Shown here one piece after another: positions 1 through 40,010 of a stretch of DNA of 40,010 nt. Position numbers and translations under genes: made by a program. Position 1 is the first letter of the stretch. Every line of letters starts with the position of its first letter. The stretch comes from an uncultured SAR86 cluster bacterium (GTDB lineage: Bacteria; Pseudomonadota; Gammaproteobacteria; Magnimaribacterales; D2472), in the NCBI GenBank assembly GCA_902627055.1, contig CACOHS010000009.1, positions 1 to 40,010 of the forward strand, in the 5' to 3' direction. The notes below the pieces were generated by a model. It ran no database searches, was not told the origin of the DNA, and saw only the letters and a program-made list of their open reading frames with translations.

Positions 1-198
1 ATTCATAGACGGATTAATTTGAAAAAAAGAAAGAGTTTCATAGGGATTTCTATATTGATCTCTCTTCACGTAGGAAGGATTTCTATTTGGATCATTGATC
101 GCCTCAAGCAGTGCGTCTCTTTGATTTGCAATGTTATCTGATTGAGAGCAACCAAAAATTACTAAAGATAAACATAAGGTACTAAAAGTATTTTTCAT
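1..198 (-). CDS. Lipoprotein-type predicted methyltransferase (N-terminal part only)
   Basis: The first 66 codons of a minus-strand gene that runs off the left edge of the window. The start is the ATG at 198, preceded by a good Shine-Dalgarno (AAGGAG) seven bases upstream. Residues 1-17 form a lipoprotein signal ending in a lipobox-like LVIFGC, so the protein is probably tethered in the periplasm. After it comes a helical segment with a repeated YRNP-type motif and the phrase YETLSFFQI, which I recognise from exported predicted SAM-dependent methyltransferases (COG4798-like). In that family the SAM-binding loop follows directly, but here it lies outside the window. The family assignment rests on a short segment and the substrate is unknown. 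Confidence 0.6.
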   Translation of the reverse strand, partial: MKNTFSTLCLSLVIFGCSQSDNIANQRDALLEAINDPNRNPSYVKRDQYRNPYETLSFFQINPSMN

Positions 199-259
199 TT
201 AAATCTCCTTAAAGAATGATCATGTTAATCTAGCATTAGTATTTTTAATAGGGCATAAA

Positions 260-649
260 ATGAAATGGTTAAATAAAATTGATAGCTTCTCTTTTGTGGT
301 AGGAAGATCTCTGTTGGGCATATATTTTATTGGTCCAGGGTTAAGCAAAGTATTCAGTTATGCTGCGACTCTCGCATTAATGAAAGTAAAAGGAGTTCCA
401 TTCAGCTCAATACTCTTGCCTGCAACTATAATAATTCAAATTTTTGGAGGGCTGCTCTTAATTCTTGGAAGAAATTTAAGAGAAGCTTCGCTTATACTTT
501 TTGGATTGACAATCACAATAAATATTTTTATTCACAACTTTTGGACTCTTTCAGGAGATCCAACTCAAGCACATGAAGTACAAAATTTTGTAAAAAACCT
601 GGCAATAGGAGCAGGATTATTGGTACTAGCTACAAAAGATAAAAACTAA
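260..649 (+). CDS. DoxX-like small integral membrane protein
   Basis: A 129-residue protein with about four hydrophobic segments (roughly residues 10-30, 48-67, 72-92 and 108-124). The pattern GRSLLGIYFIGPGLSKV near the N-terminus is typical of the DoxX/DoxD-like family, in which an early helix ends in Gly-x-x-Lys. Family members sit in the inner membrane; some work with redox partners, but most have no fixed role. The gene is transcribed away from the methyltransferase lipoprotein. Its 3' end overlaps the convergent Gly/Leu-rich gene by 20 bases. A weak -10-like TAATAG lies at 246-251, only eight bases before the ATG, so the mRNA leader would be very short. The family call is good and the function is unknown. 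Confidence 0.75.
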   Translation: MKWLNKIDSFSFVVGRSLLGIYFIGPGLSKVFSYAATLALMKVKGVPFSSILLPATIIIQIFGGLLLILGRNLREASLILFGLTITINIFIHNFWTLSGDPTQAHEVQNFVKNLAIGAGLLVLATKDKN

Positions 650-908
650 AACTTTGTAAGAAACCGATCGCTCCAAACCAACCAAAATGCGCTAGACGAG
701 ATATTGTTTTATTTTGATGATTCCATACACCAAAGGCTCCAAAAGCTCCACATGCTCCAAAGGAAGGGATCCAAAATCCCAGTAAACCAAGTAGGCCAAG
801 CAGCCCTAACAATCTCATGGAACCGCCGGGTTGACTGGGATGAACTTTATTTAGGAGACCTGTTAAGCCGATAAGACCTAATAATCCAATCAGCCCAAGG
901 TAACTCAT
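630..908 (-). CDS. Gly/Leu/Phe-rich small membrane protein
   Basis: A 92-residue protein of low complexity. Residues 4-20 and 33-45 repeat a LGLxGLLGL pattern and the C-terminal part is rich in Gly-Phe-Ala. It resembles loosely defined small glycine-zipper-like membrane proteins rather than a named enzyme family. I regard it as real because its ATG is only three bases after the stop of the RRM-protein gene, which suggests translational coupling. An AAGAGA stretch inside the end of that gene can serve as ribosome site. It overlaps the convergent DoxX-like gene by 20 bases. It could be a membrane-active or stress-linked protein, but nothing in the sequence proves this. The low complexity makes any homology search hard. 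Confidence 0.5.
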   Translation of the reverse strand: MSYLGLIGLLGLIGLTGLLNKVHPSQPGGSMRLLGLLGLLGLLGFWIPSFGACGAFGAFGVWNHQNKTISRLAHFGWFGAIGFLQSFSFYLL

Positions 909-911
909 AAA

Positions 912-1151
912 TTAATCTCTTGGACGAGACTCGTTGACAACAAGTTTTCTGCCTTCGACTTCAGCATCATTTAAAGCTTGAATTGCATTTTCGCCGCCGT
1001 CTGACATTTCAACGAAACCAAATCCTCTGGAGCGATTAGTTTGACGATCAGTGATGACCTTTGCCGATGTAATGGTGCCGTGCTCGGCAAAAATTTGCTC
1101 AAGTGCAGCATCATCAATACTCCATGGGAGGTTTCCAACATAAATATTCAT
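912..1151 (-). CDS. Single-RRM RNA-binding protein
   Basis: A 79-residue protein that is essentially one RNA recognition motif. RNP2 is seen as IYVGNL (residues 3-8) and RNP1 as RGFGFVEM (residues 42-49), with the two aromatic residues that stack on RNA bases. Such small RRM proteins in bacteria bind single-stranded RNA, and some are induced by cold. The start is supported by AAAGGA about six bases upstream. A -10-like TACACT (minus strand, 1183-1188) gives a leader of about 25 bases. It appears to be the first gene of a two-gene unit with the Gly/Leu-rich protein. A role as RNA chaperone is inferred from the family. Confidence 0.9.
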   Translation of the reverse strand: MNIYVGNLPWSIDDAALEQIFAEHGTITSAKVITDRQTNRSRGFGFVEMSDGGENAIQALNDAEVEGRKLVVNESRPRD

Positions 1152-1217
1152 ATTATTCCTTTCTAATGAAATTTAAAAAAGCAGTGTAACGTATTTTTAG
1201 GAATAAAACTTAATATA

Positions 1218-2141
1218 TTAAACATTTAAAAAGTCTAGGGTTTCCTCTCCAAAATTAGACCACCATTCCATCCCCATTAAGTTGATTCTTTTAAGATTTA
1301 CTTCTGAGGTATCATCCATTCTTCGGTTTACAAGACCAGTGGATGAATTTACTCTAAGATAGTTATCGCCCATTAAATCGCTAGCAATTTCATCAAACAT
1401 ACTAGACTCAAGCATAATCCCTAAAATATCATGATTAAGCCAATTTAAAGCTCCCCACTTTACAGAGTTCTTGCCGTTGATTTTTCTTCTATTAATGCCA
1501 GTACCGATACTCAAAACTTTAATCTCATTATCTGGAAAAAGTTTCTTAGCCTCAGAGTAACCAAGCAAGGATGGATTATTCGCAACTATGCCTCCATCTA
1601 TTAACCAAGTTCCATCATCAATTTCTTGAGTTGAGTAGTAAATAGGGGCTGCACTGGTTGCACTCGCTGCACTTACCATTTTTATACCTGGAGAATCATA
1701 AGAACTTAATAAACGAGGTTTTCTGCTTTCAACGTCATAAGCTAGAACTGCAACAGATTTTTTAGCCTCGCCAAGCGATTGATCTTGGAAATATTCTAAC
1801 AACACATTTCGCTTACCCTTACCATCGTATTTAGGTTTTGTTTGCAGAAAAGAAGCATTATCCCAAAATGATTTAGACATTGTTTTTGCTAAATTATCTT
1901 TTGACCAAAATTCTTCCAGCTCAAAGCAATCTGATCCTCGACCAGCCAAATGAAGCACATTTATTCCACCGGCACTGGTACCAATAAAAAAATCAAATAA
2001 ATCAAAAATTTTCTTTCCGGATGCTATTTCTAGCTGCTTTAGAAAAACAACTTCAGCAATAGCTCTTACACCTCCTCCATCAAGAGATAAAATAAGTTTT
2101 GGTTTTTTTGGAGGATTAAAGTATTTTAATAATCTGCGCAT
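1218..2141 (-). CDS. Patatin-like phospholipase
   Basis: A 307-residue patatin-fold hydrolase. The oxyanion loop is DGGGVR (residues 21-26), the nucleophile elbow GTSAG (54-58, catalytic Ser56), and the catalytic Asp is in IDGG (Asp182). Together they form the Ser-Asp dyad of lipid acyl hydrolases. There is no signal peptide; the N-terminus is basic, which fits a cytoplasmic or membrane-surface enzyme. It starts eight bases after the S1/P1 nuclease gene, last in a co-directional run with that nuclease, a serine hydrolase and an SDR, so release of fatty acids or lipid turnover is likely. Patatins are also effectors in CBASS anti-phage systems. No cyclase or sensor gene is adjacent, so I do not assign that role. 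Confidence 0.88.
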   Translation of the reverse strand: MRRLLKYFNPPKKPKLILSLDGGGVRAIAEVVFLKQLEIASGKKIFDLFDFFIGTSAGGINVLHLAGRGSDCFELEEFWSKDNLAKTMSKSFWDNASFLQTKPKYDGKGKRNVLLEYFQDQSLGEAKKSVAVLAYDVESRKPRLLSSYDSPGIKMVSAASATSAAPIYYSTQEIDDGTWLIDGGIVANNPSLLGYSEAKKLFPDNEIKVLSIGTGINRRKINGKNSVKWGALNWLNHDILGIMLESSMFDEIASDLMGDNYLRVNSSTGLVNRRMDDTSEVNLKRINLMGMEWWSNFGEETLDFLNV

Positions 2142-2149
2142 TTAGAGGC

Positions 2150-2950
2150 TTAATTCCCTTCTTGAAAAATTTTATTTAATAGTTTGCTGAGTCGAATTGC
2201 TCCTAATGCAATTCTTTCATGAATGATATCAAAGTGATTTTCCATGTATTCATTGGTAACAACTTTTAATTCATTATCTCTATAACCAACTGATTCTTGC
2301 ATTGCAAGATTTCTACTTTCCTGAGCCCAAGATTCAATTTCATTTGCATGAAAGACATTCAAGAATTGACTGATCTTTTGATCAACTTTTTCTGAAAAAT
2401 AATTCTTATTATGAATCAACTCCATATGTTCAATAATTTGCCCATCCCACAAACTATGCATATTGGTCTGACGTCCATCAGCAAATTCTAATAAGTGATC
2501 ATTGCCTCCTCTATCATGAGGATAACCAATATGCATTGGCTGATGAATATCTCCAATAAAATGGCCAATAAACCACAAAGCTTCTTTTTTATTTTGCGTC
2601 GAAGTTGATGGATCACTTAAAATTGATATTTGTTCGTGCAAAGAAAAAAGCAGGCAGCCATTTTTTGGGCATTGTGCTTTATAAACGTTTTGCTCAGAAT
2701 CAGGGAGGTTTAAGTAATGCCATGACCTAGTTTCTTTTCTTTCGTCAGCTTTGACCCAATCAGCCCAGAGACATGCTTCTCCGAAAGAGCCAATTTCTTT
2801 AACAAGTGAATCGACGATTTGAATTGTTGAAGGCATTAATAATTCATATGCTTTATCGCAAACCATTTTATGGCCAGTTTCCCACCAAGCTTCTGCATTA
2901 AGAGATAAAAAAAATCCACAAAAAAATAAAAATTTTTTTACTGAATGCAT
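2150..2950 (-). CDS. Secreted S1/P1-type zinc nuclease
   Basis: A 266-residue exported nuclease. Residues 1-21 form a signal peptide ending AEA. The mature protein would begin WWETGH, reproducing the Trp1...His6 zinc-binding start of P1 nuclease. The other expected ligands are all visible: Asp64, His78, the HFIGDIHQPMH block (His130, Asp134, His140) and the HSLWD block (His165, Asp169). The family cuts single-stranded DNA and RNA to 5'-nucleotides, or removes 3'-phosphates, using three zinc ions. In the periplasm or outside the cell it would release nucleotides and phosphate from nucleic acids. Its ATG is two bases past the stop of the upstream serine hydrolase gene, so the two are probably co-translated. 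Confidence 0.93.
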   Translation of the reverse strand: MHSVKKFLFFCGFFLSLNAEAWWETGHKMVCDKAYELLMPSTIQIVDSLVKEIGSFGEACLWADWVKADERKETRSWHYLNLPDSEQNVYKAQCPKNGCLLFSLHEQISILSDPSTSTQNKKEALWFIGHFIGDIHQPMHIGYPHDRGGNDHLLEFADGRQTNMHSLWDGQIIEHMELIHNKNYFSEKVDQKISQFLNVFHANEIESWAQESRNLAMQESVGYRDNELKVVTNEYMENHFDIIHERIALGAIRLSKLLNKIFQEGN

Positions 2951-2952
2951 AA

Positions 2953-4158
2953 TTATTTTATTTCAGCTATTGCACTAGATATTGCACGGAAAATAGCGAC
3001 ATGCTCATCTTTGGAACGATCTTTTTCTTGAGGAAACTTATAATTTGAAGAAGTTTTGGCTATTACTACATTATTAATTGGATCAATGAAAACATGTTGG
3101 TTGTAGATGCCTGACGCCATATATTCATCATCTGGAAAACCAGGGATCCACCATTGATAGCCGTAACCCCATGTGCTTGATGAATTAAGATTTTCCCCAG
3201 GCATTAGATGATCTTCATCAATGGTGTGGGAGGCATCAACCCATTCAGCAGGAACAATTGATTCTCCCTCCCAAAAACCTCTATTTAAATAGAGCAATCC
3301 GAACTTTGCATAATCTCTTAAAGAAGCATTGAGGCCGCCTAGCGCTACTTCCATCCCTGTATTATCAATCATGTAATATGCATCATGCTCCATTCCAATC
3401 TTATGCCAAATATCCTCTTTGAGATTTTCTGTAACTGACTTACCTGTCACTTCTTCTAAAAGCATGGCAAGCATTTGAGTATCTATGCTTACGTAATGAT
3501 TATATGTACCTTGTGGTTTTTCATTTTCTAAAGATTTAGCAAAATCTCTCATTGATGTTCCAAAGGAAATCGTTCTTCCAAACCTATTAATATCTGAGTT
3601 GTAGTCAGCATAATCCTCATTAAACTTGATCCCTGATGACATTTGAAGCAAATTTTTGATTGAAACATTGTTGTAACCTGTATTTGAAAAGTCTTCAAGA
3701 TACTTGGTGATCGGATCATTAATACTATCTATTTGACCTCTTTCAATTGCTATTCCAATTAAAGCTGAGAGAAAGGATTTTGCTACAGACCATGAAATAT
3801 GCTGGGATGATTGGTCATTATTGTGCCAATAATTTTCATACAAGATCGCATCGTTATTCAAAACAATTAAGCCATCTGTTTCGTAATAATCTAAGGCATC
3901 AATTAAATTTCGAATTTCACCATCAAAGAAATAAGTTTTGGGCAATTCAAAATCTTTTGTATTAAATACAAATGAATTTTTTGATGCGGGAATGACTGGA
4001 CCAATTTGGAAAACTTTATCCATGTTGATAAAGTTATACGCAATTCTGTCTTGCTCGTATAAATTTATCATTTTATAAACCCTCAACAACTTTGGAGCAT
4101 AAATCAGAGCAGCTATAAAGCTAATTAAAGCAAGAGATAATAATATTTTATTCAACAT
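2953..4158 (-). CDS. Class C beta-lactamase-like serine hydrolase
   Basis: A membrane-anchored or exported serine hydrolase of the beta-lactamase/penicillin-binding fold. I prefer the ATG at 4158 (401 residues), seven bases after the SDR stop codon. A longer frame could begin with TTG at 4188 inside the SDR gene, but it adds a poor leader. The N-terminus has a hydrophobic anchor. The SxxK nucleophile motif is SVAK (Ser124, Lys127), followed further on by a YVS triad resembling YxN/YxS. A C-terminal GYGYQWWIPG block is typical of the 6-aminohexanoate-dimer hydrolase/EstB-like branch. That branch contains esterases and amidases rather than true antibiotic resistance enzymes, so I would not call it resistance. 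Confidence 0.85.
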   Translation of the reverse strand: MLNKILLSLALISFIAALIYAPKLLRVYKMINLYEQDRIAYNFINMDKVFQIGPVIPASKNSFVFNTKDFELPKTYFFDGEIRNLIDALDYYETDGLIVLNNDAILYENYWHNNDQSSQHISWSVAKSFLSALIGIAIERGQIDSINDPITKYLEDFSNTGYNNVSIKNLLQMSSGIKFNEDYADYNSDINRFGRTISFGTSMRDFAKSLENEKPQGTYNHYVSIDTQMLAMLLEEVTGKSVTENLKEDIWHKIGMEHDAYYMIDNTGMEVALGGLNASLRDYAKFGLLYLNRGFWEGESIVPAEWVDASHTIDEDHLMPGENLNSSSTWGYGYQWWIPGFPDDEYMASGIYNQHVFIDPINNVVIAKTSSNYKFPQEKDRSKDEHVAIFRAISSAIAEIK

Positions 4159-4165
4159 AGTATTT

Positions 4166-5011
4166 TTATTGAAACATGGCTTGATCAAAAGCTTGAAGAT
4201 ATTCTGTAGAGATTTCCTCTAATTGTCGTTTATAACCTTTATGGGTGAATATGTAAAAATCTTTATTTTCAATGCCGGTAAATATAGCTTGTGCAGCTTC
4301 TAAAGGAGATATTGGATAGGTATTTTGTGCATCTTCAGCTGCAACCTCAAGCATAGCTTTTGGATCAACTTTTTTCTCTTCAGCTTTTTTTTCAATATCT
4401 TTTTTTTGAGCACTCCCAAATGTGCTGTTTACAATATTTGTTGTAACTTCTCCGGGACATACAATGCTTACATCAACATTTGAACCAGTTAATTCAGCTC
4501 TCAATGATGTCATCAGGCCTCTAATTCCAAACTTAGAGGCTGAATATAGCCCTAACATCGGATAAGCGATAAAGCCTGAAGTAGAACATGTTGCGATGAT
4601 GTGTGATTCTTCTCCAGAAGATTGCATTTTACTTAAAAAAGCATGCACGCCATTAAAGCAGCCTCCAAGATTGATATTAATCAGCCAATCATACATATCT
4701 CGATTTACCTGACTTAAGGGTGCTGGACCCAATACTCCAGCATTATTAAATAGAAGGTGGCAATTTTGAAAAGTTTCAAATGTTTGGCTAGCAAGATTTT
4801 CAACTTCTTTTAAGTTGCTTACATCAACAACTCTGGCTATTGCCTCAACTCCTTTACTTTTAACTAATTCAAGGGTTGCATCCAGACCAGCTCGATCTAC
4901 ATCTGCCAAAACAAGACGCATTTTTTTATCTGCTGATACCTCTGCTATACCACGACCGATACCACTTCCTGCACCAGTAATTACAGCTACTTTATTTTCA
5001 AAATTTTTCAT
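4166..5011 (-). CDS. SDR family NAD(P)-dependent oxidoreductase
   Basis: A classical short-chain dehydrogenase of 281 residues. The cofactor loop is TGAGSGIG (12-19), the NNAG motif is at 89-92, and the catalytic Ser143-Tyr156-Lys160 set lies around YSASK. An Asp at the end of beta-2 (LADVD) favours NAD. The extended C-terminus (about 40 residues beyond the core) recurs in the paralogue at 32240-33148, which also starts MKNF. A GAGAG ribosome site precedes the ATG. It lies upstream of the serine hydrolase, and 50 bases separate it from the YeiH-like gene, enough for its own promoter. The substrate is not evident; alcohols, hydroxy-lipids or sterols are possible. Confidence 0.92.
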   Translation of the reverse strand: MKNFENKVAVITGAGSGIGRGIAEVSADKKMRLVLADVDRAGLDATLELVKSKGVEAIARVVDVSNLKEVENLASQTFETFQNCHLLFNNAGVLGPAPLSQVNRDMYDWLININLGGCFNGVHAFLSKMQSSGEESHIIATCSTSGFIAYPMLGLYSASKFGIRGLMTSLRAELTGSNVDVSIVCPGEVTTNIVNSTFGSAQKKDIEKKAEEKKVDPKAMLEVAAEDAQNTYPISPLEAAQAIFTGIENKDFYIFTHKGYKRQLEEISTEYLQAFDQAMFQ

Positions 5012-5061
5012 TTATCTCTCAAAAAATTAAACTTTTAAATATTATCTTAACTCAAAAAAAC

Positions 5062-5970
5062 TTAAAAATATTTGACAAGAGCATAAGCAGAGGGAATAAC
5101 CACTGCCCAAATAATTAAAGCCATTATTAGCGGCTTACTACTTATTGATTTCATCTCACTAGGATCAAATTGACTGCCAATACAAAATAATCCAATAAGA
5201 AGAAAAGCTTGGCTAAGTATTTGCAGGAAGTTTGTAATCTCACCATTTAAATTTAAAATTGAGTTTGTAAAAATTGCTGCCATAAAAAATAAAATGAATA
5301 TTGGAAACCTAGTTGCTTTAATTTGTTTATTACAGATCCAATTAGCAATCAATATTAGTGGTATTAACCATATTGTTCTCCCTAACTTTAAAGTGGCGGC
5401 AGCTTGAGCAGACTCATTACTGTATGACAATGCAGCACCAATTACAGAACTTGTATCGTGAATAACTAGAGCAGACCAAGCTCCAAATTCAAAATTACTC
5501 ATCTCTAAATAACTTCCAACTATCGGAAAAAAAATAATAGCAATAGCATTTAATAAAAAAACTATAGTCATTGCTACCAAAAGTTCTTGGGGTTTTGCCT
5601 TAATTATTGGAGCTACTGCTGCCATAGCTGTTCCACCACAAATTGCAGCACCAGATGATAATAAAAATGCTACACGGTGATGAATGCCAAGAATTCTTCC
5701 AAGAATAATTCCTGAAAAGAAAGAAATAATCACAAATAGTGAAATCCAAGGCAAATATTCAGAACTCACATTGAATGCATAAGGCATGCTTATAGTTGCA
5801 CCCAATATTACAATGCCTATTTGTAATGGTATAGTGCCAACTCGTCTGCTGTAAAAAGTGTTGGATATTTTAAAATAATACGCAAAGAAAATTCCAAGAA
5901 ATACTGATAGAGCTGCATTTCCCACAAATAGGGTAATTAAAACAAGAAATATAAAACTAAAATTAAGCAA
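5062..5970 (-). CDS. YeiH/UPF0324-type putative sulfate exporter family transporter
   Basis: A 302-residue polytopic membrane protein with eight to ten hydrophobic segments and the conserved family signatures GTAMAAVAPIIKAK and HDTSSVIGAALSYS. This family (PF03601, YeiH-like) is annotated as putative sulfate exporters on limited evidence; the transported compound is unproven. The start is a TTG at 5970, 15 bases after the stop of the AhpD-like gene; no ATG or clear Shine-Dalgarno is close by. It is probably cotranscribed with the AhpD-like gene. A sulfur link to the metB-type gene across the divergent promoter at 6574-6631 is possible but only suggestive. Confidence 0.85.
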   Translation of the reverse strand: MLNFSFIFLVLITLFVGNAALSVFLGIFFAYYFKISNTFYSRRVGTIPLQIGIVILGATISMPYAFNVSSEYLPWISLFVIISFFSGIILGRILGIHHRVAFLLSSGAAICGGTAMAAVAPIIKAKPQELLVAMTIVFLLNAIAIIFFPIVGSYLEMSNFEFGAWSALVIHDTSSVIGAALSYSNESAQAAATLKLGRTIWLIPLILIANWICNKQIKATRFPIFILFFMAAIFTNSILNLNGEITNFLQILSQAFLLIGLFCIGSQFDPSEMKSISSKPLIMALIIWAVVIPSAYALVKYF

Positions 5971-5985
5971 TTAATTATTAACCAG

Positions 5986-6573
5986 TTAAATGTGCTTCCC
6001 AATACTCCAAGAGATCCCTTTTAGTAAATCTTGTCCCGAAGTCTCTGCTTCATCCTCAAGTGAAGTTGCCATAACATCATTCCAGCGATTTAAATAGCCA
6101 AATAATGCTATTACGCCCATAATCTCAACAATGTCATCATCTGACCAATGATTATGCAATTCTCTTTCAGTAATTTCATTCACATTCACAGGAATCATGC
6201 TAGCTTCTTGGGCAAACTTTAATGCTGACTTTTCTTTTTGAGTAAAACATTCTTGATTTTCAAAATCCCAAACTTTTTCTAATCTTTCCTTGTCTGCACC
6301 ATATCGTTCTGCAGCTCTTATTGTATGAGCCTGACAATACCTACAACCTGCTGTATTGCTACTTACAAATGCAATTAAGCGCTTAAATTCTGGAGTCAAT
6401 TCTCCGTGATTTTCCATAACTGCCATGTTTAACTCCACAAATGCTTTTGCAATTGCAGGTCTTCTTTGCATGGTTAAAACCGAATTTGGGCAAAAACCTA
6501 ATGTCTCATTAAAAAAGTTAACCAGCTCTTTAACTTTTTTATCTGTGATATCTACTGGATTTACTAAAGGCAT
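5986..6573 (-). CDS. Carboxymuconolactone decarboxylase/AhpD-like protein
   Basis: A 195-residue helical protein of the AhpD-like alkylhydroperoxidase family. It carries the redox motif Cys77-x-x-Cys80-x-x-His83 within GCRYCQAH. AhpD-type proteins reduce peroxides or recycle partner thiols, and this branch is often named peroxidase-related enzyme. A second helix-rich half (ALFGYLNRWNDVM) matches the usual subfamily ending. TAAGG precedes the ATG by about seven bases. It is the first gene of the minus-strand run and is divergent from the trans-sulfuration gene. A role in peroxide defence or in handling reactive sulfur is inferred. Confidence 0.88.
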   Translation of the reverse strand: MPLVNPVDITDKKVKELVNFFNETLGFCPNSVLTMQRRPAIAKAFVELNMAVMENHGELTPEFKRLIAFVSSNTAGCRYCQAHTIRAAERYGADKERLEKVWDFENQECFTQKEKSALKFAQEASMIPVNVNEITERELHNHWSDDDIVEIMGVIALFGYLNRWNDVMATSLEDEAETSGQDLLKGISWSIGKHI

Positions 6574-6597
6574 AAAAAAACCTTACCATAATTTACT

Positions 6598-6613
6598 TTC
6601 ATGGGCGCATGAA
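6598..6613. promoter_or_regulatory. Inverted repeat between divergent genes
   Basis: A perfect 6-base inverted repeat, TTCATG-GGCG-CATGAA, lies in the 58-base gap between the AhpD-like gene and the divergent metB-type gene. The position suits an operator shared by both, but it does not match a regulator site I know (it is not a MetJ box). It could also arise by chance. Confidence 0.25.
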
Positions 6614-6631
6614 TAATGATTCAATAAAGGC

Positions 6632-7783
6632 ATGAGTAAAAAATTCAAGAAAGAGACTATTGCTTCAAAAGCAGGTATTGGAACAGATACTCAACATGGA
6701 GCTGTTGTTCCGCCGCTTTATCTTGGAACAAACTTTGAGTATGAAGAAATTGGCAAAGAACCACCTTATGAATATACAAGGCAAGGAAATCCAACCAGAG
6801 ATCACTTAATCCAAGCATTATCAGATCTTGAAGATGGTTTAGGTGGGGAAATATTGAGCTCAGGCATGGCAGCAATTTCTTTAGTAGCAAATATTTTAGA
6901 GCTTAAAAGCAAAGTGATACTCCCCCATGATTGCTACGGCGGGACCTTTAGATTATTTTCATCTCTTGCAGAAAAGGGAATTCTTGAAGTTTATTTTATT
7001 AATCAAGGCAGTAAATCATTTTTGGAGCATTCTATTGATGAGATAGATCCAGATTTAGTATGGATTGAATCTCCGTCTAATCCTTTATTACAGGTTGTAG
7101 ATATTGAAAAAATAGCAGATAAGGCTAAAAAAAATCACTCTATAGTGGCAGTAGATAACACATTTTTATCTCCGTTCCTGCAAAATCCATTGAAGCTAGG
7201 AGCAGATATTGTGATGCACTCAACAACGAAATATATAAATGGTCATTCAGATGTGATTGGAGGGGCTGTAATTACAAACGACTCTGAGATTTTGGCTAAA
7301 TTAAAGTTTTGGGCTAATAATTTAGGTATAGCAGGATCTCCTTTTGATAGTTACTTAGCCTTAAGAGGCCTAAGAACATTGAGCCTGAGAATGAAGCAGC
7401 ATGAACGAAATGCTACCGCATTAGTTGAATTATTATCAAACCATCCTAAGATATCGCATGTTTATTATCCAGGTCTAAAGCATCATCCATCTCATGAGAT
7501 CGCAAAAAAACAACAAAGTGGTTTTGGCGGAATGCTAAGCTTTGAAATAAAAAATGGTTTATCAGAAGTCAAAAATTTCATTGATAATCTAAATATCCTG
7601 TCGCTCGCAGGATCCCTCGGAGGATTTGAGAGCCTTGTCGGCCATCCATACACTATGACTCATGCAGCTCTTAGCGGTGAGCAAAAAAAAGACATTGGTA
7701 TTAAAGAGAATCTTATAAGAATATCAGCAGGCCTTGAAGACACTGAAGATTTACTTGACGCTGTAAAGAAAGCTTTAGATTAA
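6632..7783 (+). CDS. metB: Cystathionine gamma-synthase/trans-sulfuration PLP enzyme
   Basis: A 383-residue Cys/Met-metabolism PLP enzyme of full length. Lys200 in STTKYINGHSD is the pyridoxal-phosphate lysine (E. coli MetB has it at 198), Asp175 in VAVDNTF holds the cofactor ring nitrogen, and YTRQGNPTR near residue 48 binds the phosphate across the dimer. The C-terminus (SLGGFESL, RISAGLED) is typical. Such enzymes join activated homoserine to cysteine to make cystathionine, or cleave cystathionine. MetB, MetC, CTH and O-acetylhomoserine sulfhydrylase are hard to separate by eye. The length and the GGFESLVGHPYTMTH block favour the MetB/CTH type. AAAGG just before the ATG is a close ribosome site. 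Confidence 0.85.
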   Translation: MSKKFKKETIASKAGIGTDTQHGAVVPPLYLGTNFEYEEIGKEPPYEYTRQGNPTRDHLIQALSDLEDGLGGEILSSGMAAISLVANILELKSKVILPHDCYGGTFRLFSSLAEKGILEVYFINQGSKSFLEHSIDEIDPDLVWIESPSNPLLQVVDIEKIADKAKKNHSIVAVDNTFLSPFLQNPLKLGADIVMHSTTKYINGHSDVIGGAVITNDSEILAKLKFWANNLGIAGSPFDSYLALRGLRTLSLRMKQHERNATALVELLSNHPKISHVYYPGLKHHPSHEIAKKQQSGFGGMLSFEIKNGLSEVKNFIDNLNILSLAGSLGGFESLVGHPYTMTHAALSGEQKKDIGIKENLIRISAGLEDTEDLLDAVKKALD

Positions 7784-7797
7784 AAAAGATTTAGTTT

Positions 7798-8121
7798 TTA
7801 ATCTTTATCTTTATCATGCTTGTATCTACCAAGTTTATGCAGTTCTTGGTCCACACAATCAAAATAATCTGGCTGGGAAACTGGTGCGCCAGCCTCAACT
7901 ACATTTCCATCTTTCAATTTTCTAGCTCTTATAGGTCTACCAGATGGCGGACCAGATACTGCCAAGCAGGATGTTAAGGCTACGCCTGAGTAGCCTTCAA
8001 CACCAAGATGAGAGTATGGATTTTTTGCTTGAGCATAAGGACTGACTTCCTTAACCTGGCAACCAGTTAAAAAAAATAAAATAGACAATGAAAAAATTAC
8101 AAACGTGTTTGAAGATTTCAT
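7798..8121 (-). CDS. Small lipoprotein of unknown function
   Basis: A 107-residue protein with a lipoprotein signal: hydrophobic residues 7-19 then LTGC (Cys21). The mature part has two further Cys residues (in SCLAVSG and FDCVDQE) and a strongly basic/acidic tail HDKDKD. I do not recognise the family. It begins 18 bases after the exported NTF2-like gene on the same strand, so the two may form one unit. It ends convergently 14 bases from metB. A disulfide between the two mature cysteines is possible. Confidence 0.65.
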   Translation of the reverse strand: MKSSNTFVIFSLSILFFLTGCQVKEVSPYAQAKNPYSHLGVEGYSGVALTSCLAVSGPPSGRPIRARKLKDGNVVEAGAPVSQPDYFDCVDQELHKLGRYKHDKDKD

Positions 8122-8139
8122 TTCATAGAGGGTATTAAG

Positions 8140-8583
8140 TTAATTCACCACTGCAGCAGCCATTGATCCAGTATCGTCAAAAGCAGTAAAACTCTGAATG
8201 ACTCCACCTTCAACTCTAAACATATGTAATGTTTCAGTGCTTAAACCATCTGCAGTCATATCTGAGTGAACAAACACCATGTTTCCGTCTGAGTAGATTG
8301 CTTTGTGTTCGATTTTAAAATTTGGCCAATAAACAGAAATGGGCTCAAAAACGTTTTTAATTACTGCCTCCGGTCCAACATGTACCCCAGTGGTTGGAAT
8401 GTTACCTAATACTGTAAAAGTTAGATCATCAGCATGGAGTGCAGTCCAGCCCTCTGTATCGCCAGAAGCGAAGGTTGCATAAGCTTTTTTTACAACATCT
8501 TTTGCATCCATCATTTTTTCATGATGGCCTGCTTTGAGTGAAATTGATGATAGAAGAAGAAGAGAGAAAAGTACGTGTTTCAT
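8140..8583 (-). CDS. Exported NTF2-like/SnoaL-like protein
   Basis: An NTF2-fold protein of about 147 residues when started at the ATG at 8583; a longer frame from 8622 would place 13 unlikely residues before the signal. Residues 1-18 (ending SLKA) form a signal peptide. The core shows the SnoaL-like order: a helix with AYATFASGDTEGW, then strands with VGPEAVIKNVFEP and FTAFDDTGSM. Family members act as small-molecule isomerases, cyclases or non-catalytic binding pockets. Export points to a periplasmic role. It is followed by the small lipoprotein. Confidence 0.8.
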   Translation of the reverse strand: MKHVLFSLLLLSSISLKAGHHEKMMDAKDVVKKAYATFASGDTEGWTALHADDLTFTVLGNIPTTGVHVGPEAVIKNVFEPISVYWPNFKIEHKAIYSDGNMVFVHSDMTADGLSTETLHMFRVEGGVIQSFTAFDDTGSMAAAVVN

Positions 8584-8695
8584 AATATATTGTGTAGTGA
8601 TTTTAAAAAAATATACTAACATTCAATTTAAAAAAATGTAAAAATTTTTACTAAAATATGAACAAAAAAATATTCTCCGAGACAGCTTAATAAGA

Positions 8696-8941
8696 TTATT
8701 TGTGTTTGTTTTGATCGTAAGATCTATGACGACCAACATCAAAACCTCTTTTTGCTGTGTGTTTGGTTGCCCTGCCAGAGACTCTTTTTCTCCAATTCTT
8801 ATAGGCCGAATGCTTTAAATTAGCTCTCATTAATTCCTTGACTGCCTGCTCATTTAGTCCAAATTGAGTTTCAATAGCATCAAAAGGTGTTCTATCTTCC
8901 CATGCCATCTCAATTATTCTAGATATATCAGAGTTATTCAT
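8696..8941 (-). CDS. DUF2805/TIGR03643 small conserved protein
   Basis: An 81-residue basic protein with the recognisable core IIEMAWEDRTPFDAI and KELMRANLKHSAYKNWRKRV, which fits the small conserved family TIGR03643 (DUF2805). The helix-turn-helix-like layout (FGLNEQAVKELM) and basic tail suggest nucleic-acid binding, but the family's function is not established. A perfect TATAAT seven bases upstream of the ATG predicts a leaderless mRNA. The gene is divergent from the YczE-like gene. Confidence 0.85.
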   Translation of the reverse strand: MNNSDISRIIEMAWEDRTPFDAIETQFGLNEQAVKELMRANLKHSAYKNWRKRVSGRATKHTAKRGFDVGRHRSYDQNKHK

Positions 8942-8948
8942 TTATGAG

Positions 8949-8954
8949 ATTATA
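8949..8954 (-). promoter_or_regulatory. -10 box (TATAAT) for the DUF2805 gene, leaderless
   Basis: On the minus strand TATAAT is followed by the seven bases CTCATAA and then the ATG at 8941. With the usual distance to the start point, transcription would begin at or next to the A of the ATG, leaving no room for a Shine-Dalgarno site. Confidence 0.5.
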
Positions 8955-9031
8955 TTTTAATTAACACTATCTTTATCTATTTTTTAAAATGAAAAGTAAT
9001 TAGTGATTTCTTCACTTACACTAGAGTCATA

Positions 9032-9685
9032 ATGAAAATTTTTTTAATTAAATCTGTTCCAAAGACAAGTTGGAGTTCAGAAAAACCTCTAAATTATGCT
9101 CCTAAACCCTTGACCTCCTTCATGCTTTGCTTCGGATTGGGGTTATTTGGATTAGGTGAATCAATTATTATTACGGCAAGTGCTGGAATGAGTCCATGGA
9201 CAGTCTTAGCAGAGGGTTTCTCTAATACTTTCGGATATAGCATAGGAGAAATGACTTTCCTGATAAGTTTATGTGTATTAATTTTATGGATACCTTTAAA
9301 GCAAACGCCGGGTATTGGAACGATTCTAAATGTAATTATCATTGCTGCTGTAATTCATTGGTCTTTACCATATCTACCTCATCCAGAAGATTTTTTGATG
9401 AAAGTATTACAAGCCATCATTGGAACCGTATTGGTGGGTTTTGCAAGCGGAATTTACCTTATTGCAAATTTAGGACCAGGACCCAGGGATGGATTGATGA
9501 CAGGCTTTCAAAGAGTCTCAGGCTTGCCAATTGCTTGGGTAAGAGCTTTTATTGAATTGACAATAATTTTAATTGGTTGGAAATTGGGTGGAACTATTGG
9601 TCTTGCAACTTTGATCTTTGCCTTTGGTATTGGTCCAGCTGTATCAGCAGGTCTATATACCGTCTCTGCAATATCTAAAAAATAA
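9032..9685 (+). CDS. YczE/YyaS/YitT-family membrane protein
   Basis: A 217-residue inner-membrane protein with about five hydrophobic segments. It carries the family phrases GLGESIIITASAGMSPW near the N-terminus and LGPGPRDGLMTG in the middle, characteristic of YczE-like proteins. Their biochemical role is unknown. Expression would start very near the ATG: TAGAGT at 9022-9027 or TACACT at 9017-9022 are the possible -10 boxes. It converges on the TonB receptor at 9737, with a bidirectional terminator between them. Confidence 0.82.
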   Translation: MKIFLIKSVPKTSWSSEKPLNYAPKPLTSFMLCFGLGLFGLGESIIITASAGMSPWTVLAEGFSNTFGYSIGEMTFLISLCVLILWIPLKQTPGIGTILNVIIIAAVIHWSLPYLPHPEDFLMKVLQAIIGTVLVGFASGIYLIANLGPGPRDGLMTGFQRVSGLPIAWVRAFIELTIILIGWKLGGTIGLATLIFAFGIGPAVSAGLYTVSAISKK

Positions 9686-9694
9686 TTTCCAAAA

Positions 9695-9718
9695 AAAAGG
9701 GTGCCTCAGCACCCTTTT
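9695..9718. terminator. Bidirectional rho-independent terminator
   Basis: GGGTGC (9699-9704), loop CTCA and GCACCC (9709-9714) form a strong hairpin flanked by A-runs on the left and TTTT on the right, so it can end transcripts from both sides. It lies between the convergent YczE-like gene and the TonB receptor at 9737. Confidence 0.9.
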
Positions 9719-9736
9719 AAGTTTCAAGATTATATT

Positions 9737-12256
9737 TTAGAAATTATATCCAGCTTTCACATACCAGAAAGCTCCTTCGATGCCGTATGGAGAAGTTTCA
9801 TAATAGATTCCTCCTAGCACATTACCAGGAACGCCTTCACCAGCAGCCCCTGATGAACCATCAATTTTTAAGGCTTCAGTATCAAATAAGTTTTGAACAC
9901 CAGCTGAAACATAAAAGTTATCAGATATATCTATGCTTACTGACGCATCAACAGTCCACTCAGCATCTGAGTCTGTACCGAACCAATCGGCATGCACTGC
10001 ATAATACTCACCATAGTAATTAGCACGAACAAATGAGCTAACTTTATCACTCCAAGTTTGAGCAACAGTTATTGTCATTCTATCTTCAGGAAGACCTTCT
10101 TCTAACCTTTTAACTTTTGAGGCACCGGTTACTGCACCAGAGTTTGTGACCTCTGTCTCAGTATGGTTCCAAGCTGCACTTATATCAGCATCAGCTCCAA
10201 GTAAAACTGTGCTGTATGTTGCAACTAAGTCAAAACCAGTGGTTTCTGTATCAAAGTCATTGGTAAAGTAATTTACTTGGCCAATTAGCTCTGGATTAGG
10301 AATACCTGCTGCGCCCATGGCTGTAACCTGAGCAGCAGTTGGAGCTGCATTACTAGTTAAAGCAACCCTATCTTCTAATTCAATCACAAAGTAATCAGCT
10401 GTAAGCGATAATTCTCCAGCATTGTAAACAATACCAAATGATGTATTGGTAGCTTCTTCAGGCTTTAACTGTCCAGCACCCAACTTAAAGCCAGGAAGTG
10501 TTTGAGCCTGAGTTAATTGTCCATCAACAAGTGTTGTTTGAGTATTTACAACATTAACCTGTCCTTGGGTTGGTGCCCTGAAACCAGTACTTGTTGAAGC
10601 TCGCCATGCCAAGTTATCAGAAACTTGATATCTAGCATTAAGTTTAAAGTCATTGGTATCACCGAATGATGTATAGTCCTCGTATCTGAAAGAACCACCG
10701 AGAAGGAAAGCATCACTTACTTGATTTTCTAAATCAACATATAAACCATAACTTCTTCTTGTGAAAGCTCCCTGTGAGTCAGGAGAAAATCCTGCAAATC
10801 CATGAGAACCCACGTTGAATCCTTGAAGTGCGTATTTTCCTGCTTTCCAAGAAGCCTCCTCACCTGAGATGACTTCAAAAGTTTCCTCTCTCCACTCAGC
10901 ACCATAGGCAACTGTCATAGAGTCAACTTGTCTTGTTAAATCAAAGTTAAAGACTTTTTCTAATTCAATGTATGAACCAGTGTAAAAATTACGAGGTGTA
11001 TCAGGACCCATAGATGGGTTCACAGTGTTGTTCAAGCCAAAGTCAGCTTCATTTCTTCCAACTGATCCAGAAAGATCATATGAATGGCCTGCCAAAAGGC
11101 CTTCAGTGATATCGCCTCTTCTACCTATTGTTAAGGAAGTATCTGTAATGTTACCCAAGAATCTTGGAGTGTATCCACCTGGCGCAATTTCATTCATTAA
11201 GAAACAGCTTGGATCTGCCATGATTAAATCTCTTAAAGCATAATCAGATGGATCAACTTGACCTGATGCACCTGTTCCGTATGCACAAGTACCATCAATA
11301 TTACCTACAGCTCTGTAATCACCGATTGTGAAAACGCCACTTCTGCCGTCTGGATTTCGATAATAGAACCCACCATCAACGTCTCTTTCTGAATAGTTAC
11401 CGAACATATAAGATTCTGAGCCATCGCTGTTTGTGACTCCTGTATTCATAAAGAAAGTTACATCATCATCAACTTTAGGAGCACCCCAAATTTGACAAGG
11501 ATTTGCAACAGCAGTATTCCCACCTGCCACTAACGCAGCACAGTCAGGTCTTTGCTCACTTCTTGAAGTATCATCAGCTTGTCTGATCTGGAAACTTGTT
11601 GTAACAAAACCGTCTTGACCTAGGGGCATACCGTATTTTCCAGCAATAGTAGTAGTATTGCCGTCACCTTCGGTATATTCACCCATTTTATAAGATAGGC
11701 TTCCACCTTCAGAGATATCATCTAGCACAAAGTTGATTACTCCAGCAATAGCATCTGAACCATATTGTGCTGAAGCACCATCTCTCAATACTTCAACTCT
11801 TTTAAGAGCGATAGCTGGAATTACAGAAATATCCGCACCCTGAGAACCATCATTTACTCCGCCACCCTGGAATGCAATAACTGAAGCATGATGTCTTCTC
11901 TTACCGTTTGTGAAGATCAATGTAGCATCAGCTGACAAGCCTCTTAAATTTGCAGGACGAATCATACTTGCAGCATCACTAATTGGCTGCAAATGAACGT
12001 TCAATGAAGGAATGCTGCCTTGAAGCTGCATTAAAAGATCGTCTGTACCTGTCTTACTGATATCGTCAGCACTTAGTACGTCAACCGGAACTGGTGAGCT
12101 AGAAACTGATCTTGGCTTGCCACGAGTACCGATACTGACAACTTCCTCTACGAATTCAGCATCTTGAGCAAATGAATCTACTGTAAAAACAGAACTTACA
12201 GCAATGATTGTTGTAAAGAATAGCCCTTGAGCCATTCTGATAGCGTTATTTAACAT
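9737..12256 (-). CDS. TonB-dependent outer-membrane receptor
   Basis: A full-length receptor of 839 residues. A signal peptide (to about residue 30, ending SFAQ) is followed by a TonB-box-like EEVVSIGTRG. The plug domain shows the DISKTGTDDLL, NLRGL and VEVLRDGASAQYGSDAIAGVINF signatures, then a 22-strand barrel ending in an aromatic residue (AGYNF). This Cys-containing subclass is common in marine bacteria for large organic nutrients; the ligand is not readable from sequence. No regulatory or uptake partner gene is adjacent. A strong AGGGGA ribosome site lies about six bases before the ATG, so this gene has a normal leader. It has its own promoter region shared with the divergent amidase. 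Confidence 0.95.
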   Translation of the reverse strand: MLNNAIRMAQGLFFTTIIAVSSVFTVDSFAQDAEFVEEVVSIGTRGKPRSVSSSPVPVDVLSADDISKTGTDDLLMQLQGSIPSLNVHLQPISDAASMIRPANLRGLSADATLIFTNGKRRHHASVIAFQGGGVNDGSQGADISVIPAIALKRVEVLRDGASAQYGSDAIAGVINFVLDDISEGGSLSYKMGEYTEGDGNTTTIAGKYGMPLGQDGFVTTSFQIRQADDTSRSEQRPDCAALVAGGNTAVANPCQIWGAPKVDDDVTFFMNTGVTNSDGSESYMFGNYSERDVDGGFYYRNPDGRSGVFTIGDYRAVGNIDGTCAYGTGASGQVDPSDYALRDLIMADPSCFLMNEIAPGGYTPRFLGNITDTSLTIGRRGDITEGLLAGHSYDLSGSVGRNEADFGLNNTVNPSMGPDTPRNFYTGSYIELEKVFNFDLTRQVDSMTVAYGAEWREETFEVISGEEASWKAGKYALQGFNVGSHGFAGFSPDSQGAFTRRSYGLYVDLENQVSDAFLLGGSFRYEDYTSFGDTNDFKLNARYQVSDNLAWRASTSTGFRAPTQGQVNVVNTQTTLVDGQLTQAQTLPGFKLGAGQLKPEEATNTSFGIVYNAGELSLTADYFVIELEDRVALTSNAAPTAAQVTAMGAAGIPNPELIGQVNYFTNDFDTETTGFDLVATYSTVLLGADADISAAWNHTETEVTNSGAVTGASKVKRLEEGLPEDRMTITVAQTWSDKVSSFVRANYYGEYYAVHADWFGTDSDAEWTVDASVSIDISDNFYVSAGVQNLFDTEALKIDGSSGAAGEGVPGNVLGGIYYETSPYGIEGAFWYVKAGYNF

Positions 12257-12395
12257 ATTTTTCCCCTAAGATTAAAAAAAATCATATAAATGTATGCAAT
12301 TTATACACTAATTTAACCATTTTGGCGAATATTACAGAGATTCTAAATTTGCTAATCATTTCTTGTTAAGCATTTATTGATTCAAAAAACCAAGA

Positions 12396-12401
12396 TAAGA
12401 T
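12396..12401 (+). promoter_or_regulatory. -10-like box (TAAGAT) for the amidase gene
   Basis: TAAGAT is followed by six bases (TAATAA) and the ATG at 12408, predicting a start of transcription at or beside the start codon. No Shine-Dalgarno is seen. The -35 region is not convincing. Confidence 0.35.
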
Positions 12402-12407
12402 TAATAA

Positions 12408-13766
12408 ATGGATATCAAAAAGCTTTTTTTAACCATATTTTTTATCACTAACTCTCATAGTTTTTTATATGCCATTGAGGATCCTTTCAATGCATATATT
12501 CTATATATAGATAACCATTCCAATGGAAACTTAATTAACATAGCCATAAAAGATAATATTGATCTAGCAGGATATCCTACAACAGCTGGTTCCGAAGCAA
12601 TATTAGATAATATTCCAAAAAATGATGCATTTATTGTAAAAAAGCTTAAACAAAATGGTTTTCACATAAGTGGAAAAACTAATTTAAGTGAATGGGCAAA
12701 CTTTAGATCCGAAAAGTCAATAAGTGGTTGGTCTAGTCATGGTGGCCAAACTATAAATCCTTTTGGAAAAAATCTTAATCCGTGTGGATCAAGTTCTGGT
12801 TCAGCAGTTGCCGTTGCCTCAGGTATAGTAAATGTGGCAATCGGGACTGAGACTAATGGTTCAATATCATGTCCAGCATCGGTAAATGGGATAGTTGGTT
12901 TTAAACCAACAGTTGGATTAGTAAGTAGACATGGCATTATTCCAATATCATCCACTCAGGATACGGCAGGCCCAATGGGAAAATCAGTGAAATTAGTTGC
13001 TGAAGTCCTAGAGGCGATAGCAGGCCCAGACAATAAAGACACAGCAACTTTATTTATACCCAAAGATTTTAATTATGACTTCACGAGTGAATTACAAAAT
13101 AACAATATCGCTGGAAAAAGATTGGGATTACTCAGATCCGGCGAAGATTATGATGCTGCAAGTCAACTTTTAGAACAAATAACAGATCTTGTTAATAAGT
13201 TAGGCGGCACAGTTGTAGAAATAGAAGATCCTAGAATTTACCCTAGTGAGGATGAATATTTTTTGTTGATGTATGAGTTTAAAATCGGTTTGGAAGAGTA
13301 TCTTTCGCAATCGACAAGCTCTATCAAAACATTGCAAGCTTTGATTGATTTCAATAATGCCAATGCAAAAAAAATGATGCCTTATTTTGAGCAAGAGATT
13401 TTTTATAAAAGTAATGAGACAGAAGGCATGACTGAGAAATATAAACAGGCACTTCAAATGGTAACGACCGTTAGAGATGAGATTGATGACTTGCTTGAAA
13501 AATATAATCTCGATGGATTGATTGGTTTGACTAGAAATCCTGCATGGCAAATTGATATTGAAGGCGGAGATGGAGCCGCTATGTCAAATCAAATGAGTTT
13601 TGGCAATGGCGCTTTTGCTGCTATAGCTGGATATCCTCATTTAACCATTCCTTTAGCTTCAATTGACGGCTTGCCAGTTGGAGTTTCAATTATTGGGCCA
13701 GCCTGGTCTGATGCTGAAATATTAAAAATGGGATTTGATTTAGAATTTAATAGTCAACATTTTTAA
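12408..13766 (+). CDS. Exported amidase-signature hydrolase
   Basis: A 452-residue amidase-signature enzyme with an N-terminal signal peptide (residues 1-22, ending LYA). The Ser-cisSer-Lys triad is visible: Lys48 in IAIKDNI, the cis-Ser at about 128 in CGSSSGSA, and the nucleophile Ser152 in GTETNGSIS. The usual GGSIR is changed to NGSIS, a local departure that keeps the nucleophile. The family hydrolyses amides and some esters. With export, this one would act on peptides, fatty amides or similar substrates in the periplasm. It is divergent from one TonB receptor and ends five bases from the convergent sulfotransferase, so it stands alone. Confidence 0.9.
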   Translation: MDIKKLFLTIFFITNSHSFLYAIEDPFNAYILYIDNHSNGNLINIAIKDNIDLAGYPTTAGSEAILDNIPKNDAFIVKKLKQNGFHISGKTNLSEWANFRSEKSISGWSSHGGQTINPFGKNLNPCGSSSGSAVAVASGIVNVAIGTETNGSISCPASVNGIVGFKPTVGLVSRHGIIPISSTQDTAGPMGKSVKLVAEVLEAIAGPDNKDTATLFIPKDFNYDFTSELQNNNIAGKRLGLLRSGEDYDAASQLLEQITDLVNKLGGTVVEIEDPRIYPSEDEYFLLMYEFKIGLEEYLSQSTSSIKTLQALIDFNNANAKKMMPYFEQEIFYKSNETEGMTEKYKQALQMVTTVRDEIDDLLEKYNLDGLIGLTRNPAWQIDIEGGDGAAMSNQMSFGNGAFAAIAGYPHLTIPLASIDGLPVGVSIIGPAWSDAEILKMGFDLEFNSQHF

Positions 13767-13771
13767 ACATC

Positions 13772-15799
13772 TTAACTAATAAGAGAGATATCTTCTTTAT
13801 TTAATAAATCTCTATCTAAAGCATTTAAAAGGGGTTTTAAATTTTTTGCATAAGGTTTCCAACGACCCATACCGGACTTATTTATAGGCTGTCTTACCTG
13901 CTCAGAACTTGCAGTTCGAACTGATCTATCGGTTTCATAAAATGAAATGCATGCCTCTTCGAATGGCAAATCAAGAAAATCAAGCATTCTCTTGACCTGA
14001 CCCTCAAGATCTTCAATAACGTCCTCATTATTTACTCTTAAAATTTTATCTGGCAGAACTTTATCCCAATGATCCATTAACTTTACATAACTTTTGTAGT
14101 AACTGCCTGCCTCAGCAAGACCGTAAGTAAATTCCTGACCTTGCGCAAATAATTGCTTAAACATACTGAAGCAGCAATCTAACGGATATCTTCTTGCATC
14201 GATGATTTTCGCATTTGGCATGATTAAATGTATTAAACCAATATGTCTAAAGTTATTAGGCATCTTATCAGTGAACATAGGTGCATCTTTTCTGTGCATC
14301 CTAGTTTCATCTATATATTTCTTTCCAAGAGATTTTCTTTGATCTTGAGTTAATGAGGTCATGCTTTTTGGATAATTTCCTAATTTTCCGTAAATGTCAT
14401 CTCCTCTCAAACTTTGAGCAATTGAAAGAATATTTGGAAGTTCTAGAGTTCCATCAATCATTGAGTGAGATGCCAAAATTTGCTCAATGAGTGTAGAGCC
14501 AGCTCTAGGTAAACCTAAAATAAATATAGGCTCCTTGGTTTCATGACCCCCATCTCCAAGCTGATCGAAAAAGGCCGCATCACATATATCTATCTGTGCC
14601 TGAAGTTCTGCATCCATTCTATCTATAGAATATCGACTCTGATCATTTTTTATTTTATTGCCATTTTCAAGATGAAAAAATGCTTCATCAAAATCCCCTA
14701 TGGATTCACAAGCTTGAGCAAGAGCAAAGTGAAAGTAAGCTTTATCCCTCAGGGAAAGATCCACTCTGCTAGCTTGATCCCGCATAGCATTAAGTTCATC
14801 AGTATTGAAGGAATAGGTTTTTAAATTTGCCAGCGAGAAAAATGCCTCACCGTGGTCTGGTTTAATCTTATATGCTGACTGATAACTTTGAATTGCTTGA
14901 TCAGTCTTTCCGAGTGTTTTTTGAGCATGTCCCTTCGATGTATGCGTACTAAAATTGAATGGATTTTTCTCTAATATGTGATTAAATAATTTTATAGCTT
15001 TAGCATGGTCTCCGTTTTGCATAATCTCGCTAGCTTTCTGGGCTTGATAATTCATGTTTTCAGGGAATTGATCGCATAAAATATTTACTTGCTCCATGGT
15101 TTTGGTGAACTTTTGTTTTTTTCTTAAAACCATTGCATATTTCATTCTTAAGTCGCCATCATTTGGGTCAAATTCAACTGCTTTTTCAAGCAAGAATTCA
15201 GCATCATCAAAGTAACCCATCCTGTTTGCTATTTCTGATAAAAGAGACATTGCATAGGTATGAGTGGGATTTTTCTTTAGAAAGGCTCTACATTTTGTTT
15301 CTGCTAAACCCAGCCTTCCTTCATTGAGAATTTGATCAATATAAAGTAAGGATGGTGGAAGCGATTCAAGTTTTTTAATTTGTTGATGGGCATGATCAGC
15401 TGCCGGCTGATTCTTATTTTTAACAAAATATTGATAGAGCAATTTCCATGAAGCTAAAAGAGCTGGATTTAATTCACATGCTTGTCTGTAATTAACAATA
15501 GCTCTCTCCTCATTACCCATATCTCTGTTGATATGGCCTAACTCTTGGTAAGCGCGCCCCATATCTGGAGCATTTAATAACAAACGTTCAATATATTTTT
15601 TTGATTCATCAAATTTTTTTAAATATCTGGATGACACAGATGCAAGATAAAGACTATCAATATTATCAGGATTTTCTTTTAAAATTATTTCAAAAAGATT
15701 GAGTGCGTCCTCAAATCTATTTTCTTTTACAGCTTGTGTTGCCTCACTTAAGTCAACTGACAAGGAAGCGTTATTAGAATTAAAATTATTTTCTTTCAT
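13772..15799 (-). CDS. TPR-repeat sulfotransferase family protein
   Basis: A 675-residue two-part protein. Residues about 15-400 consist of tetratricopeptide repeats (for example HINRDMGNEERAIVNYRQAC and SAYKIKPDHGEAFFSLA). Residues about 420-675 form a sulfotransferase domain with the PAPS 5'-phosphosulfate loop ILGLPRAGSTLIEQ (427-440) and the later DARRYPLDCCFSMFKQLF block that binds the 3'-phosphate. Such fusions are common in marine proteobacteria; the acceptor may be a protein tyrosine, lipid or glycan. No signal peptide is seen. The gene starts 42 bases upstream of a strong terminator that serves the next gene, so it has its own promoter. Confidence 0.92.
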   Translation of the reverse strand: MKENNFNSNNASLSVDLSEATQAVKENRFEDALNLFEIILKENPDNIDSLYLASVSSRYLKKFDESKKYIERLLLNAPDMGRAYQELGHINRDMGNEERAIVNYRQACELNPALLASWKLLYQYFVKNKNQPAADHAHQQIKKLESLPPSLLYIDQILNEGRLGLAETKCRAFLKKNPTHTYAMSLLSEIANRMGYFDDAEFLLEKAVEFDPNDGDLRMKYAMVLRKKQKFTKTMEQVNILCDQFPENMNYQAQKASEIMQNGDHAKAIKLFNHILEKNPFNFSTHTSKGHAQKTLGKTDQAIQSYQSAYKIKPDHGEAFFSLANLKTYSFNTDELNAMRDQASRVDLSLRDKAYFHFALAQACESIGDFDEAFFHLENGNKIKNDQSRYSIDRMDAELQAQIDICDAAFFDQLGDGGHETKEPIFILGLPRAGSTLIEQILASHSMIDGTLELPNILSIAQSLRGDDIYGKLGNYPKSMTSLTQDQRKSLGKKYIDETRMHRKDAPMFTDKMPNNFRHIGLIHLIMPNAKIIDARRYPLDCCFSMFKQLFAQGQEFTYGLAEAGSYYKSYVKLMDHWDKVLPDKILRVNNEDVIEDLEGQVKRMLDFLDLPFEEACISFYETDRSVRTASSEQVRQPINKSGMGRWKPYAKNLKPLLNALDRDLLNKEDISLIS

Positions 15800-15846
15800 T
15801 TAACGAAATTTTAGCAAAAAATGTTACTGATGATTTATAAAACTAA

Positions 15847-15868
15847 AAAGGGAGCAAAAGCTCCCTTT
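15847..15868 (-). terminator. Rho-independent terminator
   Basis: AAAGGGAGC, loop AAAA, GCTCCCTTT forms a 9-base-pair stem. On the minus strand it is followed by a T-rich tail, placing it 18 bases after the stop of the TonB receptor at 15886. Confidence 0.9.
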
Positions 15869-15885
15869 ATAATTCTTAATTTAAC

Positions 15886-18480
15886 TTAATTAAAAAATCG
15901 CTTGAATCTTACACCAACAGTTGTCGGTCTTACAATTCCAACTCTTTGCCTATCGAAAACAAAGGTATTAGCAATTTCAGCTCTCTCATCAGTCACATTA
16001 TCTATGTAAACTTCAGCCAACCATGCATCATTGCTTACACCTGCACGAATATTCATCATACTGTAACTGTCTTGAGGAGCCTTATTTGGTTCCATTACAT
16101 CAGAAACACTGTCATCTGATACAGTTAATTGAGCCTGAAAATGTCCAGTATTGCCTGAGGACATACCCCACTCTTTTCTGGCACTTATATTACCTTGAAA
16201 TCCTGGAGCGAAAGCTAATTCAGATCCAACTTTGACGTCATCAGTCGGCACCAATTTCTTAGTAATCTCTGTATCAAGGAATGAGAAAGCACCTGAGAGT
16301 ATCCAACCATCCATGTCAGGATAGTAGATGAAGTCACCTTCAAGACCTGTGATTTCTGCATCAGCAGCATTATCTGAGAAGAACAAGTTAACAATACTTG
16401 GATCAAAAACAGTAGTTTGGAGACCGGTTACATCAACCATAAATACACTACCATTGAATCTAAGCCTTCCGTCTGCGAGTAAGGTCTTCCAACCAAACTC
16501 TAGATTTACAACTTCATCAGAATCAACAGCTGGTTTTACAGTGTAGCTTCCGTCTGCGGTTGATCTACCAACTGGCCTATTGAGTAATCCAGGTCTGAAA
16601 CCTTCTGACCAAGTTACATAATACATTATGTCCTCAGATGGATTCCATGAGTAGGTTACCTTGCCAATAACGCCATCTGTTTGCGCTTTATCAGGATATC
16701 CATTTGCGTTATTTGGAGCATATTGCGTTGATAGATTTGATCCAAATCTTTGCTGGTCTGTATTTCCGAAACCATTTCCAAATGAGGAGTTAGCACTACC
16801 CTCAAAATCAACCTCAATATCGTACCATCTGGCACCAACAGTAAGTTCTGATGTCTCAGAGGTATCAATAGATAACTCTCCAAATACACCCTGTTGCTTA
16901 TCAGTTCTTCTAATATCGTTAAAGAATATTACTGGCTCACTATACGGGCCTGCAGAGAACCATCCTGCACCACCGTTATTAATTGCACCCGTAGACGAGA
17001 TATCTGTTAATGCATAGTTAGGCGCGTAATTAATATCATTGCCAACAGAACCTGGATATGTAAACAAGTTTAACTCTGTCAATTCAAGGTCGCTAAAAAA
17101 TACTCCTGCGGTAAGACTAACTGTGTCACTTATAGGAGCATTTACACGAAATTCGTGAGTCATTACTTCTGTGTTTGTTGTTGAATCAACTAACAAATTT
17201 GGAGCTCCACATGTGCCAGTCGGAACATTCCCTGGAGCAAAAGAAGTATAAGTTACGTAATAATCACAAATGTAATATGGAAGATATTGACCAACGAATA
17301 AATAATCTGTGTAGTCAACATCTTGATCAGATGTTCTATCTGTATATGCTCCAGCATATACTACTTCGAGATCACCGATGGAACCATTTAAAGTTAGACT
17401 CATATTGTCATACTCATCTTCGATCTGATCATTGGTATATCTTTGTATTTCTAAATCACCTAATGTTGGATCTACAAAGAAAACTCCATCAGCATCAATG
17501 GTTTGAGTAGCTAAAGTTAAATTAGCATCCCAATTATCATTTATTTCATGAGCAATACTTGCTCTGAAGCCTTCATATGTTACAGAGTTGGCATCCTCTT
17601 TAACGATTGCGTCTGCTTGCTTGAATGTAACACCTGAAAGATCAGCGCCAGCCTGAAAACCAGCTCTTGATGCAGCCACAGGTAAACCATTTTGTCTTAC
17701 CGTGCCACCTGGTCTAAAACGAGCAGAACCGCTTGCATCAAGTTTTCCAGCAATCTGATCTATGTATCCACCTCTTCTGTCTCTGTATGCTACAAATCTT
17801 AAAGCCGTCTCTTCATTCATAGGCACATTAGTTACAAATTCAACTTTCGAGCCCATATCACCTTCAGGCATAAATCTTGATTCTACTTCTAAGCTGCTTG
17901 ATGACTCACCAATTACTGGCTTGTTAGTTATCATTCTTACCACACCAGCTTGGGAACTGGCTCCAAATAAAGTACCTTGAGGACCAGAAAGAACCTCTAC
18001 ACGTGAAATATCGGCAGCATAAACATCCAAATTCCTACCTGGTTGAGCTAGAGGCTGTTCATCTAAATAAAATGAGACATTTGGAGTTAAACCTGCAACA
18101 CCTGCTACAGTTAAATTTGGAGTTGTAGAAGCTAGACCCCTAATATAAATAGTACTTTGACCAGGCCCTGACCCACCAGCTGTTACACCAGGCAATTGCA
18201 TTAAATAATCTTCAAATACATTGATGCCTTTTTGTTCAAGTGATTCCTCTGTAAGAGCATTCACTGATAGTGGAACATCTTGAAGACCTTCAGCTTTTTT
18301 TCGAGAAGTAACTACAACCTCTTCAATAGTTGCTTGTGTCTGGGCAGAAATATATCCACTGTATGCAGAAGCATTGATTATGGCTAATGTTGATATAGCA
18401 GAAAGAATCTTCCCACCAAAATTATCGAAAACCTTACTCTTAAAGGTTTTATCAGTTATTTTTTTAATAAGTTTTGTCAT
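15886..18480 (-). CDS. TonB-dependent outer-membrane receptor
   Basis: An 864-residue receptor from the ATG at 18480; a longer TTG start at 18501 is less likely because GGGGGGA just before the ATG is a good ribosome site. The signal region is long (about 50 residues, ending ISAQ), then the TonB box EEVVVTSRK, plug motifs (IYIRGLAS, VEVLSGPQGTLFGASSQAGVVRMITNKP) and a barrel ending RFKRFFN with a terminal Asn after two Phe. The FGxSSxAGVVRMIT phrase is typical of the large marine/sphingomonad subclass importing hydrophobic organic compounds. It is divergent from the BCCT-flavoprotein operon, which suggests a related substrate, but that is inference. Confidence 0.93.
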   Translation of the reverse strand: MTKLIKKITDKTFKSKVFDNFGGKILSAISTLAIINASAYSGYISAQTQATIEEVVVTSRKKAEGLQDVPLSVNALTEESLEQKGINVFEDYLMQLPGVTAGGSGPGQSTIYIRGLASTTPNLTVAGVAGLTPNVSFYLDEQPLAQPGRNLDVYAADISRVEVLSGPQGTLFGASSQAGVVRMITNKPVIGESSSSLEVESRFMPEGDMGSKVEFVTNVPMNEETALRFVAYRDRRGGYIDQIAGKLDASGSARFRPGGTVRQNGLPVAASRAGFQAGADLSGVTFKQADAIVKEDANSVTYEGFRASIAHEINDNWDANLTLATQTIDADGVFFVDPTLGDLEIQRYTNDQIEDEYDNMSLTLNGSIGDLEVVYAGAYTDRTSDQDVDYTDYLFVGQYLPYYICDYYVTYTSFAPGNVPTGTCGAPNLLVDSTTNTEVMTHEFRVNAPISDTVSLTAGVFFSDLELTELNLFTYPGSVGNDINYAPNYALTDISSTGAINNGGAGWFSAGPYSEPVIFFNDIRRTDKQQGVFGELSIDTSETSELTVGARWYDIEVDFEGSANSSFGNGFGNTDQQRFGSNLSTQYAPNNANGYPDKAQTDGVIGKVTYSWNPSEDIMYYVTWSEGFRPGLLNRPVGRSTADGSYTVKPAVDSDEVVNLEFGWKTLLADGRLRFNGSVFMVDVTGLQTTVFDPSIVNLFFSDNAADAEITGLEGDFIYYPDMDGWILSGAFSFLDTEITKKLVPTDDVKVGSELAFAPGFQGNISARKEWGMSSGNTGHFQAQLTVSDDSVSDVMEPNKAPQDSYSMMNIRAGVSNDAWLAEVYIDNVTDERAEIANTFVFDRQRVGIVRPTTVGVRFKRFFN

Positions 18481-18501
18481 GATTCCCCCCAACAGGATCA
18501 A

Positions 18502-18507
18502 ATTATA
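18502..18507 (-). promoter_or_regulatory. -10 box (TATAAT) for the TonB receptor at 15886
   Basis: TATAAT on the minus strand lies 21 bases before the ATG at 18480, giving a leader of about 15 bases that holds the GGGGGGA ribosome site. This short but Shine-Dalgarno-bearing leader contrasts with the leaderless pattern of several other genes here. Confidence 0.5.
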
Positions 18508-18638
18508 GAATTTTCTCTAAAAGAGACATGTTTAAACCATAACAAATGAAACTGTAAATTTTAAGTAAATATTAAAAAAACACGCTTTATTTTCTAAAAT
18601 ACGTATTTTTTAGTGATTTTAAGTAGACTCTAATCAAA

Positions 18639-20123
18639 ATGTTTAAAAATATTGCTCCAAGACGATTCGTTTTCTCAATTATTCTAATTGCTGGATTTAT
18701 TGGCCTAACATTATATAACTTAAGTGAGGCTGATAAATTGTTTGCTGATATCCAAAAACAAATCTCTGACGGTCTTGGATGGCTGATCATTTTACTAGCA
18801 AATGGTTTTCTAGTATTCGTAATATATTTAGCCTTAAGTAAACATAAAAAAATTAAACTTGGAGGGCCAGATGCTCAACCAGAATTTTCAAATGTCAATT
18901 GGATAGCAATGCTATTTAGTGCAGGATTGGGTGTGGGCTTATTATTTTATGGAGTAGCTGAGCCTGTATTGCATTTTAGCTCTGATGCACTCCATGAAAC
19001 TAAAGCATCATTTTCAGATAAAGCAAACCTATCCATGAATCTTGCCTATCTTCATTGGGGATTTCACGGCTGGGCTATCTATGGAATTGTTGGCTTATGT
19101 TTCGCCTACTTTACTTATAATAAGAATCTACCTTTTCGCGTAAGCTCTTTTTTCTCAGGTCCGTTTACGCAAAATATTTGGGGACGAGTCTCCTTGGATG
19201 TAATTGCAATCATCGCAACCATATTTGGTATCGCAACCTCTCTTGGGTTGGGAGCAAATCAAATTAACTCAGGCCTTGGTTACATGGAAATTCTTGAAGA
19301 AAGCTTCATGAGCACAATTGGAATTGTTGTTGTAATAACTCTCATGGGGTTAATCAGTGTTGTGTTAGGTTTAAAAGTTGGCATTAAACGATTATCACAA
19401 CTAAATATAATTTTGTGTGCAATCTTGCTATCGATAATATTTTTTGGTGGTCCAACAAGTTACATATTAGATGGATTAGTTCAAAACTTAGGTTCATACC
19501 TTCAGAATCTCTTGAGCCTATCAACTAACACTAATGGTTATTTAGATTCCTCATGGCAAAATGGCTGGACTCTTTATTACTATTCATGGTGGTTTGCATG
19601 GTCACCATTTGTAGGATTGTTTATTGCCAGAATTTCTTATGGTAGATCAATTCAAGAATTTTTAATTGGTGCAGTTTTGGTTCCATCTTCAATTGTTTTC
19701 CTATGGATGGGTGTTTTTGGTAACGCTGCTCTGTATCAAGAGTTTATAGATCCAAATTCGCTCAGTACAGCAATTAATAATGATATTGCTGTATCACTAT
19801 TTGTGTTCCTAGAAAACTTTCCTTTATCACAATTGCTTATGGGACTTGCAATTGTGATTATATTAACGTTTTTTGTTACTTCTTCTGATTCAGGCGCATT
19901 AGTAACTTCTATGTTAACGGCAGCTAAGAAAGAAAATACCAAAGATGAGCCTCCAATGATCTTAAGAGTAATCTGGGCTATATCTCTTGGGGTGATTGCT
20001 ATTGTGCTATTAGCTGGAGGTGGTATTGGAGCTCTACAAACATCAGTTATAGTTACCGGCGTCCCCTTCGCAATACTGGTAACTTTCGCTGCAAGAAGTC
20101 TTCTTAAAAACTTAAATCAATAA
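18639..20123 (+). CDS. BCCT family transporter
   Basis: A 494-residue transporter with about twelve hydrophobic segments. It carries the BCCT glycine-rich helix SAGLGVGLLFYGVAEP and the tryptophan-rich signature around WWFAWSPFVGLFIARISYGRS. The family imports quaternary-ammonium and related compounds (betaine, choline, carnitine, DMSP) with sodium or protons. Here the GLGVG replaces the GMGIG of sodium-dependent BetP. As first gene of the five-gene operon it probably brings in the compound that the flavoprotein, DUF1214-like protein and SDR process, or a side-chain-bearing form of it. Its C-terminus is short, so osmosensing is unlikely. Confidence 0.93.
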   Translation: MFKNIAPRRFVFSIILIAGFIGLTLYNLSEADKLFADIQKQISDGLGWLIILLANGFLVFVIYLALSKHKKIKLGGPDAQPEFSNVNWIAMLFSAGLGVGLLFYGVAEPVLHFSSDALHETKASFSDKANLSMNLAYLHWGFHGWAIYGIVGLCFAYFTYNKNLPFRVSSFFSGPFTQNIWGRVSLDVIAIIATIFGIATSLGLGANQINSGLGYMEILEESFMSTIGIVVVITLMGLISVVLGLKVGIKRLSQLNIILCAILLSIIFFGGPTSYILDGLVQNLGSYLQNLLSLSTNTNGYLDSSWQNGWTLYYYSWWFAWSPFVGLFIARISYGRSIQEFLIGAVLVPSSIVFLWMGVFGNAALYQEFIDPNSLSTAINNDIAVSLFVFLENFPLSQLLMGLAIVIILTFFVTSSDSGALVTSMLTAAKKENTKDEPPMILRVIWAISLGVIAIVLLAGGGIGALQTSVIVTGVPFAILVTFAARSLLKNLNQ

Positions 20124-20128
20124 AGCTT

Positions 20129-20527
20129 ATGAATTCTAAATCAGAAGAGAATAAAAAAATTGCGGTGAAATTTTTTGATTTATTAAGTTCTGGATCTGAG
20201 GAATACCTGGATTTTTATTGTGATGACTCAATTATCTGGACAGCTGGAGAAAACGCAATTGGTGGCAAAAGAAGCAAAAAAGAAATTGTGGAGTTTGCTC
20301 AAGGAATTCTAGCTGCATTTCCAAACGGAATTGCATTTAATATAACTGGTATTACTGCTGAAGATGAGAGAGTTGCTGTTGAAGTAAGCGGTGAGGCAAT
20401 TCATGCCTCAGGACAAGCATATAACAATAAATATCATTTCTTACTGATCATAAGAGATGGAAAAATTATGGAACTAAAGGAATACATGGATACTCAATTA
20501 GCAGCAAAAATTCTTTTGGGTGAGTAA
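20129..20527 (+). CDS. NTF2-like/SnoaL-like protein
   Basis: A 132-residue cytoplasmic NTF2-fold protein with the usual opening (KIAVKFFDLLSSGSEEYLDFYCDD) and a central IIWTAGENAIGGKRSKKEIVEF. It starts five bases after the BCCT gene and ends three bases before the flavoprotein gene. Relatives include ketosteroid isomerase and SnoaL-type cyclases, so an isomerisation step on a ring ketone would fit beside a KstD-like flavoenzyme. The catalytic residues of ketosteroid isomerase cannot be confirmed by eye. Confidence 0.82.
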   Translation: MNSKSEENKKIAVKFFDLLSSGSEEYLDFYCDDSIIWTAGENAIGGKRSKKEIVEFAQGILAAFPNGIAFNITGITAEDERVAVEVSGEAIHASGQAYNNKYHFLLIIRDGKIMELKEYMDTQLAAKILLGE

Positions 20528-20530
20528 TTA

Positions 20531-22039
20531 ATGCAATCAAATAATGAAATTTCACCTGCAAAAGAAAGTGATATCTCTGAGTTCAATTACGAGGTTGATG
20601 TAATAATTTGTGGTTTCGGTGGTGCCGGAGGCTGTGCAGCGCTGGAATCTATCAGGAATGGTGCATCAACCCTTCTTTTAGAGAGAGCCTCAGATGGAGG
20701 TGGGTCTACTGCTTTATCAAGTTGCGAAATGTATTTAGGAGGATCTGGAGGTACATCATTACAGAAAGCATGTGGTTTTGAAGATTCGACTGAGAACATG
20801 ATCAGCTACATAGAAAAATCACTAGAGGGTAAAGGCGATTCAAAAAAAATTAAACTTTACGCAGAAAATGCTGCTGATCACTTTGAATGGGTAAAATCTT
20901 TAGGAGTCACTTATAAAGAATCTGCTCACTTGGGAAGAATTGTTGTTCCTGAATCAAATGAGTCACTATTATTTACCGGTAATGAAAGAGTAAGTCCTTT
21001 TTGTGAAGTTGCTGAGCCAATTCCACGAGGTCACGTTCCATCCCACGAGGGTGATTTTGGCGGGAAAATTTTTTTTGAAGCTTTAAAAAATGAAATAAAT
21101 TCAACAGATATTGAAATAAGCTTTGATTCAAGAGCTAAGAGTTTAATTATTAACAATGATAATCAAATTGTTGGAGTTCAGTTCAAGAAAGATAATGTTA
21201 TACAAAACGCAAGAGCAAAAAATGGAGTGATTCTTACTGCTGGAGGCTTTGTGATGAATCAAGAAATGATAAACAACTATTTACCATTCCAAACTAGTTT
21301 TGCTGCACCATATGGAAATCCATGGGACAAAGGTGACGGCATTCAAATGGGATTATCGATGAATGCAAATGTTATCAATATGGATGAAGCTTTTTTTGGA
21401 GTATATTTTTATCCACCCGAATCTCTAACCAATGGAATATTTGTTAACAACAGAGGTCAAAGATTTGTTAACGAGGATTCCTATGGAGCAAGAATAGGTT
21501 ATTTTTGCTCGAAGCAAGAGGATCAAAAAATCTACATGATTATACAAAATGAGGATTTTAATCCATCTATCTACATGAATAAGCTGCCAATTTTAGCAGT
21601 CGCTGAAACCATCGAGGAGCTTGAAAAGGAAGCTGGTTTTCCTGAGGGCAGCATCTCATCAACTGTTAGTACCTATAATTCATATGCTAAAAATGGTGAA
21701 GATTTGGACTATAAAAAAAACTCAAAATGGTTAAAGGAAATCACTAATCCTCCATTTGCAATTATTGACTATAGTTTTGAAAATCAAGCTAGCCCAGCCT
21801 ACAGCGACAAAAATGGTCCATTAATGTTTACCTTAGGCGGATTAGAAACTTTGCCAACAGGTGAAGTTTTAAATGTTAATGGAGAGCTCATTCCAAATTT
21901 ATATGCAGCGGGACGAACAACTGCAGGACTCCCAAGAACCGGAAAAGGATATGCTAGTGGTATGTCAGTTGGAGATGCTACATTCTTTGGAAGAATGGCA
22001 GGTATTTCAGCTGCAAAAAATACTAATTATGAAAAATAA
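20531..22039 (+). CDS. FAD-dependent oxidoreductase, KstD/fumarate-reductase type
   Basis: A 502-residue flavoprotein of the FAD_binding_2 family. The dinucleotide motif GFGGAGG (28-34) is followed by Glu51 that holds the ribose. The centre has the family GQRFVNEDSYG, and the C-terminus shows LYAAGRTTAGLPRTGKGYASGMSVGDATFFGR, which is the FAD-binding end of 3-ketosteroid-delta1-dehydrogenases and soluble fumarate reductases. Both are possible; the chain is shorter than flavocytochrome c and has no heme motif, favouring a dehydrogenase acting on a ring ketone or an enoate. It sits in the middle of the BCCT-NTF2-DUF1214-SDR operon. Confidence 0.9.
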   Translation: MQSNNEISPAKESDISEFNYEVDVIICGFGGAGGCAALESIRNGASTLLLERASDGGGSTALSSCEMYLGGSGGTSLQKACGFEDSTENMISYIEKSLEGKGDSKKIKLYAENAADHFEWVKSLGVTYKESAHLGRIVVPESNESLLFTGNERVSPFCEVAEPIPRGHVPSHEGDFGGKIFFEALKNEINSTDIEISFDSRAKSLIINNDNQIVGVQFKKDNVIQNARAKNGVILTAGGFVMNQEMINNYLPFQTSFAAPYGNPWDKGDGIQMGLSMNANVINMDEAFFGVYFYPPESLTNGIFVNNRGQRFVNEDSYGARIGYFCSKQEDQKIYMIIQNEDFNPSIYMNKLPILAVAETIEELEKEAGFPEGSISSTVSTYNSYAKNGEDLDYKKNSKWLKEITNPPFAIIDYSFENQASPAYSDKNGPLMFTLGGLETLPTGEVLNVNGELIPNLYAAGRTTAGLPRTGKGYASGMSVGDATFFGRMAGISAAKNTNYEK

Positions 22040-22051
22040 AGGTTTTTTTAA

Positions 22052-23293
22052 GTGAATGAAATTAATAATCCAATAAACAGCCAGATACAAATTGATCACG
22101 AATTCGAGGCTCTTGAAATTTTTAATCTCAGCGAGATAAAAAAACAAAAGGAGGAAGTTCGCTCATTTTGGCTTGATCTGGTAAAACCATCAGAGGTTAT
22201 GCTCAGTTGTTTTGAAGATGCCTTTGAAGAGGTAATGTTTGGTGCTGTTATCTGGGCACTCAATCAAGATCCAAATTATCCAAAAGTTGTAACGATCAGT
22301 AGAGTGCCTCATAAAATTAATAATCAAGAAATTCCTGGTTCTCGTTGGGGAATAGACAATCCTGACTCAGTTTACAGGGTTATTCCAATTGGAGACTCTC
22401 AGTCCTATGTGATCAGAGGAAAATTAGGAAAACAATTGTTTAATGAAAATCATTTCACTCTGTGGGATGAAGATATGAAAACCATTGGTCTAATCTCTGG
22501 CAATGATATAGAAATTGACAGTGAAAATAATTTTGAAATTTTTGTAAATCCAAGAAATAAGAAAAGGGAGAAAAATCACATTCAAACATCTTCTGGTGCA
22601 AAAGAATTTTACATAAGAGACACAATGATTAATTGGATTGAAGATAGGCCTAACATACTCGATATTGAAATCATTGAATCTACAAAATCTGGTAAAAAAT
22701 TAGATACTAAAAAGAAATTAGAAATTGTAAAAGCTTACATGCAAAAATGGGCTGCAAATACTACAAGATGGAATCAACAGGCCCTTTCAAAACCAGTGAA
22801 TGAGTTTAGTTTTAAGATTGACAGAGACACCGATGGCGCTCTTCGAAACCAAGTGTATCTTCTTGGTCATTTTGCATTACCCTCTTCCGATCACTGTATT
22901 AAGTTAGACATTCATTTAGATGGTGCAAAATATTTTATTGCGCCCATTACAAATATATGGGGGACGACAAATAATATTGTGACAAAAAATGGAAGCCTTA
23001 ATAACTCTCAAGCGAAAGTCAATCAAGATGGAACCTATACATTTATTTTAAGTGTAAATGATCCAGGAGTTTTTAATTGGCTTGATCCATCTGGTCTATC
23101 GGAGGGTATTTTGACTTTACGATGGTCAGGCTTTCCTAATGAAGTAGTTGGAGAAAATTTGTTTGCAAAATCTAAAGTAATGCTGATCAATGAAGCCTTA
23201 AATGAAATAACTGATGATCATAGAATTTCAAGTGAAGAGCGTTTAAATCAATTGCATGCAAGAGAAGAAAGTTACAGATGGAGAACTGAGTAG
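22052..23293 (+). CDS. DUF1214-like conserved protein
   Basis: A 413-residue protein starting with GTG at 22052. It contains phrases seen in DUF1214-type proteins: RWGIDNPDSVYRV, a middle KEFYIRDTMINWIEDRPN, and DPGVFNWLDPSGLSEG near the end. The family is mainly beta, occurs in bacteria that degrade lipids and steroids, and has no known catalytic activity. It begins 12 bases after the flavoprotein stop and is followed ten bases later by an SDR, so it is part of the operon. It may be a substrate-handling partner of the flavoprotein or SDR. No signal peptide is seen. Confidence 0.7.
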   Translation: MNEINNPINSQIQIDHEFEALEIFNLSEIKKQKEEVRSFWLDLVKPSEVMLSCFEDAFEEVMFGAVIWALNQDPNYPKVVTISRVPHKINNQEIPGSRWGIDNPDSVYRVIPIGDSQSYVIRGKLGKQLFNENHFTLWDEDMKTIGLISGNDIEIDSENNFEIFVNPRNKKREKNHIQTSSGAKEFYIRDTMINWIEDRPNILDIEIIESTKSGKKLDTKKKLEIVKAYMQKWAANTTRWNQQALSKPVNEFSFKIDRDTDGALRNQVYLLGHFALPSSDHCIKLDIHLDGAKYFIAPITNIWGTTNNIVTKNGSLNNSQAKVNQDGTYTFILSVNDPGVFNWLDPSGLSEGILTLRWSGFPNEVVGENLFAKSKVMLINEALNEITDDHRISSEERLNQLHAREESYRWRTE

Positions 23294-23303
23294 TTTATAG
23301 ATC

Positions 23304-24164
23304 ATGAATGAGATGAAAAAGACTCCATACATTTGGCTAATATCTGGATGTTCCTCAGGATTTGGAAGAGAAATTGCAATGCAAGCATTGTCCGCAGGAG
23401 ATTTTGTGGGAGTTTCTTCAAGAAACATTAGAGATGTAGAGGATATCTGCAAAGAATATCCAGAAACTGCATTGCCAATAAAATTAGATGTCACAAACAA
23501 AGATGAAATAAAGGAATCAATTCAAACAGTTAATAAAGTTTATGGGGGGTTAGATGTTTTAGTAAATAATGCTGGATACGGTTATCTTGCTGCCATTGAA
23601 GAGGGTGAAAATGAAGAAGTAAGAAAACTTTTTGAAACTAATTTTTTTGGAGCTTTAGAGCTAACTAAAGCTGCCCTCCCAGGAATGAGGGCGCAAAGAT
23701 TTGGCAGAATAATTAATAATTCTTCACAAGCAGGTATCATGGCAAATCCGGGAACAGGTTATTACAGTTCGTCAAAATATGCTCTTGAGGGTCTTATGGA
23801 AGCTTTGGATAAAGAACTGAGGCCTCTAAATATCTCAGTCACATCTGTTCAACCAGGTGCATTTAGAACTGATTGGTCCGGCAGATCGATGAAAAGGAGT
23901 AATGTTGAAATAGAGGACTATAGCAAGCATGTCAAAGAAAGAATTAACATGATTGGAAATATTGATGGAAAGCAGCCTGGAGATCCTGTCAGGGCTGCTA
24001 AAATAATTTTTGAGCTCTCAAGAAATCCAAATCCACCTGATAAACTTTTGCTCGGTGCTGGAGTGCTTACAACATATAAAGAAAAACTAAGTGCTTTATT
24101 AAATCAAATCGATGAATTTGAGCAAACTACTCTTAGTGCAGATTTCCCACAAGACAATTCTTAA
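23304..24164 (+). CDS. SDR family oxidoreductase
   Basis: A 286-residue short-chain dehydrogenase. The cofactor loop is SGCSSGFG (14-21), the NNAG motif is at 88-91 and the catalytic set is Ser141-Tyr154-Lys158. The SSR(N) at the end of beta-2 suggests NADP binding. It belongs to the branch that often shows broad retinol, steroid or acetoin-like activity (VNNAGYGYLAAIEE). Last gene of the operon; its product most likely reduces or oxidises a hydroxyl/keto group on the same compound. Confidence 0.92.
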   Translation: MNEMKKTPYIWLISGCSSGFGREIAMQALSAGDFVGVSSRNIRDVEDICKEYPETALPIKLDVTNKDEIKESIQTVNKVYGGLDVLVNNAGYGYLAAIEEGENEEVRKLFETNFFGALELTKAALPGMRAQRFGRIINNSSQAGIMANPGTGYYSSSKYALEGLMEALDKELRPLNISVTSVQPGAFRTDWSGRSMKRSNVEIEDYSKHVKERINMIGNIDGKQPGDPVRAAKIIFELSRNPNPPDKLLLGAGVLTTYKEKLSALLNQIDEFEQTTLSADFPQDNS

Positions 24165-24181
24165 ATATATCTGTGGCATCA

Positions 24182-24209
24182 TTTGAGCAAGTCAAATAAC
24201 TCGCTCAAA
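24182..24209. other. Hairpin between convergent genes
   Basis: TTTGAGC (24182-24188) and GCTCAAA (24203-24209) can pair, with a further AGT/ACT after one mismatch. It lies between the convergent SDR and TonB receptor genes. No T-run follows on either strand, so it is at best a weak or factor-dependent transcript end. Confidence 0.35.
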
Positions 24210-24238
24210 CATGCGAATCTCTGGAATACAATCCTTTA

Positions 24239-26470
24239 TTAGAAAGTTAGCTTAAATGATAGGCTGTAATTTCTTCCAGGATTGAGAAAATAATCAAGCT
24301 CAGGAGCTGTTTCACTGGTTCCGGCAACGCTGGTCCAATCCCAGTATTTTTCATCAGTCAAATTTTTTATGCCTAGCCTAAGAGATAAATTTTCATTGAT
24401 CTCATAGCCGAGATAGGTTTCAAGTAAAACATGACCTGAAAGCTCTAAGGCTTTAACACATCCGCTTCTTCCGCATGAGGGGGCCAAGCCTTGAGGCCCT
24501 TCATCAGTTGCTTTTATGTATGAGTCTAAAGTCAATTTACCAGATGGGGATGACCACAATAAACCTACTATGGCTTGATCTGGATCAATGGTAGTCAGCT
24601 TTGCACTTTTTTGCTTGCCGCTTGAGGAATTAACTCCAAATGTGGCTGCAAGATTTTCATTAATATCAAAGCTTGATTGAAACTCTACCCCTTTAATATT
24701 TACGCTCTCTAAATTTTGAAATTCAAACCTCAATAATCCAGTTGGGGTAAATCCAGTTGATGCACTTTCGATAAAATCTTTGTAGTCATTATCGTATACA
24801 GCAACAGACCAAGAGCCATTCTCAGTAGTTCCTCTTACACCAAATTCATGACCCTCACTCTCCTCAGGACCTAAATCAGAATTAGGGACGATAGTGTAAA
24901 AAAAAGCAAAGTTAGTAAAACTTAAGTTTGAATTATAAAAATCTGGACTTCTAAAGCCCTCAGCATATTGATAAAAGACAGATAAACTGTCAGCAAGATC
25001 TCTTATAAAACCAAATTTTAATGAAGTTTTGCTATCATCTTGTTCAACTAATGAGTATCCAAATGGATTCACATTTTTGAATAATTGATCGACGCTAATA
25101 TTTAACTTATAGGTATCATGCCTAGCGCCCAAAACAATGGCAGTTTTGTCAGAAATATCAATTCTGTTATTGATAAAAAATGCTGTTCTTTCGGTTTCAG
25201 TGTCTGGAAAAGTTTTGTTGGGGTAAAGCTCTCCGCCAATATTTGAGTTAACTGTATTGGTCATTAAATTTGTTTCGGTTCTATATCTCGGGCGACTGAC
25301 ATCAATGCTTTCTTGTTCAGCTCCATAAACAATGTTGTGAACTGCACCAGATTCAGATTCAATTGATTTAAAAAATTGAACTGCAAAACCATCTATGGAT
25401 TGATCAAAAATGTAATCTTTGAATTCCCGAATAGGAGTTGGAGGAATATTTGGCACAAATTGAGGTCCTCTTGGGCCATTAACAAAATTCCCAACAATGC
25501 TCTTATCAATGTTTGTAACTTGTCTTTGATCAGTGTCTTGTGAATATATTGAAAAACTTCCATTATCAAACAAACCAGAATCAGCAGAAAAATCCAAAGA
25601 CAATGAAACTCTGTCTCTGCTAATATCATCATCTCCTATTGAGGATGTTGTGCTTACCATCTGCGGATAACCTGAAGTTCCTAGCGTTGAATTTAGATTC
25701 CAGTCACCTTCAGATTCTTGAGTATCGTATGTAAGGGTTAGTCCAAGATTATCATTAATTAAATATTTGCCTTTTAAAAAGATGCTTGATTGCTCGCCAG
25801 AAAACGGATTTGGTTTTTTAACAGCATCATCATGAAGTTCAGTTTCGCTAACTTCTCTTGCAGTAACCTGAATCAAACCTTCCATTTTTTCTCCAACACT
25901 TGCAGCTAAGTAAGAAACTTTGCTATGTTCATTGTCACTGTCATATCCTGTTGTAACAGATTGATAGATGTCATTTTCACTGGCAAGGTCACTAGGATCT
26001 TTTGTAATATATAAAATTGCCCCCGCGAGACCATCGGATCCATATAGAGCAGAGCTCGGCCCTTTTAATATCTCAACTCTTTTCAGCAATTCAGTATCAA
26101 CTAGGTCTCTACCATAACCGTCATATGTTTCTCCAAATCTTACGCCATCGATTAGAAGATTTACTCTTTTTCCACCCATGCCTCTGATTGATACAGTGTT
26201 ATTAAAAGTTCTGCCAGAATAAACATCTCTGGTAACAGACACACCGACGGTATTATCAAGTAAGTCTCTCAGGTCGCTGACCTGGCGTGATTCTATCTCC
26301 TGAAGAGAGATAGAGCTTACCGAACCAATAACCTCAGATAATGCAACAGGATATTTAGCAGAAATTACTACAGTCTCTTCTATTGCCTCATCCTGAGCAA
26401 ATAATGTACCCTCATAAAAAAATATAATTAATGAAAATAAAATAGTGTTTTTTAAGTTAAAATTAGTCAT
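24239..26470 (-). CDS. TonB-dependent heme/iron receptor
   Basis: A 743-residue receptor with signal peptide (to about residue 25, ending FAQ), TonB box ETVVISAKYP, plug signatures (SIRGMGGKRVNLLIDG, VEILKGPSSALYGSDGLAGAI) and a terminal Phe (FKLTF). The barrel has FRSP followed by PNSDLGPEES, matching the FRAP/NPNL boxes of heme receptors such as HemR and HmuR. The short stretch between the boxes has no His, although HemR-type receptors have a heme-coordinating His there. Divergent to hmuTUV across two Fur boxes, it is almost certainly the outer-membrane gate for heme or a heme-like iron source. GAGGAC precedes the ATG. Confidence 0.9.
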   Translation of the reverse strand: MTNFNLKNTILFSLIIFFYEGTLFAQDEAIEETVVISAKYPVALSEVIGSVSSISLQEIESRQVSDLRDLLDNTVGVSVTRDVYSGRTFNNTVSIRGMGGKRVNLLIDGVRFGETYDGYGRDLVDTELLKRVEILKGPSSALYGSDGLAGAILYITKDPSDLASENDIYQSVTTGYDSDNEHSKVSYLAASVGEKMEGLIQVTAREVSETELHDDAVKKPNPFSGEQSSIFLKGKYLINDNLGLTLTYDTQESEGDWNLNSTLGTSGYPQMVSTTSSIGDDDISRDRVSLSLDFSADSGLFDNGSFSIYSQDTDQRQVTNIDKSIVGNFVNGPRGPQFVPNIPPTPIREFKDYIFDQSIDGFAVQFFKSIESESGAVHNIVYGAEQESIDVSRPRYRTETNLMTNTVNSNIGGELYPNKTFPDTETERTAFFINNRIDISDKTAIVLGARHDTYKLNISVDQLFKNVNPFGYSLVEQDDSKTSLKFGFIRDLADSLSVFYQYAEGFRSPDFYNSNLSFTNFAFFYTIVPNSDLGPEESEGHEFGVRGTTENGSWSVAVYDNDYKDFIESASTGFTPTGLLRFEFQNLESVNIKGVEFQSSFDINENLAATFGVNSSSGKQKSAKLTTIDPDQAIVGLLWSSPSGKLTLDSYIKATDEGPQGLAPSCGRSGCVKALELSGHVLLETYLGYEINENLSLRLGIKNLTDEKYWDWTSVAGTSETAPELDYFLNPGRNYSLSFKLTF

Positions 26471-26481
26471 AAGTCCTCAAC

Positions 26482-26496
26482 TGAGAATGATTCTCA
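26482..26496. promoter_or_regulatory. Fur box 1
   Basis: TGAGAATGATTCTCA is a perfect 7-1-7 palindrome and differs from the Fur consensus 7-1-7 (TGATAATNATTATCA) at two symmetric positions. It covers the predicted transcription start of the TonB heme receptor. Confidence 0.85.
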
Positions 26497-26502
26497 TTTA
26501 TA
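26497..26502 (-). promoter_or_regulatory. -10-like box (TATAAA) of the heme receptor
   Basis: TATAAA on the minus strand lies exactly between the two Fur boxes, so Fur bound to either would block RNA polymerase. The predicted leader of about 18 bases contains the GAGGAC ribosome site. Confidence 0.45.
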
Positions 26503-26504
26503 AT

Positions 26505-26519
26505 TGAGAATGATTATCA
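26505..26519. promoter_or_regulatory. Fur box 2
   Basis: TGAGAATGATTATCA matches the 7-1-7 Fur consensus at all but one position. Its centre is 23 bases from that of box 1, and it abuts the -35 region of the hmuT promoter. Both divergent transcripts should be repressed when iron is plentiful. Confidence 0.88.
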
Positions 26520-26541
26520 TTTACTTTTGAAAAAAAAGCAA

Positions 26542-26547
26542 TAGAAT
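26542..26547 (+). promoter_or_regulatory. -10 box (TAGAAT) of hmuTUV, leaderless
   Basis: TAGAAT is followed by six bases (CGCTGT) and the ATG at 26554. A TTTACT 16 bases upstream (26520-26525) may be the -35. The start of transcription would coincide with the start codon. Confidence 0.5.
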
Positions 26548-26553
26548 CGCTGT

Positions 26554-27393
26554 ATGAAGAACCTCTTAGTAATATTTTTATGCTTTGTTATAGCTTCAAA
26601 CGCATGTGAAAAAGCAATTGATCCGACACGCATTACTTCTGCTGGAGGATCTATTACTGAAATTATTTATTTTTTAAACTTTCAAAAAAACCTTGTTGCT
26701 GTCGACGTAACATCTAATTACCCTTCTGAAGCAAAAGACCTTCCGTCTATTGGGTATGTTAGACAACTCTCTGCTGAAGGCGTGCTTTCTCTGGATCCAA
26801 CCATCATTATTGGTGAGGATGATATGGGGCCACCCTCTGTAATGGAGCAGATTAAAAGAACAAATGTGGAAATTAAAATTATTCCTGAGAATCATACAGT
26901 TGAAGGTATTTTAGAAAAAGTAAGATGTGTATCTAAAATCATAGGAGCTGATTCTGATGAACTAATTGATACATACCTAAATCCTAAAATTAAGAAATTA
27001 GAACAGCAAACCGATTTAGAAGATAAGAAAAAAATTATTTATATCCTTGGCATGCAAAGTGGGTCGCCTTTAATAGCTGGGAAAAATACATCTGGAAACG
27101 GATTAATAAATATTTCTGGTGGCATAAACCCACTTGCCTCATTTGATGGTTGGAAGCCAGTTGGAACTGAATCAATAATTGAGGCAGCTCCAGATTTAAT
27201 TATTATCTCAGAAAGAGGTTTAAGAGGTTTTGGAACCTTAGAAGACTTAAGAAATCATCCTGCTCTTTACCTTACACCTGCTGCAAAGAATAACAAAATT
27301 ATATCTATTGACGGCATGGCGTCTCTTGGTTTCGGCCCAAGAACTATTGACTCTGCAATTAAAATCTCAGAAATATTTAATGGAATCAATTAG
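26554..27393 (+). CDS. hmuT: Heme ABC transporter substrate-binding protein
   Basis: A 279-residue periplasmic binding protein (BtuF/HmuT class III). A signal peptide is seen in the first 16-17 residues (IASNAC; a Cys follows the cleavage site, but the lipobox is poor). RITSAGGSITEIIYFL and YVRQLSAEGVLSLDP are HmuT hallmarks; the Tyr in this second phrase (Tyr68) matches the position of the heme-ligand Tyr of HmuT. It would collect heme in the periplasm and hand it to HmuU. First gene of a Fur-controlled operon, and its 3' end overlaps hmuU by 14 bases. Confidence 0.9.
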   Translation: MKNLLVIFLCFVIASNACEKAIDPTRITSAGGSITEIIYFLNFQKNLVAVDVTSNYPSEAKDLPSIGYVRQLSAEGVLSLDPTIIIGEDDMGPPSVMEQIKRTNVEIKIIPENHTVEGILEKVRCVSKIIGADSDELIDTYLNPKIKKLEQQTDLEDKKKIIYILGMQSGSPLIAGKNTSGNGLINISGGINPLASFDGWKPVGTESIIEAAPDLIIISERGLRGFGTLEDLRNHPALYLTPAAKNNKIISIDGMASLGFGPRTIDSAIKISEIFNGIN

Positions 27394-28429
27394 AAAACTA
27401 TCTTTTCAAACGTCTCAATTTTTAAGTTTTGTAAGTAAAAATCAAATTCTTTTAATGTCATTGTTATTTGTGTCGATGATATTTTTTTCTCTTTTGGCAA
27501 TCACATTTGGTAGTTATGGTTTGTCAATTGTAGATTTCTTACTGGGTAAAACATCTGATATACAAAACACTGTTTTAACTGAAATAAGACTTCCAAGAGT
27601 AATTCTTTCAGGCTTAGCTGGTGCAAGTCTTGGTATTTCTGGAGCCGCTCTTCAGGGTCTATTTAGAAATCCTTTGGCTGATCCGGGTTTAATTGGAGTG
27701 TCCGCAGGTGCCGCACTTGGTGCTACTTTGATGATAGTCCTAGGCGGAGATATATTTTCTCAATATTCTTTAGGTGTTTTTTTTATTCCATTAGCAGCTA
27801 TAGCAGGTTCATCACTGGTGATTTTGATGTTGTATTTTATGACTAAAGGATTCGGCTATGAAGGAGTGACTTATATGCTGCTGGTTGGAATTGCTATAAA
27901 TGCAATTGCTGGAGTGGGGATTGGAATACTTACATACATCAGCTCTGATTCTGAATTGAGAAGTCTTACATTCTGGACAATGGGAAGTTTTGGAGGTGTT
28001 ACCTGGCCATTATTAATACCGGTAATATTAATTATTGCTTTAGCAATTATAATAATGATCCCCTACTCAAGGCAGTTAGATCTTCTTCAATTGGGCGAAC
28101 CAGAGGCTTTCAGACTGGGCGTAGACGTTCAAAAATTAAAATATACTATCATCTTAACTTGTGCAGCATCGGTTGGGGCTAGCGTTGCTCTGTCCGGAAT
28201 GATTGGTTTTGTAGGATTGATTGTCCCTCACCTTACTAGATTGTTGGGCGGCGTAAATCATAATTATGTTCTTCCTGGGTCAGCCTTAATGGGAGCAGCC
28301 CTGATGATAATAGCTGATTTAATAGCCAGGATAATAATCCAGCCGGCTGAATTACCCATTGGTCTTATTACCAGTGCAATAGGATCACCCTTTTTTCTTT
28401 GGTTAATTTTTAAAATTAAAAAACTATGA
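27380..28429 (+). CDS. hmuU: Heme ABC transporter permease
   Basis: A 349-residue FecCD-type permease with about ten membrane segments, started at the ATG at 27380 inside the end of hmuT; a TTG at 27308 would add a non-membrane leader and is rejected. LPRVILSGLAGASLGISGAALQG and NPLADPGLIGVSAGAALG are strong signatures of the iron/heme/B12 permease family. It forms a dimer in the inner membrane with HmuV on the cytoplasmic face. It ends in an ATGA overlap with hmuV. Confidence 0.92.
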   Translation: MESIRKLSFQTSQFLSFVSKNQILLMSLLFVSMIFFSLLAITFGSYGLSIVDFLLGKTSDIQNTVLTEIRLPRVILSGLAGASLGISGAALQGLFRNPLADPGLIGVSAGAALGATLMIVLGGDIFSQYSLGVFFIPLAAIAGSSLVILMLYFMTKGFGYEGVTYMLLVGIAINAIAGVGIGILTYISSDSELRSLTFWTMGSFGGVTWPLLIPVILIIALAIIIMIPYSRQLDLLQLGEPEAFRLGVDVQKLKYTIILTCAASVGASVALSGMIGFVGLIVPHLTRLLGGVNHNYVLPGSALMGAALMIIADLIARIIIQPAELPIGLITSAIGSPFFLWLIFKIKKL

Positions 28430-29199
28430 CAATCTCTGCGAAATCAATTTCACTTGAGCTTGGTGGCAAGAAAATTCTTGATAATATTTCTATGGATGTT
28501 CGTCCAGGGGAGATATTATCAATTATTGGTCCAAATGGAGCTGGTAAAACTTCCCTCTTGAATGTGTTATCAGGAAATATTAAATCTCATAATGGGAATG
28601 TGAGCTATAACAACACACCCTTAGAAAGCATTTCTATTCAAGAAAGAGCTTACATAAGATCTGTAATGTCTCAATTCCAATCAATCGCTTTTGATTATTC
28701 AGTAGAAGATATTCTACAAATGGGTTGGCTAGATCACAGCCACAAAGATATTAAAGAAGATTTAAGTGCATTTCAAAATCGAGTGATCAAAGAATGTGAT
28801 ATGGAAAATCTTATTCATCAAAAATTCAATACGCTTTCTGGAGGTGAGCAACGCAGAGTACACTTTGCAAGAACGCTTCTTCAGCTTTGGCAACCCGCCA
28901 ACACAAAAGATCAAAACTATCTCTTGCTAGATGAACCCTTTTCTAATCTTGACTTAGTACATAAAGTTAAAATGATGGAGTCAATTAAGGCAAAAGCTTC
29001 ATCTGGAACGGGAATTTTAATGATATTACATGACTTAAATCTTGCTTATTCATTCTCTAACAAAATTCTGCTGTTAAAAAATGGAAGAGTTATTGAGCAA
29101 GGAGAAACAAAAAAAATGTTATCTGCTAGGCTATTAGCCAGAGCATATGAAACCTTTATTAGCATTGATGAAAATCCCATTAATATCAGGTATTACTAA
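28426..29199 (+). CDS. hmuV: Heme ABC transporter ATP-binding protein
   Basis: A 257-residue ABC ATPase. Walker A is GPNGAGKT (35-42), the signature LSGGEQ (137-142), Walker B LLLDEP (166-171) with SNLD following, and an H-loop in ILHDLN. The position after a FecCD permease identifies it as the HmuV energy subunit. Its start overlaps the hmuU stop by four bases (ATGA), a standard coupling arrangement. Confidence 0.93.
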   Translation: MTISAKSISLELGGKKILDNISMDVRPGEILSIIGPNGAGKTSLLNVLSGNIKSHNGNVSYNNTPLESISIQERAYIRSVMSQFQSIAFDYSVEDILQMGWLDHSHKDIKEDLSAFQNRVIKECDMENLIHQKFNTLSGGEQRRVHFARTLLQLWQPANTKDQNYLLLDEPFSNLDLVHKVKMMESIKAKASSGTGILMILHDLNLAYSFSNKILLLKNGRVIEQGETKKMLSARLLARAYETFISIDENPINIRYY

Positions 29200-29202
29200 A
29201 TT

Positions 29203-29937
29203 ATGAATACAAAACTAAAAGCTTATGAATTAAGTGCGACATATTTATTAAGGACTACGACATCTGGAATTTTGTCAACCATATCAAAGGCTTACAAAGG
29301 ATATCCATTCGGAAGTTACGTTACCTACATCACTGGGCCAGACAGATCGATATACATTTATGCAAGCACATTGGCTCAACATACAAAAAATTTATTCAAA
29401 GATTCAAAAGCATGCTTAACTCTTTCAAGAGAAAAAATAAATGATGATAAGCAAAATTCGCAAAGATTAACTTTAATGGGAGATTTAGAACCAGTAAACG
29501 AAACCGATAAAGAATATATTAAAAACAGATTTCATACCTTTCTCCCTGAAAGTAAAAAATATTCCAAAATGCATGACTTTGATTTTTATAAACTCTCGCT
29601 CCTTAAAATAAGATGGATTGGAGGCTTTGGCGAAATAGCCTGGCTAAAAAATAAACATTGGAAAGCAGCAAGTCCTAAATGGCTATCCAATGAGAAGCAT
29701 ATGATTGATCACATGAATGAAGATCATGCTAATGTCATCTACTCTTCACTCAAAGCTCAGCATGGAAAAGCAGATAATAAAGCTAAAATGGTTGCACTAT
29801 GTATTGATGGCTATTTTATTGAATCTAATAATGAAATCTTTTACATAAATTTTGATGACATTTGTTTAAATGCTAAAAGTTATAGAGATATGTTAATTCA
29901 TCAAGCCAAGCAGTATAGAAAATTTGAAGAAAAGTAA
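29203..29937 (+). CDS. hugZ: HugZ/HutZ-family heme-degrading protein
   Basis: A 244-residue protein with an N-terminal pyridoxamine-phosphate-oxidase-like split barrel (residues about 10-150) and a C-terminal DUF2470 domain starting at HMNEDHANV (170-178). In HugZ/HutZ this layout binds heme, and members cleave it to release iron. His170 and His175 are candidate heme ligands in that block. It begins three bases after hmuV and is clearly part of the operon, so imported heme can be opened in the cytoplasm. Enzyme activity is inferred from the family. Confidence 0.88.
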   Translation: MNTKLKAYELSATYLLRTTTSGILSTISKAYKGYPFGSYVTYITGPDRSIYIYASTLAQHTKNLFKDSKACLTLSREKINDDKQNSQRLTLMGDLEPVNETDKEYIKNRFHTFLPESKKYSKMHDFDFYKLSLLKIRWIGGFGEIAWLKNKHWKAASPKWLSNEKHMIDHMNEDHANVIYSSLKAQHGKADNKAKMVALCIDGYFIESNNEIFYINFDDICLNAKSYRDMLIHQAKQYRKFEEK

Positions 29938-29946
29938 TGAGTAAAA

Positions 29947-30477
29947 ATGACTAAGTTAGCAAGATATTTTGTAGCACTTCTTTTCCTTCCGCTTTCATCT
30001 CAGGAGATGGTAATTGGGGAAGAGTTAATGGCTCCTGGCATAAAAATTGTCTTTGAAGGAGCTCCCAAAGACACGATTTTTCCCGTTGGCAGTCATTTGA
30101 AAGAAAATGAAACCGATATTCATATAGAAATGCTAGCAAACTGGTCTGCAAATAATTCTTTTAACTTTCCAGTGGGCGGTTTTGTTGCATATTTGGATGT
30201 ACAGGTATTGATAAAAAATCAAAATGGCAAGTCAACGAAGATCAAGTTATCTCCGCACATTAATTTAATAGATAGCCTACATTATGCAAAAAATATAAAG
30301 CTGCCCGGAAGCATAAGTGATACTTATGATGTCTCTTTTATTATAGATGCTGACCAGATGGCCGATCTTGGAATTCACAATGACTGGCATAAAAAAGTTG
30401 GTCCCTTTGTAACCAAACACACTTTTAGTTATAAAAACCTTTCATTTGAATCAGTGGCCAAAGCTCAGAGGCTTTGA
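29947..30477 (+). CDS. P19/FetP-like periplasmic iron-binding protein
   Basis: A 176-residue exported protein. A signal peptide of about 18 residues is followed by EMVIGEELMAPGIKIVF, then DIHIEML and HINLIDSLHYAKNIKLPG. The pattern of an early Glu/Met, the ADIH-like block and the late HYxxNI and VGPF blocks fits the Iron_transport (P19, FetP, Tp34) family, which binds copper and iron and works with FTR1-type permeases. No FTR1 gene is nearby. It follows hugZ by nine bases, so it is probably co-expressed under Fur control. The match is by pattern and deserves a profile check. Confidence 0.7.
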   Translation: MTKLARYFVALLFLPLSSQEMVIGEELMAPGIKIVFEGAPKDTIFPVGSHLKENETDIHIEMLANWSANNSFNFPVGGFVAYLDVQVLIKNQNGKSTKIKLSPHINLIDSLHYAKNIKLPGSISDTYDVSFIIDADQMADLGIHNDWHKKVGPFVTKHTFSYKNLSFESVAKAQRL

Positions 30478-30507
30478 GGTAACTATTAACTCAAAAAATA
30501 ATAAGGA

Positions 30508-30990
30508 TTAGTTTCTGTTTTCTCTTCGCCAAACTTCTGGTTCAAGAAATGTTCCGCTCCACATGCCAGCCTTAAGTTTTTTCGCATAATTTTGTTGCTG
30601 TTCATATCTATCTGAATATCGCAAATACGCAACTGCCATTCCTGATTTAACCATCTCAGCTTGCAGATCCATATCACCCACATAGCAGATTCCCAGAGTT
30701 CTACCATATCTATCTTGTCCTTCATCGGAGCAACGAACTGTCTGATTGTTGATTAGCTGCTTCAGTTTTTTTGTGGCCGCCCTCCCGCATTCCCACTCCT
30801 TTCCATTTTCATCCAAGCAGGTTTGAGTTTTACCAAAGAAATAACTTTCTGGAGCATCACTTCCGGTGAATCTAATTCTTATATCATTGATAACGATAGT
30901 ATCTCCATCAGTTACATTTGCCTTGCCAACTATCTCTGCATAAGAATTAACTGCAAAGATAGCGAGTAATAACATTAAATAATTTTGCAT
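30508..30990 (-). CDS. Exported thermonuclease (SNase-like)
   Basis: A 160-residue staphylococcal-nuclease-fold protein with a signal peptide (residues 1-18, ending SYA). Calcium and catalytic residues are present: DGD (28-30), Arg40, Asp45 and Glu48 in RFTGSDAPE, and Arg94 or Arg97 in DRYGRTLG. It would cut DNA or RNA in the periplasm. It has four Cys, two near CLDENGKEWEC, that may form a disulfide. It converges on the P19-like gene. Confidence 0.9.
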   Translation of the reverse strand: MQNYLMLLLAIFAVNSYAEIVGKANVTDGDTIVINDIRIRFTGSDAPESYFFGKTQTCLDENGKEWECGRAATKKLKQLINNQTVRCSDEGQDRYGRTLGICYVGDMDLQAEMVKSGMAVAYLRYSDRYEQQQNYAKKLKAGMWSGTFLEPEVWRRENRN

Positions 30991-31046
30991 TTTAAAAAAT
31001 TTACCTTATAAATTAAAAATAGATATTAGCATTAAGGCTTTCAAGT

Positions 31047-31052
31047 TATAAT
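31047..31052 (+). promoter_or_regulatory. -10 box (TATAAT) of the DUF4177 gene, leaderless
   Basis: A perfect TATAAT is followed by seven bases (TTTTATT) and the ATG at 31060. No Shine-Dalgarno exists in the available space. Confidence 0.55.
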
Positions 31053-31059
31053 TTTTATT

Positions 31060-31299
31060 ATGAAAAAATGGGACTATAAATTTATCAAAGTAACTCTACC
31101 TATTGCGTCTGGATTATCTATTCAATCAGATGGAACAACTCAATCCGAACAAATGATTAAGGAATTTGGAGAAGATGGATGGGAGCTTGTTAGCGTTACA
31201 ATATTATCTGAGCTTCATTATGAGCTTGAAAGATTTGAAGAGAGCGGAAAATCAAGAACCTATGAGGCAGAAATGATTTTTAAGAGGCCGCTTACCTAA
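31060..31299 (+). CDS. DUF4177-like small protein
   Basis: A 79-residue protein opening with MKKWDYKFIKV and containing FGEDGWELVSVTIL, the phrase that marks DUF4177 proteins (a short alpha-beta domain in which a Gly-Trp-Glu-Leu turn precedes a strand). Function is unknown across the family. It stands alone downstream of a consensus -10 box and just before the GTAC repeat patch. Confidence 0.8.
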   Translation: MKKWDYKFIKVTLPIASGLSIQSDGTTQSEQMIKEFGEDGWELVSVTILSELHYELERFEESGKSRTYEAEMIFKRPLT

Positions 31300-31320
31300 T
31301 TTAATATTTTGAAATGATGT

Positions 31321-31386
31321 GGGTACATTTATGAGTACATTCATGAGTACAAATTTTACTACTTTAACCTTTAAGTACCAATTTTT
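31321..31386. repeat. Cluster of GTAC-centred repeats
   Basis: GTACATTTATGA (31323-31334), GTACATTCATGA (31335-31346) and GTACAAATTTTA (from 31347) form a 12-base tandem array. A fourth copy, AGTACCAATTTT, begins at 31374. The array is in a gene-free stretch between the DUF4177 gene and very small membrane-protein genes. Such spaced GTAC patches resemble tyrosine-integrase binding regions of integrated elements; no integrase gene is present. Confidence 0.55.
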
Positions 31387-31467
31387 ATGAGTCTCACAAC
31401 GTATGTTTTAGGAAATATCGTTTTGATAGTTATGCTCTATTTAGTTTTAAAAAACAAGACAAAGTAG
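31387..31467 (+). CDS. 26-residue single-pass membrane miniprotein
   Basis: A very short frame: MSLTTYVLGNIVLIVM then LYLVLKNKTK. One hydrophobic helix (residues 6-21) followed by a basic tail is a typical small membrane protein. It starts eight bases after the last GTAC repeat. There is no clear ribosome site, so expression is unproven, but the composition is not random. Confidence 0.35.
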   Translation: MSLTTYVLGNIVLIVMLYLVLKNKTK

Positions 31468-31487
31468 TTTATAAATCTGTTCAAATT

Positions 31488-31694
31488 ATGGATGAAAATA
31501 GAACCTTAAATATTTCCAGTCTATTAGATCAAATCATTGTTTTAACACTGCTTCTTGGGTACACAGTTATCGCATATGGAATTGGTTGCATCTTAAATAA
31601 AGCGATTAAAACGCCATCATTCATCAATAAATATTTGTTTAGATGGATTATTGGATTGATGCCAATAGTTTTATTGCATTTTTTAATTTACTAA
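31488..31694 (+). CDS. 68-residue membrane protein of unknown function
   Basis: Two hydrophobic segments (about residues 13-36 and 50-67) separated by a basic loop (NKAIKTPSFINKY). No family recognised. It follows the 26-residue miniprotein by 20 bases on the same strand and may be co-expressed. Confidence 0.45.
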   Translation: MDENRTLNISSLLDQIIVLTLLLGYTVIAYGIGCILNKAIKTPSFINKYLFRWIIGLMPIVLLHFLIY

Positions 31695-31706
31695 AACAGC
31701 TCAACC

Positions 31707-32021
31707 CTATTTCAACTCAATGCATTCATATTTAGAAATAACGTTTGAGCCTTTAATCTCAAGTGTTTTATTTATTTTATTGAAAGTTACCAATGATTCA
31801 TTCTCGTAATTGTCTTTGAGCTTGCTAAAGATTGTAATTTGATTCATAAAAAAATCTTTATTATTACTTAAATCCATATCTGTAACCTCAAAAGATCTTT
31901 CATAGTCATTGTATTTAACTATGATGCCATCGCAGTTAAATTGCTTATCTAAATTTTGAGAGCTACACCCATTGATCAAAAAAAATATGATAATGGGAGT
32001 AATAAGTTTAAAATATTTCAA
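31707..32021 (-). CDS. Small lipoprotein of unknown function
   Basis: A 104-residue lipoprotein-like protein with hydrophobic residues 6-17 and the lipobox LINGC. It starts with TTG at 32021, as no ATG is suitable. The mature part is mostly predicted beta with one Cys near the start (FNCDG) and one near the end (YECIE), which may pair. Its length, the two end cysteines and strand pattern recall the exported protein at 38680-38979, but identity is low. Function unknown. Confidence 0.5.
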   Translation of the reverse strand: MKYFKLITPIIIFFLINGCSSQNLDKQFNCDGIIVKYNDYERSFEVTDMDLSNNKDFFMNQITIFSKLKDNYENESLVTFNKINKTLEIKGSNVISKYECIELK

Positions 32022-32107
32022 TATTATCTGTTTTCAAAAACTAAATTTTATATAGTTAAAAGGATTTCATCTAGTGTATTTTTTATATAACTTAACTGGC
32101 AAAAGTT

Positions 32108-32188
32108 ATGATTTGGGATAAACCTAATTTCTGGATTGCGCTTGGCGTAATTGTCTTTATTGCCTACTATATAAGATTCTACTCTTGA
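32108..32188 (+). CDS. 26-residue single-pass membrane miniprotein
   Basis: A short frame reading MIWDKPNFWIALGVIVF then IAYYIRFYS: one hydrophobic helix with Trp/Phe near the ends. Same length as the one at 31387-31467 but different in sequence. TATATA lies upstream at about 32083-32088. It may be a genuine small membrane protein; there is no independent support. Confidence 0.35.
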   Translation: MIWDKPNFWIALGVIVFIAYYIRFYS

Positions 32189-32239
32189 ATTTATAATTTA
32201 TATTTTCGATTTAAACTTAATTTTTTTAGGAAATTAGAA

Positions 32240-33148
32240 ATGAAAAATTTCAATGAAAAAGTAGCTGTTGTTACTGGAGCTGGATCTGGAATCGGAAGGT
32301 ATTTATCTATCCTTTTAGCAGCAGACGGGGCTGATGTCTGTGTTTGTGATATCAACGAAAAGACGTTAGGCGAAACTGTTGATATGTTAAGGAAATATAA
32401 TGTGTCGGTTTCCTCTCATATTTTAGATGTCTCTAATAAAGAATCTGTAAAGGCCCTTCCGAGAAAAGTAATAGAGAATCATGGAAAGGTAGATTTGGTT
32501 TTTAATAATGCAGGTGTAGGCAGTGGCTCGTATTTTCAAGATATGGATGAAGAAAATTGGGACTGGGTAATGGGTATCAATTTTGATGGAGTGGTAAATA
32601 GCACAAGAGCTTTTATACCTCATATGATTAATAACTCTGAAGCCGCTATTGTGAATACATCGTCAATATTTGGGATGGTTACTGTGCCAGGTCAAACTGT
32701 CTATCATGCTACTAAGTTTGCTGTTAGGGGGTTTACGGAAAGTCTTGCACTAGAGATGAAACAAACAAACCCTAACTTACAAATTCACTGTGTGCATCCA
32801 GGACATATTGGAACAAATATTGCTTCTGATGCAAGAATGACTGACGAAGACTTTAGAAAGTCTCAAGAAATTAATGCACAATCATCCATGTTAAGTAAAA
32901 ATCCTCCTAAATCACAAAAAGAAATGGGTGAGCTTTTTAAAAACAATGGCATGCACCCCAGCAAAGCAGCAAAAATAATTCTTAATGGAGTAAAGAGGAA
33001 CAAAAGTAAAATTTTTGTTGGACTTGATGCAAAGCTATTAGATCTTTCTCAGAGGTTGTTTCCCAGACATTATCATAAGACATGGATATTTTTTATCCCC
33101 TTGTTGATGTTCTTCAGGAACAAAAAACCATTAAAGTCGATAGATTAA
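32240..33148 (+). CDS. SDR family oxidoreductase
   Basis: A 302-residue short-chain dehydrogenase with TGAGSGIG (12-19), NNAG (89-92) and the Ser142-Tyr155-Lys159 set. Asp37 at the end of beta-2 suggests NAD. The N-terminal MKNFxxKVAVxTGAGSGIGR is nearly identical to the SDR at 4166-5011, marking the two as paralogues. The last 50 residues include a hydrophobic segment (IFFIPLLMFF) that may attach the enzyme to the membrane. All its arginine codons are AGA or AGG, unlike the next gene. An AGGA site sits ten bases before the ATG. Confidence 0.92.
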   Translation: MKNFNEKVAVVTGAGSGIGRYLSILLAADGADVCVCDINEKTLGETVDMLRKYNVSVSSHILDVSNKESVKALPRKVIENHGKVDLVFNNAGVGSGSYFQDMDEENWDWVMGINFDGVVNSTRAFIPHMINNSEAAIVNTSSIFGMVTVPGQTVYHATKFAVRGFTESLALEMKQTNPNLQIHCVHPGHIGTNIASDARMTDEDFRKSQEINAQSSMLSKNPPKSQKEMGELFKNNGMHPSKAAKIILNGVKRNKSKIFVGLDAKLLDLSQRLFPRHYHKTWIFFIPLLMFFRNKKPLKSID

Positions 33149-33162
33149 ATTTTAAAATTTTG

Positions 33163-34674
33163 ATGATTCTTAGCTTTATACAAAACTGCCTCTTCGCCTT
33201 CTTGATATTTTGTATTGTCACAATTAATCAAGCTCATGCAGATGAATTTAAAGTTGGATTTGCAAAAATCTCAATCACACCAGATCTGATTGATGACTGG
33301 GAAGACGTAAACAACGATGCTCAATTCGATTCAGATATTGATTTGTGGACTGACGTCAATGGTAATGGACAATTTGATGCTGTTTGGATGGCAGGCTTTC
33401 AAAATAAGCGGCCAGCTCAAGGCATTAAAGATGATCTGATGGCAGTAGCCACAGTTATTGATGATGGCGAAAGTCGCATTGGAATCATAAGTGCTGACAC
33501 CATTGGATTAATGCGTAAATTTGTTCTCAACGTCCGAGAGGATGTTCCTGCTGAATGGGGTATAGATTATCTCATGATCCATGCAACGCACAATCACGAA
33601 GGTCCGGATACTCAAGGTCTTTGGGGACCAAGTTTTTTTAAAAGTGGTGTTGATGATGAGTATATGAGGCAACTCAAACAAAATTTTTTAACTGCTTTAA
33701 ATAAAGCCATAGAAAACTTGGAGCCTGCACAAATGAGTTTGGCATTAATACCAACTAACCCTATTACCCCTATCAAAGATAAACGCAAACCCATTGTAAT
33801 TGATGACGATATTCGGGCAGTATTATTTAATCGTCCTGATGGCTCGATCATAGGGTCATTAATAAATTTTGGAATTCACGTTGAACTTACTTGGGATAAA
33901 AATCTAGAATTAACCTCAGATGTTGCAGGTTATTTAAGACGTGGTATCAGCGATGGTATTTACTATGGTGATCAACTCATTAAACCTGGACTTGGTGGGA
34001 CTACATTATGGCTCACAGGAAATATTGGAGGCTTAATGACATCAGGCCCAACCGATCCAATCTATGATCCTTTTATAAAAGAAACATTCACGCAACCAAG
34101 TCATGAAAAAGCTCAAGCTTATGGCTATAGCCTAGCCAATAGTGTTATAGATGCTTTTTATGCAGGTGAATTTTATCGATCTCCTGAGCCAAAATTAAAT
34201 GTTAGCGCATTGGAAGTAGAATTAGGCATTGAAAATTTTATGCTCTCAATAGGCACTTTGCTAGGTATTATCGATAGTGATCCCAAGTTTAATTTCAGAT
34301 ACCCATTCATTCGATATCTCAGTGAAGTAGCATTTATAGAATTAGGAGATGCAACCATTACAGGCATTCCTGGAGAGCTCTATCCAGAGATTGCTGTTGG
34401 TGGCATTGAAAATCCTTTAGGCGCAGATTACACCATGGCTGCGCAAGAAGTACCGCATTTGCGCAGTCAGCTCCCAGGTAAGCTCAATCTAATGGTCAAT
34501 TTAGCAAATGATGCCATTGGCTATATCATTCCTAAAAGTGAATGGGACAACGAGGCTCCTTGGATCTATGATGAAGAAGATGAAACTTATGGCGAAGTTG
34601 TATCTTTAGGGCCAAATACTGGCCCCATAATCCATCAAAATATTATCAAACTGATAGAAGAATCAAAAGATTAG
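33163..34674 (+). CDS. Neutral/alkaline ceramidase-like exported hydrolase
   Basis: A 503-residue protein started at the ATG at 33163, where a signal peptide (ending QAHA at about 25) begins; the longer frame to 33082 overlaps the SDR and is unlikely. The mature start, FKVGFAKISITPDL, and HATHNHEGPDTQG, INFGIHVEL and GIPGELYPE blocks resemble the N-terminal domain of non-lysosomal ceramidases, with His and Glu zinc ligands. Two aspartate-rich segments, DVNNDAQFD and DVNGNGQFD, look like calcium-binding loops inserted near the start. It lacks the usual C-terminal domain. Arginine codons are mainly CGN, unlike its neighbours. Substrate (an amide lipid or other ester/amide) is inferred. Confidence 0.78.
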   Translation: MILSFIQNCLFAFLIFCIVTINQAHADEFKVGFAKISITPDLIDDWEDVNNDAQFDSDIDLWTDVNGNGQFDAVWMAGFQNKRPAQGIKDDLMAVATVIDDGESRIGIISADTIGLMRKFVLNVREDVPAEWGIDYLMIHATHNHEGPDTQGLWGPSFFKSGVDDEYMRQLKQNFLTALNKAIENLEPAQMSLALIPTNPITPIKDKRKPIVIDDDIRAVLFNRPDGSIIGSLINFGIHVELTWDKNLELTSDVAGYLRRGISDGIYYGDQLIKPGLGGTTLWLTGNIGGLMTSGPTDPIYDPFIKETFTQPSHEKAQAYGYSLANSVIDAFYAGEFYRSPEPKLNVSALEVELGIENFMLSIGTLLGIIDSDPKFNFRYPFIRYLSEVAFIELGDATITGIPGELYPEIAVGGIENPLGADYTMAAQEVPHLRSQLPGKLNLMVNLANDAIGYIIPKSEWDNEAPWIYDEEDETYGEVVSLGPNTGPIIHQNIIKLIEESKD

Positions 34675-34683
34675 ATTTTTTGA

Positions 34684-34689
34684 TATAGT
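34684..34689 (+). promoter_or_regulatory. -10 box (TATAGT) of the Rid-family gene, leaderless
   Basis: TATAGT is followed by seven bases (ATTTTTT) and the ATG at 34697. The box lies ten bases past the stop of the ceramidase-like gene, so the Rid-family gene probably has its own transcript. Confidence 0.45.
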
Positions 34690-34696
34690 ATTTTTT

Positions 34697-35083
34697 ATGA
34701 AGAAAAAATTATTAAGATCGGGTCCATATGCGGATTTCTTTTCACAGGGAGTCTTGGTAGACAAATTATTAACTCTTGCTGGACAAGTGGGTACAGATGA
34801 TGCAGGAAACACTCCAGAAAGCATCGAAGCGCAAATGAAAAATTGCTACAAGAACATCAAAGACATTCTTGCAGAATATGGGGCTACCATGGATAACATA
34901 ATTGATGAAGTTTGGTTTGTTACTGACGTGGAAGATTGCATGCAAAATGTAAATGATATTTTTAATGCCAGAGAAGAAATCTATGGATGCAAACCTGAAG
35001 TATCACAAACGTTAGTTGGTGTCACAGCTTTAGTTGATCCAGCACTAAAAATTGAGATTAAGTGCACAGCATACTTAGATTAA
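34697..35083 (+). CDS. Rid-family protein lacking the deaminase arginine
   Basis: A 128-residue RidA/YjgF-like protein with the family phrases LLTLAGQVGTDDAGN, DILAEYGATMDNI and VGVTALVDPALKIEIKC. True RidA enzymes hydrolyse reactive enamines with an Arg just before this last strand; here the matching position is Leu112, while Glu120 is kept. It is therefore probably one of the Rid subgroups without 2-aminoacrylate deaminase activity, perhaps acting in a catabolic pathway. It is followed by an EthD-like gene 54 bases on. Confidence 0.88.
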   Translation: MKKKLLRSGPYADFFSQGVLVDKLLTLAGQVGTDDAGNTPESIEAQMKNCYKNIKDILAEYGATMDNIIDEVWFVTDVEDCMQNVNDIFNAREEIYGCKPEVSQTLVGVTALVDPALKIEIKCTAYLD

Positions 35084-35137
35084 TTAGTAATATTTGGAAA
35101 ATTAATTCATTGTAAAAAGTAATTCTTAAAACCAATC

Positions 35138-35488
35138 ATGCCAAAACTCATTGCACTTATCAGCAAAAAATCTTCAATATCTGAGGAAGACTTTAAAAAT
35201 TATTACGAAAGCAATCATGCACCACTAATTGAAAGCCTATTCCCAACTTTAAGTGGCTATACCAGAACCTATCTTTTTGAATCTAATTTATTGGGTGATA
35301 CCTTGCCATTAGAATCGGATGGTGCTCAAAGTCAGTTTAATGTAATAACTGAGCTTACTTTTAAAGATGAGGAGGATTTAAATCAATTCTTTGAAAGAGG
35401 AACTCATCAAGACGTAGTTGAAGCCATAAGGGCTGATGAGGCAAACTTTTTGGATGGCGAAAAGACAATTATGTATCGAGTTGAATAG
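35138..35488 (+). CDS. EthD-like small protein
   Basis: A 116-residue ferredoxin-like-fold protein. The opening KLIALISKKSSISEEDFKNYY and ESNHAPLIESLFPTLSGYTR match the EthD domain. The family takes part in degradation pathways, often as dimers, without one agreed activity. It may share a pathway with the Rid-like protein and ceramidase-like enzyme before it. Confidence 0.8.
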   Translation: MPKLIALISKKSSISEEDFKNYYESNHAPLIESLFPTLSGYTRTYLFESNLLGDTLPLESDGAQSQFNVITELTFKDEEDLNQFFERGTHQDVVEAIRADEANFLDGEKTIMYRVE

Positions 35489-35496
35489 GAAATAAT

Positions 35497-35742
35497 CTAG
35501 CTGCTTACTATTTTTAAGCTGCCCAATTCATTTTCAAACATTTGCAAATACATTCTCTCCAGTTCTGATTTTTCTCTTGAAAGTAATGTTTCTTTATCTT
35601 TAGAAGAAAATAAATTATTACCATCTTTATCCAATGCTTTTAGTATTAAAGCATCAACAAAATACTCTTTATCAGAGTTATTCGAAGAATAGTGAAGCAA
35701 ATCTATCTCATAGAGCGTTAATGGTTTGGAATATATTTTCAT
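35497..35742 (-). CDS. 81-residue hypothetical protein
   Basis: A short frame, mostly helical, with VDALILKALDKDGNNLFSSKD then KETLLSREKSELERMYLQ. The phrase ALDKDGNNLFSSKDKETLL faintly resembles phage tail-assembly chaperones, but length and context give little support. It lies convergent with the EthD-like gene and upstream of, and divergent from, the small Cys-rich gene. Real but unnamed. Confidence 0.4.
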   Translation of the reverse strand: MKIYSKPLTLYEIDLLHYSSNNSDKEYFVDALILKALDKDGNNLFSSKDKETLLSREKSELERMYLQMFENELGSLKIVSS

Positions 35743-35771
35743 ATTTTAATAATAACTTAACAAATCTTAGT

Positions 35772-35777
35772 TATTAT
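35772..35777 (+). promoter_or_regulatory. -10-like box (TATTAT) of the Cys-rich protein/TonB receptor unit
   Basis: TATTAT is followed by six bases (ATAAAA) and the GTG at 35784, giving the same geometry as other leaderless candidates. AT-richness here makes the call uncertain. Confidence 0.3.
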
Positions 35778-35783
35778 ATAAAA

Positions 35784-36086
35784 GTGATTTACCAAAAAAA
35801 TGCATATAGTCTCCTTTCGGTTTGCCTGCTTTTTTCAACTTTCGTTTTTTCTCAATTAACAGAAGCCTCGCATCTATTTGAAGAAGATTGTCACGAACAG
35901 AATTGTTTTATTTGCCCGAATGGTGGAGATGACAAATTTATAGCCTCATCTGCTCAAGAAGAAGAAGCAAATTTCGAAAGTTTTTTAAGTTTCTCTTTTG
36001 TAAATCAATTTTCTCATTGCTCAACTAAATTAAATACTCCAATAAGAGCTCCGCCATTTTTACGCATATCTACTTCACATGCATAA
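35784..36086 (+). CDS. Small exported Cys/His-rich protein preceding a TonB receptor
   Basis: About 100 residues from the GTG at 35784; a frame open to 35634 would overlap the opposite gene and is less likely. After a signal peptide (through TEAS) comes HLFEEDCHEQNCFIC, a compact Cys/His cluster suited to metal binding, then an acidic stretch and a C-terminal RAPP motif. Short proteins of this form often precede metal-related TonB receptors. The gene overlaps the following receptor by eight bases, so translation is coupled. Metal and role are inferred. Confidence 0.55.
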   Translation: MIYQKNAYSLLSVCLLFSTFVFSQLTEASHLFEEDCHEQNCFICPNGGDDKFIASSAQEEEANFESFLSFSFVNQFSHCSTKLNTPIRAPPFLRISTSHA

Positions 36087-38034
36087 TTCCATAAAATACA
36101 TTTCTAATTTTTTATTCCTAATAGTTTTAATTCCTGCAATAAATATTCAGCCATTATGTTCCTCGCCCTCACATGATGCAGAGGAATTAATTGTTATTTC
36201 ATTAAGAAATCAACGCAGCTTTGAGCAACAACCTTCCCGCTTAGAAGTACTTGGGGGTGAAGAAATCAATGAAAAAGCAAACATGAAGCCAGGTGATATT
36301 AGAATGCTGCTAAATGAAATAACTGGTATACATGTTCAACAAACTTCTCCAATTAGCTTTAATTCAAGCATAAGAATTCAGGGTTTAAATGGAAAATATA
36401 CTCAAATTTTACGAGATGGTATGCCTCTGTATGGTGGCTTTTCTTCCGGTTTAGGTCTCTTGCAAATAGCGCCTTTAGATCTCAAGCAAGTAGAAGTAAT
36501 TAAAGGAGCTAACTCAACCTTATATGGTGGTGGTGCAATTGCAGGATTAGTAAATTTAATTACCAAGAAACCAACCGAAGAGAACGAACATTCATTTCTG
36601 ATTAACAAAACTTCTTCTAAGGGTATTGATTTGAGTAGTTATTCATCCATTAAAAATGAGGCATTTGGCGCAACTCTTTTTACATCATTTAATTATAGCG
36701 ACGCATTTGATCCAGCTAAAAATGGATTTAGCGCTATTCCAAAATTTGATCGTTGGACTTTTAATCCTCGTATTTTTTTTGAAGGTGCTAAAAGTGAATT
36801 GAAGATAGCTTTGAATGCCATCCAAGAGGATCGTTTGGGCGGATATATGCAATATGTAAATAAAAAAAATAATGTTCCTGCATATTTTGAACAGATCAAT
36901 ACAGATCGACTATCCTCTCAAATTGAATATATCCGTGAACTGAACTCAGGCAATGAAATTGTTTTTAAAAATAGCATCAATCATTATCAGCAAGAACTCA
37001 AAATTCCTACATATTTTTTTGCCGGCACTCAAACATCAAGCTTTTCTGAACTTCACTTGCTTGGAGCATCGCAGAAATTAGATTGGGTTGTTGGCATTAA
37101 TCTATGGACTGAAAAATTTGACCAGGAAAAACCTGATTCATTACAAAACCTAGATTTAAACACTGAAACATGGGGATTGTTTACCCAGGGTACATTCTTA
37201 ATTAATGACTATTGGTCCCTTGAAAGCGGCTTGCGTGTTGATCAAACATCTGACTATGGAAGCTTTGTTCTACCTCGTATTTCTTTTTTATACACGCCTG
37301 ATGAATCATTATCACTCCGTTTAGGAGGAGGTTTAGGCTATAAAGAGCCCTCATCATTTAATGATGAAGCAGAGTCAATCAAGTATAAAAATTTATTGCC
37401 ATTAGATGCTGATCAACTGGAAGCAGAAGAATCATCAGGAATCAATTTTGATATAAATAAGAGCATTGAATTTGATTCAGGCATTGACCTTAATCTTAAT
37501 CTTTTATTGTTTTATACAAAGGTTGATAGGCCCCTTGGACTATCAGAGGTAAACAATAATCAATATGCATTTATTCAATCTGATGATCATCTAGATACTC
37601 AAGGGTTTGAACTGACCAGTGTATTCAAATGGGATGATTGGAAATATTACTTTGGTTACACTCATGCAGATGTGGAGATCCATCAGCAAAACAAAATTTC
37701 TACAGCTCCCCTTATGCCAAAAGAAAGAGTAAATAATATTTTTGTTTATGAGCGTGAAGACGACTTCAGAATAGGCCTTGAAGCATATTACTATGGTGAA
37801 CAGGTGCTAACTGATGGCAGTAAATCAAGAGATTTTTGGATCTATGGATTGATGATGGAGAAGATTTTTAAAAATGATTTTTCAGTATTTCTTAATTTTG
37901 AAAACTTTTCTGATACTCGTCAGACTAAATTTGGCCCAGTTTACACTGGCACAAAACTAGATCCTGTTTTTTCAGAGATCTATGCTCCCTTAGATGGGTT
38001 TGTCATCAATGGTGGATTCAAAATAAAGCTCTAG
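36079..38034 (+). CDS. TonB-dependent receptor
   Basis: A 651-residue receptor, the smallest of the four. Signal peptide of about 30 residues, TonB box EELIVIS, plug motifs (SIRIQGLNGKYTQILRDG, VEVIKGANSTLYGGGAIAGLVNLITKKP) and barrel ending FKIKL. The size and plug are like siderophore/metal receptors (CirA/FecA type) rather than the large marine organic-nutrient type. Upstream is a coupled Cys/His-rich exported protein. Arginine is encoded mainly by CGN, in contrast with the AGA-rich heme receptor at 24239, suggesting a separate origin. The ligand is unknown. Confidence 0.92.
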   Translation: MHNSIKYISNFLFLIVLIPAINIQPLCSSPSHDAEELIVISLRNQRSFEQQPSRLEVLGGEEINEKANMKPGDIRMLLNEITGIHVQQTSPISFNSSIRIQGLNGKYTQILRDGMPLYGGFSSGLGLLQIAPLDLKQVEVIKGANSTLYGGGAIAGLVNLITKKPTEENEHSFLINKTSSKGIDLSSYSSIKNEAFGATLFTSFNYSDAFDPAKNGFSAIPKFDRWTFNPRIFFEGAKSELKIALNAIQEDRLGGYMQYVNKKNNVPAYFEQINTDRLSSQIEYIRELNSGNEIVFKNSINHYQQELKIPTYFFAGTQTSSFSELHLLGASQKLDWVVGINLWTEKFDQEKPDSLQNLDLNTETWGLFTQGTFLINDYWSLESGLRVDQTSDYGSFVLPRISFLYTPDESLSLRLGGGLGYKEPSSFNDEAESIKYKNLLPLDADQLEAEESSGINFDINKSIEFDSGIDLNLNLLLFYTKVDRPLGLSEVNNNQYAFIQSDDHLDTQGFELTSVFKWDDWKYYFGYTHADVEIHQQNKISTAPLMPKERVNNIFVYEREDDFRIGLEAYYYGEQVLTDGSKSRDFWIYGLMMEKIFKNDFSVFLNFENFSDTRQTKFGPVYTGTKLDPVFSEIYAPLDGFVINGGFKIKL

Positions 38035-38074
38035 CTTATTAATCTGATTATTTATTTTGTGTATTATTTAAGTG

Positions 38075-38455
38075 ATGAGGTTCTCAAAAAATAAAGTAGC
38101 ATTCACTTGGTGGTTTGTCGTTATTCTTTTTATGCTTATCTGGCCGATGTTTGTGGGTCCATATATAGCCATTAATAATCCTTCATTTTTTTTAGAGTCT
38201 GAGGTGACATTAAGCTCAAGTCTCTATATTGCGAGAAATCTTGCAGTCGGACTGGCTTTTCTTTTTGCAATTTTGATTAGGAATGCTTTTATGTTATTTA
38301 TCTTAATTATCATAAGACTTATTACTGATTTGATAGATGCTCCGGTTTTCTTAGCTTTCAAAACTCCAGATTTGGTTGTTCTAATTTTTATCTTTGCTTT
38401 ATTTTGTTACATTCCTGCAATTTTTGGATTGCGTTATCTCTGGAAGCAATTATGA
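38075..38455 (+). CDS. Four-helix membrane protein of unknown function
   Basis: A 126-residue protein with about four hydrophobic segments (roughly 9-31, 46-66, 67-85 and 98-120). I do not recognise the family. It starts with the ATG at 38075, 40 bases after the TonB receptor stop, possibly in the same transcript. It has mixed AGR and CGN arginine codons. Confidence 0.6.
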   Translation: MRFSKNKVAFTWWFVVILFMLIWPMFVGPYIAINNPSFFLESEVTLSSSLYIARNLAVGLAFLFAILIRNAFMLFILIIIRLITDLIDAPVFLAFKTPDLVVLIFIFALFCYIPAIFGLRYLWKQL

Positions 38456-38472
38456 ATAAATCATTCTAGAAA

Positions 38473-38625
38473 ATGCACTATTTATTTGCGCTAATCGGGA
38501 TAATTTCTTTAGTTATAATCTTTTTACTTCTTTTAAAGAAAAGAAAAGTAAATGCTCTTAAGAAGAGTAATGATAGATTAAATAAAGAAATTAACGAATT
38601 AGAATCTAGAATTAGTGACAAGTAA
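38473..38625 (+). CDS. 50-residue membrane protein with coiled-coil tail
   Basis: A short frame: one hydrophobic helix (residues 3-21) followed by a basic patch KKRK and a charged helical tail (KSNDRLNKEINELESRI) with a heptad-like pattern. This is the layout of a small anchored coiled-coil protein. It starts 17 bases after the four-helix membrane protein. No family recognised. Confidence 0.45.
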   Translation: MHYLFALIGIISLVIIFLLLLKKRKVNALKKSNDRLNKEINELESRISDK

Positions 38626-38679
38626 CAATAAATACCTAAGTATCTCTGACCTTACATCTGTTAGGCTTAAAAAAAGCTT

Positions 38680-38979
38680 TTATACATCACAAACTAATTG
38701 CCCAAGTATATTTTTACTTTTAAATATCATTTTTTTCTCTTTGGTATTTGTCTCTAGTAATTGAAAGTTGATTTCATTTTTTGAAGTATTAATCTTAGCA
38801 ATCAAACCTTCGCTAATAATTGTTTCTTTATCTTTGATGCTAAATTTTTTTTCATCTATGTCTAAATTAATTTGATATTTATTTTTGCTGCTATCAAAAC
38901 AGTCTATGGTAAATTCATTATGATCTTCAGCTAACATCGAGGGTGATAGGAGTATCAATGTGAGGAGGATATTTGTCAT
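38680..38979 (-). CDS. Small exported protein of unknown function
   Basis: About 99 residues from the ATG at 38979; the upstream ATG at 38997 would add six residues. Signal peptide through SMLA, then a beta-rich mature part with Cys near both ends (FTIDCFD and LVCDV) that may form a disulfide. Similar in length and plan to the lipoprotein at 31707-32021. No family recognised. Confidence 0.5.
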   Translation of the reverse strand: MTNILLTLILLSPSMLAEDHNEFTIDCFDSSKNKYQINLDIDEKKFSIKDKETIISEGLIAKINTSKNEINFQLLETNTKEKKMIFKSKNILGQLVCDV

Positions 38980-39013
38980 ACTTAAATAATACACCATAAA
39001 AAGTTACATAGAC

Positions 39014-39032
39014 GGACTCAACCATGGACTCA
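39014..39032. repeat. Pair of GGACTCA direct repeats
   Basis: GGACTCA at 39014-39020 and again at 39026-39032, with a 12-base period, lie beyond the 3' end of tRNA-Glu. The position and period resemble integrase arm-type sites, but two copies are weak evidence. Confidence 0.35.
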
Positions 39033-39037
39033 TTGCC

Positions 39038-39075
39038 AAAAAAAGAACCCTATAAACGTTGTATCTATAGGGTTC
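39038..39075 (-). terminator. Rho-independent terminator of tRNA-Glu
   Basis: On the minus strand GAACCCTATA and TATAGGGTTC pair in a 10-base stem with an 11-base loop and are followed by seven T. It ends ten bases after the tRNA CCA. Confidence 0.92.
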
Positions 39076-39085
39076 TCAAAGAAAT

Positions 39086-39161
39086 TGGCATCCCGTAGGG
39101 GAGTCGAACCCCTGTTGCCGAGATGAAAACCCGGTGTCCTAGGCCTCTAGACGAACGGGAC
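39086..39161 (-). tRNA. tRNA-Glu (anticodon UUC)
   Basis: A 76-base cloverleaf with encoded CCA. Acceptor stem GTCCCGT/ACGGGAT, D arm, anticodon stem CCGGG/CTCGG with loop TTTTCAT giving anticodon TTC (Glu), T arm AGGGG/CCCCT with loop TTCGACT. The first acceptor pair is G1-U72 rather than the usual G1-C72. The GAA codon is read by it, and with AT-rich coding this is likely the main glutamate tRNA. A terminator follows directly. Confidence 0.96.
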
Positions 39162-39213
39162 TAGATTGCGGCAATTATAAAACCTAAAAAAGTTAATGAA
39201 AACCCTTGAAGGT

Positions 39214-39939
39214 TCATTTAATTCTATTATTTATAGCTTTTAAAAAGCCACGTAAAAAGTTTCCTTCCATCTGATCGGGATAGAGTCTTCGAAACATTCT
39301 TTCCATTCTAGTCATAATTTGCTTTGGATTTTCTGGATCTACAAGTTCTAAAGCCGCAACAGTTTCTTCAAAGTGTTTAATGAGATTATTAAGTTCCTCA
39401 GAAGTATATGCTGGAAAATCTTGCCATTTGCTTATAGGATCATTTTGTGAGGCTTGATAAAGCTCATAGCAAATCACCTGAGCTGACATTGCAATGTTTA
39501 AAACAGGATATTCTGGATGCGCAGGAATTATTAGGTGCTTGTTAGCTAATTGTAACTCTTCGTTGGTAAGCCCCCTATCCTCACGACCAAATAAAATTGA
39601 TACTTCAATTTTGTTGGTTGCTAATTCATATATTTCATCAGCTGCATCTCTTGCTGTTACTGTTGGCCAATCTATGGTGCGCTCTCTGGCTGAGGTTGCA
39701 TAAATTACTTTTGAATTTTGTACAGCACTTTCAATGGAAGTAAATGTTTTAGCTTTGTCTAAAATATCAACTGCGTTGCCAGCTAATGCAATTGCTTCTT
39801 GATGTGGAAATTTCTTAGGATTGATAAGAGCTAAATTACTCAAACCCATGTTTTTCATTGCTCTAGCTACTGAACCAATGTTTCCTGGGTGCGATGTTTC
39901 AACCAAAACTATTTGTATCAGGCTATTCGTGGGATTCAT
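39214..39939 (-). CDS. trmJ: tRNA (cytidine/uridine-2'-O-)-methyltransferase TrmJ
   Basis: A 241-residue SPOUT methyltransferase. The N-terminal TSHPGNIGSVARAMKNMG, middle LFGREDRGLTNEE and C-terminal IPAHPEYPVLNIAMSAQ blocks form the knotted SAM site. TrmJ methylates the ribose at position 32 in the anticodon loop of several tRNAs. The C-terminal extension (about 70 residues) fits the TrmJ type. It is divergent from a gene starting like suhB, a pairing conserved in gammaproteobacteria. A GATAAT six bases before the ATG suggests a leaderless mRNA. Confidence 0.93.
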   Translation of the reverse strand: MNPTNSLIQIVLVETSHPGNIGSVARAMKNMGLSNLALINPKKFPHQEAIALAGNAVDILDKAKTFTSIESAVQNSKVIYATSARERTIDWPTVTARDAADEIYELATNKIEVSILFGREDRGLTNEELQLANKHLIIPAHPEYPVLNIAMSAQVICYELYQASQNDPISKWQDFPAYTSEELNNLIKHFEETVAALELVDPENPKQIMTRMERMFRRLYPDQMEGNFLRGFLKAINNRIK

Positions 39940-39945
39940 ATAACT

Positions 39946-39951
39946 ATTATC
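39946..39951 (-). promoter_or_regulatory. -10 box (GATAAT) of trmJ, leaderless
   Basis: On the minus strand GATAAT is followed by six bases (AGTTAT) and the ATG at 39939. Only 36 bases separate the trmJ and suhB start codons, so both divergent promoters must share this space. Confidence 0.45.
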
Positions 39952-39962
39952 ATCATTTCCGC

Positions 39963-39968
39963 TACAAT
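39963..39968 (+). promoter_or_regulatory. -10 box (TACAAT) of the suhB-like gene, leaderless
   Basis: TACAAT is followed by seven bases (ATGCGAC) and the ATG at 39976, predicting transcription from at or beside the start codon. No ribosome site is seen. Confidence 0.5.
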
Positions 39969-39975
39969 ATGCGAC

Positions 39976-40010
39976 ATGTCAAAACCTGCATTACTAAATG
40001 TGGCCATCAT
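39976..40010 (+). CDS. suhB: Inositol-monophosphatase-family protein, 5' end only
   Basis: Only 11 full codons are present (MSKPALLNVAI). The start and the LNVAI pattern match the N-terminus of SuhB-type inositol monophosphatases, in which a Leu-Asn-x-Ala is followed by a helix. The divergent position next to trmJ, as in E. coli, supports the call more than the residues do. SuhB also acts in rRNA antitermination in enterobacteria. Confidence 0.6.
   Translation, partial: MSKPALLNVAI

Follow-up and report, generated by a model that had tools for sequence, protein, structure and literature searches.

A BCCT-NTF2-flavoprotein-DUF1214-SDR gene run in a SAR86 genome: a probable strain-level composite downstream of a conserved importer

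Gene content of the locus

The window (the whole stretch of 40,010 nucleotides that was analyzed) is contig C9 of a 1.33-Mb SAR86 assembly which is 88.7% complete. It contains a run of five intact ORFs, all on the plus strand (18639-24164). The intergenic gaps are 5, 3, 12 and 10 bases, which agrees with the range of 3-12 bases given in an earlier note on this DNA, and the run itself is present as that note described it. The first gene codes for a BCCT carrier (18639..20123, 494 aa; PF02028, 534.8 bits, E 2e-160), which is probably an importer of the DMSP/betaine type. It is followed by genes for a SnoaL_2/NTF2-fold protein (20129..20527, 132 aa; SnoaL_2, 36.6 bits, cut-off 27), an FAD protein related to 3-ketosteroid-delta4(5alpha)-dehydrogenase (20531..22039, 502 aa; FAD_binding_2, E 1.5e-38), a divergent DUF1214-like protein with a 6ans-type fold (22052..23293, 413 aa, GTG start) and an SDR of the PRK06180 subfamily (23304..24164, 286 aa; Pfam SDR, E 2.7e-48). 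Divergent from the BCCT gene is that of a large TonB-dependent outer-membrane receptor (15886..18501, minus strand; Plug domain, 64.7 bits), also seen earlier. A context gene on the same strand as the receptor codes for a TPR-repeat and Sulfotransfer_3 protein (13772..15799; Pfam Sulfotransfer_3, 157.9 bits, plus TPRs).

A terminator scan of the run gave no convincing internal terminator, and a promoter scan gave fewer promoter-like sites than in shuffled sequences. The short gaps suggest a single transcript, so that selection may now act on the whole run, which speaks against regarding it as a composite (see below).

The locus was compared across 107 genomes of the SAR86 family, which we take to be D2472; most of these genomes are incomplete, so that the absences and counts given below are approximate.

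The importer unit

BCCT homologues occur in 63 of the 107 genomes (17 in genus g1, one in g6, and 45 in g5, g7, g8 and g9). The TonB receptor is syntenic with BCCT in genera g1, g6, g8 and g9, and is divergent from it in all three loci read outside g1 (L116, L117 and L121). Searches for DUF1214-like, KSTD-type and KshA_C proteins gave matches in 28, 35 and 34 genomes, respectively, exclusively from g1, g6 and g10; none were found in g5, g7, g8 and g9, where 45 genomes keep BCCT. As the divergent arrangement is present in genera that lack these ring families, the receptor-BCCT pair is independent of them. The receptor was read in 19 loci of relatives, and in 17 of these its gene adjoins that for the TPR/Sulfotransfer_3 protein; one of the two exceptions is cut at its edge. 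In most g1 members that carry the NTF2-fold gene, it comes after BCCT. Among the profiles tested, only SnoaL_2/SnoaL accept the NTF2-fold protein. Membership in the ketosteroid isomerase-related family (TIGR02096) was considered and rejected (21.1 bits, cut-off 97.1).

The best solved relative of the BCCT carrier is the trimethylamine transporter TmaT (8zw8, 413.6 bits). The carrier shares the fold family and the conserved aromatic segments with TmaT, BetP and DddT, the segments W-G-x-H-x-W and W-W-x-x-W-S-P-F-V-G being kept in the alignment. Unlike these, it is paired with a divergent TonB receptor and remains below the cut-off of the NCBIfam glycine betaine equivalog NF047988 (493.2 bits, cut-off 650), and this low score weighs against the betaine-type importer in the composite set out below. 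The alignment has a Gly in the window BCCT where the choline carrier 9vbp has an Asp; we take it that in BetP a Gly-to-Asp change at the same place lets choline be transported.

In six genomes of the same genus (G019, G025, G027, G033, G034 and G036), one syntenic island comes after BCCT-NTF2. Its members, identified from representative loci, are a DAO+FAO_M+GCV_T protein (dimethylglycine-dehydrogenase-like), a GcvT-like protein, a DMSP demethylase (DmdA; 410.5 bits, at the cut-off of 410), an MTHFR-like protein, HPP and a GBBH-like dioxygenase, the latter being the next gene in some of the six loci. The window's genome has the same island on other contigs (C18 and C29). In ten g7-g9 genomes, about 6-10 kb separate BCCT from a DmdA/GcvT homologue. 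Because the neighbors of BCCT-NTF2 in relatives are genes for DMSP and dimethylglycine metabolism, we predict that the BCCT carrier imports a small zwitterion, with DMSP or a betaine as the likeliest cargo. This makes the receptor-BCCT pair a candidate system by which SAR86 could actively take up DMSP or betaine across its outer membrane.

The earlier note had thought of a substrate with a ring and a quaternary-amine or zwitterionic head. This is unsupported, given that the receptor-BCCT pair is kept where the ring families are lacking and that BCCT-NTF2 stands beside DMSP/dimethylglycine genes in relatives.

The flavoprotein

The flavoprotein matches 3-ketosteroid-delta4(5alpha)-dehydrogenase from R. 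jostii RHA1 (PDB 4at0) over its full length (E 1.3e-94, 320.8 bits), compared to 104, 123 and 119 bits for delta1-KSTD, fumarate reductase and urocanate reductase, respectively. It passes the PRK07121.1-3 subfamily (624 bits, cut-off 481). In the tree it falls into one clade with 4at0 (support 95/98), apart from the delta1-KSTDs and from the fumarate and urocanate reductases. The residues Tyr319, Tyr466 and Ser468 of 4at0 (numbered as chain index minus 20) are, as we assume, active-site residues of that enzyme. Their equivalents are kept in the flavoprotein, in the segments EDSYGAR and GKGYASG, and are absent from KstD and from fumarate/urocanate reductases. It differs from 4at0 by insertions, among them about 12 residues that precede the FTLGG segment. 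The most likely reaction of the flavoprotein is the desaturation of a 3-keto ring between C4 and C5.

Assignment as a urocanate or fumarate reductase was considered and rejected: those reductases pair separately (support 99/98), and their active-site residues differ from those of the flavoprotein. The earlier designation as a KstD/fumarate-reductase-type protein can therefore be narrowed. Its KstD part is borne out, with delta4(5alpha)-KSTD as the nearest type, while the grouping with fumarate and urocanate reductases, which the note itself had named as a result that would count against its proposal, is not seen in the tree.

The DUF1214-like/SDR pair

The DUF1214-like protein reaches 15.4 bits with Pfam DUF1214 (PF06742), which is below the cut-off of 25. 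Its AlphaFold2 model was computed from a 12-sequence alignment (pLDDT 75.5) and has the fold that is common to the DUF1214/DUF1254 proteins 6ans, VPA0735 and VPA0106. The Foldseek match is strong for 6ans (E 4.5e-23), at only 17% sequence identity, and weaker for VPA0735 and VPA0106 (about 1e-7). Judged by the predicted structure, the label "DUF1214-like" is right by fold, although the protein lies outside the Pfam profile. It is the most open part of the run, as had been stated before. A literature search on DUF1214 returned nothing useful. The SDR exceeds the cut-off for PRK06180 (NF004824; 344.7 bits, cut-off 298) and carries the YxxxK segment (YSSSK). Its most likely role is to convert a ring hydroxyl into a ketone or back.

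The pairing of the two genes is fixed in the SAR86 and Halieaceae loci. In the latter (Haliea/Halioglobus, L013-L015), a KstD-type gene is nearby on the other strand, and a sulfotransferase gene comes next in L013 and L015. Contig C2 of the window's genome carries a distant DUF1214-like paralogue beside genes for a sulfotransferase, an SDR, an amidohydrolase and a KshA_C Rieske protein, and also has a KstD-SDR-SnoaL_4-SnoaL_2 cluster. A paralogue of this kind lies at most 6 kb from a KshA_C gene in 23 of 28 SAR86 genomes. Plasmid-borne DUF1214-like homologues are encoded next to SDR and sulfotransferase genes in Croceicoccus (a sphingomonad) and Tsukamurella, and next to a Rieske gene in Prescottella. 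DUF1214-like genes are thus accompanied by SDR genes and often by sulfotransferase genes, with KshA/KstD genes nearby in SAR86 and Halieaceae. This company points the family towards steroid or polycyclic metabolism.

Conservation of the run across relatives

All five genes occur together in one of the 107 genomes, which is the window's own. The flavoprotein is found in five genomes; its gene comes after NTF2 in the window, G037 and G039, and is at other sites in G047 and G048. G039 has BCCT-NTF2-flavoprotein with the divergent receptor and is devoid of the DUF1214-like/SDR pair. Close homologues of the DUF1214-like protein are encoded in nine genomes, including the window's (70-89% identical along the gene, or incomplete where the contig ends). 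In G028, G029, G035 and G038, the same slot holds BCCT-NTF2-DUF1214-like and no flavoprotein gene, and their BCCT is 92-97% identical to that of the window. The SDR gene is next in G029 and G035, while the other two loci stop at the contig edge. In a nucleotide alignment in blocks, these four genomes match BCCT and NTF2 and then resume at the DUF1214-like gene, skipping the flavoprotein. In the two g6-type loci that were read at length, DUF1214-like homologues come after a tesB thioesterase gene.

In the trees, the window flavoprotein is sister to that of G039 (support 100/99), and the window NTF2 groups with those of the four relatives that lack the flavoprotein (support 81/91). A history shared with the flavoprotein-linked NTF2s, which had also been considered, is unsupported. 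The flavoprotein gene may have been either gained or lost at this slot. It should be noted that NTF2 is linked to both BCCT and the flavoprotein, which softens a split of the run into units.

Relatives thus carry the genes apart: the flavoprotein is restricted to 5 of 107 genomes, the DUF1214-like gene occurs without it, and its homologues are also found in a tesB context. The earlier note had named separate occurrence in relatives as the finding that would speak against its single system, and for the run as a whole this is what we see. Rather than one conserved system, the run consists of parts with separate histories.

The junction between the flavoprotein and DUF1214-like genes is found only in the window's assembly, as would be expected for an assembly chimera. 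We consider this highly improbable, since frames are open and intact on both sides of the 12-base gap, the NTF2-flavoprotein side is also present in G037 and G039, and inspection of the junction revealed nothing abnormal.

The run as a probable composite

From the synteny and gene order, from which genomes have or lack each gene, and from the clade and active-site residues of the flavoprotein, we regard the run as probably a strain-level composite, in which separately inherited units lie head to tail in a variable slot 3' of a conserved importer. The first unit would comprise the TonB receptor and the divergent BCCT gene and, in the window's genus, the NTF2-fold gene. Its predicted substrate is a small zwitterion, e.g. 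DMSP or glycine betaine, which it would carry through both membranes, while the corresponding enzymes (DmdA-like, dimethylglycine-dehydrogenase-like and MTHFR-like) would be those encoded elsewhere in the window's genome. The flavoprotein would be the second unit, with a predicted C4-C5 desaturation of a 3-keto ring like that by 3-ketosteroid-delta4(5alpha)-dehydrogenase. The third unit would be the DUF1214-like/SDR pair, as one of the clade's sets of genes for steroid or polycyclic metabolism; the SDR would act on a ring hydroxyl or ketone, and the DUF1214-like protein would have some role in the same metabolism.

The earlier note had proposed a catabolic system because the enzymes are those expected for ring-ketone or steroid oxidation. 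This resemblance holds, but joining the enzyme set to the BCCT substrate is probably wrong. In a true single system, the receptor and BCCT would bring in a ring compound bearing a zwitterionic or quaternary-amine group, whose ring would be oxidized by the products of the other four genes. The tight gaps on one strand fit such a system, as does the joint occurrence of BCCT-NTF2-flavoprotein with the divergent receptor in G039. We nevertheless consider it unlikely: the full set is confined to a single genome, G039 lacks the DUF1214-like/SDR pair and four relatives lack the flavoprotein, 45 genomes keep BCCT without a match to any ring family, and the BCCT of relatives adjoins DMSP/betaine genes. 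There is, likewise, only a slim chance that the composite now works as a unit, with a naturally occurring zwitterionic ring compound being imported by the TonB receptor and BCCT and its ring being oxidized by the delta4-KSTD-type enzyme, the DUF1214-like protein and the SDR. If this were true, it would be the first catabolic role for the DUF1214-like family.

Similar sets without BCCT exist. On Novosphingobium pNL2, SDR-DUF1214-SDR is near NTF2-FAD-SDR-NTF2-sulfotransferase, so that the four enzyme genes could belong together functionally, which speaks against a composite. Together with the two C2 clusters of similar gene kinds in the window's own genome, this raises the question if NTF2, flavoprotein, DUF1214-like and SDR are a genuine set for steroids or polycyclic compounds that came to lie behind a BCCT promoter with which it has no connection. 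This has a small chance of being correct, because in relatives NTF2 goes with BCCT without the other three genes, and the DUF1214-like/SDR pair occurs without the flavoprotein.

Regarded as a composite, the run illustrates that what looks like an operon in a streamlined marine genome may have a mosaic origin. Caution is advised when a substrate is deduced from adjacency to a BCCT gene.

Relation to published SAR86 metabolism

Steroid-ring catabolism in SAR86 (Suzuki family/D2472) has already been published (PMC11582366, PMC4810484). The five-gene run is not mentioned in the relevant passages of these papers, nor does the term "BCCT" occur in the 2024 paper. What these papers describe are KstD, KshA and related genes in the same lineage. 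GTDB family D2472 has been named "Suzuki", and DmdA had already been noted in it (PMC11582366).

In the window, BCCT and NTF2 genes are separated by a gap of only 5 bases, whereas relatives that lack the flavoprotein have a spacer here (L055:8590-8890, L057:12262-12565, L122:800-1100 and L123:910-1210). This spacer contains a sigma-54-like site (TGGCAC-N5-TTGCT), the conserved sequence GTAATTATGGAGTCA and a 34-aa ORF, which begins with MFEYVNNLIKFCNN in L055.

The variable slot downstream of BCCT-NTF2 is occupied in relative G032 (L105:7896-11210) by a ketoacyl-synthase-like gene and folate-related genes (THF dehydrogenase/cyclohydrolase and GTP cyclohydrolase I). In G039 (L048:10436-14753), a relative with BCCT, NTF2, flavoprotein and divergent receptor, BCCT and the TonB receptor are each split into two reading frames. 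At one further locus, the DUF1214-like C-terminus is repeated (81 residues) between the DUF1214-like gene and the SDR (L011:9259-9501).

Downstream of the run, a heme/hemoglobin-type TonB receptor (TIGR01786, above cut-off) is followed by transport-type genes (24239-29937). This block is found in L057 and is absent at the corresponding place in L055.

A protein combining TPRs and a sulfotransferase domain adjoins a TonB receptor in most SAR86 loci read (13772-18501 in the window). A second such pair is present in each of two BCCT loci outside genus g1 (L116 and L121).
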